From Saprospiraceae bacterium (GTDB lineage Bacteria > Bacteroidota > Bacteroidia > Chitinophagales > Saprospiraceae), in NCBI GenBank assembly GCA_029212405.1, contig JARGNR010000002.1, positions 1 through 64,000 on the forward strand: a stretch of DNA of 64,000 nt, given 5' to 3'. Below, in pieces: positions 1-64,000 of the stretch. Position 1 is the stretch's first letter. Every line of letters starts with the position of its first letter. The position numbers were made by a program, and so were the translations under genes. The notes under the pieces were generated by a model. It made no database searches. It saw only the letters and a program-made list of their open reading frames with translations, and was not told the origin of the DNA.

Positions 1-219
1 AAAAACTCACACCAAGGCCTTATTTTCAACCATAACAGTATGGTATTCCATATTTCATTTTCAAGCGTTACATTGTTTTCGCTCCAACACTTTTGCGTTT
101 TTAACAGAAAATGAATCTTGAAACTACTAATCTGGATAAGGACAAATTTTAGACAGGTTGGGTTCAAAGAGAATTCACTTTTAAGATTATCTAACTCCTG
201 AATCACCCTACTGGAGTGA

Positions 220-1248
220 TCAGTAAAAAGACAAGCGTTCTACTCGATGAAATGTTAAACCAGGTGAACCAATATGCGCTTCAAAATAAACTTCCTGTGA
301 AGTATAGTCTACCTCAATCACCCTTCCACCTCTGTATTCTCCATTGTGCAAAACACGCATTCCTGGTGCAAAAAGTATATTTCCAGTTTTGGGCAAGTAA
401 TCTACATCAGAAAGTACATCCGCAAATGCTTCACTCCCTCTTTCTTTACCATAATGCCATACTTGTTGCACTGTCTTTTGTTCTTCGTTTATGTTGTATT
501 CAACAGCTCGACTATATTTTGAATTGGAGCTTGAAAAATTTCTTTCAGATCCATTATCAAATACTAACAAATTTCCGTTGGGCATCAGCTCTGGAGCGTG
601 TTGGTACCAAGGCCATTCAAAATCAATGGCATTCTCAAAACCCTGTTGGACTTCATCGTCATAGGGTACGTTTTCATTATTTACTGCTGCGACTAAAAAT
701 TGAGCACAATCTTGATTCATCCTGTTTTTTCCCCAACTATTGTGAGGAGCAAGAATCCATTTCACATTGTCTTGATAATCTATTTTTGCAATTCCTTGAT
801 GTCTTCCAGAAATAATGATTGTATTATCTACTTCAGAATAAACCACAGCATTTATATGTATCCAATCTATAGGTGTTTCATCTAACCAAGGACCGAGAAC
901 AGTTCTATTTTCATCCATCAATTGTTTGAAATCCCATTCTTTGACAATAGCCCCAGTGCTTCGGTCAATTTCAATAACATAATCTTCTTTTGTGCTTGTT
1001 CCGTTTAGATGTTGAGATTCCGGCCGATTAGTGGTAATAAGAAAATTGCCATTGGGTTTTTCTACAACATTATGATGAAACGTATGCTCTATCAATGGCC
1101 ACGAATGGATGATATTGCCAAAGAAGTCCACTTCATAGATGGTATTACTTATCTTATCTCCAAAATATAGATTGCCATTTTGTAACTGTTCCATTCCCAC
1201 ATCAAAAAATAGATTATTTAGGTTTTCTTCTTCTTTGTAATCTATCAA
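220..1248 (-). pseudogene. Arylsulfotransferase, C-terminal catalytic part
   Basis: This is the catalytic propeller part of the arylsulfotransferase, in the same frame as the preceding piece and separated from it only by TGA. Known AssT enzymes move a sulfuryl group between phenolic compounds through a catalytic His in a beta-propeller. Candidate active-site residues are visible: HHNVVEKPNG, DWIHINAV, SGRHQGIAKID and YQHAPELMPNG, giving several His and an Arg in blades spaced as expected. The blade repeats (PNGNLLVFDNG and similar) are intact, so nothing but the single stop is damaged. The TTG right after the stop could in theory restart translation, but the product would lack the signal peptide and remain cytoplasmic. 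Functional status is unknown. Confidence 0.7.
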
Positions 1249-1989
1249 TCAGCGAATTTCCCCATAGGTATCAAACATATAGGCAATATTGGGTCCCCAA
1301 TAACTCAACGAACTGACCAAATGAAACTCACCTGGTTCCATATTTGCTCGATCTACTTCAATGATCTCTATAACTGGATCCAAATTTTCCAACTTAGGAG
1401 TTGGAATGATTAACGTGTCACTATCTACTAACTGGTTTTCTTTTGTCAGAAATGCTATTTCCACCACATTTTCATAGTCTTGATAAAGTCCAAAAATGGG
1501 TAATTCAAAATCAGTATTCAAATCGTCAAATAAATGTACAAAGTCAGAGGAATCTCCAAATTTACCTTTGATAGTCAATCTTATTTTCCCTGTTCTTTTT
1601 GCATTAATTGTGGCCAGTGCGCTTAATGGATTTCTATTAAATGGGTTGTGCTCAAAATCTGTGATAATATTCCCAATAGAAGGGACGTCCAAGGAAGAAC
1701 CGTCTGAAAAATCAATTCTTGCTGTCCACGATTCAGGATTGAAAATATACTCCTCAATTAAATCAAAACACAAGATCGATTCTCCTCCCGTATTATATAC
1801 GATCGAATATTGGTCTTGATTTTTAGTAATAGAATAAATGTAGTCACCTGAAACTGTTTGCAAGTTCAACTCAACTTTTGCTTTTGCAGGATCACATATA
1901 ATTACTTCTTCTGTACCGCAAGAAGATAAAAGGACGACCACCATGCACATAAAAAGAAATGTAGAGACCTGTTTTATCGTAAAATTCAT
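1249..1989 (-). pseudogene. Arylsulfotransferase, N-terminal part before an in-frame stop
   Basis: This is the N-terminal part of an arylsulfate sulfotransferase (AssT-type) gene. The best start is the ATG at 1989, which opens a lipoprotein signal with lipobox LLSSC. An open stretch continues upstream to 2070, but it would put 27 residues before the signal. A beta-sandwich-like region follows, containing the motifs NPLSALA and PIFGLYQDY that I associate with the AssT N-terminal domain. The frame ends in TGA at 1251-1249, just after YGEIR. The frame then stays open for 342 more codons that clearly encode the rest of the enzyme, so this is one gene split by a nonsense codon. AssT relatives usually have Trp at about this place, so TGG to TGA is the likely change. 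A sequencing error is possible. Confidence 0.7.
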
Positions 1990-2147
1990 TCGAGGTTTGT
2001 TTAGAAATAGTTTACTACTTTTCAACCCGTTATAGGAATCAAATATCTGACGAATCAAATATACAGTCATAAATAGAAGAAGGAATTGTCAAAATGGTTT
2101 AATTTTAGACCGCTACTTTTATTTTTTATGAATCTAACGCTCTCTTT

Positions 2148-3863
2148 ATGAAATATTTTCCATTCTACCTTTTCATTTGTTTGATATTTCTTGTTCCAGA
2201 CATTAATGCACAGACATTCACTATTTCTTATCCTTCCAATCATTATTCAGAGACATTGGATGGTCGACTTATATTATTGATTTCTGATAAAAATGACAAT
2301 GAATTACGTTTTCAACTTTCAGATAAAGCAACGACATGTCAGGGCTTTGGAATGGATGTAACGGATTGGAAAAAAGGAACAGTAATTACCTTTGATAAGT
2401 CTTCTTTTGGTTATCCGATAGAAGATTTTTCAGCTGTACCTGACGGAGAATACTTTGTCCAAGTATTGTTTCATAAGTATGAAATATTTAATAGAGCAGA
2501 TGGACATACTGTAAAATTGCCGATGGATAGGGGAGAGGGACAACAATGGAATCGAGCTCCTGGAAATGTATACTCTACCGCAACTAAATTTAAAATTGAT
2601 TCCAAATCATCACAGAACATTTCAATTTCATTGGATGAAATAATACCACCTATAAAAGAACCGGAAGACACGAAATATATAAAACATATAAAAGTCAAAA
2701 GTGAATTGTTATCCAAATTTTGGGGGAGAGATATGTATTTGGGCGCGCATGTACTAATACCTGAAGGATTTGAAGAAAATCCAGATGTAAAATACCCACT
2801 GGCTATCTTTCATGGACATTTTCCAAAAGATTTTGGAGGCTTTCGGGCGGATCCGCCAGATATGAATATGAAACCAGAATATAGTGAACGGTTCAGTGTA
2901 GATGGGTATAATATCATGGTAGAACAAGAAGCGCATGATTTTTATAAAACTTGGACGGGACCAGATTTTCCAAGAGTATTGGCAATTGAAATCCAGCATC
3001 CAACACCCTATTATGATGATTCATATGCAGTAAATTCGGAAGCACAAGGACCATATGGCGATGCAATTACATACGAACTGTTGCCGTACATTGAAAAACA
3101 GTTCAGAGGAATTGGAGAAGGTTGGTCTAGGTTTGTTTACGGAGGATCAACGGGTGGATGGGAAGCATTAGCTGTACAGGTAAAATATCCTACAGAGTAT
3201 GGAATGTGTTTCGCGGCATGTCCAGACCCTATTGATTTCAGAGCCTATTGTTTGGTGAATATTTATGAAGATGAGAATGCGTATTATCAGGAAGGCACAT
3301 TCAGGAAAACATTAGTGGCGGGACATAGAGATTACTTGGGGAATGTAGATGCTACATTAAAAGACATGAATTATCGAGAATTAGTCCTTGGAAGTAAAGG
3401 AAGATCAGGTCAACAATGGGATATATGGGAAGCGACATATTCACCAATAAACGAAGAAGGTTATCCTCAAAGAATCTGGGATCGTAAATCAGGAGTGATT
3501 GATAAGAACGTGGCAGCGTATTGGAAAGAAAACTATGACCTTGCCTATATCATGAATCGTGACTGGGACAAACATGGAAAAGATTGGGAAAATAAGATTC
3601 ACTTGTATTGTGGTGATATGGACAATTATTATCTAAATAATGCCGTATATCTCGCAGAGGAAATTTTGGAAGAAACCAATGCTCCATATTACAATGGCGT
3701 GGTCGATTATGGTGATCGTGCGGAGCACTGTTGGAATGGAGATCATGAAAATGGAAACCATATTTCTCGTCTTCGATACAATCAGATGTTTATACAGAAA
3801 TATGTGGAAAAGGTGGAGTTGATCGCACCGGAAGGGGCAGATTTAAAAAGTTGGAGGTATTAA
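2148..3863 (+). CDS. Secreted alpha/beta-hydrolase, esterase-like
   Basis: This 571-residue protein has an N-terminal signal peptide (about residues 1-22, cleaved after INA). The first 170 residues look like a beta-rich domain. The rest resembles the putative esterase (esterase D/PF00756-like) alpha/beta-hydrolase fold. An HGHFP segment may form the oxyanion region. GGSTGGWEAL provides the nucleophile-elbow Ser, and His in the late AEHCWNGDHENGNH stretch is a candidate for the catalytic His. The substrate is unknown; acyl or feruloyl esters on polysaccharides are possible for secreted members. It stands alone between two damaged genes on the other strand and starts at ATG with no strong Shine-Dalgarno sequence, as is common in this phylum. 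Confidence 0.65.
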   Translation: MKYFPFYLFICLIFLVPDINAQTFTISYPSNHYSETLDGRLILLISDKNDNELRFQLSDKATTCQGFGMDVTDWKKGTVITFDKSSFGYPIEDFSAVPDGEYFVQVLFHKYEIFNRADGHTVKLPMDRGEGQQWNRAPGNVYSTATKFKIDSKSSQNISISLDEIIPPIKEPEDTKYIKHIKVKSELLSKFWGRDMYLGAHVLIPEGFEENPDVKYPLAIFHGHFPKDFGGFRADPPDMNMKPEYSERFSVDGYNIMVEQEAHDFYKTWTGPDFPRVLAIEIQHPTPYYDDSYAVNSEAQGPYGDAITYELLPYIEKQFRGIGEGWSRFVYGGSTGGWEALAVQVKYPTEYGMCFAACPDPIDFRAYCLVNIYEDENAYYQEGTFRKTLVAGHRDYLGNVDATLKDMNYRELVLGSKGRSGQQWDIWEATYSPINEEGYPQRIWDRKSGVIDKNVAAYWKENYDLAYIMNRDWDKHGKDWENKIHLYCGDMDNYYLNNAVYLAEEILEETNAPYYNGVVDYGDRAEHCWNGDHENGNHISRLRYNQMFIQKYVEKVELIAPEGADLKSWRY

Positions 3864-3887
3864 TAAGTAACTCTTTTATTGATTAAA

Positions 3888-4268
3888 TTATATTTTTTCC
3901 AATTCCATTGTAATTGTTTCTCTTGAATGAGATCGGTCTGATTTTGTATGTTTAAATTTAGTGTTATACCCTATAACCAAATTTTGAGTATCTAGTGACA
4001 TTATTTTAATATAGGAACTACCGTTTAAGATAGAATCCAAGTACAGGTATTGCCCATCGTTTACAATCCCCCAATTTTCTCCTTGTCGAATGGTAACAGA
4101 ATCAGTAGAAATGGAATAACCAGCATTTTTTAAAAACTTTAAGTTTACTTTTTGCTGCTCTAAATCATTCATGAGCAACCAGTCTCTATTCGCCTTTTGT
4201 TTCATTCCAAATACTTCGATCTCTTCATCATAGTTATCTTCAATCAGCGGTAGATAAGACTGAATTTT
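3888..4268 (-). pseudogene. Third module of the lipoprotein, separated by in-frame TAG
   Basis: This stretch continues the frame of the upstream lipoprotein gene directly after its TAG. The 21 codons between that stop and the first ATG (4205) are open and acidic (IEDNYDEEIEVFG). The 105 residues from the ATG repeat the module pattern: a Trp near the start (NRDWLLMND), several short beta strands with repeated DSxxL/LDSIL phrases, and a basic end. It has no signal peptide of its own. I read it as the C-terminal module of a three-module lipoprotein, cut off by a nonsense mutation. An independent small cytoplasmic protein starting at 4205 is a less likely reading. Confidence 0.5.
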
Positions 4269-5033
4269 CTATGTACCGTTTATTTTTTCTTCTATGGTTT
4301 GTAATTCTATTGAATCCATAACTTCTTTCCTTTTAAGTTGAACACCTTGCCAATACGAGCCTAAAAAGTTAATACTTCCAGTAATGGTTGTATCACTATA
4401 ATCAAGGATTTGAATATGGTTCATAGTTATTCCGTCCCTCCAATCATATGAGATAACAAGCTTTCCATCATAGTTGTCCAAAGTCCACCAACTATTTAAT
4501 GTTTGTGTTGGTCCGAAACCTTGTTCATGAACAATAACGTTTGCTTCAGCTTTCTCTTCCAAGAAATGTTGAAAAGGAGCGGTAAAATAGTACTGGTTGT
4601 AATTCAAATTGGACTCTTTAATTGATAATGTCCATGGTTGTTGGGTTAATAATCTTAAAACCTTCATTTCATCTTCATTAGTAAAATGAATAGACTGCAA
4701 GGGGACAAGATGAATAATCGCCGTATTTGAATCTAGATCTATTGATAAACTATCAGTAGAAAGGCCAATGATTTTACCAAAAGTGAAGGAATCGGTTTTT
4801 ATATAATTTTCTTCCAAGATGTAATTATGAACAAGCCGATAGTTAGAATAAGGATAATGGACAAAAAGACTATCAGAATTAAATTGTAAAAAATGATCTT
4901 CAAATTTGGGTAAAAATCCAGCATTAGGTTTATGTTCGGTTTCTACGATCAACCAAGTGTTTTCTAATGAAGCTTTATCGGGCTTACATGAAATAAAGCT
5001 AGCGAAAATTAGAAGTAAGAGCACGTTTTTCAA
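4269..5033 (-). CDS. Lipoprotein with two lipocalin-like modules
   Basis: I do not recognise a named family. The 254-residue product has a lipoprotein signal (LIFASFISC), so it should sit on the inner or outer membrane. It then shows two beta-rich modules of roughly 100 residues, each opening with a Trp motif (LENTWLIVE, QQPWTLSIK) and ending in a short basic or hydrophobic strand. This is the look of small lipocalin-like domains found in many Bacteroidota lipoproteins. The only start at the signal peptide is TTG at 5033, or GTG three codons later. The frame ends in TAG at 4271-4269, but it remains open downstream and encodes what looks like a third module, so the true gene may be longer and broken. 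Confidence 0.5.
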   Translation of the reverse strand: MKNVLLLLIFASFISCKPDKASLENTWLIVETEHKPNAGFLPKFEDHFLQFNSDSLFVHYPYSNYRLVHNYILEENYIKTDSFTFGKIIGLSTDSLSIDLDSNTAIIHLVPLQSIHFTNEDEMKVLRLLTQQPWTLSIKESNLNYNQYYFTAPFQHFLEEKAEANVIVHEQGFGPTQTLNSWWTLDNYDGKLVISYDWRDGITMNHIQILDYSDTTITGSINFLGSYWQGVQLKRKEVMDSIELQTIEEKINGT

Positions 5034-5105
5034 TAGATGATATTTTCACCAAACGTATAGGAGTTCATGATTTATGGAAAGGAAATTCGACTTAAGTGAA
5101 GATTG

Positions 5106-6110
5106 TCAAGATGGAAAATGTTGGTTGTATTGGTTTCCCAATGCCTCAAAGTACTGTTTCCCTTCAACATGAGTGTGCATAAACTCGGGTATACTAGAAA
5201 GACCAGATACTCCACCCATTATTCCAGTAGTGATTGATGCGACGGAATCCACATCTCCTCCCAACAATATGGATTTCTTTAAAGCATCAAAAGCATCCGT
5301 ACAATTTTTAAGGACAAATAAAACACATCCAGCGGTGAACATAGAATCAGATGGGACGCCTTTTATACCTGGCAGGAAATAGGGAGATTGAATAGGCTGT
5401 GGTCCACACAAGGTTTCGAAGTTTGTTTCCTCCAAGTCATTGTATTGGGGTAATAAGTCCACGGCAGTTAAATAATCTTGATACAGTGCGTTGATAGAGA
5501 TGGAGCGCATACAATAATCAATAATATATTGAGGATCTTCTTGTTTGACGATTAAATACTCAGCAGCTCGAGCGATACATTGGCTGGAAAGGATTGCATG
5601 TATATTTGGATGCGTGGCCTCTGCATTTATTTTTGCGAAACCATTGATCTTTTTTTCTGGAAGCAATCCAAATAGAACCGATCTCATGGCGGGAGCATTA
5701 CCAGGATTGGGTCTGTTTCTTTGAAATGACTTGATTTCTTCGATGGTTTTGTCTCCAGAGTAATACCAACTCATTGAACCATGGCCATTTCGTCCATACC
5801 CCTTTTCACGTATTCCTTTTTCGTACTCTTCACGCCACATTCTAACCAATAAATCTTCAGTAAAGGGTTCTTTAGATATAAGTGCCTTCAACACCCCAAT
5901 AGTCATTTCGGTGTCGTCCGTATAATTCCAAGCGTGATAATTGTCTGTAAATAAACTCTTCTTTTCCTCTGGTACTTGGATGGTATCCCTTGAATTCACA
6001 AAAGTTTGGAAGTCAACATTCGCTCGTATCCATTCTCTATCTTGGAATTCAACACCGGCACCATATGCATCACCGATCGCAGTCCCTAATAGAATATCGA
6101 ATACCTCCAT
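5106..6110 (-). CDS. ADP-ribosylglycohydrolase family protein
   Basis: This 334-residue protein belongs to the ADP-ribosyl-glycohydrolase family (DraG/ARH3 fold, PF03747). The fold is an all-helical domain with two metal ions that removes ADP-ribose from proteins or small molecules. The two signature metal sites are present: DDTEMTIG in the N-terminal third and LLGGDVDSVASITTG near the C-terminus. The opening LLGTAIGDAYGAGVEF is also typical. Length fits the family and there is no signal peptide, so it should be cytoplasmic. The start at ATG 6110 is clear. It follows the Mla-type ABC genes by about 65 bases on the same strand, but no functional link is evident. The exact substrate cannot be read. 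Confidence 0.85.
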   Translation of the reverse strand: MEVFDILLGTAIGDAYGAGVEFQDREWIRANVDFQTFVNSRDTIQVPEEKKSLFTDNYHAWNYTDDTEMTIGVLKALISKEPFTEDLLVRMWREEYEKGIREKGYGRNGHGSMSWYYSGDKTIEEIKSFQRNRPNPGNAPAMRSVLFGLLPEKKINGFAKINAEATHPNIHAILSSQCIARAAEYLIVKQEDPQYIIDYCMRSISINALYQDYLTAVDLLPQYNDLEETNFETLCGPQPIQSPYFLPGIKGVPSDSMFTAGCVLFVLKNCTDAFDALKKSILLGGDVDSVASITTGIMGGVSGLSSIPEFMHTHVEGKQYFEALGNQYNQHFPS

Positions 6111-6175
6111 AGTTCACAATTTTCAACGATTTTGTAAAAGTCAGAAAGCAAGATAATTTCAACGAAGCAATAAAG

Positions 6176-6943
6176 TTATATATTTTTAGCGCCTACACGA
6201 TCTACTAACTTTTGGAGAAATGGACTAGCAAAAATAAAATTATGTAACTCCTGGTTTTCGGACTTGAGTACTTCTTCATTATTTCCTTGCCAAGCCAATT
6301 TTCCTTCATGGAGCAGGCAGATTTTTTCACCTATTTCCATTACAGAATTCATATCGTGTGTATTAATTATCGTGGTCATTTTGTTATCATCGGTGATTGT
6401 TGATATCAATTCATCAATGGTAATGGATGTTTTTGGATCAAGTCCAGAATTGGGCTCATCACAAAATAAATATTTAGGGTTAAGTACTATGGATCGAGCA
6501 ATACCTACCCTTTTTTGCATACCACCGCTGATTTCGGAAGGAAACCGATTATTAATGCCTGACATACTCACTCGTTCCAAAACTTCATCCACCCTCATAT
6601 TTTTTTCTTTGTACGTCATTTCAGTAAACATATCCATAGGAAAACGGATATTTTCTTCAATGGTCATACTATCAAACAACGCATTACCTTGAAAAAGCAT
6701 ACCTACTTCCATTCGAAGGTGTCGCAATTGTTTTTTTGTGAGTGAATACAATTCCTTGTCTTTGTACCACACCTTACCTTGAGTAGGAGGATATAGGCCA
6801 ACAAGTATTTTGAGCAGTACTGTTTTACCAGCTCCACTTCGCCCAATGATGAGATTGGTTTTACTCTCTTCAAATACAAAGTCTATACCCTTTAAGACTT
6901 CATTTTCACCAAATGATTTGAATATATTTTCTGCTCTTATCAT
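6176..6943 (-). CDS. ABC transporter ATPase, MlaF-like
   Basis: This 255-residue ATPase belongs to an Mla/TTG2-type retrograde phospholipid transporter. It has Walker A GRSGAGKT, the signature ISGGMQKRVGIARSI, and Walker B YLFCDEPNSGLDP, followed by the switch His in NTHDMNS. The ISGGMQKR signature with its Met is characteristic of the MlaF group. It overlaps the upstream permease gene by four bases (ATGA), so the pair is translationally coupled. In known systems the ATPase pairs with an MlaE permease and an MlaD substrate-binding MCE protein at the inner membrane. No MCE gene lies next to this pair. Confidence 0.85.
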   Translation of the reverse strand: MIRAENIFKSFGENEVLKGIDFVFEESKTNLIIGRSGAGKTVLLKILVGLYPPTQGKVWYKDKELYSLTKKQLRHLRMEVGMLFQGNALFDSMTIEENIRFPMDMFTEMTYKEKNMRVDEVLERVSMSGINNRFPSEISGGMQKRVGIARSIVLNPKYLFCDEPNSGLDPKTSITIDELISTITDDNKMTTIINTHDMNSVMEIGEKICLLHEGKLAWQGNNEEVLKSENQELHNFIFASPFLQKLVDRVGAKNI

Positions 6944-7686
6944 GTCAATATCAATGCAATAATATAATCAGCGACTAGGATCAATATGACACTATACACC
7001 ACCGCTCTTGTACTTGCCTCTCCCAATTCTATGCTACCTCCTTTTACAAAGTATCCTTGATAACAACTCACAGACGTAAGAATGGCAGCAAATGTAGCAG
7101 CTTTAACAAACATAATGAAGACATTATGTGGATTGAAAAACAACCTCAACCCTGTCACATAATCATCGTGTGTAAAAAGACCGATCGGGACACTGGCAAT
7201 ATATCCACCTGCAATACCTACAAACGCAGACACAACTACTAATAAAGGAATCATTAATATGGCAGCAAGGACCTTGGGCATCACTAGAAAAGCACTCGTA
7301 TTAACGCCCATGATTTCCATTGCATCGATGTGTTCTTTCTGACGCATTCCGCCTATTTCTGCAGCCATGTTGGAGCCCACCTTTCCAGCTAATAATAGAC
7401 AGGAGAATGTAGGTGCCAACTCAATGATCATCATATCTCGTACGATGTAACCAATGAAAGATGTTGGAATTAGTTGCCCATCCATTTGATAGTAAAATTG
7501 AGTAACGGTAACCGCACCCAAGAAAATGGAAATTAAGAAGATAATTGGAAGAGAACCAAGGCCGATATCATACATTTGACGTACCAACTCTTTATAGTAC
7601 ATCCTGATATTTTCAGGTCTACGATAAATTTGTCGTTGCCATTCGATAAACCTCCCAAAATGATAAAGTAAACTAAGTGGATTCAT
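6940..7686 (-). CDS. ABC transporter permease, MlaE-like
   Basis: This 248-residue membrane protein is of the MlaE family (PF02405). It has about five hydrophobic segments, with the conserved core around ELAPTFSCLLLAGKVGSNMAAEIGGMRQKEHIDAMEIMG. That is the classic MlaE signature loop. It should form the inner-membrane dimer that passes phospholipid to or from the MCE subunit. It is the first gene of a two-gene unit with the ATPase and overlaps it by ATGA. The start at ATG 7686 is supported by the usual MlaE length. Confidence 0.88.
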   Translation of the reverse strand: MNPLSLLYHFGRFIEWQRQIYRRPENIRMYYKELVRQMYDIGLGSLPIIFLISIFLGAVTVTQFYYQMDGQLIPTSFIGYIVRDMMIIELAPTFSCLLLAGKVGSNMAAEIGGMRQKEHIDAMEIMGVNTSAFLVMPKVLAAILMIPLLVVVSAFVGIAGGYIASVPIGLFTHDDYVTGLRLFFNPHNVFIMFVKAATFAAILTSVSCYQGYFVKGGSIELGEASTRAVVYSVILILVADYIIALILT

Positions 7687-7860
7687 TTACATATTCGTTC
7701 TTGCCCGCAAAGATATTTAAAACTCTGTATTGAATGAATATGTTTGGCGAAAGAGTATATTTATTCTAGTAAAGTACAAATCCTACCGACTTGAAAGAAG
7801 GATAGATAATTACGATCGACAAAAATCTTATACATTTTGCGACTTGAACCAGTACATTTA

Positions 7861-8229
7861 TTATTTTTCTTGAATAGAAAAAATTTCCATTTGATAGATT
7901 TGGTCTTCGTTAAAAGAGGGGTCAGGAAAATCAGGCTGTAGGGTATTTGGCCTAAAATATGCACTTACAACGACAAGTTTTCCACCTTCTTTATATACAT
8001 CATCCATCACATCTGGCATTCCTACAACGAAGGAATATTCTGTGTCCGTAGTATTTGCAAATTTTACTCCGAAGGCATTGAAACAATCCATATATATAAC
8101 TTCTCCTTGAACATCTTCCATGGCAAACAAACATTGGTCTACACAATTATCAGGATCGAAAGAATTATTTTCACAGCTGGAAAACAAAACGAATAGAATC
8201 ATAAATACAAATTGTGTACATCTTTTCAT
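7861..8229 (-). CDS. Small lipoprotein of unknown function
   Basis: I do not recognise this 122-residue product. It has a clear lipoprotein signal (MKRCTQF... ending LFSSC, lipid Cys about residue 19). A short Cys-containing region follows (DNCVDQCLF, YMDCF), which might form disulfides in the periplasm, and then a beta-rich tail. It lies 66 bases downstream of the DinB-family gene on the same strand and may be part of that unit. No catalytic motif is visible. Confidence 0.6.
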   Translation of the reverse strand: MKRCTQFVFMILFVLFSSCENNSFDPDNCVDQCLFAMEDVQGEVIYMDCFNAFGVKFANTTDTEYSFVVGMPDVMDDVYKEGGKLVVVSAYFRPNTLQPDFPDPSFNEDQIYQMEIFSIQEK

Positions 8230-8295
8230 TGCGAACTATTTTAGTCAATGGTATAGACGGGCACTATGACTGGAGTGGTTGGTATATTTCTAGAG

Positions 8296-8799
8296 TTATT
8301 TGGTATGGACTTTAAGTTGGAATCGTTCTATTTGTCTTCGGTGCCGAAGAATATGAACAATGGCATGCTCCATTAATTGTTCTACATCGTATCGTTGTCC
8401 CCAGCGAGTGAGTATTTTACTTTCAGGGTTGTATTGTTCTAATTCCAGATTTGGAAAATCATCAAATACAGATAATGTAAATTGAAACATTTCGTTTATC
8501 GCGTCGATGTACTGCTGAGCATCATCATATACTCTATTTTGTTTAAATGGCATTTGTTTTCCTTGATGATTATATATTGAGACAGCATAGCCATACCCAG
8601 CTCTTACTATATGCGTTAATATAGATTGGATAGATCGACAATCTTCATCTTTGGTATGCGGATCTATAATTAGAGTAAGGAGTTTTTGATCTATAGGTTG
8701 TATTATAGAATTAAGATCGCTGATTGCTCTTTCGTATTCGTCTAATAAGGCACCGATGGCACCATTATCTCGAAAATTGTCAAGGGAATAAATATTCAT
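8296..8799 (-). CDS. DinB-family protein
   Basis: This 167-residue protein resembles the DinB/YfiT four-helix-bundle superfamily, whose members often bind a metal through three His. Candidate ligands are the His of SILTHIV in the second helix and the two or three His of MEHAIVHILRHRRQIERF in the last helix; that last motif is very typical. Members act as thiol-dependent transferases or have unknown roles, so the activity cannot be named. Its start codon overlaps the stop of the O-antigen ligase family gene by four bases (ATGA), so the two are cotranscribed, though the pairing may be accidental. Confidence 0.75.
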   Translation of the reverse strand: MNIYSLDNFRDNGAIGALLDEYERAISDLNSIIQPIDQKLLTLIIDPHTKDEDCRSIQSILTHIVRAGYGYAVSIYNHQGKQMPFKQNRVYDDAQQYIDAINEMFQFTLSVFDDFPNLELEQYNPESKILTRWGQRYDVEQLMEHAIVHILRHRRQIERFQLKVHTK

Positions 8800-9995
8800 G
8801 GTGAGTGCTCAGGTTTCAAGCTTAGATTTAAAAGAATAAAAAACAAAAAGAAAGCGGTTATGACTGCACGTTGAATGGTGTTTTCTACTAAAAATGAAAT
8901 GAGCATCAGTGCAAAAATAACTAAGAGAAAAACAGATCGATTTCTCGTAAAAATGAAAGGAGAAAGAAGTCCAATAAAGAAAAGCAATGCCCCTAATATA
9001 CCTAGGGTTGTTAAAATATAGAGATACTGGTTGTGTGGATAAATATACTTTTCTTTCTGACCATATTTTTCTTTATGCTTTTGGGTCATAATGGGTCGAA
9101 GGTCGCCAATGCCGTGTCCAAACCATGGACTTTCTTTGATAAGATCCAACGATATGGCATAGGACATGATTCTTTCAGAATCTGAATAACTATTTCCTTT
9201 TCCTTGTTGGTATTGAGCAAGGTCCCAAAACATATAATTTATCTTTCTTTTAAAAGGTTCTATCGTTTTAAATGCTATAAATGGAATTGCGACTAAGAAT
9301 GCAGCCATTGCTATTCCGAGTAAATATTTTTTATGGGTAATAACATACCAAATAAGAGTCAACCCGATACCAGCATATGCAAGGGCCAATCCAGTACGTA
9401 CCGATAAAAAATGCATAAATGCGAAGAGATAAGCGGATATAAAAAAGAGGATATACGCACGTAGCTTAACTCGTTCATTTAATGCAAGAATGGCTGTAGA
9501 AACCACCGCATAAGCAACCATGATACTGTAATGAATATGGTCCAAAGGAGTAGGTATTGCTTTTCCCTGACCGATACTATTGGTGATGTTTTCTATGTCC
9601 AGTAGGAAGTTACCGATAACATGAAAAGTGCTCAAAACAGCAGTACCGATAAACGCATAGTGAACCCATTTGTGAAAATTTTCATCTACCCAGGAACGAA
9701 AGACATAAAACGCAAATGGAAGAAATAAGAAGGGGAGCTTTATTTTAACTTGAAACAACCATTGTTGGAGATTTTCAGAATTGAGGCTAGATAAAACAAC
9801 AGCAAGAAATACCAGCGTGAGACCAACATATGCTTTGTCCTTTAAAAAAGAAGACACTACATTCTGGGTACTTTTATACGCTTCGATGAAGGCGAATACT
9901 GTTAGACCAATCATACAAACGGACACCATAAACCTTGAATAAATAAGGGATATGACAAATACGATAGCAATACTTAAGAAGTATTTTTTCTTCAC
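8796..9995 (-). CDS. O-antigen ligase family membrane protein
   Basis: This is a polytopic membrane protein of 399 residues with about eleven hydrophobic segments. It belongs to the Wzy_C/O-antigen ligase superfamily (PF04932). Supporting features are the large periplasmic loop after about residue 235 and the SPWFGHGIGDLRP motif, matching the family's G-x-G-x-G-D/N signature. HNQYLYILTTLGILGALLF follows and is also typical. Members join glycans to lipid A or polymerise or ligate surface polysaccharide; the specific role here is open. The start is GTG at 9995. It sits downstream of a SAM methyltransferase (43-base gap), a common partner in surface-glycan clusters. Confidence 0.75.
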   Translation of the reverse strand: MKKKYFLSIAIVFVISLIYSRFMVSVCMIGLTVFAFIEAYKSTQNVVSSFLKDKAYVGLTLVFLAVVLSSLNSENLQQWLFQVKIKLPFLFLPFAFYVFRSWVDENFHKWVHYAFIGTAVLSTFHVIGNFLLDIENITNSIGQGKAIPTPLDHIHYSIMVAYAVVSTAILALNERVKLRAYILFFISAYLFAFMHFLSVRTGLALAYAGIGLTLIWYVITHKKYLLGIAMAAFLVAIPFIAFKTIEPFKRKINYMFWDLAQYQQGKGNSYSDSERIMSYAISLDLIKESPWFGHGIGDLRPIMTQKHKEKYGQKEKYIYPHNQYLYILTTLGILGALLFFIGLLSPFIFTRNRSVFLLVIFALMLISFLVENTIQRAVITAFFLFFILLNLSLKPEHSP

Positions 9996-10038
9996 GCTTG
10001 GACAGATAGTTGAAATATTAACTGATTTCTAAGGAAAA

Positions 10039-10806
10039 TCATTTTGTTGCTACATAAAAAAGATCAAAACAACCCTCTTTTGCTTCTTGAATGGAATAAT
10101 CAGAATAATGAATATCTGAAACGAGGCTGTTATTTTGGTTGAGTAATTTTTTCCTATTCATTCGATTCAAAATATCGTAGGGAATTTGCAGCAATTGTCT
10201 CGGTAATCGATGTTGGAGGTTGAAAATATCAAAACGTGTAATTTTACGAACAGAGGCTTTGTTTTTTTCGTAGTAGTCCATAATTTTTTCGTTTCCAAAA
10301 ACTCCTTTGGACTCCACCGCTTTAAAAGATAGTTTTAAAAGGTCAACCAATTCATCAATGGTGTATTCTCTCACATGCCAAGGGTTTCGAGTAATACTCA
10401 TTTTTTTATTTGGAGTAGTCACGATAAACTTTCCACCTGGACGAAGAACACGATGAATCTCTGAGACGTATTTTTTGTCATTTTGGATGTGCTCAATAAC
10501 TTGGAAACTTACGACATAGTCAAAGCTTTCATCTTCAATACCTTCTAAAGGTGGAATATTCATTTGCCGAAAAGAAACATTGGTATAGGAAGGATCAATG
10601 TGAACAGGATGTTTGTCTATAGTCAAATACGATGTTGCCTTTGGTGCAATATGTTCGATACCATATCCTTCACCCGCTCCAATTTCAAGAACATCTCCAG
10701 AAACCATTTTAGCAGCTTCCAAATAGGCGAGTAGAGATCGCTGAAACACATAATTATCAGACATATCTTGATGAGAAACGCGCTCTGCTGTTTGAAGGAC
10801 TTTCAT
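10039..10806 (-). CDS. Class I SAM-dependent methyltransferase
   Basis: This 255-residue protein has a Rossmann-type methyltransferase domain. Motif I is VLEIGAGEGYGIEHIA, the acidic residue after strand two is in LTIDKHPVH, and motif post-II is FDYVVSFQVIEHIQNDKKYVSEIHRVLRPGGKFIVTTPN. It matches the Methyltransf_11 type. The C-terminal 80 residues are basic and may bind substrate or membrane. It lies between an M23 peptidase and an O-antigen ligase family gene on the same strand, so a surface-glycan or lipid substrate is plausible, but this is inference. Confidence 0.8.
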   Translation of the reverse strand: MKVLQTAERVSHQDMSDNYVFQRSLLAYLEAAKMVSGDVLEIGAGEGYGIEHIAPKATSYLTIDKHPVHIDPSYTNVSFRQMNIPPLEGIEDESFDYVVSFQVIEHIQNDKKYVSEIHRVLRPGGKFIVTTPNKKMSITRNPWHVREYTIDELVDLLKLSFKAVESKGVFGNEKIMDYYEKNKASVRKITRFDIFNLQHRLPRQLLQIPYDILNRMNRKKLLNQNNSLVSDIHYSDYSIQEAKEGCFDLFYVATK

Positions 10807-10874
10807 ATATTTATCTTAGTTGAGTGCACAAATGTAAACAATAACCACACCAAGGCGTATTCGATTTGTCACAA

Positions 10875-12602
10875 TTAATTTGTAAAAGTTCTTTCCCAGG
10901 TATTTATATTTTTACTGTGATCCTCTACCCTTATCTTTAATGTGTGACGACCAGATGGTATTTCATCCAAAGGAACAATTAATACATTACCCAACGCTTT
11001 TAAGGAAGCGATCACCCATTCACCATCTATAAACACGTCGTATTTTATGTCTTCTGCGTATCCCTTGGTTTCGTAATTATCATAAATTGCAAACCTAAAA
11101 AAAGGCTTGCCTTTGGCGTTTTTCAGAAAACTACCTACGTCAATTGTAGGTGGAATCGTATCAATGTGAATGGAATATTTTCCAAATGAGCCAATTCGAA
11201 CACGGAGACTGTCGCCTTCTACGTGTCCACCATAAGATGTCTTTTCATCATAAATCAACACCACCTTTTCATGTAAACTAGAATCAATACCCGAAACAGG
11301 TATACTTACACCGGGATAAGAAAACAAGGGGTCCGAAGCTGTATTTATTTTAAAGGAAAACTGCCCTGGTGTATTCGTTTCCTCATAATTGATGTAAGTG
11401 TTTTTGTCAAACGTGTTTCTAGGAAAAACAAAGCGACAAGACCCTAGGGATATTTTTGCCATTTCTGTATGAAGCAGATATTTTTGAAACGGTTTTTCTT
11501 TGATTTCTCCTTTTTTTGCTTCTCGACGATAGGCAAAGCAGGTAAAGGTATTGGTATTTCCTGCAAAATCTTTCACAATAAAATCTACTTTTCTTGGGGT
11601 GTCTTTATATAGTTTCACCTCACCGAAATTGGTAAGATTGGGATAAAAAGTCAGCTTATTTCCAGGAGAAACATAACACTTAGTAAACGTTCTGTTGTTT
11701 TTCTTTTTCGCCTCGTAGTCAATGTGTGAGTTGATGTATCGGCTTACATCAAAACCAACCCGATCCATTTTATGACTAAAATATAGACTGTCATCCACTA
11801 GCATTTCTAGGGTATAAATCCCGTTTTTGTTGCTTGCCCCATTCATTAGGTCAAAAGTCTGTATTGCAAAACCCGTTCTCCAAGCAGGAATTCGAATCGT
11901 ATTCGATGGGGTCGGCGAGGTATTGACTGGATTATTGACTTCAAGTGATTTTGACCATATTTTTTGATGTTCATTATTTAAACCATGCGCCTCAATAGCA
12001 TAGATCAATGGTGGTCTAGTATCCTCAGGCCCCAAACCATGCAAATATGGGTTTTCAGGAATTTCAGTATCTGTTTTTCGAATCTCAAAATGTAGATGAG
12101 GTCCATAAGATCGACCCGTATTTCCCATAAGACCGACGACTTCACCTTGATCAAATGTAAATCGCCGAGGCTCTGGATAGACATCAATTTCATATGATCG
12201 ACTTTGATATTGCTTCTCAACAATATACTGTTGTAGAGTGTCTGAAAATTCTTTCAAATGTGCGTAGACAGAAGTGTATCCATTGGGGTGGTCAATATAC
12301 AGGACTTGACCATAACCACCACGCTGAATTTTTATTCTTGAGACATAACCAGGTGCTGTAGCCCGAACAACGTCTCCTACTTTTCCTGTTTTACTTTTTA
12401 TATCTATACCAGCGTGAAAATGATTAGATCGTAATTCACCGAACGAGCCAGCCAACCGAATGGTGTGGTCTACAGGGGACATAAAATCAGGATGTATAGT
12501 TTCTAAATCGTCACTACCCTGTGCAAAACCCATGGAGATAACCACAAAATAAAATATAGACAAGTTGAAAAGCCTTGTTATTCTCCACGTTGCTTTACCC
12601 AT
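10875..12602 (-). CDS. Secreted M23-family metallopeptidase
   Basis: This 575-residue exported protein has a signal peptide (cleaved near GFAQ, residue 28) and a LytM/M23 peptidase domain at about residues 50-185. The zinc-site motifs are complete: HAGID (H63, D67), the His of VYAHL, and HLHFEIR. It should therefore be an active peptidoglycan or cell-wall endopeptidase rather than a degenerate one. The remaining 390 residues are beta-rich Ig-like modules (for example FDLMNGASNKNGIYTLEMLVDDS and IPSGRHTLKIRVED). Its start overlaps the end of meaB by eight bases. Role in cell-wall remodelling is inferred from family knowledge. Confidence 0.85.
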   Translation of the reverse strand: MGKATWRITRLFNLSIFYFVVISMGFAQGSDDLETIHPDFMSPVDHTIRLAGSFGELRSNHFHAGIDIKSKTGKVGDVVRATAPGYVSRIKIQRGGYGQVLYIDHPNGYTSVYAHLKEFSDTLQQYIVEKQYQSRSYEIDVYPEPRRFTFDQGEVVGLMGNTGRSYGPHLHFEIRKTDTEIPENPYLHGLGPEDTRPPLIYAIEAHGLNNEHQKIWSKSLEVNNPVNTSPTPSNTIRIPAWRTGFAIQTFDLMNGASNKNGIYTLEMLVDDSLYFSHKMDRVGFDVSRYINSHIDYEAKKKNNRTFTKCYVSPGNKLTFYPNLTNFGEVKLYKDTPRKVDFIVKDFAGNTNTFTCFAYRREAKKGEIKEKPFQKYLLHTEMAKISLGSCRFVFPRNTFDKNTYINYEETNTPGQFSFKINTASDPLFSYPGVSIPVSGIDSSLHEKVVLIYDEKTSYGGHVEGDSLRVRIGSFGKYSIHIDTIPPTIDVGSFLKNAKGKPFFRFAIYDNYETKGYAEDIKYDVFIDGEWVIASLKALGNVLIVPLDEIPSGRHTLKIRVEDHSKNINTWERTFTN

Positions 12603-13641
12603 TTTCCTTCTTTTTTTGGCTCATGAATGTATTAAAATCCTTTTCTATTGCCTTGTGTATATTCTGTAATGTTTGGAATATGGATGAATCTTGCATCCCT
12701 TCTTGCAAATGAGATCGCACATCAAATAGTTGATTGGCTTTGTGGATTAACACTTTTTTAATTTGTTTTCCGAGCCATTTTTGATCTTGATTACCTCTTT
12801 TAGATGAAAAAAAGGAATGGGACTTACTGAGACTTATAAACCCTTCTATTTTTTTGATAATGGATTCAAATCCTTTGTCTTCAGTTGAAGAGCAGAGTTC
12901 AACAGGAACCCTCCATTCTTGTAAATCATGATGAAAAAGCGAACTAGAAAGGGCAAAGTCTTTTCTACTTTTCTCGGCGAGGTGTTTATATTCCCCATCG
13001 TATTTATTGACCACCATCATATCGGCAAGTTCTACAACACCTCTTTTTATTCCTTGTACACCATCACCTCCACCGGGCAATAATAATAGAAGATAAATAT
13101 CTACCAGATCAGCCAATTCTGTTTCCGATTGGCCCACTCCGACAGATTCGACTAGAATAATGTCATAACCAGCGGCTTCACACAAGGAGATAGATTCTTT
13201 TGTGGATTGAGCGACACCACCCAATCTATTTGCCGATGCGGTAGGTCGTACAAATGCATTGCTATTGGTAGATAAGGACTGCATTCTTGTTTTATCTCCA
13301 AGAATACTCCCCTGGCTTTTAGTACTGCTGGGGTCAATGGCCAGAACAGCCACTTTTTTACCATTCTTTATATAATGTTTGCCCAGCGTTTCAATGAATG
13401 TACTTTTACCAGCACCAGGACTCCCAGTAATACCGACACGGATGGTATTTAATTTTGAGCTATCAATAGCGTTGAGAATTTGTTCTCCTAATGACCGATG
13501 CCGTTTATTGGTACTTTCTATAAGTGTTAGCACCTCACCTAAAATAAACCGATCTCCTTTTTGTAATCCATCTAAATACTGTTCCAAAGTCTTCAGCGCC
13601 CTGGATTTCAATTTCAAATTTGGATTTATACCTTTTGCCAT
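12595..13641 (-). CDS. meaB: MeaB-type G3E GTPase, methylmalonyl-CoA mutase chaperone
   Basis: This 348-residue protein is a MeaB/ArgK-family P-loop GTPase that loads and protects adenosylcobalamin-dependent acyl-CoA mutases. It has Walker A GSPGAGKS (residues 73-80), the family block AIDPSSTKSQGSILGDKTRM, and LVESVGVGQSE with DLVDIYLLLLLPGGGDGVQGIKRG. Base recognition NKYD is present. Its partner mutase (mutA/mutB) is not in the window. It is the first gene of a minus-strand run with the M23 peptidase. A 446-base gap with a terminator-like hairpin lies upstream. Confidence 0.92.
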   Translation of the reverse strand: MAKGINPNLKLKSRALKTLEQYLDGLQKGDRFILGEVLTLIESTNKRHRSLGEQILNAIDSSKLNTIRVGITGSPGAGKSTFIETLGKHYIKNGKKVAVLAIDPSSTKSQGSILGDKTRMQSLSTNSNAFVRPTASANRLGGVAQSTKESISLCEAAGYDIILVESVGVGQSETELADLVDIYLLLLLPGGGDGVQGIKRGVVELADMMVVNKYDGEYKHLAEKSRKDFALSSSLFHHDLQEWRVPVELCSSTEDKGFESIIKKIEGFISLSKSHSFFSSKRGNQDQKWLGKQIKKVLIHKANQLFDVRSHLQEGMQDSSIFQTLQNIHKAIEKDFNTFMSQKKKENG

Positions 13642-13868
13642 TTTTGAAGCTTTGAATAGTACAGCACAAAAGTAGATAAAACCTCAACAGAGTCTTAAAA
13701 AGTATGCGTAAATTCTTAATTAAGTACTAAACAGGGAGTTAGAGAGGAAAAATGATCGAATCTGTACGTATTTTATGTAACGAATTAATGCTACATATCC
13801 CATTGTTTGGAGTAAAACAAACGGTTTCACCAAAACATAGAGTCTTCTTAATAGAAGGAAAAAGGGAT

Positions 13869-13932
13869 AAAAAAAGGTGGCCGGACATTATTTATTAACT
13901 TAATTAATGCTTCTCTCTTACTTCTGGCCACC
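13869..13932 (-). terminator. Terminator-like hairpin in the gap upstream of meaB
   Basis: On the minus strand, GGTGGCC (13932-13926) can pair with GGCCACC (13882-13876), which is followed directly by seven U (13875-13869). The loop is long, about 43 bases. This has the form of an intrinsic terminator, but no minus-strand gene lies upstream of it. On the plus strand the same stem is followed by GTTTTAATTTT, so it could also work that way. It lies about 230 bases before the meaB start and about 150 before the divergent AHSA1 gene. It may end a small RNA or act as a meaB leader attenuator. The rest of 13642-14087 shows nothing I can name. Confidence 0.45.
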
Positions 13933-14087
13933 GTTTTAATTTTCGATATTATTATAATTGAGAACGTAAAAATGACTATAATAATAGATGTTTTGGAGGC
14001 AAAATAGTTTCAAAAATCACTTGAATTTGATCAGTTAACTCTAAACGATAGATTAAGGTCGGATAATTTTGCCTATAATTGATTTTA

Positions 14088-14612
14088 ATGACTGGGTTCT
14101 CTCAAACCATAAATAAAAAAGCCATGGAGCCAGAGTTTTCACTGACACGAACTTTTGAAGCACCAATTCAGAAAGTATTTGATGCGTATTCCAAGGAAGA
14201 TCATTTATGCAATTGGTGGGGCAGTACACCTTTTGATCTTTTTATTTGTGAAGTAGATTTTCAACCCAACGGGAGGTTCTTTTATGGCCTTGTTTCTTCC
14301 TCGTTTAAATTATATGGAGTGTTTGATTATTTGGAAATAGATGCTCCTCATATGTTTCGATTCATCAATTATTTTGCGGATGAGAATGGTTTTCCTATCC
14401 GACACCCCAACAGTGAAACGTGGCCAGTCAAAATGATGAATATATATCGGTTTATTGAAATAGGAGATAAAACAGAAGTTACAATTGAGGTCTCTCCCCA
14501 CGAATCAGATAAGGAAGAATTGAAGACATTTAGAGATGGACTCTCTCTCATGGAAGCTGGATTCAAAGGGTCTTTAGACAAATTGGAAGAATATTTAAAA
14601 ACAATGGATTGA
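14088..14612 (+). CDS. AHSA1/SRPBCC-domain protein
   Basis: This cytoplasmic protein of about 174 residues carries the activator of Hsp90 ATPase homologue (AHSA1, PF08327) SRPBCC fold. It opens with FSLTRTFEAPIQKVFDAYSKEDHLCNWWG and closes with MEAGFKGSLDKLEEYLK, both characteristic. The fold binds hydrophobic ligands; bacterial members are mostly uncharacterised. ATG at 14088 is preferred to the upstream TTG at 14079. The internal ATG at MEPEF (14133) is also possible, because the family usually begins only a few residues before the first strand. It is followed about 90 bases later by the ABC-F gene, which has its own promoter. Confidence 0.75.
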   Translation: MTGFSQTINKKAMEPEFSLTRTFEAPIQKVFDAYSKEDHLCNWWGSTPFDLFICEVDFQPNGRFFYGLVSSSFKLYGVFDYLEIDAPHMFRFINYFADENGFPIRHPNSETWPVKMMNIYRFIEIGDKTEVTIEVSPHESDKEELKTFRDGLSLMEAGFKGSLDKLEEYLKTMD

Positions 14613-14688
14613 AAAATGTCCTTGGACGAGATGTCACTGATATTACACCCTAAGATAAAAGCGGGACGATATCGGTAAGAAATAAGTT

Positions 14689-14696
14689 TATATTTG
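14689..14696 (+). promoter_or_regulatory. Candidate -7 element of the ABC-F gene
   Basis: TATATTTG matches the Bacteroidota TAnnTTTG -7 element and ends four bases before the ATG at 14701. Transcription would begin at or next to the start codon, giving a leaderless or nearly leaderless message. No good TTTG is seen at the -33 distance, so the call is moderate. Confidence 0.4.
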
Positions 14697-14700
14697 CGAC

Positions 14701-16560
14701 ATGCAGTATTTGTTGTTAGAAAATGTAAGTAAATCTTATGGAGAGAAAGTCCTATTTCAAGGATTGAACCTATCCATTAGTAAGGGAGATAAAATTGCAC
14801 TTGTTGCAAAAAACGGAAGTGGCAAATCTACCCTTCTTAGAGTGATTGCTGGCCAAGAAGCTCCCGAAGGAGAAACAGCCAAAATACATTTTGCCAAAGG
14901 TTTGAATGTTGCTTTTCTAAAGCAAGAACCGGTTTTAAACCCGAATGCTACTGCGCTAGAAGCAGTCTTAGATAGCGACAATCCTGCCATCAGAGCCATT
15001 CAAGCGTATGAAATGGCAGTTTTGGAAAAAGATGAAGAAAAACTCCAGCAACAAATTTCGATTATTGAAGACCTTAAGGCATGGGACATTGAAGTCAGAA
15101 TCAAGGAGGTGCTCAGTAAATTGAAATTGGACAAACTGGACCAGACGGTTTCCTCTATGTCTGGTGGTCAAAGAAAGCGAGTAGCGTTGGCCAAAATCCT
15201 CATTGATGAACCAGATTTTCTCATTTTGGATGAGCCGACCAACCATTTGGACTTAGAAATGATTGAGTGGCTGGAAGTATATCTTCAGGATTCCAACCTG
15301 ACGTTGTTTATGGTGACTCACGACAGATATTTTCTGGAAAGAGTGTGTAATGAAATTGTAGAATTGGATAGAGGCAACTTATTTGTATATCGGGGCAATT
15401 ACACAGATTTTCTAGTGAAAAAGGCAGCTAGAATGCTAAACGATGCTGCCAATCTAGACAAGACAAAAAAGCTATATGCAAAAGAACTGCAGTGGATAAG
15501 AAGACAACCTAAAGCAAGGGGAACGAAAGCAAAATCCAGAGTAGATGCATTTGACGACATCAAAGAAAAGGCACACACCAACCTGAATGAAGATGAGCTA
15601 AAAATCAATATCAAGGCGGCTCGGATGGGTTCAAAAATTGTGGAGGCCCATGCGATTCAAAAGGCATTCGGAGATACGAAGATTGTAAATCAATTTTCTT
15701 ATAAATTTAAGAAAGGCGAGCGGGTAGGAATTGTTGGTCCAAATGGAGCCGGAAAAACCACATTTCTGAAGTTATTGACAAAGGACATTCGTCCCGATGG
15801 TGGAAAGGTTGTTATCGGCGATACGATCGTGTTTGGCTATTATACACAAGCAGGAATGAAATTGGAAGAAGACAAGAGAGTTGTTGACGTCATTCGAGAT
15901 ATTGCGGAGTTTATTCCATTAGAAAAAGGCCAAAAATTGACAGCAGAGTCGTTGCTTGAACGATTTATGTTTCCTAGACCACAACAACAGGTGTATGTCT
16001 CTCAATTGAGCGGTGGTGAAAAACGAAGACTGTACTTACTGACTGTCTTGATGGAAAACCCGAACTTTTTAATTCTTGATGAGCCTACCAACGATTTGGA
16101 TATTGTGACATTAAACGTTTTGGAAGAGTACCTTATGGATTTTCCGGGGTGCTTGATCATCGTTTCTCACGACCGATATTTTATGGATAAATTAGTCGAT
16201 CACTTATTTGTCTTGGAAGGGAATGGAGAGATACGCGATTTTAATGGCAACTATACAGAATACCGAAATAAAGAAAAGATAGCAACTCGAAACGCATCAA
16301 ATCAGCCGGTTAATGAAGAAAAAGTCATCCAGAAGGAAGAGAAGAAAGTGAGTTACGAACAGCGCAAAGCCTACAATAGGGTGATGAAAGAAATAGAAAA
16401 GCTGGAAGAGAAGAAAGCGAAAATAACCGCATTATTTAACAATTCTGAATTGACACCAGATCAAATTACTGATTTATCCAAAGAATTAGCTGAAGTCAAA
16501 AGTAAAATAGAAGAAAAGGAAGAACTTTGGATGGAGCTTGCAGAAATAGTCGAAGATTGA
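14701..16560 (+). CDS. ABC-F family ATPase, Uup-like
   Basis: This soluble protein of 619 residues has two ABC ATPase domains in tandem and no membrane segment, the plan of the ABC-F family that acts on the ribosome. Domain 1 has Walker A AKNGSGKST (first Gly replaced by Ala, common in this subgroup), signature MSGGQRKRVALAK and LDEPTNHLD. The linker contains an Arg/Lys-rich stretch (QWIRRQPKARGTKAKSR). Domain 2 has GPNGAGKTT, LSGGEKRRL and LDEPTNDLD. The C-terminal 70 residues are a charged coiled coil (KEIEKLEEKKAKI), which is typical of Uup. Uup-type proteins are linked to ribosome function and DNA transposition control. The helicase gene follows after 11 bases and may be cotranscribed. 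Confidence 0.85.
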   Translation: MQYLLLENVSKSYGEKVLFQGLNLSISKGDKIALVAKNGSGKSTLLRVIAGQEAPEGETAKIHFAKGLNVAFLKQEPVLNPNATALEAVLDSDNPAIRAIQAYEMAVLEKDEEKLQQQISIIEDLKAWDIEVRIKEVLSKLKLDKLDQTVSSMSGGQRKRVALAKILIDEPDFLILDEPTNHLDLEMIEWLEVYLQDSNLTLFMVTHDRYFLERVCNEIVELDRGNLFVYRGNYTDFLVKKAARMLNDAANLDKTKKLYAKELQWIRRQPKARGTKAKSRVDAFDDIKEKAHTNLNEDELKINIKAARMGSKIVEAHAIQKAFGDTKIVNQFSYKFKKGERVGIVGPNGAGKTTFLKLLTKDIRPDGGKVVIGDTIVFGYYTQAGMKLEEDKRVVDVIRDIAEFIPLEKGQKLTAESLLERFMFPRPQQQVYVSQLSGGEKRRLYLLTVLMENPNFLILDEPTNDLDIVTLNVLEEYLMDFPGCLIIVSHDRYFMDKLVDHLFVLEGNGEIRDFNGNYTEYRNKEKIATRNASNQPVNEEKVIQKEEKKVSYEQRKAYNRVMKEIEKLEEKKAKITALFNNSELTPDQITDLSKELAEVKSKIEEKEELWMELAEIVED

Positions 16561-16571
16561 AATCCCATTAA

Positions 16572-19250
16572 ATGGAACCATTACAATCACTCATAAACCA
16601 AGTATCTTTTTTCACAGACTGTTATAAACAGGAAAATCAAAATATTGGCGTTGATCGGATAGGAAAGCATAATGTTGAATTGTATAGGATTCACTTATTG
16701 GATGAAGACTTGATTCTTTTGAGAGATGGAATTCAAATGACTCGTTCTTACAGGATAGAGTTAGCCAAAGTTTTAAAGATCTATAAAAAAGAAAAAGAAG
16801 TTAAAGTATACCTCTTTGGTCTACATCAAGATGAAGTTACTAAACCGCTATTTATTTACAATGGACGATTAGTGGAGGATTACGGCAGATACGTGTTGCG
16901 TATGGATACAGACTCTGTTTTTGTAAACATTTCGGTGATTGAGCAATGTACCAACCATGATGTAGTCACACTTAAGACGATAGAGGATAAATTATATGAT
17001 CTAGCACAATCCAAGGAGGTGACATCACTGATGTTATTAGAACTGTGGACAATCTTTGATCAGTATGATGTGCCGTATACCTTGTCAGAAAACTTGGACC
17101 TAGATGTAAAAGGAATAAAAAAACTAATGGCCTTCGGAGTTGTAAAAAAGAGTACAAACACCAGAGGCATAATGGAAGATCTTGATCACGTGAATAAATT
17201 AAGTGAGTATAAATCGTTAGAACCTTATTCGGCACCATTAAAAACGCTTTTTACTTCAAATAACCAAAACTCAGAGCAATCTATTAGCTTGGACTACAAA
17301 TTGCTTCCTTATACACTTTCTTATGGGCAATTTCGAGTGTTTGACTCAATAAAAACAAATACGATTTCTGTATTGATTGGGCCTCCAGGAACGGGAAAAA
17401 CATTTACGCTGGTTACGTTAGCCTTGGAAGCAGTGCGTACCGGAAGAAGCATTTTAATCTGTGCAAAAACAGACCAGGCTTTGGATGTTATTGAAAAGAA
17501 ATTAAAACACGAATTCGACAATCAAGATTTGATTTTGAGAGTGGGCGCGGGCAATCATGCAAAACGGTTAAAACAAATAGTTTCAGACTTTAAACAAAAA
17601 AGAAATGTCCGACCAATAAGCAAGTCTGAGATTAGAAGTCAAAGGAAAACGGCACAATCTCAATTCAAGATTATTCGAGCGTTGGAACAAAAAATAGAGA
17701 CTCAACTGGAAAGAGAAGATATCTATGGTCGGATCGTTTATAAGACGAAGAAAAGTGTTCTCGAAAGAGTAAAACAAATCTATTTGGAGTATCAAATTTC
17801 AAAGGACAATAAAATTACCAAGGACGTAAGCCGGTTAAGAAATTTGTATAAAGCTAGATATCGAGTAAATAAAGAATTGGTGAATAAGGAGCATGACTTC
17901 AGAGTTTTTAAGAATTATGAATCATTAAAAGAGAACTTGCCGCATTACCAAAAGAGTTTGGTGGCAAGAAATAGCATTACCTATGCGGAATACAACAAAA
18001 ATGTAGACTTTAAAAAACTAACGAAAATTCTTCCGATTTGGTTGGTGAAAATGTCTGACCTGAATAGGAGTATTCCAATGAAAAAAGAACTGTTCGACTT
18101 CTTGTTTGTGGATGAAGCTTCTCAGTGTGAAGTGACGTTAGGGATCCCTGCGCTTCAACGGGCAAAAAAAGCGATTGTTGCTGGAGATCCGAAACAATTA
18201 AACCATGTTTCATTTTTGCCCAACGCATTTATTTCAAAAAGTAAAGAACGACACCATCTAGAGGATAAAGCATATTTTGATTATCGACGATACAGCCTTT
18301 TGGACATGGTAGATGCGGTCACTGTACATTCAGACAATGAAGGGGTGTTAGAAGAACATTACAGAAGTCAACCTTCAATTATTGGATTTAACAATAGGTA
18401 CTTTTATGGCGACAGGTTGCAAGTTATGACGGCACATGGTTCGCATAAGTCCGAAGATTGTGTTCATTTTTTGAAGGTGGAAGGAAAACAACAAAAGGAT
18501 AATACCAATACAGAGGAACTCGAGTTTATCATAAAGGAGGTCGAAATGTTATTTGAGCACGATAAGAATAAACCCATACCCAGAAGTATCGGAATCATCT
18601 CACCGTTCCGAAATCAAACGGACTTATTCAAACGGTACGCATTGAAACATTTGGATTCGGAAAACATTGAACGACACGATGTTTTGATCGGAACACCGTT
18701 TGAGTTTCAAGGAGAAGAGAGAGACGTCGTTTTTATCTCATTTGCTTTGGATAATGAATCTGCCAGTGGTTCATTCGCTTATTTAAGTAGGGAGAATATG
18801 TTTAATGTCGCAACAAGTAGGGCCAAAGCAGAGCAATATATCGTGCATTCATTTAATAAAGAACGAATTTCTAAAGGTGGATTGTTGCATTCATTTTTTC
18901 ACCATCAACACCATCATGATTTGGGGAGCTCAGAGGCCAAGGATGTGTTTGCAAAAGATGTCATTTCTGCATTAAAAGAAAATGGAGTATCATCAATTAC
19001 TCAAGACGAAACCATTTCAGGAAGGTCCATAGACCTACTCATTCATGGAAATAAAAAGGACTTGTGTATAGACCTTATCGGCTATGAAGGGGCGTATGAT
19101 TCCGTTTTGAATCTAGAAGAAATCGAAAGTCTCTTTAGGTCGGAAAAACATGTGTATATCTTGCCATATCGTCATTGGGAAAAGAATAAATCACAAGAAA
19201 TAAAAGCTATTGTTTCTAAGCTGACAGAGATCAATAAAACGAATAAATAG
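16572..19250 (+). CDS. Superfamily 1 AAA-type DNA/RNA helicase with C-terminal nuclease-like tail
   Basis: This 892-residue protein belongs to the Upf1/AAA_11-AAA_12 group of SF1 helicases. Walker A is GPPGTGKT (about residue 270), Walker B is VDEASQCE (about 514), and GDPKQL follows (motif III). EEHYRSQPSIIGFNN is motif IV, and FEFQGEERDVVFISF with NVATSRAK are motifs V and VI. A charged, helical insertion of some 150 residues sits between motifs I and II. The last 110 residues contain GRSIDLLI and LCIDLIGYEG, which resembles the core of restriction-endonuclease-like folds but lacks an obvious catalytic Lys. It directly follows the ABC-F gene. Role in repair, RNA metabolism or defence is undetermined. 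Confidence 0.8.
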   Translation: MEPLQSLINQVSFFTDCYKQENQNIGVDRIGKHNVELYRIHLLDEDLILLRDGIQMTRSYRIELAKVLKIYKKEKEVKVYLFGLHQDEVTKPLFIYNGRLVEDYGRYVLRMDTDSVFVNISVIEQCTNHDVVTLKTIEDKLYDLAQSKEVTSLMLLELWTIFDQYDVPYTLSENLDLDVKGIKKLMAFGVVKKSTNTRGIMEDLDHVNKLSEYKSLEPYSAPLKTLFTSNNQNSEQSISLDYKLLPYTLSYGQFRVFDSIKTNTISVLIGPPGTGKTFTLVTLALEAVRTGRSILICAKTDQALDVIEKKLKHEFDNQDLILRVGAGNHAKRLKQIVSDFKQKRNVRPISKSEIRSQRKTAQSQFKIIRALEQKIETQLEREDIYGRIVYKTKKSVLERVKQIYLEYQISKDNKITKDVSRLRNLYKARYRVNKELVNKEHDFRVFKNYESLKENLPHYQKSLVARNSITYAEYNKNVDFKKLTKILPIWLVKMSDLNRSIPMKKELFDFLFVDEASQCEVTLGIPALQRAKKAIVAGDPKQLNHVSFLPNAFISKSKERHHLEDKAYFDYRRYSLLDMVDAVTVHSDNEGVLEEHYRSQPSIIGFNNRYFYGDRLQVMTAHGSHKSEDCVHFLKVEGKQQKDNTNTEELEFIIKEVEMLFEHDKNKPIPRSIGIISPFRNQTDLFKRYALKHLDSENIERHDVLIGTPFEFQGEERDVVFISFALDNESASGSFAYLSRENMFNVATSRAKAEQYIVHSFNKERISKGGLLHSFFHHQHHHDLGSSEAKDVFAKDVISALKENGVSSITQDETISGRSIDLLIHGNKKDLCIDLIGYEGAYDSVLNLEEIESLFRSEKHVYILPYRHWEKNKSQEIKAIVSKLTEINKTNK

Positions 19251-19301
19251 AAGCCTCAAGGAAAGATGAAGAGACCTCTATTTATAGTTTTGTATTGGCA
19301 A

Positions 19302-19829
19302 TTAATCTTGGAGACTTAAAGAAACAGATCTAGAGCCTTTAGCAATATCAACATGGAAGTAACTGCCATTTGAAAGACTCTTTCCAGCAAGTTCTTGATA
19401 TATATCCAAGCACGCAGATAAAACTTCTTTACTCTGTTTTTTGCCATTCACTTTTATATATTTTGGGGTAAGCTTAAACTCATACTTGTCTTCATCAATG
19501 GCTATTTTATTGGATAGATAGGACAAGAGAGACGCATGTAAATTCCCTTGCAAGTCGTTTTCATGAAGCACCTCAACCGTTTTGTATTCATGATGTGGGG
19601 AATTCTTTTCATATTTTTTTATTAGTGTCTCATATTGACCATAGTCACTTTCATTGATTATTGTACCGTCAACTTTAAGTTCTATGAGGTTTCCATCTTC
19701 ATATTTTATATAAATGGATTCATCGTCGTTTTCAATGGCTATTTCTCGCACAGTATTGGATTGACTTTGAACAGTAAATGATACGGCTAGAGCTAAAATG
19801 AAGGTTAGGATTAAATTTGATATTTTCAT
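19302..19829 (-). CDS. Secreted protein of unknown function
   Basis: I do not recognise this 175-residue product. It has a signal peptide (MKISNLILTFILALAVSFTVQSQ, cleaved after Q about residue 23). A short beta-rich acidic segment follows (NDDESIYIKYEDGNLIELKVDG), then a more mixed region. Its C-terminus (YFHVDIAKGSRSVSLSLQD) is beta-like. There is no lipobox, so it is likely periplasmic or secreted. It converges with the helicase gene at a 51-base gap. Confidence 0.55.
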   Translation of the reverse strand: MKISNLILTFILALAVSFTVQSQSNTVREIAIENDDESIYIKYEDGNLIELKVDGTIINESDYGQYETLIKKYEKNSPHHEYKTVEVLHENDLQGNLHASLLSYLSNKIAIDEDKYEFKLTPKYIKVNGKKQSKEVLSACLDIYQELAGKSLSNGSYFHVDIAKGSRSVSLSLQD

Positions 19830-20196
19830 AATTGAATACTTTAGTGGTATTAGAGATATTAAACTGATATTAATTTAGTACTCTATAAGCACGAGGTATG
19901 CCAAGAAACAACATGTTGATAATTAACGAAATACACATATTTATATTTAGAATATTGTGCGAATTCGGACGAAGGTGTTCTAGATAGGACAACGTTTATT
20001 CTCAATCCATGAAATAATAGTCACACACATTGATTTTTGTCAACTATGAATATTGAACGATTGAATAAAGGATTTGTGTAAATATTTCTGGCTTTCTCTC
20101 TTATCTTTTATCTTTATTATTTCCACACATTTACTGGTCCCCTTTTCATCTAAATTGTGGTTTACTTTTAAGGTGTATTCTATAAAATTGTAATAA
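19830..20196. other. Divergent intergenic region, no gene seen
   Basis: This AT-rich 367-base gap lies between two divergent genes for exported proteins and must hold both promoters. An antisense open frame that reaches into it from the plus-strand gene has no signal of coding. I find no full TTTG/TAnnTTTG promoter, no strong hairpin and no small open frame with recognisable features. Confidence 0.4.
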
Positions 20197-20808
20197 ATGA
20201 AAAGATTATTTGTATTACTGACCCTATTTATAGTAGCCATATCCTTATCAGGCCAAAACATAGTATTAAAAGCTAAAAGTTTGGAAGAAGAAGTAGTAGT
20301 TATTGCTACGAACAATGAAGCTGATGATTATGATGTCACAATAATACTAGACACGAAAGGATTTGGGCTTAAAAGGAACCATACTGTTACTAAAAGAATA
20401 GAAGCAAATGAGACAACAGAAGTAGGAAGGTTTCAAAAAAAGAGAAAAAGAAAAGCTTCTTTTAAATATTCGTATACGCTGAAGAAGATTTTTTCTGAAA
20501 CTAAGGGTAGTGAAAATAATAACCTACATCCAGTAAAAGGGTTAACGGTTTATACTAAAAATGGATGTGGTCGATGTACTAAGACCATTTCATTTCTTGA
20601 AGCAAACAATATTATATTCACAGAAAAAAACACAACTACGGATAAACAACACGACAAAGAATTATCAACGGTTTTATTCGGTAATGGATTTAAAGGGGGG
20701 TCATTCACCACACCAGTTATTGTGTTGGATGGAGACGTGCATTATTCGATAAAAAACTTAGGATCATTTTTAGAAAAGTTGAAGAGCGGTGAAACGAAGA
20801 AGGAATAA
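20197..20808 (+). CDS. Exported glutaredoxin-domain protein
   Basis: This 203-residue protein has a signal peptide (cleaved near SLSGQ, residue 21), a beta-rich and then very basic N-terminal half (FQKKRKRKASFKYS), and a glutaredoxin-like domain from about residue 113. The redox motif is CGRC in VYTKNGCGRCTKTISFLEANN. The cis-Pro lies in SFTTPVIVLDGD, and the glutathione- or substrate-contacting tail GDVHYSI follows. Both Cys are present, so a dithiol mechanism is possible. Most glutaredoxins are cytoplasmic, so export is unusual. The N-terminal domain is not one I recognise. Start at ATG 20197. Confidence 0.65.
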   Translation: MKRLFVLLTLFIVAISLSGQNIVLKAKSLEEEVVVIATNNEADDYDVTIILDTKGFGLKRNHTVTKRIEANETTEVGRFQKKRKRKASFKYSYTLKKIFSETKGSENNNLHPVKGLTVYTKNGCGRCTKTISFLEANNIIFTEKNTTTDKQHDKELSTVLFGNGFKGGSFTTPVIVLDGDVHYSIKNLGSFLEKLKSGETKKE

Positions 20809-20902
20809 AAGGTTACAATTTACATGATACAAATAAAAATGGAAATCAAGCAATCACCTGACTTCCACGTATCATTAAATTGGTTTATTTAAGAATGAAG
20901 TA

Positions 20903-21412
20903 TTAGAGAAATAATCCGAATGAAATTCCAAAATTTAATGCTCCTTCTTCTTCCAAAATGAGCATACCTATCGTTGGTTCTAGGGTAATGTTATCGGCAA
21001 GACGGGCAGCATAACCCAACTTTAAATTGGCAGTAAAAGTGGATGACCCAGGGCCACCATCTAACATTCCTGCGGTCAATTCAATGGGGACAACACCACC
21101 AGCATAGTACTTAACACCTGCCGTAACATTGGTAATGGAAAAACCATTGGCAGAAAGTAAGCCGAGACGGAACTTAATAGCAAAGTTCTCCGATAGCATT
21201 TTTCCAACGTCCGCACCAAGTGCAGTGATAGAACCGCCATCAAAATCCCATTGAATATTTGCACCAGATGAATTGCTTATTCCCCCTACAATATTATAGC
21301 CAGTTTCTACTAAAAAACGACCTTTTCTAGAAAAACCTTCTTCTGAAGATTGTGCATACGAGGTACATGCCATGCATAGTACGAAGGCAAAAACGGTAAA
21401 AATTTTGTTCAT
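20903..21412 (-). CDS. Small outer-membrane beta-barrel-like protein
   Basis: This 169-residue product has a signal peptide (cleaved after SYAQ, about residue 21). It then has alternating Gly/aromatic strands typical of eight-stranded outer-membrane barrels: FLVETGYNIVGG, FAIKFRLGLLSANG, TAGVKYYAGG, TANLKLGYAARL, and a C-terminal strand ending GISFGLFL with a hydrophobic terminal residue. It resembles the OmpA/OprF-type or outer_membrane beta-barrel (PF13505) small barrels. The function is unknown. Confidence 0.6.
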   Translation of the reverse strand: MNKIFTVFAFVLCMACTSYAQSSEEGFSRKGRFLVETGYNIVGGISNSSGANIQWDFDGGSITALGADVGKMLSENFAIKFRLGLLSANGFSITNVTAGVKYYAGGVVPIELTAGMLDGGPGSSTFTANLKLGYAARLADNITLEPTIGMLILEEEGALNFGISFGLFL

Positions 21413-21579
21413 AATAATTTTGATTTGAATTGTTATTAATTGATTTATTTATACACGATAGCGATCTATTCAACCGTGTTAATGATCTAATAATTAAAAA
21501 AGTGAAACGTTATAAAAAATTAAAGAAGTATTAAATACCACTCTTTAGGAAACCAATGTAGTGAAATTGTTTCTATTTT

Positions 21580-22791
21580 TTAATTGCCTTCTGCCACCTT
21601 TATTCTTTTAATTAGGAAAATGGTAAAGACAGCGATAATAATGGATAAATAGCCTACTAGGTCATAGTTGTGGTATAGCTTATCGTCGCCGATATAAACA
21701 ATCGAGCCGCTGATTATAGCCGAGAGACCAATGGCCAATTGCTGCAATGCGGATTTAATGCTCATAAAGCTTCCCCGATTTGCAGTACCAGCCGCAGCAG
21801 TTATTATCGTGTTCGGAGAAATCATTCTACCGCTTGCAAAAATGAAGAACAAGGTGGTAATACTAATCGCAATCCAAAGAGGAATTACTTTCATATTGGT
21901 GATCAAAACAGTAGGGATAAAAGACAGAAATAAAACAATAGTAAAGACCCGCATCACCCCATACTTATCAGTCATTCTACCAATAAATGGCGCTGAAATT
22001 ACCGTTGCAATGCCTCCAAAGAAAAATTGATATGCGATCTCGATTTGTGATATACCAACATTTTTTATCAAATAAGGAGAAATAAATGGGATGATCATAA
22101 AGTGCGCTAAGATCAATACAAAACCTGCTAACAAAGCAGTGAGTTGATTTTTATCTGAAGTAATGGCAGTAATCGTTTTGTTGATATCCAGCTTTGTTTC
22201 CTGTTCTTTTAAATGACTATTCATGGATGGAAAAAATAGAAAAACAAAAAAACAAATCGCCAAGGCAAACAGACCAATAACCATAAAAGGAAATTGCCAA
22301 TTGCTTTTAGCGGCCAAATAAATTCCAACAGGAACACCCAAAGCAGATGCCGCTGAAAAAGCAGAAAATAATATTCCCATGGCCGCTCCTCTTTCTTTAA
22401 AAGGATAGAGGTCACTTACCACAGAAAGGACCATGGCTCCAATCATGCCACCAAAGAACCCAGTGAATATTCTTAAACAGACAAGTTGAATATACGTATC
22501 GGCAAACGCACAGGCCAACGTACCTACTCCAAAACCAAAATATATAAAGAGTAAAGAGGTTTTACGATCGAAACGGTCAAGGTAAAATACACCGACTAGA
22601 CTGGACACAAATGCAGCTAGTGCGTAAGCAGAAACCAAAAAGCTGTATTCTCCACTGCTAATCCCAAACTCTTCAATGAATATATCACCCAAAGGCATAA
22701 TTAACATCGAATCGATAATATGAATAAAATTCACGAGTGCCAACGTGTATAGAATTGGCGATCGATTTTCAAAAGTTTTGAATATGGGCAT
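21580..22791 (-). CDS. MFS transporter, drug-efflux-like
   Basis: This 403-residue major facilitator protein has twelve hydrophobic helices. The A-like loop between helices 2 and 3 reads GVFYLDRFDRKTSL, and GRMTDKYGVMRVF is the second-half equivalent. The motif AASALGVPVGIYLA in helix 5 is like motif C of antiporters, so efflux is likely. The substrate is unknown. It starts at ATG 22791. A 23-base palindrome sits nine bases upstream of the start, suggesting control by a local-ligand repressor. The gene lies downstream of trhO on the same strand. Confidence 0.8.
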   Translation of the reverse strand: MPIFKTFENRSPILYTLALVNFIHIIDSMLIMPLGDIFIEEFGISSGEYSFLVSAYALAAFVSSLVGVFYLDRFDRKTSLLFIYFGFGVGTLACAFADTYIQLVCLRIFTGFFGGMIGAMVLSVVSDLYPFKERGAAMGILFSAFSAASALGVPVGIYLAAKSNWQFPFMVIGLFALAICFFVFLFFPSMNSHLKEQETKLDINKTITAITSDKNQLTALLAGFVLILAHFMIIPFISPYLIKNVGISQIEIAYQFFFGGIATVISAPFIGRMTDKYGVMRVFTIVLFLSFIPTVLITNMKVIPLWIAISITTLFFIFASGRMISPNTIITAAAGTANRGSFMSIKSALQQLAIGLSAIISGSIVYIGDDKLYHNYDLVGYLSIIIAVFTIFLIKRIKVAEGN

Positions 22792-22799
22792 TCAGTATA

Positions 22800-22822
22800 G
22801 TGTTAGTAGGCTGTACTAACAC
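22800..22822 (-). promoter_or_regulatory. Palindromic operator before the MFS gene
   Basis: GTGTTAGTA (22800-22808) and TACTAACAC (22814-22822) are perfect inverted repeats of nine bases with a five-base centre. The dyad lies in the 75-base gap between trhO and the MFS gene, right before the MFS start, where a TetR- or MarR-type repressor of an efflux gene usually binds. In RNA it would also form a hairpin, but it has no T-run. The matching regulator gene is not in this window. Confidence 0.6.
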
Positions 22823-22866
22823 ATTTGTTTAGAATGGGTTTAAACTTGAGCAATAAAACTACGAAT

Positions 22867-23919
22867 TCAATCGATTTGAAGCGTTTCGTCTTTTTTGTGC
22901 GCCTTATATCTGCCTTTGCCAAACTTTGTTCCATTGAACTCAATTTGACCTTTCAATGATTCCCTTTTTTCTTCAGGAAGCATGGTAAAGTCTTTACACT
23001 TTACAGAACAGGTATTCGCATATGTATTGGCGCAATCTTCGCATTGGATAAATAAAATATGACACGCATCATTTGCACAATTCGTATGCTCATCACACGC
23101 TTTTCCACATTGATGACACTTAGAGATGATATCTTGAGAAATCCGTTCTCCTAGTCGCTCATCAAACACAAAGTTTTTTCCAATAAATTTGTTTTCCAAA
23201 CCTTGTGCTTCAACTTGCCTCGCATATTCAATAATGCCCCCATCCAGTTGGTACACATTTTTGAACCCTCTATGTTTGTAGTAAGCACTGGCTTTTTCAC
23301 AGCGAATTCCCCCCGTACAGTACATGACAATATTCTTGTCTTTCTTGTCTTCCAACATCTTTTCTACAACAGGAAGAGCCTCTCGAAATGTTTCCACATC
23401 TGGAGTTAAAGCCATTTTGAATTTACCCACCTCACTTTCATAATGATTTCGCATGTCTATCACAATGGTGTCCTCACTATTCGTAAGCTCATTAAACTTA
23501 TCTGCAGTTAAGTGAATTCCTTTTTTTGTGACATCAAAAGAAGAATCATCCAGCCCATCGGCAACGATTTTATCTCTTACTTTTATTTTTAGCTTGATAA
23601 ATGACTTTCCATCATCATCAATGGCAATATTGAGCCGTATTCCTTTCAGAAAATCAACGGAATTCATTACCGCCTTCAATTCTTCTACTCGATGTGTAGG
23701 CACAGAGATTTGTCCATTCACACCTTCTTGGCTCACATAAATGCGACCCAAAACACCTACTTCATCTAGGCTTAAGTAAAAGTGATCTCTAAATAATTTA
23801 GGATTTGAGATATGGGCATATTGGTAAAAAGAGAGAGTGGTCCTTTCAATTCCCTCCTGCTCCAATTTTTTCTTGAGCAGTTCTTTATCGACCTTGTTAT
23901 AAAGTGCTTTCTTTTTCAT
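22867..23919 (-). CDS. trhO: tRNA uridine(34) hydroxylase TrhO, rhodanese-like
   Basis: TrhO (YceA) makes 5-hydroxyuridine at position 34 of certain tRNAs with oxygen. The protein has the N-terminal acylphosphatase-like UPF0176 domain (FYQYAHISNPKLFRDHFYLSL, GRIYVSQEGVNGQISVP). A rhodanese domain follows with the catalytic loop YCTGGIRCEKASAYYKHRGF. The C-terminal Cys-rich region (CHQCGKACDEHTNC, CEDC, CSVKC) is usual in this family. The best start is ATG at 23919; an upstream TTG at 23931 is also open. The length of about 350 residues fits. Confidence 0.88.
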   Translation of the reverse strand: MKKKALYNKVDKELLKKKLEQEGIERTTLSFYQYAHISNPKLFRDHFYLSLDEVGVLGRIYVSQEGVNGQISVPTHRVEELKAVMNSVDFLKGIRLNIAIDDDGKSFIKLKIKVRDKIVADGLDDSSFDVTKKGIHLTADKFNELTNSEDTIVIDMRNHYESEVGKFKMALTPDVETFREALPVVEKMLEDKKDKNIVMYCTGGIRCEKASAYYKHRGFKNVYQLDGGIIEYARQVEAQGLENKFIGKNFVFDERLGERISQDIISKCHQCGKACDEHTNCANDACHILFIQCEDCANTYANTCSVKCKDFTMLPEEKRESLKGQIEFNGTKFGKGRYKAHKKDETLQID

Positions 23920-23950
23920 CCGCTTTTGCAATAAACGTTGAACAATAGTG

Positions 23951-23958
23951 CAAAGATA
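23951..23958 (-). promoter_or_regulatory. Candidate -7 element of trhO
   Basis: On the minus strand TATCTTTG matches TAnnTTTG and ends 31 bases before the trhO ATG. The -33 region is not convincing. Confidence 0.4.
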
Positions 23959-24027
23959 CGATCTTACTTTACATTTCAGTTGCTTGACTTACTAAAATTA
24001 GATCAGGTGCTTTTCTTTCTAGAAGTA

Positions 24028-25347
24028 TTACTTGCACCCCATATCTGATTGAGACTGCTCATCATTGTTTGGAAAACAATTTCCAGACAATACAGCTTCG
24101 GGCATATATCTCTCCATATTGCTATCGTACAACCCATATCTCAAAAATTCAATGAGGTTTTCTTTTTCTTCTGAGGATAAGTCTTTTGGAGAAATTGCAA
24201 CCCGCTCATCTGATACGTTAGGGTTTTCAGACTTTGCGGTCACTTTGAATTCTACCACATCTTCAATTGATAATTTACTACTCCCATGAAAGAAACTGGC
24301 ATAATCTTTTAAATTATACAATTGGGGCACTTTGAATTTATACATGTCTTTATCATTCCCTGTAAACATTCCTCTTCCGAGAATTCGTGGGTCATCCGCT
24401 GAAGTGTTTAACCCTCCATGCTGATACATGTCTGCAGTGCCCAAAGAAAAGAAATTCATAGAACTGAAAGACGGACTATTGTGGCACGAACTACAACCTG
24501 CTTTTCCAAAAAACAACATGGCGCCTTTTTTCTCTTTTGCTGAAAGAGCCAAATGGTTTCCTTTTAAATAATATTGGAAAGGGGCTTGATTGGTAAGAAT
24601 GCTTCTTAAGAAAGAACCCATTGCAAAACTAGCAGTTATTGGAGTGTATCGTTCTTCTTTATCAATATCTGGAAAAGCTTTGTCAAAAAGCTCCGCATAA
24701 CCATATTCATATAATACTTTATCATTGATTTCTAAACGGTGAAGGTCAAATCCTTCTATGTTTTGCGCTTCCAGACCCGCAAAACCTGTATGATTTACTT
24801 CCGCCAGACCTGTCCAACTGTCCTCCGTTCCTTCATTCAAATCATTGGCACCAAATGTTCCACTCCACAGTGTATTGGTCATATATGTTACGTTCATTAC
24901 AGTCATCGGTCGATTGCCTTGAGCATCTATTTCTGATTCCAAATACCCTTCCCGAATTGTTCTATTCTCACCAAAATCTCCGAATCCAGCTCCTCCGTCA
25001 GCAATACCTTGAATTCTACCGGGTAAAAAACCTTTGGATGGAACATGGCAGCTTGAGCAAGAATAGGTTTCGAAACCCATCGGTTTGGCTGGACTCTGTG
25101 CGAGGCCTGTTTCGAAAAACAGAAATCGTCCTAATTCCACCTTTTCTTTACTAATTGGATTGGATGGGTCTTGGTTTGGTAGTTTGGAGTATTCCGTGCT
25201 TTGGGGCATGATGTAATAATCCAATGTACCATCCTTCGAGTTGGATTGAATTAGTTGTTTTAATTCTGCGTCTAAATCGACCTCAGTTTCAGTGGTACAT
25301 GCAGTGTATAATACGGCTAGGATTGCTATTACAAGTAGTTTCTTCAT
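24028..25347 (-). CDS. Di-haem cytochrome-c peroxidase/MauG-family lipoprotein
   Basis: This exported protein of about 439 residues belongs to the CcpA/MauG family. The start at ATG 25347 gives a lipoprotein signal (LLVIAILAVLYTAC) directly at the N-terminus; a longer upstream open frame to 25395 would bury it. Two haem-c motifs are present: CSSCH in YSCSSCHVPSKGF and CSSCH in AGCSSCHNSPSF. Family enzymes reduce hydrogen peroxide with electrons from a cytochrome or quinol pool, or oxidise protein residues. The location would be periplasmic, lipid-anchored. It sits downstream of a Crp/Fnr-type regulator, a possible controller. Confidence 0.85.
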   Translation of the reverse strand: MKKLLVIAILAVLYTACTTETEVDLDAELKQLIQSNSKDGTLDYYIMPQSTEYSKLPNQDPSNPISKEKVELGRFLFFETGLAQSPAKPMGFETYSCSSCHVPSKGFLPGRIQGIADGGAGFGDFGENRTIREGYLESEIDAQGNRPMTVMNVTYMTNTLWSGTFGANDLNEGTEDSWTGLAEVNHTGFAGLEAQNIEGFDLHRLEINDKVLYEYGYAELFDKAFPDIDKEERYTPITASFAMGSFLRSILTNQAPFQYYLKGNHLALSAKEKKGAMLFFGKAGCSSCHNSPSFSSMNFFSLGTADMYQHGGLNTSADDPRILGRGMFTGNDKDMYKFKVPQLYNLKDYASFFHGSSKLSIEDVVEFKVTAKSENPNVSDERVAISPKDLSSEEKENLIEFLRYGLYDSNMERYMPEAVLSGNCFPNNDEQSQSDMGCK

Positions 25348-25502
25348 TATATATATTTTGTCTAGTTCTACCTTTTTAATTTGGGTAGGTGGCAAGAACT
25401 AGGGGTGTTCATGGGTTGGTTTGAAAAACAATAATATTTATCTTTCACAGAAGCCCAAAATTATTACATATGGGTGGAATTATAACTTTCATCCGACAGC
25501 AT

Positions 25503-25526
25503 AAAAGCTGCTATTTAACAGCTTTT
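25503..25526 (-). terminator. Terminator downstream of the crp/fnr-type gene
   Basis: AAAAGCTG and CAGCTTTT are perfect eight-base arms around an eight-base loop, with four T at the end of the distal arm on either strand. It follows the stop of the Crp/Fnr gene by some 15 bases and precedes the peroxidase gene. It therefore suggests the two genes are not read on one transcript. Confidence 0.6.
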
Positions 25527-25540
25527 GTTTGGATTTTGCT

Positions 25541-26266
25541 TTATGAGGAAAAACTGCTTTCGAACTCAAGCAACTTCTTATTTAAAATGCGTATTTTTTT
25601 AGCTTCTAGTTTAATGGCCTCCATTTTATCCAAAGCAGATAAGTGTCGTATTACATTGGTCTCATTCATGTTGCAAATCAATGCAATTTCGGACCGTTTT
25701 AAATATACATCGATGTTTCCGTTTGGGTCTAAACCAAAAACAGTCACCAACTCCAACAATGTATCTGCAATCCGGACATTCATGTTTTTCTTTGTAATGT
25801 CCAAGAGCCGTTTTGAGCTCTGGTGGTTATCCCTTGCTAAAGTAGTAAGTAGACGACGAGAGAATATTGGATTATTGTTGATCATTTCTTCTACAGCAGA
25901 AGATTTGATCATACAAGCATTGATATCTGAAAGAGCGATACAGGTAGATTGATAGGGAAGACCGGACAAGTAATCTGCAACACCAATAAAGTTTACCTCT
26001 TTGTGCAAATTGGTTACAATTTTATTTCCGTTGGTATCAGAAACAGTTATCATTACCTTACCGGAGTTTAAACAAAAAAGGCCAGCAGGAAAGGTGTTTT
26101 CCCTAAAGAGGATATCTCCTTTTTTATAGGTCGACATCATTCTGTTTTCATCCAGCATGCTACGATCATTTACGTTTAACCCATTGAGGAGAGGGTTGAT
26201 ATTTTTTGTGCAGGAGGAACAATTTGTTGAACACTGTGGGTCATTGATGTATTTATTAAAAGACAT
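25541..26266 (-). CDS. Crp/Fnr-family transcriptional regulator with N-terminal Cys cluster
   Basis: This regulator of about 241 residues has a cyclic-nucleotide-binding-like beta-roll (residues about 35-130: STYKKGDILFRENTFPAGLFCLNSGKVMI). A winged helix-turn-helix follows (YLKRSEIALICNMNETNVIRHLSALDKM). ATG at 26266 is preferred to the TTG two codons earlier; that TTG directly abuts the queD stop. The N-terminus carries C12-x3-C16-x2-C19, with C65, C109 and C118 in the roll. In FNR an N-terminal Cys group plus one in the roll holds a [4Fe-4S] cluster that senses oxygen, so redox sensing is plausible but not proven. It is last in a pdxH-queD-regulator run and just upstream of a cytochrome c peroxidase gene. 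Confidence 0.75.
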   Translation of the reverse strand: MSFNKYINDPQCSTNCSSCTKNINPLLNGLNVNDRSMLDENRMMSTYKKGDILFRENTFPAGLFCLNSGKVMITVSDTNGNKIVTNLHKEVNFIGVADYLSGLPYQSTCIALSDINACMIKSSAVEEMINNNPIFSRRLLTTLARDNHQSSKRLLDITKKNMNVRIADTLLELVTVFGLDPNGNIDVYLKRSEIALICNMNETNVIRHLSALDKMEAIKLEAKKIRILNKKLLEFESSFSS

Positions 26267-26272
26267 AGGCAA

Positions 26273-26635
26273 TTATTTATGGGGCCCATTATATATGACA
26301 CCGGATGTTGTCGTTTCATTCAGGATAACCTTGCTTAATTGCGGAAGTTGTGGTGATATTTTGTCCCAAAACCATTTTGCTATCATTTCACAAGTTGGGT
26401 TTTCCAGGCCTTCGATATCGTTCAATAATTTATGATCCACAGCTTCGATAAGGGGGTTTACTGTCTTTTTTATCTCAGCGAAATCAATCAGCCAACCCAT
26501 TTCAGCGTCTATTTCTCCTTCGAACTCCAAGGTCATTCGATAGGTATGGCCATGTATTCCTTTGCATTTGTGACCATCTGGCACCAAGGGTAAAAAGTGG
26601 GCTGAGTCAAAATTAAAATGTTTGAAAATAATCAT
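26273..26635 (-). CDS. queD: 6-carboxytetrahydropterin synthase QueD
   Basis: This 120-residue enzyme makes 6-carboxy-5,6,7,8-tetrahydropterin from dihydroneopterin triphosphate in the queuosine pathway. Zinc ligands are the His of FDSAHFLP and the two of HGHTY; the catalytic Cys lies in GHKCKGIHGH. DHKLLND with ENPTCEMIA matches the family core. It starts 38 bases after the end of pdxH and is followed immediately by the Crp/Fnr gene. Other queuosine genes are not in the window. Confidence 0.88.
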   Translation of the reverse strand: MIIFKHFNFDSAHFLPLVPDGHKCKGIHGHTYRMTLEFEGEIDAEMGWLIDFAEIKKTVNPLIEAVDHKLLNDIEGLENPTCEMIAKWFWDKISPQLPQLSKVILNETTTSGVIYNGPHK

Positions 26636-26673
26636 AGATGTACGAGTATTAATAGATGTAGGATATGATAGTG

Positions 26674-27312
26674 TTATGGAGCGAGCCTATCTAAATTCCA
26701 TGCTTTTTTTTCATCGAGTGAATATAAAAATCGATCATGCAATCGAAATTTTCCATCTTGCCAAAATTCAAAGGAGGAGGGTACGATACGATATCCTCCC
26801 CAATGTTGAGGTTTAGGAATTTCCATATTTTGAAATCGGTCTTTTATCGCTTTAAAACTATCTAACAAGTCAGACCTTGATTGTATAACCTCTGATTGGT
26901 TGCTGCACCATGCACCAATTCTACTTCCAGCAGGCCGACTCATAAAATACTTTACCGATTGGAGGGTAGATATTTTTTCAGCCTTACCAAGAATGATTAA
27001 CTGTCTTCCTAGTGAAGACCAATAAAACTTTATGGCAACATGAGGGTTTTGGGTTATTTCTTTTGATTTTCTACTGTTGTAATTGGTAAAAAAGACAAAA
27101 CCTTCCTCATCATAATATTTTAATAATACCGTTCTTAAGGAGGGTTGTAGGTTTTTAGATACCGTTGCGAGACTCATTCCATTGGGCATTATTTCATTAG
27201 AAGCTGTAGCATTTTTATACCAGGTATCAAATTGTTTGAATGGATTTGAATCCAAATCACTTTTATCTAAGCTACTATTAATGAGGGATTCACTTTCGAT
27301 ATTTTCTAACAT
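26674..27312 (-). CDS. pdxH: Pyridoxamine 5'-phosphate oxidase
   Basis: PdxH oxidises pyridoxamine/pyridoxine 5'-phosphate to PLP with FMN and oxygen. The 212-residue length is standard. Key segments are visible: PSLRTVLLKYYDEEGFVFFTNYNSRKSKEI (FMN binding), HVAIKFYWSSLGRQLIILGKAEKI, SRPAGSRIGAWCSNQSEVI, HWGGYRIVP and the C-terminal signature WNLDRLAP. It heads the minus-strand pdxH-queD-crp-like run; the three functions are not obviously linked. The 5' region is shared with a divergent DUF4837 gene. Confidence 0.93.
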   Translation of the reverse strand: MLENIESESLINSSLDKSDLDSNPFKQFDTWYKNATASNEIMPNGMSLATVSKNLQPSLRTVLLKYYDEEGFVFFTNYNSRKSKEITQNPHVAIKFYWSSLGRQLIILGKAEKISTLQSVKYFMSRPAGSRIGAWCSNQSEVIQSRSDLLDSFKAIKDRFQNMEIPKPQHWGGYRIVPSSFEFWQDGKFRLHDRFLYSLDEKKAWNLDRLAP

Positions 27313-27493
27313 TTTATTTCTTATTGAGCTATTTCAAATGGATACCAGATAGAAGTAGAACTCTTAGAGTTCTCGCGTGAAGATAGAACTCCCTAGATCC
27401 ATTAAGAATGAGGGACATCATGTGTTTGTATGATTTATATCACCCGTATTTCTGGGTCTTCGGCCATAGAAATGATAAGAATTGGTTAAAGAC

Positions 27494-27523
27494 TGTTGAC
27501 TTTGCACCAAAAGCGTAACTTTG
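27494..27523 (+). promoter_or_regulatory. Candidate promoter of the DUF4837 lipoprotein gene
   Basis: TAACTTTG (27516-27523) matches the TAnnTTTG -7 element. TGTTG lies about 17 bases upstream as a possible -33 box, and a second near-match, TGACTTTG, overlaps it. Transcription would start near 27530, some 80 bases before the ATG at 27611. The rest of the 298-base gap to pdxH shows no gene. Confidence 0.45.
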
Positions 27524-27610
27524 CACATCTACTTAGTGTTGATTTTGGACCCAAGTTTCTTGAGGGTTTAGTGATAAAGTGAGTGGTAAAAGAATATTTA
27601 AACTATAAGA

Positions 27611-28711
27611 ATGAGTTACTTCAAATATATATTTATTGGAATTATACTGATGTCATTCTGGTCTTGTAAAAATGATGTAACAAAATCGTTTGAGTCAAAG
27701 CCAATGGCTCTGGCCAGAATGAATGAAATCATTGCCTTAGCAGATGAAGACCTTTGGGACAGTCCAGTAAAAGACACATTTAATTATTATTTTCAAAGCG
27801 CATACCCGATAATGCCTGCTCCTGAACCGATGTTTGATGTGCGGTATTTTTCTCCGAAAGAATTGGGTTATGAACCACTGAGAAAAGAATTGCGAACATA
27901 TATCGTTTTGGCAGATTTGACTGATTTGGAAGCCACAACGACTAAGATGTTGAGAAGAGATCTTGGAGAAGAACGTTTTTTAAAGGCAAAAGAAGACCCA
28001 ACATTTCAAAGTTCGGTTGGGAAAGACAAATGGGCCAGAGGTCAAATTATTGTTTATCTTTTTGCCAATGGGAAGAAAGCATTAATGGAAACGATTAGGA
28101 ATAATTATTCTGCAATTGCAAAACGTATTCGATTGCACGACAAAGACCAATTAGATGCATCGATTTATGTGTTAAAAAACCCCAGCCCAGGAATCTCGAA
28201 AAAAATTCAAAACAAGTTTGGTGTTACTATCAAGATTCCTGGAGATTACATCAGCTTAAAGGAAGATGTTGATAACTTCATGTGGTTCAAGAAAGACACC
28301 AAAGAAGCGGCGATGAACATCATCATTCAAAAGTTTCCATATACCTCTACGTCACAATTGGATCCAGCAAATATTATTCAGAAGAGAGACGAATACGGTA
28401 AAACTCACATTGCATCTGGAGCGGAAGGCAGCTATATGGTTACCAATACCGTCGACCTTCCTACCTATGATTATACGTATGAGATTGATGGACAATATAC
28501 CAAAGAAGTGAGAGGGATTTGGGAGATGGAAAATGATTTCATGGGTGGACCCTACGCCACCTACATGGTGCACAATAAGGTAGCAAACGAACTCATATTT
28601 ATAGATACATTTGTATATGCACCTGGAAAGAATAAAAGAGATATGATGCTTCAGTTAGACTACATCATTAAAACATTGGAAATTGCTCCTGCCATAGAAA
28701 GTTTGAACTAA
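27611..28711 (+). CDS. DUF4837-family lipoprotein
   Basis: This 366-residue exported protein has a lipoprotein signal (IILMSFWSC, lipid Cys about residue 19). It matches DUF4837, a family of unknown function found widely in Bacteroidota. Typical traits are an early small helical domain with the PAPEPMFDVRYFSPKEL phrase, conserved QFP/KFPYTSTSQLD elements in the second half, and RGIWEMENDFMGGPYATYMVHN near the end. Hallmark enzyme motifs are absent. It is followed by a hydrolase gene after only one base, so they form a two-gene unit. Confidence 0.65.
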   Translation: MSYFKYIFIGIILMSFWSCKNDVTKSFESKPMALARMNEIIALADEDLWDSPVKDTFNYYFQSAYPIMPAPEPMFDVRYFSPKELGYEPLRKELRTYIVLADLTDLEATTTKMLRRDLGEERFLKAKEDPTFQSSVGKDKWARGQIIVYLFANGKKALMETIRNNYSAIAKRIRLHDKDQLDASIYVLKNPSPGISKKIQNKFGVTIKIPGDYISLKEDVDNFMWFKKDTKEAAMNIIIQKFPYTSTSQLDPANIIQKRDEYGKTHIASGAEGSYMVTNTVDLPTYDYTYEIDGQYTKEVRGIWEMENDFMGGPYATYMVHNKVANELIFIDTFVYAPGKNKRDMMLQLDYIIKTLEIAPAIESLN

Positions 28712-28712
28712 C

Positions 28713-29606
28713 ATGTTTCTTGATGTCGGCAACGGGCACAGGATAAACTTTGAGGAGTACGGAAATCCAAAAGGCATAAAGGTGTTGTTTCTTCATGGTG
28801 GTCCAGGTCTTGGATACACGGAAAAGGATAAAGAATTATTTGATCCACATAAGTTTCACGTCATACTCATAGACCAGAGAGGGTGTGGTAAAAGTAAACC
28901 CAAAGGAAGTCTGGCGTTTAATACAACCAGCGACCTGATTCAAGATATCAATAGGGTATTGGAAGCCAATGGGATCAGTAGTGTAATTATTTTTGGAGGT
29001 TCATGGGGTGCAACATTAGGCGTTTTATTCGCGGCTAAGTATCCAGAAAAAGTGAATAAACTGATCCTACGTGGTTTTTTTCCAGCAACAAAGGAGTGTG
29101 CAGATATCTATTTACGAGGGGACATAAAAAACACACATCCATTAGAGTGGAAACGAGTTATGTCTTTTGTTCCAAAACAATACCAAAATAAAGTACCAGA
29201 GTTTTATTTTGACAAAATATCTAATAAAGAGGAAGGTTTTCAGCAATTGGGGTATGAATGGTCCAGGTACGGTTTTTCACTTTCAAGAAAGAGATTTAAA
29301 AAAGGGGAATTGGATCAACTACTGGACCCTAACATGGTAGATTATGATAGAATATTGATCGAACTACATTATGCATTTCATTTCTTTTTTATACCTGAGC
29401 AATATATATTTCATCAGGCACTGAAAATTAAAGATCACCCGATTTATATGGTCCACGGAACCCACGACTATCTATGTCCGCTGATGTATGCAAAGCAATT
29501 TTTTACAACGATAAAGAATGGAAAATTAGAAATAGTGGATGGGGGACACTCAATAGCAGAAAAGGAGGTGAAAGCGGCGTTGATTAGGGAATTGAATAGA
29601 ATATAA
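28713..29606 (+). CDS. Proline iminopeptidase-like alpha/beta hydrolase (S33)
   Basis: This 297-residue cytoplasmic alpha/beta hydrolase is of the S33/proline iminopeptidase type, which removes N-terminal proline from peptides. Supporting motifs are HGGPG (oxyanion hole), DQRGCGKS, the nucleophile elbow GGSWGATL, the Asp of HGTHDYLCP and the terminal His of DGGHS. The core is close to PIP enzymes but shorter in the cap, so substrate range is uncertain. It follows the DUF4837 gene with essentially no gap. Confidence 0.75.
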   Translation: MFLDVGNGHRINFEEYGNPKGIKVLFLHGGPGLGYTEKDKELFDPHKFHVILIDQRGCGKSKPKGSLAFNTTSDLIQDINRVLEANGISSVIIFGGSWGATLGVLFAAKYPEKVNKLILRGFFPATKECADIYLRGDIKNTHPLEWKRVMSFVPKQYQNKVPEFYFDKISNKEEGFQQLGYEWSRYGFSLSRKRFKKGELDQLLDPNMVDYDRILIELHYAFHFFFIPEQYIFHQALKIKDHPIYMVHGTHDYLCPLMYAKQFFTTIKNGKLEIVDGGHSIAEKEVKAALIRELNRI

Positions 29607-29918
29607 TTCAGATAAAGAATGGAAGTTTATGTATTTGTATGCTTGATCTTTTTTAGCGAACCTATTTAGTTTTAATACAAATAGGCCTAACTTTTCTTCA
29701 AATCAATCTTATCCAAGAGAATAAACATTATATTTTTTAGTACTGTGTTTTTTAATTAACACAAAACATTATTTTATCAAAGTCAAAATTATAAGTATAT
29801 AAAATTACTTAGTATCTTTTCAGTGATATTTAAATGAACTAACCTGAGAGGGTGCCGATTTAAATTTTACTATTTATTTTTCTGATATCGTTCCAGCCTC
29901 TCATAAATCAGTCAAAAT
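29607..29918. other. Intergenic region before the EF-G-like gene, with two stems
   Basis: This 312-base AT-rich stretch contains CCTATTT (29661-29667) pairing with AAATAGG (29679-29685) and a U-rich sequence beyond it, a weak terminator for the hydrolase gene. Nearer the EF-G-like gene, TGAGAGG (29845-29851) can pair with CCTCTCA (29897-29903), enclosing about 45 bases. The ATG lies at 29919, so that stem is in the leader and could affect translation. No coding frame is evident. Confidence 0.35.
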
Positions 29919-32042
29919 ATGAGTGTAGCAACAAAGGATATTCGTAATGTGGTCTTATTAGGGCATTCCGGAAGCGGTAAGACCACATTTGCAGAAACAA
30001 TGCTTTTTGAGTCCGGAGCGATCAAACGAAGAGGGAGTGTCGAAAACAAAAACACGATGTCTGATTATACCAGCATCGAACAAGAAAGAGGCAACTCCAT
30101 TTTTTCAACATTAATGCACGTGAAATGGAGAAAGAATAAGATTAATATTATTGACACTCCAGGTTTTGATGATTTTATTGGTGAAGTTGTTTCCTCTCTT
30201 AAAGTAGCCGATACAGCACTGATAACGCTCAATGCATCTTCTGGGGTAGAGGTTGGAACAGAAATAATATGGGAGTATGTGGACAAGTTTCATGCGCCTG
30301 CAATATTCGTCGTCAACCAAATGGATCATGACAAGGCGGATTATGAGTCAACGGTAGAGCAAGCTATTGAGCGATTTGGAAATAAAGTAGTTGCAGTTCA
30401 ATATCCTTATAATTCTGGTTCTGAATTCAACAGTATTATTGATGCACTCAGAATGGTAATGTATGTTTTTCCAGAAGATGGAGGAAAACCAGAAAAGCAA
30501 CCTATTCCTGAAAGCGAAAAAGAAAAAGCAGCTGAGATGCATAATGCATTAGTTGAGGCTGCAGCAGAAAATGAAGAAGGGCTAATGGAAAAATATTTTG
30601 ATGAAGGGACATTAGACGAATCAGATTTGGCCAAAGGCTTGACGATTGCTCTTGCAAACCAGCAAATTTTTCCTGTCTTTTGTGCATCAGGAAAGAGGAA
30701 TATGGGCAGTGGTCGAATCATGGGATTCATAAACGACATAGCACCTTCTCCTGCAGATCGACCTCCTGCGTTATTAAGTAATGGAGAGCATTTGGAATGC
30801 AATGCAAGTGGAGATACTTCAATTTTTGTTTATAAAACACTTTCTGAACCCCAAGTAGGAAAAGTGACGTATTTCAAAGTATATTCTGGCACATTATCTT
30901 CAGGAGATGATCTCATCAACCAAGCAAACAGTGACCATGAAAGAATCAATCAGATATATGTAGCTGAAGGAAAAGTGAGAACACCTGTTGACGCACTTCA
31001 GGCAGGTGATATTGGAGTAACTGTAAAATTGAAAAGTGCACATTCAAACAATACACTCAACACAAAAGGAATAGAAAGGACCATTGACGAAATTCATTTT
31101 CCAAGCCCAAGAATACGAACGGCGGTGTCTCCTCCTAGTAAATCAGATATGGAAAAACTGATGAAGGCATTACATCAGATAGAAGAAGAGGACCCAACAC
31201 TTATCGTAGAACAATCTGCACAGCTGAAACAAACTATTTTGCACGGTCAAGGACAGCTGCATCTAGATATTGTCAAATACCGAATAGAAAGAGTGAATGG
31301 TATTTCAATGCAATTTGAAGAACCCAAAATACCGTATAGAGAAACCATTACCAGAGAAGCAAACACGCACTATAGACATAAAAAGCAAAGTGGAGGTGCG
31401 GGACAATTTGGAGAAGTTCATATGCGTATTGAACCTTACTTTGAGGATATGCCCCCACCGGCAGGATTAAACGTAAGAAAAACGGATATTGAAGAGCTGC
31501 CTTGGGGAGGCGTGTTGGCTTTTTATTGGTGTATTGTTGGAGGATCTATAGATGCCAAATATATCAATGCGATTAAGAAAGGAATTATGCAAAAGATGGA
31601 AGAAGGACCATTGACAGGGTCGTATTGTCAGAATATACGCGTCTGCATATTTGATGGAAAAATGCACCCTGTAGATAGTAATGATATGGCATTTATGTTG
31701 GCATCTTCAGCAGCATTCAAAACAGCTTTTAAAGATGCCGGACCACAACTGCTGGAACCCATCTATGATTTAGATATCCTTTGTTCAAGCTCTGTGATGG
31801 GAGATGTAATGGGTGATCTTCAGACTCGCCGTGCAACCATTCAAGGAATGGACTCTGTTGGACATTATCAAAAAATAATGGCTAAAGTCCCATTAGCAGA
31901 GCTTTATAAATATTCATCCACTTTGCGGTCAATCTCTCAGGGACGTGCAAAGTTTAGTCGCACACTTTCAGGTTTTCAATCAGTCCCTTACGACATTCAA
32001 GAAAGCCTCATACGTGCTCACTCAGCACTAGAAGAAGTGTAA
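29919..32042 (+). CDS. EF-G-like translational GTPase paralogue
   Basis: This 707-residue five-domain GTPase resembles elongation factor G but belongs to a divergent group often called EF-G2/FusA-like. G1 is GHSGSGKT (residues 15-22), G3 is IDTPGFDDF, and G4 is NQMDHD. Domain IV contains GGAGQFGEVHMRIEP, with ALEEV at the end. The Ser/Gly-rich P-loop and the altered switch loop (MSDYTSIEQERGNSI) differ from canonical EF-G, where DTDPEE-type tags and GxxDxGKT occur. Bacteria with two such genes usually keep a canonical fusA for elongation; the paralogue's role is less clear. A strong terminator follows. Confidence 0.78.
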   Translation: MSVATKDIRNVVLLGHSGSGKTTFAETMLFESGAIKRRGSVENKNTMSDYTSIEQERGNSIFSTLMHVKWRKNKINIIDTPGFDDFIGEVVSSLKVADTALITLNASSGVEVGTEIIWEYVDKFHAPAIFVVNQMDHDKADYESTVEQAIERFGNKVVAVQYPYNSGSEFNSIIDALRMVMYVFPEDGGKPEKQPIPESEKEKAAEMHNALVEAAAENEEGLMEKYFDEGTLDESDLAKGLTIALANQQIFPVFCASGKRNMGSGRIMGFINDIAPSPADRPPALLSNGEHLECNASGDTSIFVYKTLSEPQVGKVTYFKVYSGTLSSGDDLINQANSDHERINQIYVAEGKVRTPVDALQAGDIGVTVKLKSAHSNNTLNTKGIERTIDEIHFPSPRIRTAVSPPSKSDMEKLMKALHQIEEEDPTLIVEQSAQLKQTILHGQGQLHLDIVKYRIERVNGISMQFEEPKIPYRETITREANTHYRHKKQSGGAGQFGEVHMRIEPYFEDMPPPAGLNVRKTDIEELPWGGVLAFYWCIVGGSIDAKYINAIKKGIMQKMEEGPLTGSYCQNIRVCIFDGKMHPVDSNDMAFMLASSAAFKTAFKDAGPQLLEPIYDLDILCSSSVMGDVMGDLQTRRATIQGMDSVGHYQKIMAKVPLAELYKYSSTLRSISQGRAKFSRTLSGFQSVPYDIQESLIRAHSALEEV

Positions 32043-32068
32043 GACAATAACTGATCCCAAAGTCAGTG

Positions 32069-32103
32069 AGGAGGTTTTTGCTTATGTAAAGACCTCCTTT
32101 TTG
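32069..32103 (+). terminator. Intrinsic terminator of the EF-G-like gene
   Basis: GGAGGTTTTT (32070-32079) pairs with AAAGACCTCC (32088-32097) through ten pairs including one G-U, with an eight-base loop and a run of five T. It begins 27 bases after the stop codon. Confidence 0.85.
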
Positions 32104-32256
32104 TTTGTTAAGGATAGTTAAGTTTAAAATTTACAATCCTTTACGCTGATTTACGAACGCCAACATCAAATCTTACTACATTGATAGGACCAAAATGAGA
32201 CACAAGCAAAAATTACATGGTAAGACCATTTACTTCTAACGTTAACCACCAAACTA

Positions 32257-33471
32257 ATGAGAGCACTCAATTGTATTTTATTCTTGATTTTTTCTTTTTA
32301 TTGTTGTGCCCAAGAGCGACCTAAAGTATTTATTGACTGCAGGACATATTGTGACATGACATATATAAAGACCGAGATTAACTTTGTTGATTATATGCTG
32401 GACAGACAATCATCGGAGTTGTATATATTACTCGTAAACCAGAGAACAGGAAGTGGAGGGACAGAATTTATTATGACGGTAGAAAATAAAAAGGCATTAA
32501 GTGAACCATATGATTTAGTGTTTTTTACTAAACCCAATGCTGTGGATGCAGAAAAAAGAGAGGCCATAGTAAAAACACTAAAAAGAGCATTGTTGAAATA
32601 TATGGTGGATGAAGAATTGACAGAGCATATATCTTATTCTGTCGATGTTTCTTCTGAAGAAGAGGTAATATCGATATTGGACCCATGGAATGCTTGGGTT
32701 GTTTCACTCGGAGTAAACGGAAATTTGAACCGAGAATCTCAATTCAATTCGGTGAACTTAAGGTTCAATATAAATGTAAATCGAGTTACCGACAAACACA
32801 AGCTGCTTTCCAGAGTAAATTATAATAGAAATGAAAGCAACTTTGTCATCGAGGGAGAAGAAACGATTTCAAACCTTCAAACATCATTTTATGGAAACAC
32901 ATTGTATGTGTATAGTTTAAACGAAAACTGGTCAGCAGGAGGAGTCATCAGATACAGTAGAAGTATTTTTGAAAACTACGATCATAGCATAACCGTTTCC
33001 CCAGCAATTGAATATAATATATTTCCGTATTCTGAATACGCCAACCATAACTTTACGATTCGGTATGAAATAGGAGGAAGGTACAATGACTACATAGATT
33101 CTACGACGTATTTCAAAACAACAGAATATTTGGGGCGCCATAGATTGGCGGTAGATTTTCAAATTGTTAAACCATGGGGTAATATTGACATAGATGCTGG
33201 TGCAAGCCAATTTCTAACACGTCCAAAGAGGTATAGTATTGATATTAACCCAAGTGTTGATGTTAATATTTTTAAAGGTTTAAATCTTTATACAGGCATA
33301 TACTATGAAATCACGAAAGATAGAATTAATATACCTAAAGGAGACCTCTCCGTTGAAGAAATTTTGTTGCAAAATAAATTAAGAGACAGCAACTTTTCTA
33401 TGTATATGTATTTTGGCATTCGATATCGGTTTGGATCATCTTTTAATAATGTTGTCAACACACGGTTTTAA
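32257..33471 (+). CDS. Exported beta-barrel-like protein, unknown function
   Basis: I do not assign a named family to this 404-residue product. It has a signal peptide (cleaved near CCAQ, residue 21). An N-terminal alpha/beta domain contains FIDCRTYCDMTYIKTEINFVDY, two Cys in a short spacing, and QRTGSGG. From about residue 150 it has Gly/aromatic alternating strands (WVVSLGVNGNLNRESQ, FNINVNRVTDKHKLL, YSLNENWSAGGVIRYSRS, LNLYTGIYYEITKDRI, YMYFGIRYRFGSS), as in a DUF481/YaiO-type outer-membrane barrel. It stands alone between the EF-G terminator and the SDR gene. Confidence 0.55.
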   Translation: MRALNCILFLIFSFYCCAQERPKVFIDCRTYCDMTYIKTEINFVDYMLDRQSSELYILLVNQRTGSGGTEFIMTVENKKALSEPYDLVFFTKPNAVDAEKREAIVKTLKRALLKYMVDEELTEHISYSVDVSSEEEVISILDPWNAWVVSLGVNGNLNRESQFNSVNLRFNINVNRVTDKHKLLSRVNYNRNESNFVIEGEETISNLQTSFYGNTLYVYSLNENWSAGGVIRYSRSIFENYDHSITVSPAIEYNIFPYSEYANHNFTIRYEIGGRYNDYIDSTTYFKTTEYLGRHRLAVDFQIVKPWGNIDIDAGASQFLTRPKRYSIDINPSVDVNIFKGLNLYTGIYYEITKDRINIPKGDLSVEEILLQNKLRDSNFSMYMYFGIRYRFGSSFNNVVNTRF

Positions 33472-33589
33472 TCGGAAGTGCTTTAATCAAGGTCAACAAC
33501 ATAGATTTTGTTTTGAATGAAAGTATTTTCTTAAACATAAATAAATTCTATCTGTTCATTTTCCAATAGTTGAATGAACAAAAAACACC

Positions 33590-34294
33590 ATGCAAGGCAA
33601 AAACGTAGTTATAATAGGAGCGAGTTCAGGAGTAGGATACTCAACGGCAGAAATTCTTGGTGCTGAAGGAGCAAACTTGTTTACCATTTCAAGAAATGAA
33701 CCCGACTTTCCACCCTCCTTACAATTTGAACATTTTAGCCACGATATTTTAGAGGAGGACTTTCCCGCGGAGGCGCTACCCGAAAAGATTGATGCATTAA
33801 TTTATTGTCCTGGATCAATCAATTTAAAACCATTGCGGTCTCTTTCTGCACAGATGTTTCGAGAGGATTATGAATTAAATGTTATTGGGGCCGTTAAAGC
33901 AATAAAAGCAGCATTGAAAGCATTGAAAAAAGCAGACGGAACTCCTTCGATTGTATTATTTTCTACAGTAGCTGTACAACAAGGAATGGCCTTTCATGGT
34001 AGTGTGGCCGCTGCAAAAGGAGCTATTGAAGGATTGACAAGATCATTGGCTGCAGAATTGTCTCCGAGGATTAGAGTCAATTGTATTGCTCCCTCATTAG
34101 TAAATACACCTCTTGCATCTCACATACTGTCGTCAGAAGAAAGAGTAACCGCTAGCAATAATCGACACCCATTGAAACGGATTGGTGAGGCAAAAGATAT
34201 TGCACAAACGGCAGTGTTTTTAGCCAGTGAGCAATCGAGTTGGATTACAGGACAAGTTATTGGTGTTGATGGTGGTTTATCAAGGTTAAGATAA
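33590..34294 (+). CDS. SDR-family protein lacking the catalytic Tyr
   Basis: This 234-residue short-chain dehydrogenase/reductase-like protein has a Rossmann nucleotide motif IIGASSGVGYSTA (classical GxxxGxG) and NVIG (Asn near 97) for the catalytic frame. The Ser near residue 125 (VLFSTVAV) and Lys143 are present, but the Tyr of the YxxxK motif is replaced: HGSVAAAKGAIEGLTRSLAAEL has Val in that place. The rest (ASQSSWITGQVIGVDGG-like end) is standard. Without Tyr, ordinary dehydrogenase chemistry is doubtful; some SDR subfamilies have this change. It overlaps the next gene by one base (TAATG). Confidence 0.8.
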   Translation: MQGKNVVIIGASSGVGYSTAEILGAEGANLFTISRNEPDFPPSLQFEHFSHDILEEDFPAEALPEKIDALIYCPGSINLKPLRSLSAQMFREDYELNVIGAVKAIKAALKALKKADGTPSIVLFSTVAVQQGMAFHGSVAAAKGAIEGLTRSLAAELSPRIRVNCIAPSLVNTPLASHILSSEERVTASNNRHPLKRIGEAKDIAQTAVFLASEQSSWITGQVIGVDGGLSRLR

Positions 34295-34872
34295 TGCATT
34301 TTGGAATAGATTACGGCTCTAAGTTGGCAGGGACAACGGTGGTCACGTATAATCAAGGCCATGCTTTATTACAACAAAGTTCAGTAAAAAAGCAAGATTC
34401 AGATGATATGATTATAAAAATGGTTGAAAACATGCAACCAAAGGACATTTTCATTGATGCACCCTTGAGTTTACCGAATGCCTACTTTGGAAAAGGACAA
34501 GATTTTTTTTACAGAGCATGTGATAAAGAGTTAAAAGCAATGTCACCTATGTTTCTTGGAGGGCTCACTGCAAGAGCAATGAAACTCAAAAACAAGATAG
34601 AACAATCAGAAATAAAAGTGTACGAAACATATCCTGGAGCATTGGTTCGCAATCTCTCTCAATTAGAATCTGTTTATGACAAAAAGGCAAAATCAATTAG
34701 TCAAGCGCTCAAGAATGAGGTAGTGTGCCTGTTGGAAGAATTCACCTTAGATGTTTTCCCACAGAACATGCACCAACTGGATAGTTTATTGGCCTGGTAT
34801 TCAGGATATCGACATTATCAAGGCAAGGCGCAAAATGTAGGAAACCCTGAGGAAGGGGTGATCATATATTAA
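34294..34872 (+). CDS. DUF429-family predicted RNase H-fold protein
   Basis: This 192-residue protein matches DUF429, a predicted nuclease family with the RNase H/RuvC fold. The pattern includes HFGIDYGSKLAGTTVV with the first Asp on strand one, IDAPLSLP with the second, YETYPGA, and a late HQLDSLLAWYSGYRH with its Asp; together these could bind two metals. GNPEEGVIIY at the end is characteristic. The function of the family is unproven. It shares TAATG with the SDR gene, so it is translated in coupling with it. Confidence 0.7.
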   Translation: MHFGIDYGSKLAGTTVVTYNQGHALLQQSSVKKQDSDDMIIKMVENMQPKDIFIDAPLSLPNAYFGKGQDFFYRACDKELKAMSPMFLGGLTARAMKLKNKIEQSEIKVYETYPGALVRNLSQLESVYDKKAKSISQALKNEVVCLLEEFTLDVFPQNMHQLDSLLAWYSGYRHYQGKAQNVGNPEEGVIIY

Positions 34873-34902
34873 CCACACAGTTAATGTACGACCACGCTGT
34901 GC

Positions 34903-36219
34903 TTAGAGTCCTTTGGTTAAGCTTTGAACGACCTTGAATTCACTTAAGAACACTTTTGCAATTACTCTTACAACAGTATACGCAGGGATGGCCAAAACCA
35001 TACCTAGAATTCCCCCAATATTTGCCCCAATAAGAACAATCAGAAATATTTCTAGAGGGTGCGCTTTCACACTCTTAGAAAAAATATTGGGTTGGAGAAT
35101 AAAATTATCAAGCATTTGCATGGTCCCGAATACGATAAATACTTTAATGAGCAAAGGCAATAGAGTGGTTTGTTCGATTCCTTCTACAGGATAAAACGGC
35201 ATTCCTATATTAGAAGAAATGGTAATTACTGCGGCGAAGATAGCCCCAATAATAGGCCCGATGTAAGGAATGATATTCATCAACGCAGCGAAAAAACCAA
35301 TCAACAATGCATTCTTAACTCCAAGTATACTCAATGCAATGGTCACAAATATGGTGATAATGGTAACTTGACTTAAGACTCCAATAAAATATCTGATCAA
35401 CATCGTGCTACTCTCATTAATGGCTTGAATTACTTTTCGATCATGTTTATCTGGCACAACACCAGAAATCATGGTATTAAACAATCCTTGCTCTCTGAGG
35501 AAAAAGAACGCAATAAAAAAAACGGACATTAAACCTACGATAAAGCTCCCTAGAGTTCCCACAACAGAAGTAAAAAATTTGGGAATTAGAGAAGGGTTAA
35601 AAAAGGAGTATAAGTTGTTTTTGGCTTGTTCAAAAAAGGTAATTCGATCGGAGTCCTCTCCATTTATATTTTGATTTTCATTGAGGTTTGTACCGTCTAT
35701 CTTGATTAACAGCGTAATGTTTTCATTTCGTACAAGTGTATCTTCATTGTACTTTTCAGACAATAGGCTGTCAATATCTACTAACGCTGTATACACAAAC
35801 TTTTCATTTTCGGCTTCGGTTTCTTTTGGTGCGGCTTCTTGTTCTAGGTCGATCAACCCTTTTTCTTCCATCCACTTCTCCCAGTCCCCAATAGGCTCTT
35901 CCAGGTTTTTAATGAGCTCGGTGTAGTCAATCCCAGCCAACTGTCTTGCTTGTTTGCTGATAGGAGGAATGAATATCCACATCAGAATAACTAGAACTAA
36001 AATAAACCCAAAAAGAGTTATTCCTGCGGCAAGGTTTTTCCCTAGGTATTTTCTGAGAAACACAACAACAGGGGCACCAATCATTGATATTACCCACCCA
36101 ATCAGAACATAGGTGACAATATCACTAAATAAATACAACAACCAACCCACAACAAGCAATGGAATAATTGCTAATAAGTATCGTAGATCAATGGATTGTG
36201 AAGTTCTTTTTTTAGCCAT
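34903..36219 (-). CDS. AI-2E family transporter (PerM-like)
   Basis: This 438-residue membrane protein belongs to the AI-2E/UPF0118 transporter family (PF01594). It has N-terminal helices (YLLAIIPLLVVGWLLYLFSD; DIVTYVLIGWVISMIGAPVV), and helical pairs around residues 225-430 with the LIGFFAALMNIIPYIGPIIGAIFA signature of this family. About 110 residues of acidic soluble sequence lie between the second and third hydrophobic groups. Members export AI-2 or other small molecules or act as Na+/H+ antiporters; the substrate is not readable. It converges with the DUF429 gene at a 30-base gap. Confidence 0.85.
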   Translation of the reverse strand: MAKKRTSQSIDLRYLLAIIPLLVVGWLLYLFSDIVTYVLIGWVISMIGAPVVVFLRKYLGKNLAAGITLFGFILVLVILMWIFIPPISKQARQLAGIDYTELIKNLEEPIGDWEKWMEEKGLIDLEQEAAPKETEAENEKFVYTALVDIDSLLSEKYNEDTLVRNENITLLIKIDGTNLNENQNINGEDSDRITFFEQAKNNLYSFFNPSLIPKFFTSVVGTLGSFIVGLMSVFFIAFFFLREQGLFNTMISGVVPDKHDRKVIQAINESSTMLIRYFIGVLSQVTIITIFVTIALSILGVKNALLIGFFAALMNIIPYIGPIIGAIFAAVITISSNIGMPFYPVEGIEQTTLLPLLIKVFIVFGTMQMLDNFILQPNIFSKSVKAHPLEIFLIVLIGANIGGILGMVLAIPAYTVVRVIAKVFLSEFKVVQSLTKGL

Positions 36220-36340
36220 AATAAATCATCAGTAAAACAGTAATTAGATAGGACAACAAAATAATACAATGTTTTTAAAAAAAGACATTTTAAGGAATTG
36301 GGACAGTTTTTATTAGATGAAGTATAATATTAATAAGCAT

Positions 36341-36380
36341 GAAAAAAGAAAAAGGCACTCCTCCTTTGACGAGCGCCTTT
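36341..36380 (-). terminator. Terminator of the secreted protein gene
   Basis: On the minus strand AAAGGCGCTC and GAGTGCCTTT form a ten-base stem (one G-U) with a ten-base loop, followed by TTTTTC and TTTTTTC. It ends about 75 bases downstream of the stop at 36416. Confidence 0.8.
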
Positions 36381-36415
36381 ACTAACTACTAAACTTTACT
36401 AAACTATTATTCTAC

Positions 36416-36985
36416 TTATATTCTAAACTTTTTCCAGGTTGATTCTTTATCAGAACTAACATAGACGGTATAGGATCCTTTAGGAAGATCACTTATATTT
36501 AACCGCTTGTTTATTGAAGCCTCATTTTCAACTTTTACGCTAAAAACGGTATTGTTTGAATCGAATATTGAAATGGATGTTTTTTCTCCTTTTGACATAT
36601 AGTTCAAGTCAATATAATCTTCATTAAGTGTGATGATAGGCTTATAATTTGTCTCTAATTCCGCAACCAATTCTATTTTGTTAGCCTTGATTATAAAATC
36701 TTGAATTGTTGTCTTGTAATCGTCTGATAATGTAACGGTATATGTGCCATCTACTAAGTTTTGAAAATTAAACTTCTTGGCTTTGTCCATCGTCAATTCA
36801 TCATCAAACACTAATTTACCGTCTTGGTTAGAAATCTCTACATTCAGAGATGCTGCTTTCCAATTTTTTGTGTCTACTACAATTGCCTTCTCTCCAGCGA
36901 TTGTTATTGAAGGAGTGTTGCTTGCGATAGCAGCCATGGAAGTAAAAACGAAGGCTACTATTAAATTGATAATTCTCTTTTTCAT
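36416..36985 (-). CDS. Exported beta-sandwich protein, unknown function
   Basis: This 189-residue product has a signal peptide (cleaved after IAS, about residue 22). It then has two Ig-like beta modules built from short strands with Gly-turns (LVDGTYTVTLSDDYKTTIQDF and LPKGSYTVYVSSDKESTWKKFRI). The repeated G-x/S-Y-T-V phrase is like T9SS-associated secretion or fibronectin-like domains, but the typical C-terminal sorting tail is not obvious. No catalytic residues are visible. Location outside the cytoplasm is well supported; the role is unknown. Confidence 0.6.
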   Translation of the reverse strand: MKKRIINLIVAFVFTSMAAIASNTPSITIAGEKAIVVDTKNWKAASLNVEISNQDGKLVFDDELTMDKAKKFNFQNLVDGTYTVTLSDDYKTTIQDFIIKANKIELVAELETNYKPIITLNEDYIDLNYMSKGEKTSISIFDSNNTVFSVKVENEASINKRLNISDLPKGSYTVYVSSDKESTWKKFRI

Positions 36986-37384
36986 AATGTTTGTATTTTG
37001 TTATTCTCTAAATCTTTTAATAAATGTGTGTGTAATAATCTTTCCTAATAAACGCCAACCCCAAAGAAGTGTTCATTAATTATCATTAATGTTTTTAATG
37101 AAAAGCATAAATAAAAGTTAATGTTTTGTGCGATGTGAATGAGGCGTACTATTACGTAGGAAAGAATAGTAATTTAATAAGGAGTTTGTTTTCCTGTTAA
37201 GTAGAAAACAAAGTAGTAGATCTGTAAACGGTGCAATTCTATTTTAAACAGAGTAGAGTACAAATAGTTGAAGAAATTCCTTAAATCTTCAATTCTATTC
37301 TAGGTGTGATTTGATTTGTTTGATATGAACACAATGAATAAGAATCTTTATTAACTTTGCCACTTAATTTTAAGGAGAATAATT
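36986..37384. other. Divergent gap before thrS, with thrS promoter element
   Basis: The 399-base gap separates a minus-strand secreted protein from thrS. CATTAAT (37074-37080) and ATTAATG (37085-37091) form a small dyad. The phrase CAATTCTATT occurs twice (near 37232 and 37290) as a short direct repeat. TAACTTTG at 37352-37359 is a -7 match but with no TTTG at the proper distance; the ATG at 37385 has a true AAGGAG ribosome-binding site nine bases before it. No leader peptide or T-box-like structure was found. Confidence 0.4.
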
Positions 37385-39304
37385 ATGATCAATATTACAC
37401 TGCCGGATGGTTCTGTAAGGCAATATGAAAAAGGAACATCGGCGATGGATGTAGCTATGTCAATAAGTGAAGGGTTAGCACGTAACGTACTATCCGCTTC
37501 AGTAAATGGAGAAGTATGGGACGCGAGCAGGCCTATCGAGAGCGATGCATCAGTAACGTTACATACATGGAGAGATGATGATGGTAAAGCTACGTTTTGG
37601 CATTCGTCAGCCCATTTGATGGCAGAAGCTTTGGAGGCATTGTATCCTGGAATCAAATTAGGGATAGGACCTGCTATTGATAAAGGTTTTTATTACGATG
37701 TAGATGCTGGAGACTATACGTTTACCCCAGCGGACCTCCCCAAAATAGAAGCCAAAATGAAAGAATTGGCTAAAACCAAGTCGGCCTATGTAAGAAAAGA
37801 CGTGTCAAAGGCTGATGCCATACAATATTTTACCGAAAAGGGCGATGAGTACAAGTTGGAGTTGATCGACGGTCTTGAGGATGGATCAATTACTTTTTAT
37901 ACACAAGGAAACTTTACAGACTTGTGTAGAGGACCGCATATTCCACACACAGGAAGCATTAAGGCTGTAAAGTGTATGAGTATAGCTGGGGCGTATTGGA
38001 GAGGAGACGAAAAACGTCAGCAAATGACAAGGATTTATGGTGTATCTTTTCCAAAACAAAAAGAACTTACCGAATATCTTGAATTATTAGAGGAGGCTAA
38101 AAAGAGAGACCATAGAAAATTAGGTCAAGAATTAGAGCTGTTCATGTTTTCAGAAAAAGTTGGAGCAGGACTACCAATTTGGTTGCCAAAAGGAACACAA
38201 TTAAGAGAAAGGCTCCAAGGCTTTTTGCGAGAAGAACAAGAAAAAAGGGGGTATCAAATGGTCATTACCCCGCATATCGGTCACAAGAACCTGTATGAGA
38301 CATCTGGACACTATGCAAAATACGGAGAAGATAGCTTTCAACCCATTCAGACACCCAGAGAAGGAGAGGAGTTTTTATTAAAACCCATGAACTGTCCACA
38401 TCATTGTGAGATATTTGCCAATAGACCTCATTCGTACAAAGAATTGCCAATTCGGTTGGCAGAGTTTGGTACTGTGTATAGATACGAGCAAAGCGGTGAA
38501 TTACATGGTTTGAGTAGAGTTAGAGGTTTTACACAGGATGATGCTCATATTTTCTGTACTCAGGATCAGGTAAAAGGTGAATTTTTAAATGTTCTGGACT
38601 TGACCAAGACGGTTTTGAATAAAATGGGATTCGAGAATTATACGGCTCAAATATCTTTAAGAGACCCAGAAAAGCCAGAAAAGTACATTGGAACCAATGA
38701 AAACTGGGACGCAGCAGAAGCAGCCATTATAGAAGCTACAAATGAGGTAGACCTTGAAACAGTTACCGCCTTAGGTGAAGCAGCCTTCTACGGACCTAAG
38801 CTAGATTTTATGATTAAGGATGCACTGGGTCGCTCATGGCAATTGGGAACAATTCAAGTGGATTACAACCTACCGGATCGGTTCGAATTAGAATATATTG
38901 GGTCTGATAATTCTGCTCATCGTCCGGTGATGATACACAGGGCACCTTTTGGCTCTATGGAACGATTTATTTCAATACTTATAGAACATACGGGAGGAAA
39001 ATTTCCATTGTGGTTGGCTCCGGATCAATTTGCAATACTTCCAATAGCTGATCGATTGAATGACCACTGTAAGCAGATCGAGATCGAGTTGGCGAAACAT
39101 GATATAAGAGGGTTTATTGACAGTAGGACAGAAAAAATTGGAAAGAAAATAAGGGACACAGAATTAAAGAAAGTACCGTTCATGTTGATCGTAGGGGACA
39201 ATGAAAAAGAGTCCAATACGGTGAGTGTGAGAAGGCAAGGTCAAGGGGTTGTAGGAACAATGACGATAGAAGAATTTGTTTCACACTTTAAAACGCTACT
39301 ATAG
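37385..39304 (+). CDS. thrS: Threonyl-tRNA synthetase
   Basis: ThrRS charges tRNA-Thr and edits misacylated Ser-tRNA. The 639-residue protein has the TGS domain ([23 protein letters not shown]) and the editing domain with HSSAH (H73-type pair) and [12 protein letters not shown]. The class II core follows with [10 protein letters not shown] (zinc Cys and His), [27 protein letters not shown], and [21 protein letters not shown]. The anticodon-binding domain is C-terminal. Length is usual. ATG at 37385 is supported by an AAGGAG Shine-Dalgarno, rare in this genome, which suggests strong translation. A possible weak stem, TTCTCT with AGAGAA (39334-39350), lies 30 bases after the stop. Confidence 0.95.
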
Positions 39305-39512
39305 AGGCAGTTATGTATCTATAGTGGCCAATTTTCTCTAGGCCAGAGAATGTTGGTATATTATTTGAATAATAAGGAATTGTGGTCGTTTTTGCTTTTG
39401 TAATAATCAAGGAAGATTAAACGTAATACCTTGACCACTAAATTGGTAATAAATTAATATTTTTCATATATAATGGAAACTATTATGAGAAATAAGCGTT
39501 ATAAAGAAAAAG

Positions 39513-39543
39513 TTTGGATAAATCACAAAGTATTGTAACTTTG
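39513..39543 (+). promoter_or_regulatory. Full Bacteroidota promoter
   Basis: TTTG (39513-39516), then exactly 19 bases, then TAACTTTG (39536-39543): this is a perfect fit to TTTG-N19-TAnnTTTG. Transcription should start near 39549. The next protein start is at 39772 or 39990, and a terminator intervenes at 39709-39740, so the promoter most likely serves a noncoding RNA. Confidence 0.75.
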
Positions 39544-39548
39544 CGTTA

Positions 39549-39740
39549 TCCCAAGGCAGTTGATCACATCCGATTTATCATGTAGTCTCCTACCTTGCAT
39601 TCAGTTTTTTGTTTATTGAATTGACTTATAACTCCATTGGAGTTCAAAATATAGTAAGGTTATCTTACAAAAGAAGTAGTTTTCTTATTTTGAGACCTTA
39701 GTCGAAAGAGCCTGAGTTTGACAGCAAACTTGGGCTTTTC
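39549..39740 (+). ncRNA. Candidate structured noncoding RNA of about 190 nt
   Basis: A perfect promoter lies immediately upstream and an intrinsic terminator closes the unit. No convincing protein frame is inside. Predicted hairpins by eye are: CAAGG/CCTTG (39552-39556 with 39593-39597) enclosing GATCACAT/ATGTAGTC (39562-39569 with 39580-39587, one mismatch and one G-U); TCAGTT/AATTGA; AACTCC/GGAGTT (39630-39635 with 39639-39644); GTAAG/CTTAC (39654-39658 with 39664-39668). Size and isolation resemble 6S-type or other housekeeping sRNAs, but I cannot assign a family. It is not the SRP, tmRNA or RNase P RNA by length or motif. Confidence 0.55.
39709..39740 (+). terminator. Terminator of the noncoding RNA candidate
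   Basis: AGCCTGAGTTTG (39709-39720) pairs with CAAACTTGGGCT (39725-39736) over twelve pairs, two of them G-U, with a four-base loop. Four T follow the stem. Confidence 0.8.
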
Positions 39741-39771
39741 GCATTTTACACCAATTCTTATTTAATAGACT

Positions 39772-39888
39772 ATGTCTAAACATCTATACTTTTATTTAAT
39801 TGTAGGCTTCTCGTCCCTTATTCTATACGGGATTTATTTTTTACTAGACAGAAGTGGGTCGAACAAAGAAAATGGAGAAGATCACTAA
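39772..39888 (+). CDS. Small single-span membrane protein, 38 residues
   Basis: An ATG-to-TAA frame encodes a short basic N-terminus (MSKH), one hydrophobic segment of about 21 residues (from LYFYLIVGFSS to the YFLL stretch) and a hydrophilic tail (DRSGSNKENGEDH). This is a typical single-pass small membrane protein. It sits after the RNA terminator and 102 bases before DUF2851. Tiny frames can arise by chance, but the clean hydrophobic profile supports it. The role is unknown. Confidence 0.4.
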   Translation: MSKHLYFYLIVGFSSLILYGIYFLLDRSGSNKENGEDH

Positions 39889-39989
39889 TTTCAACAGTCC
39901 TCTTTTAAAATAAAGTAATTTTTATAAACTTTTTGTATTCGTTTTCCTGTTTCCTTAATTGCCAGTTATATCAGTTACACGTTACGTTT

Positions 39990-41276
39990 ATGTTAGTCCC
40001 CGTTATACGAGAGGATCTTCTGTATTATGTCTGGAAGACCAAGTCTTTTGATTTATCAAACCTCAAAACGACTGATAATCGAAAAATAGAAATTGTTCAA
40101 TTTGGTTCTCAAAACTATGATTCTGGCCCAGATTTTTCGAACGGAAAGGTAAAGATAGAAGATACCTTGTGGATAGGCAATGTGGAAATGCATGTATACA
40201 GCAGTGATTGGGAAAAGCACTGTCATGATTTGGACAAGGCTTACGATACTGTAATTTTGCATGTTGTGTATGAGCACGATAAAGAAGTATATACCACATC
40301 AGAACAATACATTCCGTGTATTGAATTAAAGAATAGAATCAATCAAAATGTAATTCTAAATTATAGTCAATTAATAGCAAATAATAACTGGATACCCTGT
40401 GAGCGTCTGCTTTTACATGTTCCAAAGCACATTATCTCTTTTTGGCTTCAAAGGTTAATTGCTGAACGATTAGAAGTAAAAACAAAGCGATTAAAATCTA
40501 TCTTGGAAAGTACCAATACGAATTGGGAAGAAACCGCGTATATTTTTTTATTTAGATACATGGGGGCCAAGGTAAATATGGAACCATTTGAATCGCTAGC
40601 AAGAGCATTACCATATCGATTGATTCAAAGTAACCGCAATGATATTTTTAAGTTAGAAGCACTGCTATTTGGACAGTCTGGAATGTTAGAAGCCAATTAT
40701 GACGATGAGTATTTTTTATTATTAAAGAAAGAGTACCAATTTCTTAGAAAAAAATATAACCTCGTACCGATATCGGTCATATCGTGGAAGTTTTCTAAAA
40801 TGAGGCCTGTTGGTTTTCCGACGATCCGAATTGCACAATTGGCACAAATACTATTTCAGACAGATCGTATATTTTCCCAGATGACGTATAATGATGACAT
40901 CAATGCAATAAGAGAGGTTTTTAACGTAAAGCCATCACATTACTGGGAAAGTCACTATCGTTTTGGAAAGGAGTCCCAAGCCGTTGAAAAAAAGGTGGGT
41001 AAAGGCTTCATCGATCAATTAATCATCAATGTAGTATGTCCTGTAATTTTTGCATATGGAAAGTACTTATCAGATGAATCATATTGTCAAAAAGCAATTG
41101 ACCTTTTGGAAACGATTAAATCTGAACAAAACGCCATTGTAAGAGGGTACAAAAAATTAGGAATAAAGTGTAAGACAGCTTCAGAATCTCAAGCACTCGT
41201 TCGATTAAAGAATGTCTATTGTGACCAAAAAAGGTGTGCTACTTGTGCAATTGGTAATGCAATAATAAAATTGTGA
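39990..41276 (+). CDS. DUF2851-family protein
   Basis: This product of about 428 residues matches DUF2851, a Bacteroidota family of unknown function. The N-terminal third has the strongly conserved IREDLLYYVWKTKSF, QNYDSGPDFSNGKVKI and IGNVEMHVYSSDWEKHCHDLDKAYDTVILHVVYEHD segments. A Cys-rich end (YCDQKRCATCAIGNAIIK, C-x4-C-x2-C) could hold a metal or Fe-S centre. ATG at 39990 fits the usual start better than the upstream TTG at 39933. The His/Asp content of the first domain (EMHVYSSDW, H-x2-D) suggests a nuclease-like metal site, but this is inference. Confidence 0.75.
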   Translation: MLVPVIREDLLYYVWKTKSFDLSNLKTTDNRKIEIVQFGSQNYDSGPDFSNGKVKIEDTLWIGNVEMHVYSSDWEKHCHDLDKAYDTVILHVVYEHDKEVYTTSEQYIPCIELKNRINQNVILNYSQLIANNNWIPCERLLLHVPKHIISFWLQRLIAERLEVKTKRLKSILESTNTNWEETAYIFLFRYMGAKVNMEPFESLARALPYRLIQSNRNDIFKLEALLFGQSGMLEANYDDEYFLLLKKEYQFLRKKYNLVPISVISWKFSKMRPVGFPTIRIAQLAQILFQTDRIFSQMTYNDDINAIREVFNVKPSHYWESHYRFGKESQAVEKKVGKGFIDQLIINVVCPVIFAYGKYLSDESYCQKAIDLLETIKSEQNAIVRGYKKLGIKCKTASESQALVRLKNVYCDQKRCATCAIGNAIIKL

Positions 41277-41319
41277 AAAATATTTATCTATAAAAGGAGA
41301 GTTCAAATCGAAATTTCTA

Positions 41320-41925
41320 ATGCGCCAATATATTTTAAATTATCTTGGTGTCAGAAGTACAATCTATATGCAAGAAGCGCCAAATAAACAGTTCGCCGAA
41401 ATTGAATTTTCTAACCATCAATTGGATGAAACAACGTTACCTCGGGTAGCATATATTGAATATTCTCCATTGGAAAAAAACTTACTGAAAGCCAATTTAA
41501 TTTGGACTACACTCTTTTTCACTATCGGGATAGCCATCGTTTTATTTTTACAATATGTTATAAAACTGGACGGTTTAGTTAACTATGGAAATTGGGTTCT
41601 TTTAGGACTCATGGCTTTATTTATTCTTTCTGCCACAATAACATATTTTGGGTTTTTTAAGAAGAGCTATGCTATTCGAGAAAAGGACATCATATTCAAT
41701 ACGGGTTTATTCTGGAGATCTTCGACAGCGATACCATTTAATAGAGTTCAACATTGTGAAGTATCTATCGGACCAATAGATAGAATGTTTGATCTGTCAG
41801 AGTTGAAAGTATTTACAGCAGGAGGATCAAACAGTGATTTAAAAATCGAAGGATTACGTCCAGATACCGCCAATCGACTTAAGGATTACATAGTAAACAA
41901 AACGGGGATAGATGAAGAGGAGTGA
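41320..41925 (+). CDS. Bacterial PH-domain membrane protein, YdbS-like
   Basis: This 201-residue protein has a soluble N-terminus and two membrane helices (LIWTTLFFTIGIAIVLFLQYV and NWVLLGLMALFILSATITYF). A bPH2/DUF304 domain follows (YAIREKDIIFNTGLFWRSSTAIPFNRVQHCEVSIGPIDRMFDLS ...). The pattern of I-x-F-x-R-V/I-Q is the family signature. A ribosome-binding site AAAGGAGA precedes the ATG by about 20 bases. It overlaps the next gene by 14 bases, a larger member of the same family. YdbS/YdbT pairs occur widely in bacteria; their function is not established. Confidence 0.75.
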   Translation: MRQYILNYLGVRSTIYMQEAPNKQFAEIEFSNHQLDETTLPRVAYIEYSPLEKNLLKANLIWTTLFFTIGIAIVLFLQYVIKLDGLVNYGNWVLLGLMALFILSATITYFGFFKKSYAIREKDIIFNTGLFWRSSTAIPFNRVQHCEVSIGPIDRMFDLSELKVFTAGGSNSDLKIEGLRPDTANRLKDYIVNKTGIDEEE

Positions 41926-43414
41926 ACATTCAAATGACTTTAGTACTCCTACTCGACAATCAATGGTAGCAATTTTGATGATTGTTCTTAAAACGTATCG
42001 TGTTTTAGTGCGAAATGTTTGGCCATTTTTACTGCTATTTTTGGTAAAAGGAGAGGGGCTAGGAAAGAACCATTGGATCTTTTTTCTCATTGGAGCAGCT
42101 TTAATCGGAATGGTTTATTCCATTATAAATTATTTCAGGTACTATTTTTATTTGGACAAAGAAGAGCTGGTCATAGAAAGCGGTGTTCTTAAAAGGACTA
42201 AAATGAATGTACCTTTTGATAGAATCCAGACCATCAATTTTGAACAAAACATTATTCATCGCCTATTTAATGTTGTCCGATTAAAAATAGATACGGCAGG
42301 TTCTTCCAAAGCGGAATTTCAATTTCAAGCCATTGACTCTGAAATTGCCAACCGTCTAAGAAATGTACTCTTAGCAAAACGGAAGATGGCTAATCCTACC
42401 ATAGAAGAGAGCAAATTGGATATTGAAGTAAAAGAAACCAGCTACGAGACCATTATGCAGCTTGATCTGGTAGATTTAATTAAGGCTGGCGCGGTTGAAA
42501 ACCACCTGCGATCAGGAGGAATAATATTGGCTTTTTTATATTGGATATGGCACAACCTAGATGAAGCCCAAATCAATATTGAAGATGAAGTGGGCTCTAC
42601 GGTAACATCAACGGTAGGCACCGGGGTATATCTAATCTTTGTTTTAGCGATCTTGTTTGTATTCGTTGCATTCCTTGTATCTATGGTAAAGATGATCATA
42701 ACCAATTACGATTTAAAGTTTTTAAGATCCAAAAGAGGCTTTAAAATCAACGCTGGACTTTTTACAAAGAAAGATACCTCTGCATTGGACCATAAAATAC
42801 AAGTGATTTCGTGGGGCGATAATCCACTAAAGAAACTTATTGGAATAAAAGATTTGAGACTAAAGCAAGCATCAAGTATTGAATTAAACAAAAAATCATC
42901 CATTCGCGTGCCGAGTTGTAGTGAAAAGCACATCAATTTAGTAAGAGATACATTGTATGGTAAGGGCGCTACAGATGGAATAGAATATAACCCAATAGAT
43001 AAAAGATACTTTTATAGAAATGGGGGGATATTGGCACTATTATTAACACTCTTGACATCTTTACTAGTTTACTTTAATCTACCCATGCAAGCAACAATTG
43101 TTGGTATAGTGGGAGTTGTTTTGGTATTTACATTTTATCTATCCTACAAAAAGAAGCGGTATGGATTTAATCAAGAAATGATTGTAATAAAGGGTGGTGC
43201 ATATGGCGATAAAACAGAAATGTTGCCGATTTATAAAATTCAGTCTTTATCAAAAAAACAAACCCCCTATCAACGTAGGAATGAGTTGGCGAACCTTGTT
43301 ATTTATACTGCTTCTGGGAAAGTCGCTATCCCGTATATAGATGACAGTGTTGCAGAATCCATTTTTGACACCTTTCTTTATCGAATAGAAAGTGATAATA
43401 AAAAGTGGATGTAA
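41912..43414 (+). CDS. Bacterial PH-domain membrane protein, YdbT-like
   Basis: This 500-residue protein carries multiple membrane segments and three bPH2/DUF304 modules. Module 1 is near LVIESGVLKRTKMNVPFDRIQTINFEQNIIHRLFN, module 2 near FKINAGLFTKKDTSALDHKIQVISWGDNPLKKL, and module 3 near MIVIKGGAYGDKTEMLPIYKIQSLSKKQTPYQRR. The membrane spans lie between them (for example ILALLLTLLTSLLVYF). It forms a pair with the shorter YdbS-like gene, overlapping it by 14 bases. Three-module YdbT forms are normal. The function is unknown. Confidence 0.75.
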   Translation: MKRSEHSNDFSTPTRQSMVAILMIVLKTYRVLVRNVWPFLLLFLVKGEGLGKNHWIFFLIGAALIGMVYSIINYFRYYFYLDKEELVIESGVLKRTKMNVPFDRIQTINFEQNIIHRLFNVVRLKIDTAGSSKAEFQFQAIDSEIANRLRNVLLAKRKMANPTIEESKLDIEVKETSYETIMQLDLVDLIKAGAVENHLRSGGIILAFLYWIWHNLDEAQINIEDEVGSTVTSTVGTGVYLIFVLAILFVFVAFLVSMVKMIITNYDLKFLRSKRGFKINAGLFTKKDTSALDHKIQVISWGDNPLKKLIGIKDLRLKQASSIELNKKSSIRVPSCSEKHINLVRDTLYGKGATDGIEYNPIDKRYFYRNGGILALLLTLLTSLLVYFNLPMQATIVGIVGVVLVFTFYLSYKKKRYGFNQEMIVIKGGAYGDKTEMLPIYKIQSLSKKQTPYQRRNELANLVIYTASGKVAIPYIDDSVAESIFDTFLYRIESDNKKWM

Positions 43415-43531
43415 CCATTACTTCCTTTTCGAATTCAAATTTTCCTGTTTTTTATTTAATGGCTTGTTCGAGGCACTCATTTGGACCGATCAAAAAACGG
43501 ACAGTAGCAGCAACCCAACCCAAAGCGCCAT

Positions 43532-43580
43532 AATGTCACCTTGTTTTCATAAAAAAAGACACAATGTCAGTTGTTTTTAT
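43532..43580. promoter_or_regulatory. Direct repeats upstream of the Hsp20 genes
   Basis: AATGTCA occurs at 43532-43538 and again at 43563-43569, exactly 31 bases apart (about three helical turns). Similarity extends further: AATGTCACCTTGTTTTCAT against AATGTCAGTTGTTTTTAT. The pair lies about 100-150 bases before the first Hsp20 gene. It has the spacing of a tandem operator for a heat-shock regulator, though the factor is unknown. Confidence 0.4.
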
Positions 43581-43682
43581 GGTTTTATTCCTTTTTGGCA
43601 TATGAAAAGGTGTTGGAACAGGAATTGATCTAATGTGTGATGTAATTCAATTTGAAAATTAAATAACATTAAAAATAAAATC

Positions 43683-44135
43683 ATGCACAATACAATCAGA
43701 TCACCTAGAAGAAATAGATCCCACAGAAACCAAGGATTTTTTGCTCCATCTTTTGGAAATATTATCAATGAGATATTAAATAGTCCATTAAATGATGTAG
43801 TAAAAGAAACACCAAAGAGACATACACGACCAGCTGCAAATATTATAAAGACAGAAAACGTGTATACCTTATCTATCGCTCTTCCTGGTGTAAGTAAAAA
43901 GGATGTACAAATCAATATTGATAAAAACAGATTGACAATTAAGTCGTCAGTGGAGGAAAATTCGGATATCAAGTACAAACTGAGAGAATTCAACTATGCA
44001 AACTTCGAAAGAGTATTTAAGTTATCGGATGATGCAGATATCGACAATATCTCAGCAAAATTTGAAAAAGGTATTTTGAATATATCCATACCGACTATCA
44101 AAGAAGCAGGACCTACAGAGATAAAAATCAAGTAG
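43683..44135 (+). CDS. Hsp20/alpha-crystallin small heat-shock protein
   Basis: This 150-residue small heat-shock chaperone has the alpha-crystallin domain (ENVYTLSIALPGVSKKDVQINIDKNRLTIKSSVEE through FEKGILNISIPTIKEAG). The conserved E-KGILNISIP motif precedes the C-terminal tail. Such proteins bind unfolding proteins without ATP. The N-terminal 45 residues are basic and Arg-rich (IRSPRRNRSHRNQ), unusual compared with the neighbour. It starts the tandem pair with the gene at 44241. Confidence 0.88.
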   Translation: MHNTIRSPRRNRSHRNQGFFAPSFGNIINEILNSPLNDVVKETPKRHTRPAANIIKTENVYTLSIALPGVSKKDVQINIDKNRLTIKSSVEENSDIKYKLREFNYANFERVFKLSDDADIDNISAKFEKGILNISIPTIKEAGPTEIKIK

Positions 44136-44153
44136 TAGACCCCTGCTCATATA

Positions 44154-44206
44154 GATATCTCCGATTGGTGACAGGGTTACTTTCTTCACCAATCGGCTAG
44201 GATATC
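44154..44206 (+). repeat. Long inverted repeat between the two Hsp20 genes
   Basis: CCGATTGGTGA (44161-44171) and TCACCAATCGG (44186-44196) are perfect 11-base arms with a 14-base loop. A further GATATC lies just outside each arm (44154 and 44201). The RNA form is a strong hairpin without a T-run, so it is more likely an mRNA-stability or expression-balancing element than a terminator. It ends about 45 bases before the second Hsp20 start. Confidence 0.65.
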
Positions 44207-44240
44207 ACACAATTTCACACAAAAACAAAAAATAAAAACG

Positions 44241-44678
44241 ATGAATACAAATAATGGAATAATAGGCATAGAGCCAATTAGCAGATTTATGGACGAATTT
44301 TTCAACAGAAGTATTTCGGATATTGTAGGAACAGATTTAATGCATGATTCACCTAGCGTAAACATAATCGAGAAGGAGAATTCATATGAATTGGAAGTTG
44401 CTGCTCCTGGACTAGAAAAGACAGATTTTAATATTTTCATTGAAAAAGATCACCTTACGATTTCAGCAAAAAAAGAAGAAAATAAAGAAGAATCACAAGA
44501 TGTTGATTTTAAAAGAAGAGAATACAACTTTTATTCATTCACAAGAAAATTTAGGTTACCAGATTCTGTAGATCGAACTTCACTAGAAGCAGAATATAAA
44601 AAAGGAATATTAAAGGTAGTGGTGCTCAAAACCCCTGAAGCAAAAGAAAAGGGACCACGTACCATAGAAATAAAATAA
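44241..44678 (+). CDS. Hsp20/alpha-crystallin small heat-shock protein, second copy
   Basis: This 145-residue small heat-shock protein has an intact alpha-crystallin domain (NSYELEVAAPGLEKTDFNIFIEKDHLTISAKKEE, EYKKGILKVVVLKTPEA). Only the domain core is shared with the preceding copy; N-termini and charge differ, so the duplication is old. The pair is likely cotranscribed and heat induced. A strong terminator follows. Confidence 0.9.
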   Translation: MNTNNGIIGIEPISRFMDEFFNRSISDIVGTDLMHDSPSVNIIEKENSYELEVAAPGLEKTDFNIFIEKDHLTISAKKEENKEESQDVDFKRREYNFYSFTRKFRLPDSVDRTSLEAEYKKGILKVVVLKTPEAKEKGPRTIEIK

Positions 44679-44725
44679 GAGTTACGAAAGTAGTTGGTTA
44701 GTTTTCATAATAGTTTTGAATTTTG

Positions 44726-44752
44726 AGGCCGTCTGTAAAGGACGGCCTTTTT
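44726..44752 (+). terminator. Terminator of the Hsp20 pair
   Basis: AGGCCGTC (44726-44733) pairs with GACGGCCT (44741-44748), loop seven bases, followed by four T. It lies 48 bases after the stop and just before the end of the convergent enoyl-CoA hydratase gene. Confidence 0.85.
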
Positions 44753-45517
44753 CTATTTCAAGAACGCCCCAATAGCATTTTTACTAAAATCAGATAAGAC
44801 TAACCGACCACTCATTTCTGCTCGTTCTTCGAGTAAAGCATCCCAATGGTCTGTGCCCTCCCAGAATACTTTTTTAAGCAACATCATTGCTTCGGGATTC
44901 ATAGAAACAAGCAAGGAAGCAAACTGCTCAAGACCTTGATCCAAATCTTCTGTATTTTCAAAAACTTCAGTATATAACCCTTTTTCTCTAGCCCATTCTG
45001 CAGACATCCATTTTGTTGCATGCAAAGACATGTGACTATACGCAGACACACCCATTTTTCGGTCTACAGCTGGGCCAATGACAAAAGGACCAATTCCAAC
45101 GGCTAGTTCACTCAATTTAACAGAAGCAAACTTGGTGGCTAAACAGTAATCACATGCTGCCGCCAATCCTACTCCTCCTCCAACAGCTTTTCCATGGACT
45201 CGCCCAATCACAATCTTTGAAATCTTACGAATGGCATTTATAACGTTGGCAAAACCCATAAAAAAGGTCTTACCTATTTTTTCATCGTTTATCGCAACCA
45301 ATTCGTCAAAACTTGCTCCAGCACAGAACGTTCGTTCCCCGAAAGATTTAAGAATTATTAAAATAACATCTTCATTTTCATCAGCAGCATAGATTGCTTT
45401 TTCCAACTCTGCCAACAATTTACCTGGTAGAGAATTATGCGATGGATGATAAAACTCTATCGTTGCAATATTGTTTTTGATCGCTGAAATTATATGTCCT
45501 TGTTGTGTTTTGTCCAT
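44753..45517 (-). CDS. Enoyl-CoA hydratase/isomerase family protein
   Basis: This 254-residue crotonase-fold enzyme has the oxyanion-hole segments FCAGASFDEL and GRVHGKAVGGGVGLAAACDYCLAT. Family members hydrate enoyl-CoA or isomerise or cleave acyl-CoA esters. In the second catalytic stretch (KLSELAVGIGPFVIG) the Glu typical of hydratases at GIxPxxG is present as part of LSELAVG, but the substrate cannot be told. It precedes no beta-oxidation cluster here. It is followed upstream by smpB on the same strand (29-base gap). Confidence 0.8.
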   Translation of the reverse strand: MDKTQQGHIISAIKNNIATIEFYHPSHNSLPGKLLAELEKAIYAADENEDVILIILKSFGERTFCAGASFDELVAINDEKIGKTFFMGFANVINAIRKISKIVIGRVHGKAVGGGVGLAAACDYCLATKFASVKLSELAVGIGPFVIGPAVDRKMGVSAYSHMSLHATKWMSAEWAREKGLYTEVFENTEDLDQGLEQFASLLVSMNPEAMMLLKKVFWEGTDHWDALLEERAEMSGRLVLSDFSKNAIGAFLK

Positions 45518-45546
45518 TTGCTATTCTAGTATATTGATTAATGGAA

Positions 45547-46014
45547 TTAAGAATACTCTTTTTTGATTCTATCCAGATCTCTTTTATTCTGTCTATCCTT
45601 AATTGTTTCTCTTTTATCATAGGCTTTTTTACCCATGGCTAAAAATATTTCTAACTTAATAAACCCCCTTTCAGAAAAATAGAGCCGATAAGGGACAAGC
45701 GTCATACCTTTTTCAACGACTCTTCTTTCTATCTTCTTTAATTCTGTTTTTCGCAATAAAAGTCTGCGATCTCGTCGAGTTTCATGGTTGTGAATTGTAC
45801 CATATTCATACTCTCCAATGTACATACTTTTGAGTGTCAAGTTGCCGTTTTCAAACAAACAGTAGGCATCAGATAGGTTTGCGTTTCCTAGCTTAATAGA
45901 TTTTACTTCGGTTCCTTTCAGCACTAAACCTGCCTCAAAACTATCCAGAAGCTGATATTCAAATTTAGCCTTTCTATTGACTATTTCTTTGGGACTTTTT
46001 TTTGATTTTGCCAT
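45547..46014 (-). CDS. smpB: SsrA-binding protein SmpB
   Basis: SmpB binds tmRNA and carries it to stalled ribosomes for trans-translation. The best start is ATG 46014, giving 155 residues; the frame remains open upstream to 46152 but that part overlaps the next gene. Conserved blocks are NRKAKFEYQLLDSFEAGLVLKGTEVKSIK, NANLSDAYC and HETRRDRRLLLRKTELKKI, with AMGKKAYDKRETIKDRQNKRDLDRI at the basic tail. The tmRNA gene itself is not in the window. Confidence 0.95.
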   Translation of the reverse strand: MAKSKKSPKEIVNRKAKFEYQLLDSFEAGLVLKGTEVKSIKLGNANLSDAYCLFENGNLTLKSMYIGEYEYGTIHNHETRRDRRLLLRKTELKKIERRVVEKGMTLVPYRLYFSERGFIKLEIFLAMGKKAYDKRETIKDRQNKRDLDRIKKEYS

Positions 46015-46015
46015 T

Positions 46016-46570
46016 TTATTTCCACTTAATATTACATCCTGCACTAGGATATTGTTTTGTTGGTGGGTCCTTTTCTTCCAGTAAATCATCAATTGCTCCT
46101 CGAAGATCTGAACCCGTAAGAGGTATGGAGTTTCCTGGTCTGGAGCCATCAAGTCGTCCTCTGTAGTAGAGTTTTAGAGCACCATCGAAAAGATAAATAT
46201 CAGGCGTGCAAGCCGCATCATATGAAAGAGCAACTTCTTGAGATTCATCGTAAAGATATGGAAACGAATAGCCGAGTGACTCACCCAGTTCTTTCATCTT
46301 TTCAGGGCTATCTTGTGGATAATTATCCACATCATTGGAGCTGATCAAAACAAAGTTGATTCCCTTAGATTTATATGCATTGGCGATTGCAATAAGTTCG
46401 GAATTGACATGGATAACATATGGGCAATGGTTGCAAGAAAAGATAATTACTGTTCCCGAAGCCCCTTTAATATCGGATAATCCAAGTGACTGTCCAGACA
46501 TAGTGTCGGGTAAGGTGAAATCAGGAGCTTGTGTTCCTAATCCAATCATATTTGATTCAGTTAATGCCAT
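46016..46570 (-). CDS. Thioredoxin-fold protein, AhpC/TSA-like
   Basis: This protein of about 184 residues carries a thioredoxin/peroxiredoxin fold: APDFTLPDTMSGQSLGLSDIKG, then IIFSCNHCPYVIHVNSEL with a CNHC redox motif, and PDIYLFDGALKLYYRGRLDGSRPG later. The C-terminal YPSAGCNIKWK is a hallmark of one thioredoxin-like subgroup. The cis-Pro is in CTPDIYLF. No signal peptide is seen, so it is cytoplasmic; its partner is unknown. ATG 46570 is preferred to the longer upstream frame. It ends one base before the smpB start. Confidence 0.8.
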   Translation of the reverse strand: MALTESNMIGLGTQAPDFTLPDTMSGQSLGLSDIKGASGTVIIFSCNHCPYVIHVNSELIAIANAYKSKGINFVLISSNDVDNYPQDSPEKMKELGESLGYSFPYLYDESQEVALSYDAACTPDIYLFDGALKLYYRGRLDGSRPGNSIPLTGSDLRGAIDDLLEEKDPPTKQYPSAGCNIKWK

Positions 46571-46640
46571 AGTTTCTTTAATTTTTATGATTTGCAAATC
46601 TACATCTTAAACTTTAGAACAAAAGTATCTTGGCTTTTTA

Positions 46641-46648
46641 TACTTTTG
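46641..46648 (+). promoter_or_regulatory. Candidate -7 element close to the DUF4271 start
   Basis: TACTTTTG matches TAnnTTTG and ends five bases before the ATG at 46653, so the message would be leaderless or nearly so. The -33 region is not convincing. Confidence 0.4.
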
Positions 46649-46652
46649 TGCT

Positions 46653-47690
46653 ATGCGAATTTTTGTCTTGACGATCATTGTTACTATGAATGGAATGCTT
46701 GGGTTTTCTCAAGTAAATTCTAATCCATTTGAAATTCAATCCAGACTCGACTCTGTATATAACTCTGAATCCAACAAAAAAGGTTCTGAAACAAACATAT
46801 TTGATGTAGTGAGATCAGACGATAACACAACAGTTGTCGACACTACTCAACGATTAGAAACATCATCTATCGAGCAATCGGATTTGGTTCCTAGCGTAGG
46901 AGAAGAGTTAATCAATGAAAATGAAGGGGTTGAGTTCGATCAAAACCCATTTGATGTTTCACACATACCGATCAGAAAAAGTAAACTCAAATCCGAAGCA
47001 GATGCATTTACGTCAAAAAATAAGGCATCAAAAGACAAAAATGAATCTGAATCTAATGCATTCCTATTTTTCTTAAACTTATTAACGGGTTTGATCCTTG
47101 CAATTGTTATCAATACGCAAAGGGGTGCACTGAAGAAGATATTCAACGCAATTACAAATGAAAATGTATTAAAATTAATACACCGTGAAGAGAAAAGAGG
47201 CATTAGTGGATATCATGCATTGTTGTACGCTTCGTATTTCATTAATGCGGCCATATTTATTTATTTGATTGTATTTAACTTTAGTGGTGCACAAGGATGG
47301 ATGGCATTTCAAGGGATATTTTTGGCCATTGTAACCATCTATTTACTGAGACATGTATTTATAATGTTGATAGGAAAAATATTTCCTTTTCAAAAAGACA
47401 GTCAATTATTTGGATTTACTATACAGACATTTAATATATTCTTAGGTATTGTCTTAATTCCATTTAATCTAATAATTGCTTTTGGACCTCAGAATATTGC
47501 AAGGCCTTTGATCTATTTTGGCTTGGTTATTATAGCGATATTGGCCCTAATTAGAACATTTAGGGGCTTTCTTATTGCAAGTACTTACGTACAAAGCAAT
47601 TTATTTCATTTTTTGTTGTACCTTTGCACCTTCGAAATTCTACCTATTCTCTTGCTACTAAAGATAATAGGAAATTTTGGAATTGCTTGA
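46653..47690 (+). CDS. DUF4271-family membrane protein
   Basis: This 345-residue protein has a signal-like N-terminal segment (VLTIIVTMNGMLGFSQ) and an acidic linker of about 115 residues. Six to seven hydrophobic segments follow, matching DUF4271. This family is found next to uroporphyrinogen-III synthase in many Bacteroidota, and the same order is present here, which supports the call. The location is probably the inner membrane. Possible involvement in haem biosynthesis or transport rests only on this conserved neighbourhood. Confidence 0.7.
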   Translation: MRIFVLTIIVTMNGMLGFSQVNSNPFEIQSRLDSVYNSESNKKGSETNIFDVVRSDDNTTVVDTTQRLETSSIEQSDLVPSVGEELINENEGVEFDQNPFDVSHIPIRKSKLKSEADAFTSKNKASKDKNESESNAFLFFLNLLTGLILAIVINTQRGALKKIFNAITNENVLKLIHREEKRGISGYHALLYASYFINAAIFIYLIVFNFSGAQGWMAFQGIFLAIVTIYLLRHVFIMLIGKIFPFQKDSQLFGFTIQTFNIFLGIVLIPFNLIIAFGPQNIARPLIYFGLVIIAILALIRTFRGFLIASTYVQSNLFHFLLYLCTFEILPILLLLKIIGNFGIA

Positions 47691-47724
47691 AAAAAGCATA
47701 AGTTTTTGAAACTAAACTTTGTTT

Positions 47725-48522
47725 ATGGCATCTAGAGGTTCAGCTTTGGCAAATGAAGACAATTACATAGAAAGGTATAAAGAGGTTAAAACAATACTTG
47801 TTTCCCAACCCAAACCAGAACGATCACCTTATTACGATTTGGAGAAGAAATGGGGGTTGAAGATAGATTGGAGACAATTCATTCATGTTGAACCGGTTAC
47901 CGAGAAGGAATTTCGTAAGAATAGATTACGACCAGACAGCTATTCCAGTATTATATTCACAAGTAAGAATGCGATTGAGCACTTCTTCAGATTGTGTGAA
48001 GAAATGCGGATTAAAATGCCTCAGGACACAAAATATTTTTGCCTAACCGAGACAATCGCTAATTATCTCCAGAAGTTTATTGTTTATAGAAAGAGAAAAG
48101 TATTTGTAGGGAAAAGGAAAGTTGAAGACCTCAACAATTACTTTATGAAGCACAAGGAAAAAGAAAACTTCCTTTTGCCATGCTCAAACTTGGGAGCGAA
48201 ACAGGTTGTTGCTTATTTGGATAAAAATGAAATTAATTATACAGATGCGATGATGTATCGTACTGTAGCAAGTGATTTATCAGACTTGAGCGATGTTACA
48301 TATGATATCCTCGTGTTTTTCAGCCCATTAGGCATTGAGTCTTTATATGAAAATTTTCCTTCCTTCATGCAAAATGACACTCGATTTGCAGTATTTGGAA
48401 AATCAACACTGAAGGCTGTAGAACAACAAGGCCTTTATCCTAATATAGTTGCACCTACTCCTGAAACCCCATCTATGTCAATGGCATTAGAAAAGTACTT
48501 ACAAAAAACAATCAAGGAATAA
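47725..48522 (+). CDS. hemD: Uroporphyrinogen-III synthase
   Basis: HemD closes hydroxymethylbilane to uroporphyrinogen III in haem synthesis. The 265-residue protein is a divergent Bacteroidota type: VKTILVSQPKPERSPYYDLEKKWGLKIDWRQFIHVEPV, YSSIIFTSKNAIEHFFRLC, and the second domain FFSPLGIESLYENFPSF, TRFAVFGKSTLKAVEQQGL. The preferred start is ATG 47725. It follows DUF4271 with a 34-base gap in one unit. Other hem genes are not present. Confidence 0.8.
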   Translation: MASRGSALANEDNYIERYKEVKTILVSQPKPERSPYYDLEKKWGLKIDWRQFIHVEPVTEKEFRKNRLRPDSYSSIIFTSKNAIEHFFRLCEEMRIKMPQDTKYFCLTETIANYLQKFIVYRKRKVFVGKRKVEDLNNYFMKHKEKENFLLPCSNLGAKQVVAYLDKNEINYTDAMMYRTVASDLSDLSDVTYDILVFFSPLGIESLYENFPSFMQNDTRFAVFGKSTLKAVEQQGLYPNIVAPTPETPSMSMALEKYLQKTIKE

Positions 48523-48634
48523 AAGCACTTAGAATAGAAATTCTTTTGGTACTGACCTCCAACATATTGTTTACTAATCCATAGAACAGTGAAGCACCCA
48601 GTAGGGTTTCTCAACCGCTAACAGTGTTGACAAA

Positions 48635-49567
48635 ATGAAATTCATGGGCCTGTCCAAAGCCAAACAAACATATAAAGCATTCATCAAGGACCATTTTGTT
48701 CCTATATTTTTCCAAGATTATTTTTTAAATGTAGTATGCCAAGGACAATGGGATGTAGTTTTATCTAAAGAAAACAACAAAGTAGCAGGGGCATATATTT
48801 ATATGTTAAAGCAAAAGCTGTTTTTAAAATATATTGTTCAACCCCAATTATGCCCCTATACTGGTCCTATATTTTTTGAAAAGAGCAATGTGAATAAGGT
48901 GTACACCGACTTACTCGTTCAGTTGCCCTCTCATCATTTGCTTATTCAAGATTATCTCCCCACGCTTCCTCATTTAAAGGGGTTTACGAATACTGCTTTT
49001 ACCAAACATACCTATCTATTAGATAAAACTACGGATTTGGATAAGTTGTGGCAAGAACAAAGCTCAACACACCGTCGAATCATAAGAAAAGCAGAGAGAG
49101 AACTTTTGTATGAAGAAGTACAGGATATCAATTCGTTTCTTGATTTTGTATCTACAACGTTTGCAAAAAGAAACAAATCGGTGCCCAATGATCCAGAAAT
49201 ATTTAGAAATTTGGATCAAGTATTATTCTCAAAAGGGCAACGAAAGATCGTGAAGTGTACCAATTCAAACAATGAAGTTGTGGCTATGTGTTATTTCATG
49301 AAAGACAAAAACTGGACCTATAATTTTGCGAATGGTGTTGTAGATGATTACCGTCATTATGGAATGAATCTAATCTTATGGAATGAAATTAAAGCTTCCT
49401 TTTTCGAGGGCAGATCATTTGATTTTGAAGGCAGTATGATTCCAGGAGTAGACGAATTCTTCAAAAGATTTAAAGGGAAACGGGTTCCCTACCAAACGAG
49501 AAATATAAGTAAAAACAAACTTGTGGATGTGTTGGTTAAAATAAAGAGAACAAAACAAGGCACATGA
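48635..49567 (+). CDS. FemAB/GNAT-like acyltransferase
   Basis: This 310-residue protein resembles the Acetyltransf_6/FemAB group of two-lobed GNAT-fold proteins that move acyl or aminoacyl groups onto envelope precursors. Supporting segments are LWQEQSSTHRRIIRKAERELLYEE, FLDFVSTTFAKRNKSVP, and the late WTYNFANGVVDDYRHYGMNLILWNEIKASF followed by FDFEGSMIPGVDEFFKRFKG, which is typical. It overlaps the following glycosyltransferase by ATGA, and rsmG overlaps that in turn. The substrate is unknown. Confidence 0.65.
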   Translation: MKFMGLSKAKQTYKAFIKDHFVPIFFQDYFLNVVCQGQWDVVLSKENNKVAGAYIYMLKQKLFLKYIVQPQLCPYTGPIFFEKSNVNKVYTDLLVQLPSHHLLIQDYLPTLPHLKGFTNTAFTKHTYLLDKTTDLDKLWQEQSSTHRRIIRKAERELLYEEVQDINSFLDFVSTTFAKRNKSVPNDPEIFRNLDQVLFSKGQRKIVKCTNSNNEVVAMCYFMKDKNWTYNFANGVVDDYRHYGMNLILWNEIKASFFEGRSFDFEGSMIPGVDEFFKRFKGKRVPYQTRNISKNKLVDVLVKIKRTKQGT

Positions 49568-50631
49568 TTTTGATTCTAATTCTATGTTTGGTCATTCACT
49601 CCGCATACTATGTGTTTTTATTTTCAAGATTGGTGAGGTATACAGAGACAGCGGTAGCACAAAAACAAGATGGTTTATCAATAGTCGTGTGTTATAAAGA
49701 TGAAGAAAAAAATATATCAGAAAGCCTACCCTCCTTACTTGAACAAGAGTTTTCTGAACTGATTTTAGTTGATGATAATTCTAGCGATGGGACATTAGAG
49801 GTTTTAAAACAATATGAATCTGATAAGATAAAAGTAATCTCAATAAAAAAGGAGACGGCGGGCAAGAAGAATGCACAATCAATAGGCATTTCAGAGGCGA
49901 GCTATCAAAGAATATTATTAACAGACGCAGATTGCCAAATGGTGTCAAAAACATGGTCCTCTTATATGACTGAGAAAGGATCATCTTTTGTTCTGGGTTA
50001 TGGTCCAATGGTCAAATCAAAGGGTATAGTAAGTGTATTTTCTAGATATGAAACCTATGTTTCGGCCATTCAATATTTGAGCTATGCGTTGGTAGGTTTA
50101 CCTTATATGGGGGTAGGGCGAAATTTACTAATCGATAAAACATTGGTCACCAAACAGGCATCCGTCATTAAAGGGAAACATCTTGCTTCTGGAGATGATG
50201 ACCTTATGATCAATGCACTGGCAAATAAAACCAACACACGTATCTGCATTCATCCGGATAGTTTTGTATACAGTAAACCCAAGAAGACCCTTCGCGCTTT
50301 TCTGAAACAAAAAACAAGGCATATAAGTACGTCTATTTATTACAAGCCTCTACATCAGCTATTGTTGGGAGCATTCAGTAGTTCACAAATACTTTTTTAT
50401 TTGACAGTATTCTATTGCTTTATGTTTTCATCTGTAAATGCAGCATATTTGCTGGGAATAGTAGCGATAAAATGGGCAATTCAAATGAGTATCAATTATT
50501 CTTTAATGAAAAAGCTTAAAGAACAAGACCTATTTTGGAAGATACCAGTATTGGATGTTTTATTTTGCACATATTTAGTGATAATGCCGATTTATTATTT
50601 TTTCAACAAAAACAGTTCTCATTGGAATTAA
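49564..50631 (+). CDS. Membrane-anchored family 2 glycosyltransferase
   Basis: This 355-residue protein has an N-terminal membrane segment (ILILILCLVIHSAYYVFLF) and a GT-A domain with SIVVCYKDEEKNISESLPSLLEQEF. The metal motifs are ILVDDNSSDGT and LLTDADCQM, and acceptor-site residues lie in SGDDDLMINAL and KTRHISTSIYY, a Q/R-x-x-R-W-like end. Two or three C-terminal membrane helices follow. Such enzymes build surface polysaccharide or glycolipid. It is coupled to the FemAB-like gene by an ATGA overlap, suggesting a shared envelope task. The sugar donor cannot be identified. Confidence 0.8.
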   Translation: MILILILCLVIHSAYYVFLFSRLVRYTETAVAQKQDGLSIVVCYKDEEKNISESLPSLLEQEFSELILVDDNSSDGTLEVLKQYESDKIKVISIKKETAGKKNAQSIGISEASYQRILLTDADCQMVSKTWSSYMTEKGSSFVLGYGPMVKSKGIVSVFSRYETYVSAIQYLSYALVGLPYMGVGRNLLIDKTLVTKQASVIKGKHLASGDDDLMINALANKTNTRICIHPDSFVYSKPKKTLRAFLKQKTRHISTSIYYKPLHQLLLGAFSSSQILFYLTVFYCFMFSSVNAAYLLGIVAIKWAIQMSINYSLMKKLKEQDLFWKIPVLDVLFCTYLVIMPIYYFFNKNSSHWN

Positions 50632-51251
50632 TACATAAATACTTTCCTGAATTAGATCAAGCCAAAGTGACCCAGTTCGAACAATTAGGGGAGCTCTATA
50701 GAGAGTGGAATGATAAAATTAATGTCATATCAAGAAAGGATATCGACAACCTGTATTTGCATCACATTCTCCATTCTCTAGTGATTGCCAAGTTTATAAA
50801 GTTTAAAGATAATACGAGGGTATTAGACTTAGGTACAGGAGGCGGCTTCCCTGCAATTCCTTTGGCAATTATGTTTCCCAACACACAATTTATAGCTATC
50901 GATGGTACACGGAAAAAGATTACCGTGGTCAATGAGATTGCAAGTGCAGCAGGGATTAAAAATGTTGTTGGAAAACAAATGAGAGCCGAAGAACACAAAG
51001 CAAAATATGAATTTGTAGTTAGTCGAGCAGTGGCTAAAATTGGCAAATTAAAAGAGTGGACGAATCATTTAATTGATCCAGAAAACCAAAGACACGCACT
51101 TCCAAATGGTATAATAGCGTTGAAAGGGGGTCGGATAAAGGATGAAACATCAGAACTTTCAAAGAAAGACTACTATGAAATACATCCATTGTTGAAATAT
51201 ATCAATGAACCGTATTTCGAAGAAAAATTCATATTGTACCTCCAGAGATAG
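50622..51251 (+). CDS. rsmG: 16S rRNA (guanine-527-N7) methyltransferase
   Basis: RsmG methylates G527 of 16S rRNA. The body is clear: LIHKYFPELDQAKVTQFEQLGELYREWNDKINVISRKDIDNLYLHHILHSL, then the SAM loop VLDLGTGGGFPAIPLAIMFP, AIDGTRKKITVV, and VVSRAVAKIGKLKEW. The open frame runs back to 50535, but that part lies inside the glycosyltransferase gene and has no RsmG-like sequence. The in-frame TTG at 50622 gives 209 residues, the normal length. So the start overlaps the end of the glycosyltransferase by ten bases. Confidence 0.88.
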   Translation: MELIHKYFPELDQAKVTQFEQLGELYREWNDKINVISRKDIDNLYLHHILHSLVIAKFIKFKDNTRVLDLGTGGGFPAIPLAIMFPNTQFIAIDGTRKKITVVNEIASAAGIKNVVGKQMRAEEHKAKYEFVVSRAVAKIGKLKEWTNHLIDPENQRHALPNGIIALKGGRIKDETSELSKKDYYEIHPLLKYINEPYFEEKFILYLQR

Positions 51252-51370
51252 GGCCAAAAGAGGGCGGAAATGAGAGAAATTGAAGAATTTGCAAGAATAC
51301 TTTATTGGCTCAACTTTTGCAACTTATTGTATGATACATTGGCGGAATAGGCTTTCCCCTTAATATTCGA

Positions 51371-51378
51371 TACTTTTG
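51371..51378 (+). promoter_or_regulatory. Candidate -7 element of the TPR-TonB_C gene
   Basis: TACTTTTG matches TAnnTTTG and lies about 50 bases before the ATG at 51430. The -33 region is not clear. Confidence 0.35.
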
Positions 51379-51429
51379 TAGAATATTTAGAAGTTTATTA
51401 ACACACCTTAATTCTAAAATTGCGTCACA

Positions 51430-52578
51430 ATGGCAACTAAGTATTTAACAGTCATGAACAGATTTTTATTAGCATTAGCACTTTGTCTTTTTTCGATTGC
51501 GCTTGCCAAAGCTCAAAACCTGGAAGAAGAAGTAGAATTTAACTACATAAAAGCGAAATACCTTTTGGATACAGAACGGTATGAGGAAGCAATTAAAGAA
51601 TTCACAAAAATTATCCAAGAAGAGAAAGGATATAAAGACGCTTATTTGTACAGAGCCAAAGCAAAATATGCAATGGCAGCATATACGGGCACAAAAAAAG
51701 ATGTACTCCTTCATATGGGATCTAAGGGAATTGGTGGAATGGCTGCAACGCTGTTAGGCAAGGCGGATTATAGAATGGGAAATAAACAAGCATCTATTAA
51801 TTCATTGATCGTTGCAGTAGAGTTAAATAAAGAGGATGCTCAGGTTTCGGAATACCTGGGAAATTTATATGAGGAAGAGGGCAAACTCTTGAAAGCATGT
51901 GAATACTGGAATATGTCTGCAAATATGGGGTCATCAAAGGCAAGTATAAAGGCAAAAAAACTATGTGGTAGCATTACGCCAGAACCGAGCAGAGTAGAAA
52001 GAAGAACCAATAAGCCAAGTATTGATGACGCAAGACTACCTACGAACGAGGATACAACCATTGAAGATAGAAGTGACGATATGAAAAATACTACCTCAAC
52101 TGATGGGGAGGAAACAGGATCGTTGGATGAACCGATTACGGACGATAAATTGAATACGAATGATGGAGGTGAACAAAAAGACACTATAAATGACGATGAG
52201 ACAAGTACGGTAGAAGAAGAAACAAGTCCAGTGGTGAAAGAAGAAGACAATATGCCCGTTGAGGACAATACTCCAAATGAAATAGAAGTTGATGAAGACC
52301 TAACACTTGTTATACAAGGACAAGGACTAGGGAAAAGAAAGATATTAGACCAGCCTAATATACTTATCCTTTCGGATACGGATGGAGTAGTTGCTGTTGA
52401 TATTTGTGTTAATAAAAGAGGAAAAGTAGAATCTGCAGAATTTAACTCAAAGATGTCAACCATTGCTAAGAAAAGTTTAGTTTCATTAGCGATTAGAAAA
52501 TCTAAAGACTTTTGGTTTGAAAAAAGTGACTATCGTGAACAATGTGGAGTTATCATATTCAAAATCAAAGGAAGTTAA
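51430..52578 (+). CDS. Exported TPR protein with TonB-like C-terminal domain
   Basis: This 382-residue protein has a signal peptide (best from the ATG at the ninth codon, MNRFLLALALCLFSIALAKAQ) and tetratricopeptide-like repeats (residues about 35-175: YEEAIKEFTKIIQEEKGYKDAYLYRAKAKYAM, EYLGNLYEEEGKLLKACEYW). A very acidic low-complexity linker of about 100 residues (DDETSTVEEETSP and similar) follows. The last 95 residues resemble a TonB C-terminal domain (GQGLGKRKILDQPNIL, VAVDICVNKRGKVESAEFNS). The usual N-terminal TonB membrane anchor is replaced by a cleavable signal, so it may be a periplasmic adaptor. A strong terminator follows. Confidence 0.65.
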   Translation: MATKYLTVMNRFLLALALCLFSIALAKAQNLEEEVEFNYIKAKYLLDTERYEEAIKEFTKIIQEEKGYKDAYLYRAKAKYAMAAYTGTKKDVLLHMGSKGIGGMAATLLGKADYRMGNKQASINSLIVAVELNKEDAQVSEYLGNLYEEEGKLLKACEYWNMSANMGSSKASIKAKKLCGSITPEPSRVERRTNKPSIDDARLPTNEDTTIEDRSDDMKNTTSTDGEETGSLDEPITDDKLNTNDGGEQKDTINDDETSTVEEETSPVVKEEDNMPVEDNTPNEIEVDEDLTLVIQGQGLGKRKILDQPNILILSDTDGVVAVDICVNKRGKVESAEFNSKMSTIAKKSLVSLAIRKSKDFWFEKSDYREQCGVIIFKIKGS

Positions 52579-52632
52579 TCTTAAGGGAATCAGGTTTTAG
52601 TTTAAAAGACACTAAATAAATTATAAATTTGA

Positions 52633-52663
52633 GCAGCGTTACAAATAGTAATGCTGCTTTTTT
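52633..52663 (+). terminator. Terminator of the TPR-TonB_C gene
   Basis: GCAGCGTTAC (52633-52642) pairs with GTAATGCTGC (52648-52657) over ten pairs with one G-U, loop five, followed by six T. Confidence 0.9.
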
Positions 52664-52753
52664 AATTCCATTTTAATCAATTGAAAAAATGAGAACTATG
52701 GGATTATTTATTTGTAAAAAGCATAAAGGCAAGTCAAATTAAAATAATAGTAG

Positions 52754-53851
52754 ATGTCAGATTTCCATGCACTAAAGGTTTACGAAGTAATTCAAGAAAC
52801 AGAAGATTGTGTAACGGTACTTTTTGAAGTTTCTGAAGACTTAAAAGATCAATTCAAATTCAAAGCTGGTCAATATTTGACCATAAAGGCGATGATTGAT
52901 GGAGAAGAAGTGCGAAGAGCATATTCCATTTGTACAGGTCAAAATGAAAAACACCTTGGGGTTTCTGTCAAGAGAGTTGAAGGAGGAAAGATGTCTAATT
53001 ATTTGAACTCTTCAGTGAAAAAGGGAGACATCTTAGACGTGATGAAACCAGATGGAAAGTTTACATTAATTACTCATATAGATACACAAAGAGATCATTA
53101 TTTTTTTGCTGCGGGGAGCGGAATCACACCTGTAATGTCGATGATTAAATCAATGTTGGAAGATGAGCCCAAGAGTACTGCCTACCTCTTATATGGAAGT
53201 AAACATGAGGAAGGGATTATTTTTAAATCGCAAATAGAGGAATTGCAAAATAGATATGAAGGTCAGTTCATTGTCCAACATACATTGAGCAAGCCAACAA
53301 AAGAAAAATCAGGAGGCATTCTTGGCATTCTCGGAAAAAAAGAGACAAAATGGACAGGATTAAAGGGAAGAATAGATTCAGCAAAGGTAGCACGGTTTGC
53401 TCAAGAATATACCCCAAAATCTGAACAGGCTGAATACTACATATGTGGCCCTGGAAGCATGATAGAAACGGTACAAACAACTTTAATGGGAAATGGTGTT
53501 CAGAAGCAAAACATTCATAGGGAGTATTTTACCGCGGGCAATTCGGACAGTATTCAAACAGTACAATCGTCTGATGGGGCAGTATTAACAGCACGGTTAA
53601 ACGGGGAAGAAATAAAATTAAATGTTGTAGGAGGCAAAACATTGCTCGACACGTTATTAGATGCGGGCCATGAGGCACCGTATTCATGTACCAGTGGTGC
53701 CTGTTCAAGTTGCATGGCGAAAGTTATAAAAGGCGAAGTCAAAATGGAGGCTTGTTTTGCATTAGATGACGATGAAGTAGAGGAAGGATACATTCTTACT
53801 TGTCAGGCCCATCCGATAAGCTCAGAGGTGGAGATAGAATATGAGGGATAA
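52754..53851 (+). CDS. Ferredoxin-NADP-type reductase with C-terminal [2Fe-2S], PaaE-like
   Basis: This 365-residue electron-transfer protein carries, in order, an FAD-binding barrel (FKAGQYLTIKAMIDGEEVRRAYSICTGQNE), an NAD(P)-binding domain (FFAAGSGITPVMSMIKSML, YYICGPGSMIETV), and a plant-type [2Fe-2S] domain (CTSGACSSCMAKVIKGEV ... YILTCQAHP). The order FAD-NAD-[2Fe-2S] is that of PaaE, the reductase of phenylacetyl-CoA epoxidase. No paaABCD genes are nearby, so its partner oxygenase or acceptor is unknown. It is followed 17 bases later by the THUMP-like gene. Confidence 0.82.
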   Translation: MSDFHALKVYEVIQETEDCVTVLFEVSEDLKDQFKFKAGQYLTIKAMIDGEEVRRAYSICTGQNEKHLGVSVKRVEGGKMSNYLNSSVKKGDILDVMKPDGKFTLITHIDTQRDHYFFAAGSGITPVMSMIKSMLEDEPKSTAYLLYGSKHEEGIIFKSQIEELQNRYEGQFIVQHTLSKPTKEKSGGILGILGKKETKWTGLKGRIDSAKVARFAQEYTPKSEQAEYYICGPGSMIETVQTTLMGNGVQKQNIHREYFTAGNSDSIQTVQSSDGAVLTARLNGEEIKLNVVGGKTLLDTLLDAGHEAPYSCTSGACSSCMAKVIKGEVKMEACFALDDDEVEEGYILTCQAHPISSEVEIEYEG

Positions 53852-53868
53852 TACTTAATAATAAGTCT

Positions 53869-55056
53869 ATGGACATAGATCAGCGGTTTTCGGAGGATGT
53901 GATTGAATATATACTCAATCATGAAAACGATGACTTATATACGCTGGCATTAAAGAAATCTCCGTTTCCCGGGATAGAAATGAGAGAATTGGTACAGCAA
54001 ATTCAAGGAAGAAGGATAGCACGAAAGAAGTTTCCATTTCTGGTTGAACATGAAAAATATTTTTACCCCCGAAAGGAGTCTTTAGAACAGGCCTCATCAG
54101 AAGTTACGGCCAACTATAAATCTACGATGGTTGTTGGAGGTTCATCTTTTATTGATCTGACAGGAGGAATGGGAATCGACGCCTATTTATTAGGCAGAAA
54201 ATTTAAAAGAGCGGTGTATGTAGAACCGCAGCCTAATTTGTATCAATCCTCGAAGTACAATTATTCAATTTTAGGATTTACTCAGTGTGAAATGATTCAT
54301 TCAACGTGCGAAACATATTTAGATAATTCGGAGGAACATTTTGATTGGGTTTATCTGGACCCATCAAGAAGGATTGATGGTGAACGTAAAACAAGTATTA
54401 CGAAGTACACTCCAAATATCGTAGCCCTACAAGAAGCACTTGCTACAAGAGGAAAAAATATTTTGGTCAAGCTTTCCCCAATGCAAGATATCAGCGAGTG
54501 TGTAAAGGAATTAAATGGGATAATTAAGATTGTAGTATTAAGTATACATAATGAGATCAAGGAGTTGTTGCTACATATTTCACCCACTACTTCAAAGAGG
54601 CCTTTAATTTCTGCCATTGACATTTCAGGAGAATGTACATCTGAGTTTTCATTTGACTTTGAACACCGCCACCTTAAAGTTGACCTAGCCGAGTTACAGC
54701 AATATTTATATCAACCTAGTCCAGCATTAATAAAGGCAGAATTACATAATAGGTATAGCAACATGTTTTCATTAAAAAAAATACATCAAAACACACATTT
54801 GTATGTCTCTGATACATTAAAGGAAGATTTTTTCGGTAGAATTTTTAGAATTATAAAAAACATTCGGTTGAGTAAAAAGGAACTGAAAAAAGTACTTCCA
54901 GATATGAAGGCGAATGTAATTTCAAAAAACCACCCCTTGAAAGCGAAGGATATTATCAAAAAATACAAAATACAGTCAGGAGGGAACAACTACCTAATTG
55001 TTTTCACAAAAGCTCCATTTGAAACAGCAGTTGTGTTATGCGAACGAATTAAGTAA
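53869..55056 (+). CDS. THUMP-like class I methyltransferase, RNA-modifying candidate
   Basis: This 395-residue protein has the SAM fold FIDLTGGMGIDAYLLGRKFKRAVYVEPQPN. The catalytic stretch is FDWVYLDPSRRIDGERKT, where DPSRR takes the place of a DPPY/NPPF-type motif, and KLSPMQDI follows. The C-terminus (KAKDIIKKYKIQSGGNNYLIVF) is like the THUMP-like domain of Bacteroidota homologues. The likely substrate is RNA but this is unproven. The 340-base gap behind it is the regulatory region of the glycan operon. Confidence 0.75.
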   Translation: MDIDQRFSEDVIEYILNHENDDLYTLALKKSPFPGIEMRELVQQIQGRRIARKKFPFLVEHEKYFYPRKESLEQASSEVTANYKSTMVVGGSSFIDLTGGMGIDAYLLGRKFKRAVYVEPQPNLYQSSKYNYSILGFTQCEMIHSTCETYLDNSEEHFDWVYLDPSRRIDGERKTSITKYTPNIVALQEALATRGKNILVKLSPMQDISECVKELNGIIKIVVLSIHNEIKELLLHISPTTSKRPLISAIDISGECTSEFSFDFEHRHLKVDLAELQQYLYQPSPALIKAELHNRYSNMFSLKKIHQNTHLYVSDTLKEDFFGRIFRIIKNIRLSKKELKKVLPDMKANVISKNHPLKAKDIIKKYKIQSGGNNYLIVFTKAPFETAVVLCERIK

Positions 55057-55141
55057 GTAATAGAACCATCTGATTTGTAAAAAAACATGATTTTATACAC
55101 TATACCTTGTTGCGACAAATAATCCTTCTGTTTCAACATTT

Positions 55142-55216
55142 TTATGTCATAGTTAAACAGATTTGATATATTTTTTATATACAACTATGACATAAGCAAT
55201 ATTGTTTTAACAATAT
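55142..55216. promoter_or_regulatory. Two AT-rich dyads upstream of the glucan operon
   Basis: TTATGTCATAGTT (55142-55154) and AACTATGACATAA (55183-55195) are perfect 13-base inverted repeats, 28 bases apart. Four bases further is the palindrome ATATTGTTTTAACAATAT (55199-55216). A looser TATTG/CAATA dyad sits at about 55275-55295. The region 55057-55402 holds no gene; a -7-like TACGTTTG lies at 55350-55357 without a clear -33. The dyads probably bind the regulator of the carbohydrate operon that starts at 55403. Confidence 0.5.
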
Positions 55217-55402
55217 ATAAAAGATTTCATATCAATGATTTAATGGTTGTTATAGCGTGATTTAGCTATCTTGTATATTGGTATGTATATCAATAGTATA
55301 TACACAGAAGTTGTAATTTAATTTTACATTAGTGAATAGTTTGCAAATTTACGTTTGATTATCAATCATTCGATAAAACAAAATCAACATTAAACTTTGA
55401 AA

Positions 55403-58400
55403 ATGAAAATTCTATTCGCGTTTGCTTTTAGCCTGATCTTAAGCACAGCAACATTATTTGGACAAGCCTCGAAGGTTGTTGTTCAGAATAATGCATCAGG
55501 GATGACATTACTTGTCAATGGACAACCTTTTATGATAAATGGGATGAATTGGGACTATGTGCCAATTGGAACAGACGTTGTAGATGCTGATTTTTGGAAT
55601 AAGCCCGATAATATTATTAAAGCGGCTTTGGATTCAGAAATGTCATTGCTACAAAACATGGGTGTCAATACAATTCGAGCCTATACAGGAATTCAACCTA
55701 AGTGGATCACTTACATTTATGATACCTATGGAATTCATACCATGTTAAACCATACATTCGGTCGATATGGGTTAACGATTGATGGGGTATGGACACCTAT
55801 TACTGAGTATGACGACCAAAAAACAATGGATTTACTTATGTCTGAAACGGCAGCATTGGTGAATGAATACAAAAATACAAGAGGGCTTTTACTTTATCTC
55901 CTAGGAAATGAAAACAACTATGGTTTATTCTGGCAAGGAGCAGAAACAGAAGATTTTCCTGATGGTGATGAAAAGAAAAGAGTCGTAGGGGAAAAACGTG
56001 GAAGACCAATGTATAAATTGATGAATGAGGCTGCTCTAATGATTAAATCATTGGACTCTTCTCATCCAGTAGCTATTTGTAATGGGGATGTTTTGTTTTT
56101 AGACATCATTGCTGAGGAGTGTAAAGACGTAGACATATACGGCACAAATGCATATCGTGGCGAATCATTTGGTGACATGTTCCAAGTGGTAAAAGAAACA
56201 TACAATAAGCCAATTATGTTTACAGAGTTTGGTTCGGATGCATACAATGCAATTAAGAACCAAGAGGATCAAAAAATGCAGGCGTATTACATGGTTAAAA
56301 ACTGGAAAGAAATCTATGAGAATGCAGCGGGTCTTGGAAAATCAAATAACTCTATAGGTGGATTTACTTTTCAATTTTCTGATGGATGGTGGAAAGCAGG
56401 CTTTGATGACCGTAAAGATGCCGATACGCACCAGACAGAATCTACATGGAATGCTGGAGGTTATAAAATTGATGAAGCATTCCCAGGAGCAAATAATATG
56501 AATGAAGAGTGGTTTGGAATATGTGCGAAGGGTCCCACAAATGAATTGGGGTTATATACACTATATCCAAGAGCTTCTTACTACGCATTAAAGAAAGCAC
56601 ACGCGTTAAACCCTTATGAAAATGGTACTACGCTAGAAGCTGTTCAAACACACTTTAAGAATATTAATTTGACGGAAGCGATGCTTAGTGCTAGAGGAGA
56701 TAAAGCTGCTTTAGCTGGTCAAGGAAGTGACAAACTAAGTATCAGTAATTTACAAGCAAGGTATGATATGTTTAGCACTGGAGGTAGTTTATTGACAACT
56801 CCAGAAACTCCAGACCCAACATCTAACAACTTTCCAAATCAGACAGGGTTCGATCATATGCAATCCTATTTTGTTGGTATAGAGGGAAATCCTGCATCAA
56901 ACATAAGAGCCAGTGTTAATTTTAACATCGTTGGTAATGTTGCACAAAATCCAATCAATGAAATATTCTATGAAAATACGGCACAACCACTTCGAGTTGA
57001 ATCAGAAGATGGAGAAGTTATATTAACAGATAACAATAGACTCAGAGTTTATAATGCAGAGGTAGAATGGAATGCGAAACAATTCAATTTGAAATACTTT
57101 TACAGAACGGGTCATTTCCATTGGGGATATGAAGGAGACTTTTTTGGACTTTATCCTGAGGCGAACTATGGTCCCAACTTGGATTTATATAATGGAGAAA
57201 TCAATGGTGTTGAAATTGAAGGAAAAGGAGTTCTAGATGGTTTTACAGCAGCAGTAGGTCCTCAACTTTGGTGGGGAGCCAACCCTACAATGTTGTACAA
57301 ATATTCACGTGAAATCGCTCATTTTAAAGTGACGGGTATTTACCATAGGGATTTTGATACGAATATAAATATTGACCCCAATACAGGTGTTAGAGAGCTG
57401 AACGCCAATCAAGTGCGAAGTGGTGTGATTCCACCTTGGGCTACAGAAAGAGCAACAATTGCAATTGAAAAAGAACTGACGAATAAGCTTGAAGTTAGTC
57501 TTGGAGGTATTTGGGGCGGTAGCCCGGTGAATGGGATCGCATTTCAAGACATCAACGATAACGGTGATGTAGTGGTAGATCGAATCAAGTCATCTGATAA
57601 TTGGGGAGGAAAAGTTAAATTAACATATGCTGGAGGCCGATTCAATTGGTATGGTCAAGCATCTGCAATGGGCTTAGTTGCCAATGGTGGTGTAGATCAG
57701 ACATTGACATTTACAGGTTGGAAATTAAAAGACAGTGGAAGTAGTAATATGACTAATATCCTCTCTGGATTTACCTATTCATTCGGTAATTTCCAATTGG
57801 CTCCAAATTTCATGTGGCAAAGACCAATGGTTGATCCAATGCCTAATGGCATAGGCGCACCAGGAAGATTGAGAAACTGGATTAGTGATCCATTTGCAGT
57901 AAGAGGTGGAAATAGAGAAACAACGGGATTTGAGATGTTATTGTCATTTGATCCTACTCCAGGTACTTGGATGTATGAATGGAACAATGACAGAGCAGAA
58001 GATGCAAAATTTGCAATGAATCTTGGATTTGTTTTTAGAAAACATCACACGGCACAGGATGCTCACATTGGATTCTTGGCAGATCGTACATTTTTTGCAT
58101 TCCCGAATTCTGCACCACAAGAGGATTTATGGGAGGTACATACGAGAATGGTATCCAAGTTGAGTAATCAAACAGGAATTATAGCAAATCTTTATTATGG
58201 TAATGGTCAAGCAAACGGAGATAGTGATCGTCTGATAACTAGATATGGGGGAGACGTAAGAATGATTCATAAATCAATCAAGGTTCAGAGTCATGTTAGA
58301 ATTAATGACTGGGGTCCATTTGATTATCACAGAGACTTTAACCTTACTTTTCCAGCTCAGCTAATGATGGATATATCTACAAACTTAGGAAACCCAGATT

Positions 58401-58585
58401 GGTTTGCTTTACCGGGTACGACATTAGGTGTACGAGGAACATGGAGATCTTTAGATCAAAACTCTCCTAGATATTCTCCCTTGCAAGCAGAAGAATTTCA
58501 AGAACCTGTTTTAAGTCCTGTTGGTTTTCCAAATGGATCTGAATGGGAAATTAGAACCTACCTACATGTTAATATTGGTAATTAA
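55403..58585 (+). CDS. Secreted clan-A glycoside hydrolase fused to a putative outer-membrane beta-barrel
   Basis: The best start is ATG 55403 (an in-frame TTG lies two codons earlier), giving about 1060 residues. A signal peptide is present (cleaved near FGQ, residue 21). Residues about 25-400 form a TIM-barrel glycosidase like GH2/GH5-type clan A: the acid/base is in LLYLLGNENNYG (E170) and the nucleophile in IMFTEFGSDAY (E275). From about residue 450 to the end there are some 600 residues of Gly/aromatic-rich alternating strands (YFYRTGHFHWGYEGDFF, GVIWGG-like turns, FSYSFGNFQLAPNFMW), ending WEIRTYLHVNIGN, with no hydrolase motif. This looks like an outer-membrane porin-type barrel. The fusion is unusual; the substrate is inferred from the GH16 neighbour to be a beta-glucan. 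Confidence 0.65.
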   Translation: MKILFAFAFSLILSTATLFGQASKVVVQNNASGMTLLVNGQPFMINGMNWDYVPIGTDVVDADFWNKPDNIIKAALDSEMSLLQNMGVNTIRAYTGIQPKWITYIYDTYGIHTMLNHTFGRYGLTIDGVWTPITEYDDQKTMDLLMSETAALVNEYKNTRGLLLYLLGNENNYGLFWQGAETEDFPDGDEKKRVVGEKRGRPMYKLMNEAALMIKSLDSSHPVAICNGDVLFLDIIAEECKDVDIYGTNAYRGESFGDMFQVVKETYNKPIMFTEFGSDAYNAIKNQEDQKMQAYYMVKNWKEIYENAAGLGKSNNSIGGFTFQFSDGWWKAGFDDRKDADTHQTESTWNAGGYKIDEAFPGANNMNEEWFGICAKGPTNELGLYTLYPRASYYALKKAHALNPYENGTTLEAVQTHFKNINLTEAMLSARGDKAALAGQGSDKLSISNLQARYDMFSTGGSLLTTPETPDPTSNNFPNQTGFDHMQSYFVGIEGNPASNIRASVNFNIVGNVAQNPINEIFYENTAQPLRVESEDGEVILTDNNRLRVYNAEVEWNAKQFNLKYFYRTGHFHWGYEGDFFGLYPEANYGPNLDLYNGEINGVEIEGKGVLDGFTAAVGPQLWWGANPTMLYKYSREIAHFKVTGIYHRDFDTNINIDPNTGVRELNANQVRSGVIPPWATERATIAIEKELTNKLEVSLGGIWGGSPVNGIAFQDINDNGDVVVDRIKSSDNWGGKVKLTYAGGRFNWYGQASAMGLVANGGVDQTLTFTGWKLKDSGSSNMTNILSGFTYSFGNFQLAPNFMWQRPMVDPMPNGIGAPGRLRNWISDPFAVRGGNRETTGFEMLLSFDPTPGTWMYEWNNDRAEDAKFAMNLGFVFRKHHTAQDAHIGFLADRTFFAFPNSAPQEDLWEVHTRMVSKLSNQTGIIANLYYGNGQANGDSDRLITRYGGDVRMIHKSIKVQSHVRINDWGPFDYHRDFNLTFPAQLMMDISTNLGNPDWFALPGTTLGVRGTWRSLDQNSPRYSPLQAEEFQEPVLSPVGFPNGSEWEIRTYLHVNIGN

Positions 58586-58598
58586 TAAAAAAATTAAA

Positions 58599-60524
58599 AT
58601 GAAAATAAATAATAATATCAAGGTGAGACTTTTTCTACCATTACTGCTATTAGTAGTATTGTCAGGATGTGAAAGAGAACTTTCAGATGATGTTGTATTA
58701 GCAACGTTTGATACAACAGGAGACATATTTACCGATAATTTTGTAGGCTTAGGCGAAGATTTTTATTTGCCATTTGCCAATTCAAAGCTGGATGCCTTTT
58801 CTGTAGATAATGAAGAGGGGTTTGAAAGCAGAGCATCCTATCGTGTAGATGTACCTAATGCAAGTGACCTGACGGGTAATTACGCGGGTGCAATTTTAAG
58901 AATTGATGGAGCAGGTAGAAATTTATCAGGATATGATGCGCTTACTTTTTACGCTAGAGCGTCTCAAGGAATCGTTTTGAGTGAAGTGGGCTTTGGACAA
59001 GACTTTTTTGATAACAAAAATATAGTAACTGCTGCGGGATTACCAATCGGGACAAATTGGACTAAGTACACAATTCCAATCCCTGACGCCTCAAAATTAG
59101 TAGAAGAAAGAGGCGTATTTTGGTACTCTGACGGTACGGAAGAGACGAATGGATCTGGATATACGGTATGGTTTGATGATATTAGATTTGAAAACTTAGG
59201 TACAGTAGCGCAGCCTAGGCCGTCAATACTTAGAGGAGAAGATGTGATTATTGAAACTTTTCTTGGAGGAGTTACAAGTATTGAAGCATTGTCAGAAACA
59301 TTCAATTTGGCTAATGGACAAGACTTTTCTTTAAATTTATCACCAAACTACTTTACGTTTGTTTCTTCGGACCCTTCGATTGCAACAGTAAATGCACAAG
59401 GTATTGTCAACGTAGTTGGAGCCAATGGTACAGCAGTAATTACTGCCTCATTAGCGGGATTGGATGCGGCAGGATCTTTAACCGTAGTCTCACAAGGTAG
59501 TTTTACAGCAGCACCGATACCCACCAGGGATCCAGCTAGTGTGATTTCTATATTCAGTGATTTTTATAATAATGTGCCAGTAGACTTTTACAATGGATTT
59601 TATGCACCTTTTCAGACGACAACGTCTAATGATTTTGCAGTTAACGGTGATAACATATTGAATTATGAAAACTTCAACTTTGTAGGGATAGAATTTAATC
59701 AAAATGTACCTACGATCAATGGAAAGTTGGCAACTCACTTTCATATGGATGTATTTGTACCAGGATCAATTCCTGCAAATGCTGATTTACGCATAGCCTT
59801 AGTTGATTTTGGTGGTGATAGTTCTTTTGGTGGAGGAGATGATACACCTATAGAGGAAGATTTTCAATTAGGATCAACAGCAGATCAATGGATTTCATTA
59901 GATATGGAAATTACTGGATTAAATCCTAGAACAAACTTAGGTCAGATTGTACTCTCTGGAGATGGACCAGGTACTCCTCCGGCTAATTTCTATGTTGACA
60001 ATATGTATTTTTATAAAGAAGACGGGACGAGTATTACACCAGAAACGGTATCGTTGCCTCTTGATTTTGAATTAGACAATCCGTCAAATTATGCGTTTTT
60101 AGGTTTTGAAGGAGCGGAGAGTTCTATTGAGCCAAATCCAGATCAAAGTGGAATCAATACATCTGCAACAGTAATGAAAACGACCAAAACAATGGGCGCT
60201 CAGTTTTTTGCAGGAACGTTTATAGATTTGGATGTTCCAATAGATTTTTCTCAGACTCAGAAACTATCAATGAAGGTATGGTCACCAAAAGCGGATATTC
60301 CAGTTCGTTTAGCACTAGAGCGTAATGATGGAGGAGCGGCTCAAGTTGCCGTTGATGTCAACACAACGGTATCCAATGGATGGGAAGAGTTAATATTTGA
60401 TTTTGGTGGAACAGCGGATATTTCTGCAGACTACAATAGAATGGTAATATTTATGGAGTTCGTTGTGGATCTACCAGGAGATGGAAACACATATTATTTT
60501 GATGACATTCAATTAGCAAATTAA
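58599..60524 (+). CDS. Glycan-binding lipoprotein with three similar beta modules
   Basis: The true start is ATG 58599 (an upstream frame overlaps the preceding gene). A lipoprotein signal (PLLLLVVLSGC) gives a surface or periplasmic anchor. Then: a beta-sandwich module ending YTVWFDDIRFENL, a Big_2-like Ig domain (SLNLSPNYFTFVSSDPSIATVNAQGIVNVVG), a second sandwich ending FYVDNMYFY, and a third ending YYFDDIQLAN. The repeated F-D/V-D-D/N-I/M end shows these are related carbohydrate-binding-like modules. There is no catalytic motif. It sits between the glycosidase-barrel and GH16 genes, so it probably binds the beta-glucan at the surface, as SGBPs do in other loci. Confidence 0.65.
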   Translation: MKINNNIKVRLFLPLLLLVVLSGCERELSDDVVLATFDTTGDIFTDNFVGLGEDFYLPFANSKLDAFSVDNEEGFESRASYRVDVPNASDLTGNYAGAILRIDGAGRNLSGYDALTFYARASQGIVLSEVGFGQDFFDNKNIVTAAGLPIGTNWTKYTIPIPDASKLVEERGVFWYSDGTEETNGSGYTVWFDDIRFENLGTVAQPRPSILRGEDVIIETFLGGVTSIEALSETFNLANGQDFSLNLSPNYFTFVSSDPSIATVNAQGIVNVVGANGTAVITASLAGLDAAGSLTVVSQGSFTAAPIPTRDPASVISIFSDFYNNVPVDFYNGFYAPFQTTTSNDFAVNGDNILNYENFNFVGIEFNQNVPTINGKLATHFHMDVFVPGSIPANADLRIALVDFGGDSSFGGGDDTPIEEDFQLGSTADQWISLDMEITGLNPRTNLGQIVLSGDGPGTPPANFYVDNMYFYKEDGTSITPETVSLPLDFELDNPSNYAFLGFEGAESSIEPNPDQSGINTSATVMKTTKTMGAQFFAGTFIDLDVPIDFSQTQKLSMKVWSPKADIPVRLALERNDGGAAQVAVDVNTTVSNGWEELIFDFGGTADISADYNRMVIFMEFVVDLPGDGNTYYFDDIQLAN

Positions 60525-60535
60525 AAAAAAGAGAA

Positions 60536-61378
60536 GTGAATTACACAATTAAAAATATAGTTAAAATAGGGTCATTGATTGTTACAGCTCTATTTATTGT
60601 GGTGATCAGTGGTTGTAATCCAGATGAGACACAAACCGTCGTAAACTTTACCGAGTTAACTTGGGAAGATAATTTTGATACCGATGGAGCACCTAACTCT
60701 GCAAATTGGGCATATGAGATTGGCGATGGAACGGCACAGGGAATACCTGGATGGGGCAACAATGAATTACAAACATATACAGATCGTCAGGAAAATGTAG
60801 TTGTCGAAGATGGGATGTTAAAAATTACAGCTCGTCAGGAGCAATTTGGAGGTAGAAACTATACTTCTGGACGTATCTTGACGAAGGGCTTATTTGAGCA
60901 ATCTTATGGTCGCTTTGAAGCCAGAATTAAATTGCCTTGGGGACAAGGATTATGGCCAGCGTTTTGGATGTTAGGAGATGATGTTGGAGGTACGGTATCA
61001 TGGCCACAAATAGGTGAAATTGACATTATGGAAAACCGAGGAAGCGAGCCGACCATTACACACGGAACGGTGCATGGTCCAGGCTATTCTGGAGGAGAGT
61101 CAATTGGTAAAAGTTATGAATTAACGAATAGTCGTTACGACACAGAATTCCATGTATTCGGTGTTGAGTGGGGACCGGATTATATAAATTTTTATGTTGA
61201 TGATGTTTTGTATAATCAGATCACACCAGCTGATGTAACTGGAGAATGGGTTTTTAACGATAATCCATTTTACCTCATCTTAAATGTAGCAGTAGGAGGT
61301 TCTTTTTCAGGTAACCCAAATGCAAATACAGTATTTCCACAAACGATGTATGTAGACTATGTAAGAGTCTATAAATAA
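60536..61378 (+). CDS. GH16 beta-glucanase lipoprotein, laminarinase-like
   Basis: This 280-residue lipoprotein (start GTG 60536; lipobox VISGC, lipid Cys27) is a family GH16 endo-beta-glucanase, probably acting on beta-1,3-glucans such as laminarin. The catalytic motif EIDIME is intact (E161, D163, E166) in GEIDIMENRGSEP, with HGTVHGPGYSGG following. It starts with the typical LTWEDNFDTDG segment and ends WVFNDNPFYLILNVAVGG...MYVDYVRVYK. It is the third gene of the operon, 11 bases after the binding lipoprotein. It would cut the polymer at the cell surface. Confidence 0.88.
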   Translation: MNYTIKNIVKIGSLIVTALFIVVISGCNPDETQTVVNFTELTWEDNFDTDGAPNSANWAYEIGDGTAQGIPGWGNNELQTYTDRQENVVVEDGMLKITARQEQFGGRNYTSGRILTKGLFEQSYGRFEARIKLPWGQGLWPAFWMLGDDVGGTVSWPQIGEIDIMENRGSEPTITHGTVHGPGYSGGESIGKSYELTNSRYDTEFHVFGVEWGPDYINFYVDDVLYNQITPADVTGEWVFNDNPFYLILNVAVGGSFSGNPNANTVFPQTMYVDYVRVYK

Positions 61379-61398
61379 TTCATACATTTATAATCAAG

Positions 61399-61450
61399 AC
61401 ATTCCTTTAGAAAGACTAAATATTGATACGCTTTCTAAAGGAATGTTTTC
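61399..61450 (+). terminator. Strong hairpin between the GH16 and phosphorylase genes
   Basis: ACATTCCTTTAGAAAG (61399-61414) pairs perfectly with CTTTCTAAAGGAATGT (61431-61446): 16 pairs, loop 16, followed by TTTCT. It lies 20 bases after the GH16 stop and should at least partly terminate transcription before the phosphorylase gene. Confidence 0.75.
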
Positions 61451-61457
61451 TATCATG

Positions 61458-61509
61458 AAGAAGTATCACTTTATTCGATACTTATAATTACACGGAACAC
61501 ATACTTCTT
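61458..61509 (+). promoter_or_regulatory. Alternative hairpins in the phosphorylase leader
   Basis: AAGTATC (61461-61467) can pair with GATACTT (61477-61483); the overlapping AAGAAGTAT (61458-61466) can instead pair with ATACTTCTT (61501-61509). The two stems share the same left arm and so exclude each other. They lie directly before the proposed TTG start at 61528, so a switch-like control is conceivable. Confidence 0.35.
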
Positions 61510-61527
61510 AAACGAAAATTAATAAGC

Positions 61528-64000
61528 TTGACGACAGTAAACGAAAAAGCAGCGATAGAACAAGTTGAGATTGACAATAGGCTCTACTATAAGATAAGCA
61601 ATAGTGATTCTATGCGACCATTTTTTATGAGTATTGTGAGTGACTCAAATCACTGGATGTTCATATCAAGTAATGGAGGACTAACTGCAGGAAGGAAAAA
61701 TTCAGAGTTTTCTCTTTTCCCTTATTACACAGATGATAAAATAACGGAATCATCAGAAATCACGGGTAGTAAAACAATATTAAAAGTAAGTCGAAATGGA
61801 AAAACTCAGACTTGGGAACCGTTTTCTATCCGAAATAGAGGAAAGTATAAAGTAAGCTCAAACCTGTATAAAAATAGTTTTGGAAATCGGGTTCTATTTG
61901 AAGAAGTCAATCATGATCTCGATATTACTTTTCGATATGAGTGGTGTTCAAGTAATATTTATGGATTTGTTCGCAGATCAAAAATTATAAATACTTCGGA
62001 CAAGCCGGCATCTATTTCAATGCTAGATGGTATTCAGAATATTATGCCATATGGTGTGCCTAGTGACACACAAAGCTCCACAAGTAACCTCGTTGACGCT
62101 TATAAAAGAAGTGAACTTCATAAAGATTCTGGACTTGGTATTTTTGCGCTAAGTGCCATCATCGTCGATAAAGCAGAACCCAGTGAAGCACTAAAAGCCA
62201 ATGTGGCTTGGTCAATTGGGTTGGATAATTCAGAATACCTATTATCGTCGCTGCAGTTAGATGCCTTTAGGAGCCTGGAGGAAGTACAAGAAGAAGTAGA
62301 TGTAAAAGGAGAAAAGGGAGCGTATTTCTTAAAAAACACCTACGAATTATCTTCCCTAGAAGAAAAAGAATGGTTGATTGTGGCTAATGTAAATCAGACC
62401 CAGTCAAAAGTGGCAGAACTCATTCAAATGTTGGGTGCAGAAAAAGATATTGTTCAACATATACATGATGATATTGAACGGGGTACCAAAAACTTAATTG
62501 CATTAAATGCGTCTGCAGATGGAATTCATTGCACCGCAGATGAATTAAGGGATTCAAGGCATTTCGCTAATGTACTTTTCAACAACATGCGAGGGGGTAT
62601 ATTTGATAATGGATATATGATAGAGTTGTGGGACTTTTCCACATACCTTTCCAATGCGAATAGAGAAGTATTTGAAAATAATAAAGCATTTCTCGATGCT
62701 TTACCTTCCTCATTTTCATTGCACACATTAAGAACGGCATTAAAAGATTCTTCAGATATAGACTTTATTCGTCTTGCTACAGAATATTTACCACTGAAAT
62801 TTAGTCGAAGACACGGAGACCCGAGTAGACCTTGGAACAAATTTTCGATTAATATGATCAATGAGAATGATGGTTCTAAGATTCTGGATTATGAAGGAAA
62901 CTGGAGAGATATTTTCCAGAATTGGGAAGCAATGGTGCATTCATTCCCAGATTTTATTGATGGAATGATTTTTAGATTTTTGAATGCTTCTACATTTGAT
63001 GGATATAACCCCTATAGAATCACTAAAGGGGGCTTTGATTGGGAAACAATAGAACCAGATGACCCGTGGTCTTATATTGGTTATTGGGGAGATCATCAAA
63101 TTATATATTTGCAGAAATTCTTAGAGTTTATTGAAAAGCATAAACCAGGCAAATTAGCAGAATATTTTGATCAAGATGCTTTTGTATATGCCAATGTTCC
63201 CTATAAAATAAAGTCATACAACGAAATTGTTGAAAATCCGAAAGACACCATTTTATTTGATGAAGAAGCGGATCATCAGATTAGAGAACGTCAAAGTAAA
63301 ATGGGTGCAGACGGAACTTTACTGCATGATGAAAATGGACAAATCCACCGTGTAAATTTCATAGAAAAGATTCTTGCAACGGTATTAGCAAAGTTGTCAA
63401 ACTATGTTCCAGAAGGAGGAATTTGGATGAATACTCAGCGGCCAGAATGGAATGATGCCAACAATGCATTGGTCGGTAATGGGGTATCAATGGTGACCTT
63501 ATATTATTTAAGAAGGTTCCTTTCATTTTTCTATACGGCATTGGAAAATTCCGATTTGGAAGAAATTAAGGTCTCTAATGAAGTGATGGATTTTTATAAA
63601 CAAATTCGTAAAACGTTTGAAGAACATGAAGCCTTACTTGAAAAAGAAATTTCAAATGAGGAAAGAAAAATAATGGTGGATGAATTAGGTTCTGCCGCTT
63701 CGGATTTCAGAAACCATGTGTATCAACAATCGTTCTGGGGTAAAAAGAGAACAATATCAATGGATGGGTTGAAGAGATTTATAAAATCTGCAATCGGTCA
63801 TATGGACCATACCATTCATTCAAATAAAAGATCTGACAACTTATTTCATGCCTATAATCTATTGACATTTGATGTGGATGAGGTAAAGATTTCCTACTTA
63901 AGTGAGATGTTAGAAGGCCAAGTCGCTGTCTTAAGTTCTGGTGTAATGACCGCCGAAGAATCATTGGAAATTTTAGATGGACTTAAAAAGAGTTCGCTTT
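61528..64000 (+). CDS. Large probable glucan phosphorylase, 3' end missing
   Basis: The frame is open from 61459 to the window end, and no ATG precedes 61618; TTG 61528 gives at least 824 residues with no stop, so the C-terminus lies beyond the window. There is no signal peptide. The sequence resembles large glycan phosphorylase-like proteins of the GH94-related clan: an N-terminal beta-sandwich (NHWMFISSNGGLTAGRKNSE), then ADGIHCTADELRDSRHFANV and the conserved YEGNWRDIFQNWEAM, FLNASTFDGYNPYRI, PDDPWSYIGYWGDHQIIYL. Size and partners suggest a GH149/GH161-like beta-1,3-glucan phosphorylase. This assignment is from motif memory, not a search. Confidence 0.5.
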   Translation, partial: MTTVNEKAAIEQVEIDNRLYYKISNSDSMRPFFMSIVSDSNHWMFISSNGGLTAGRKNSEFSLFPYYTDDKITESSEITGSKTILKVSRNGKTQTWEPFSIRNRGKYKVSSNLYKNSFGNRVLFEEVNHDLDITFRYEWCSSNIYGFVRRSKIINTSDKPASISMLDGIQNIMPYGVPSDTQSSTSNLVDAYKRSELHKDSGLGIFALSAIIVDKAEPSEALKANVAWSIGLDNSEYLLSSLQLDAFRSLEEVQEEVDVKGEKGAYFLKNTYELSSLEEKEWLIVANVNQTQSKVAELIQMLGAEKDIVQHIHDDIERGTKNLIALNASADGIHCTADELRDSRHFANVLFNNMRGGIFDNGYMIELWDFSTYLSNANREVFENNKAFLDALPSSFSLHTLRTALKDSSDIDFIRLATEYLPLKFSRRHGDPSRPWNKFSINMINENDGSKILDYEGNWRDIFQNWEAMVHSFPDFIDGMIFRFLNASTFDGYNPYRITKGGFDWETIEPDDPWSYIGYWGDHQIIYLQKFLEFIEKHKPGKLAEYFDQDAFVYANVPYKIKSYNEIVENPKDTILFDEEADHQIRERQSKMGADGTLLHDENGQIHRVNFIEKILATVLAKLSNYVPEGGIWMNTQRPEWNDANNALVGNGVSMVTLYYLRRFLSFFYTALENSDLEEIKVSNEVMDFYKQIRKTFEEHEALLEKEISNEERKIMVDELGSAASDFRNHVYQQSFWGKKRTISMDGLKRFIKSAIGHMDHTIHSNKRSDNLFHAYNLLTFDVDEVKISYLSEMLEGQVAVLSSGVMTAEESLEILDGLKKSSL

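Follow-up and report, generated by a model that had tools for sequence, protein, structure and literature searches.

A candidate small RNA family of Saprospiraceae with a conserved 28-nt core adjoining its terminator

Within a 64,000-nt stretch of a Saprospiraceae contig (hereafter, the window), we found a free-standing noncoding RNA gene that represents a new RNA family of an already known kind, and this family appears to be confined to Saprospiraceae among the genomes searched. Its features are listed in Table 1. We favor, with some confidence, the reading that the RNA is a stress-linked, Hfq-independent, trans-acting antisense sRNA whose conserved core serves as a long seed.

Table 1 Features of the small RNA locus in the window.
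Feature	Position	Strand	Remarks
sigA-type promoter TTTG-N19-TAACTTTG (-33 / -7)	39513..39543	+	exact, read from sequence
ECF-like promoter or activator box GAAACT-N15-CGTT (candidate)	39476..39500	+	starts 60 bp before the -7 box
5'-end motif ATCCCAAGGCAGT	39548..39560	+	at the inferred start site (~39549)
Inferred small RNA, about 190 nt	39549..39742	+	promoter-to-terminator span
Family core GTAGTTTTCTTATTTTGAGACCTTAGTC	39676..39703	+	AAAGAA directly before (39670-39675)
Intrinsic terminator	39706..39748	+	stem 39706-39720 / 39725-39739, U-rich tail
Threonyl-tRNA synthetase gene thrS, upstream	37385..39304	+	Pfam PF00587, PF03129, PF02824, PF07973
DUF2851 gene, downstream	39933..41276	+	Pfam PF11013, 485.5 bits; true start may be further in

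The promoter was read directly from the sequence as TTTG (39513-39516), a 19-base spacer and TAACTTTG (39536-39543), exactly where the original prediction had placed it. The 12-pair terminator claimed there was likewise confirmed as a hairpin at 39706-39739; sequence and fold give a stem of at least 12 pairs with a 4-nt loop, followed by TTTTCGCATTTT. The intervening stretch of about 190 nt had been described as lacking a coding frame, and the only plus-strand ORF of at least 30 aa found in it was 30 aa long with a TTG start. Neither the promoter nor the terminator was reported by a scanner for consensus elements, which searches for TTGACA/TATAAT boxes and for a tail rich in T. The predicted fold of 39546-39742, a row of local hairpins, had an energy of -49.5 kcal/mol compared with -36.8 (sd 3.7) for 200 shuffles (z -3.42). 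The covariation analysis proposed with the prediction was run for the terminator helix alone, where it was positive; the other hairpins are single-sequence predictions. The boundaries of the gene, its noncoding nature and its independence of the neighboring genes were established computationally, and sequence, promoter enrichment and a covarying terminator support a noncoding RNA gene that has a promoter and a terminator of its own. The same two elements suggest that the small RNA is transcribed. The gap from the RNA to the DUF2851 gene contains an ORF of 38 codons (39772-39888, +) that includes a hydrophobic stretch and had no Pfam match.

The original prediction recognized no family signature, and our Rfam searches agreed: no family was matched in the window at the gathering score, nor in 39280-39960 at E values up to 10. 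The best Rfam score, for STnc50, was at chance level (17.9 bits; gathering score, 55). Among openly licensed PMC papers, we found no Saprospiraceae sRNA and no account of this RNA.

The RNA had also been called an orphan, which it is not. A covariance model detected 74 copies with at least 47 bits in 73 of 199 Saprospiraceae genomes, spread over 44 of 112 genera (counted from the listing), and blastn with 39640-39745 matched 72 of the 199. The window's own genome has one model copy (39665-39744, 90.6 bits). The model was built from 44 copies, mostly loci found by exact scan, and its E-values are rough. We counted only matches of at least 47 bits; the 103 of 199 genomes matched at E 0.01 include weak matches of a level also met in other families, and the next match below the cut-off (G101, 41 bits) lacks the core. 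The distribution within Saprospiraceae is patchy. A search of 149 genomes from the order gave no score above 35.1 bits outside the family. A phylum-wide scan with 21 nt and up to two mismatches matched six of 395 genomes, four of them Saprospiraceae; it gave no convincing match outside the family, and a reversed control also gave a few matches. Two of its matches (L163 and L164), without flanks and terminator, were dropped as chance.

The exact 24-mer of the core was found in 115 stretches among 84,980 species genomes. Carriers named to family or genus were Saprospiraceae, Saprospirales, Lewinellaceae, Portibacter, Aureispira and Ca. Parvibacillus; the remainder were named only Bacteroidetes, Bacteroidia, Chitinophagia or similar, with two exceptions (L136 and L062), which we kept apart. 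Portibacter marinus and P. lacus (L118, L150) are carriers that have been cultured. The core was unmatched in GenBank phages and PLSDB plasmids. In IMG/VR, no exact 21-mer of it was found and two further searches were empty; an 18-mer match (L158) and three matches to a 20-base pattern (L264-L266) do not extend over the remainder of the core and were rejected as chance.

Conservation is concentrated at the 3' end. The core, GUAGUUUUCUUAUUUUGAGACCUUAGUC, is letter-perfect over its 28 nt in 57 of the 74 model-detected copies. This count is less biased than the alignment of exact-scan loci, in which the invariant 24-mer is in part built in, as the exact scan supplied most of the loci. Divergent copies share approximately UAGUUUUCUU-N-UUUUGAGACC; within this part, site 39687 varies most. 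AAAGA usually stands directly before the core, and the terminator stem starts within a few bases of it. The 5' part of the RNA varies, and conservation throughout the family covers the last ~70 nt rather than the whole 190 nt; positions -30 to -9 appear almost random when genera are compared. Compared with shuffles, segment -45 to -7 had on average a slight gain in stability (mean z -0.98, n=109), consistent with a 5' hairpin whose sequence is not fixed. Some homologs have their -7 box 34-41 nt ahead of the core, and their RNAs would be only about 90-100 nt long. For the terminator helix, 44 sequences contained 52 two-sided changes compared with 11.8 in shuffles, and 88.0% of cells were paired compared with at most 57.2% when the arms were slid. 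Seven pairs showed a two-sided change, a number reached by 16 of 500 shuffles and exceeded (eight) with the partner slid by -1, so that by these two measures the true register does not stand out. Genus g67 contains a second, diverged copy with its own terminator (TAGTTTTCTTTATTTGAGACC in G170; L206 1599-1659, contig 10), also seen in G704 contig 20 and more weakly in G070 contig 27; it is possibly a paralogous sRNA.

Promoter elements recurred upstream of the homologs, which we examined as a non-redundant set (109 kept of 179 entries after removal of near-duplicates). TAnnTTTG preceded 67 of the 109 (26.0 in shuffles), and the looser two-part pattern TTG-N18-22-TAnnTTTG preceded 28 (mean 2.8 in shuffles). 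The TTTG / TAnnTTTG consensus is as given in the available parts of PMC7366714 and PMC9723704. The 5'-end motif, in the form TCCYRR-N1-4-CAGT, was present in 9/109 homologs compared with 0.12 in shuffles. GAAACT-N13-16-CGTT was found upstream of 28/109 homologs (shuffles: mean 0.10, maximum 2), and never in the reversed form or on the other strand. Among the 44 GAAACT boxes listed, 21 begin 54-62 bp before a -7 box and four do so at 28 bp. Because it often lies at 54-62 bp before the sigA box, the GAAACT box may be an activator site; it would be either that or an ECF-type promoter. A sigma-54-like pattern, TGGCA-N5-7-TGC, occurred upstream of 11/109 homologs (0.5 in shuffles), with at least three matches overlapping TATATTTGC; such sites are carried by some other lineages, and none was seen in the window. 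In the excerpts of PMC9723704, ECF-like or sigma-54-like promoters of F. psychrophilum drive the sRNA Rfp11 and chaperone or envelope-stress genes. From these promoter elements, we infer that the small RNA is stress-linked.

The two exceptional carriers differ from the family in their surroundings. L136 is labelled Paceibacterota, and its 9.6-kb contig (L263; G710 contig 9) carries phage-type endolysin, ParB-like, primosomal and SSB genes; we judged it to be a mis-binned phage contig. Its core lies on the minus strand at 8524-8545, two bases behind a tRNA-Ser gene (8547-8634), as an exact 25-nt copy, after which come a small hairpin and a terminator. An arm of this terminator, GGUCUC, is complementary to GAGACC of the core. 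L062 (3702-3810) comes from a genome that reads with code 25, presumably of the Gracilibacteria/Absconditabacteria type, and also has an exact 25-nt copy (GTAG...CCTTA). There, the core stands directly behind a sigma-70-like promoter, TTGACT-N16-TATACT, with a terminator about 55 nt further on, and was absent from all other genomes among the 147 searched around L062; it adjoins a DUF2207 gene. By a rough estimate, about 0.02 such exact matches would be expected by chance in the collection. Because both copies are exact, lack Saprospiraceae flanks and each have a terminator, the core would be the working part. A tentative and rather unlikely extension is that the 24-25-nt core is a portable module, used by Saprospiraceae in a stress-linked sRNA, and that the exact copies in the phage and the code-25 bacterium imitate the RNA inside or against Saprospiraceae cells.

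We weighed whether the conserved segment might belong to a neighboring gene as a cis-acting leader, attenuator or 3'-UTR element, as its adjoining terminator and the same-strand gene downstream in this window would allow. Among homologs (119 loci), 80 of 110 nearest downstream genes were on the opposite strand and 30 on the same strand, and no family of downstream genes was common to the 110 loci. Because the neighbors differ between loci and the next gene is usually convergent, the RNA is not a leader; it also has promoter boxes of its own and a median gap of 323 nt to the upstream gene. We therefore consider this reading very unlikely. The commonest downstream gene, an ABC-transporter ATPase (35 of 119 loci, e.g., L020, L040 and L072), is arranged tail-to-tail and often adjoins a permease matching TIGR00056 (MlaE family; 173 bits, under the cut-off of 212). 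This arrangement points to an ancient common locus with a link to lipid transport. The least likely reading of all that we weighed is a short conserved peptide (SFLILRP-stop) in place of an RNA. Its reading frame stays open across the core, and the stop changes from TAG to TAA in one clade; against this, an in-frame ATG was found in only 4/109 non-redundant homologs, with a median of five open codons upstream, third codon positions are no more variable than the others, and the most variable site, 39687, alters a residue.

An antisense sRNA is the reading we prefer. Transcription would start from the sigA-type promoter, and perhaps also from the ECF-like promoter about 60 bp upstream, and would give an RNA with a fast-evolving 5' part, the 28-nt core and an end at the adjoining terminator. 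The U-rich core would act as a long seed on several mRNAs, probably by pairing with A-rich sequences where translation starts, as we propose by analogy with GibS, and pairing would change mRNA translation or stability without Hfq during a stress response. The stress signal, the base-pairing and the targets are all things that we infer. Hfq (PF17209) was found in none of 40 genomes of relatives, with the control detected in 5 of 14 genomes, and the RNA was on this ground not classed as Hfq-dependent. Target searches gave little. Antisense sites for a 20-mer with up to three mismatches numbered 318, compared with 331 for the reversed control (120 genomes), and seven near-complementary sites that we inspected had no gene in common. 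Before ATG, AGGTCTCAAAA occurred 126 times in 58 carrier genomes compared with 79 for the reversed pattern, 13 of the 126 being the core itself among the matches listed; in 92 non-carrier genomes, the counts were 141 and 133. The carrier excess is weak and, by a rough two-proportion estimate, not significant. Of 579 nearby start regions, 58 fell below -14 kcal/mol, no better than the 35-118 obtained with eight shuffled cores. Most antisense seeds need fewer than 28 invariant bases, which counts against the antisense reading. At L195 1076-1095 (G068 contig 25), downstream of an ORF that resembles dnaK and ahead of a hairpin, a site could pair with 20 nt of the core, one of the pairs being G-U; it is possibly an RNA sponge or a chance match.

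The unusual length of the invariant segment and the failure to find a complementary partner would also suit a protein-binding RNA, in which AAAGA and the 28-nt core bind a conserved RNA-binding protein or RNA polymerase that is titrated or guided, by CsrB- or 6S-like logic. So would the predicted structure, which also counts against the antisense reading: the core comes out as unpaired only in part, with a mean of 0.36 for the window transcript and values of 0.14-0.81 at its individual positions across 110 homologs. CsrB-type sponges repeat their motif, but here it occurs once per RNA; moreover, there is no candidate protein, and the code-25 bacterium has the same core despite a very different proteome. 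Protein sequestration stays a live rival, a minority reading to be taken seriously. A 6S-type RNA binding RNA polymerase, as the original prediction had thought suitable for the size, is extremely unlikely. The length of about 190 nt fits, and a search of 30 genomes with RF01685 (6S-Flavo) found no 6S gene, a result that tells nothing because the 14 control genomes were silent too. Neither RF00013 nor RF01685 matched in the window, however, the fold of local hairpins lacks a closed rod and central bubble, conservation is confined to the 28-nt 3' segment, and shorter forms are likely in other genera.

With the conserved core of this new RNA family in hand, its molecular target can now be sought, and the core and covariance model permit annotation in new genomes. 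A core invariant across dozens of genera, apparent stress-type promoters and the lack of Hfq offer an entry into Hfq-independent riboregulation in Bacteroidota, and RNA mimicry can be tested directly on the phage-like and code-25 copies.

Among known systems, GibS of B. thetaiotaomicron has a conserved single-stranded seed that acts at translation starts, according to the available text of PMC7366714. As described there, GibS is 145 nt long, is conserved within Bacteroides and has its seed in the 5' part, whereas the core of the Saprospiraceae RNA adjoins the terminator and its family is that of Saprospiraceae; the two are set apart by description. Rfp18 and Rfp11 of Flavobacterium psychrophilum are likewise conserved Bacteroidota sRNAs in the portions of PMC9723704 at hand, and Rfp11 is alike in having an ECF-type promoter with a CGT box. 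Rfp18, compared by its description in that source, is strongly structured, pairs via its third stem-loop and belongs to another family. The 6S-Flavo RNA (RF01685; PMC2864571, seen in extract) is also an independently transcribed noncoding RNA of Bacteroidota, but the Saprospiraceae RNA gives no match to its model and has no 6S-type rod. The phage-encoded anti-sRNAs of enterohaemorrhagic E. coli (PMC4104026) are a precedent for phages that intervene in the sRNA network of a host through RNA; by the title of that paper, they oppose host sRNAs, whereas the phage-like copy found here would mimic the host core because it has the same sense.
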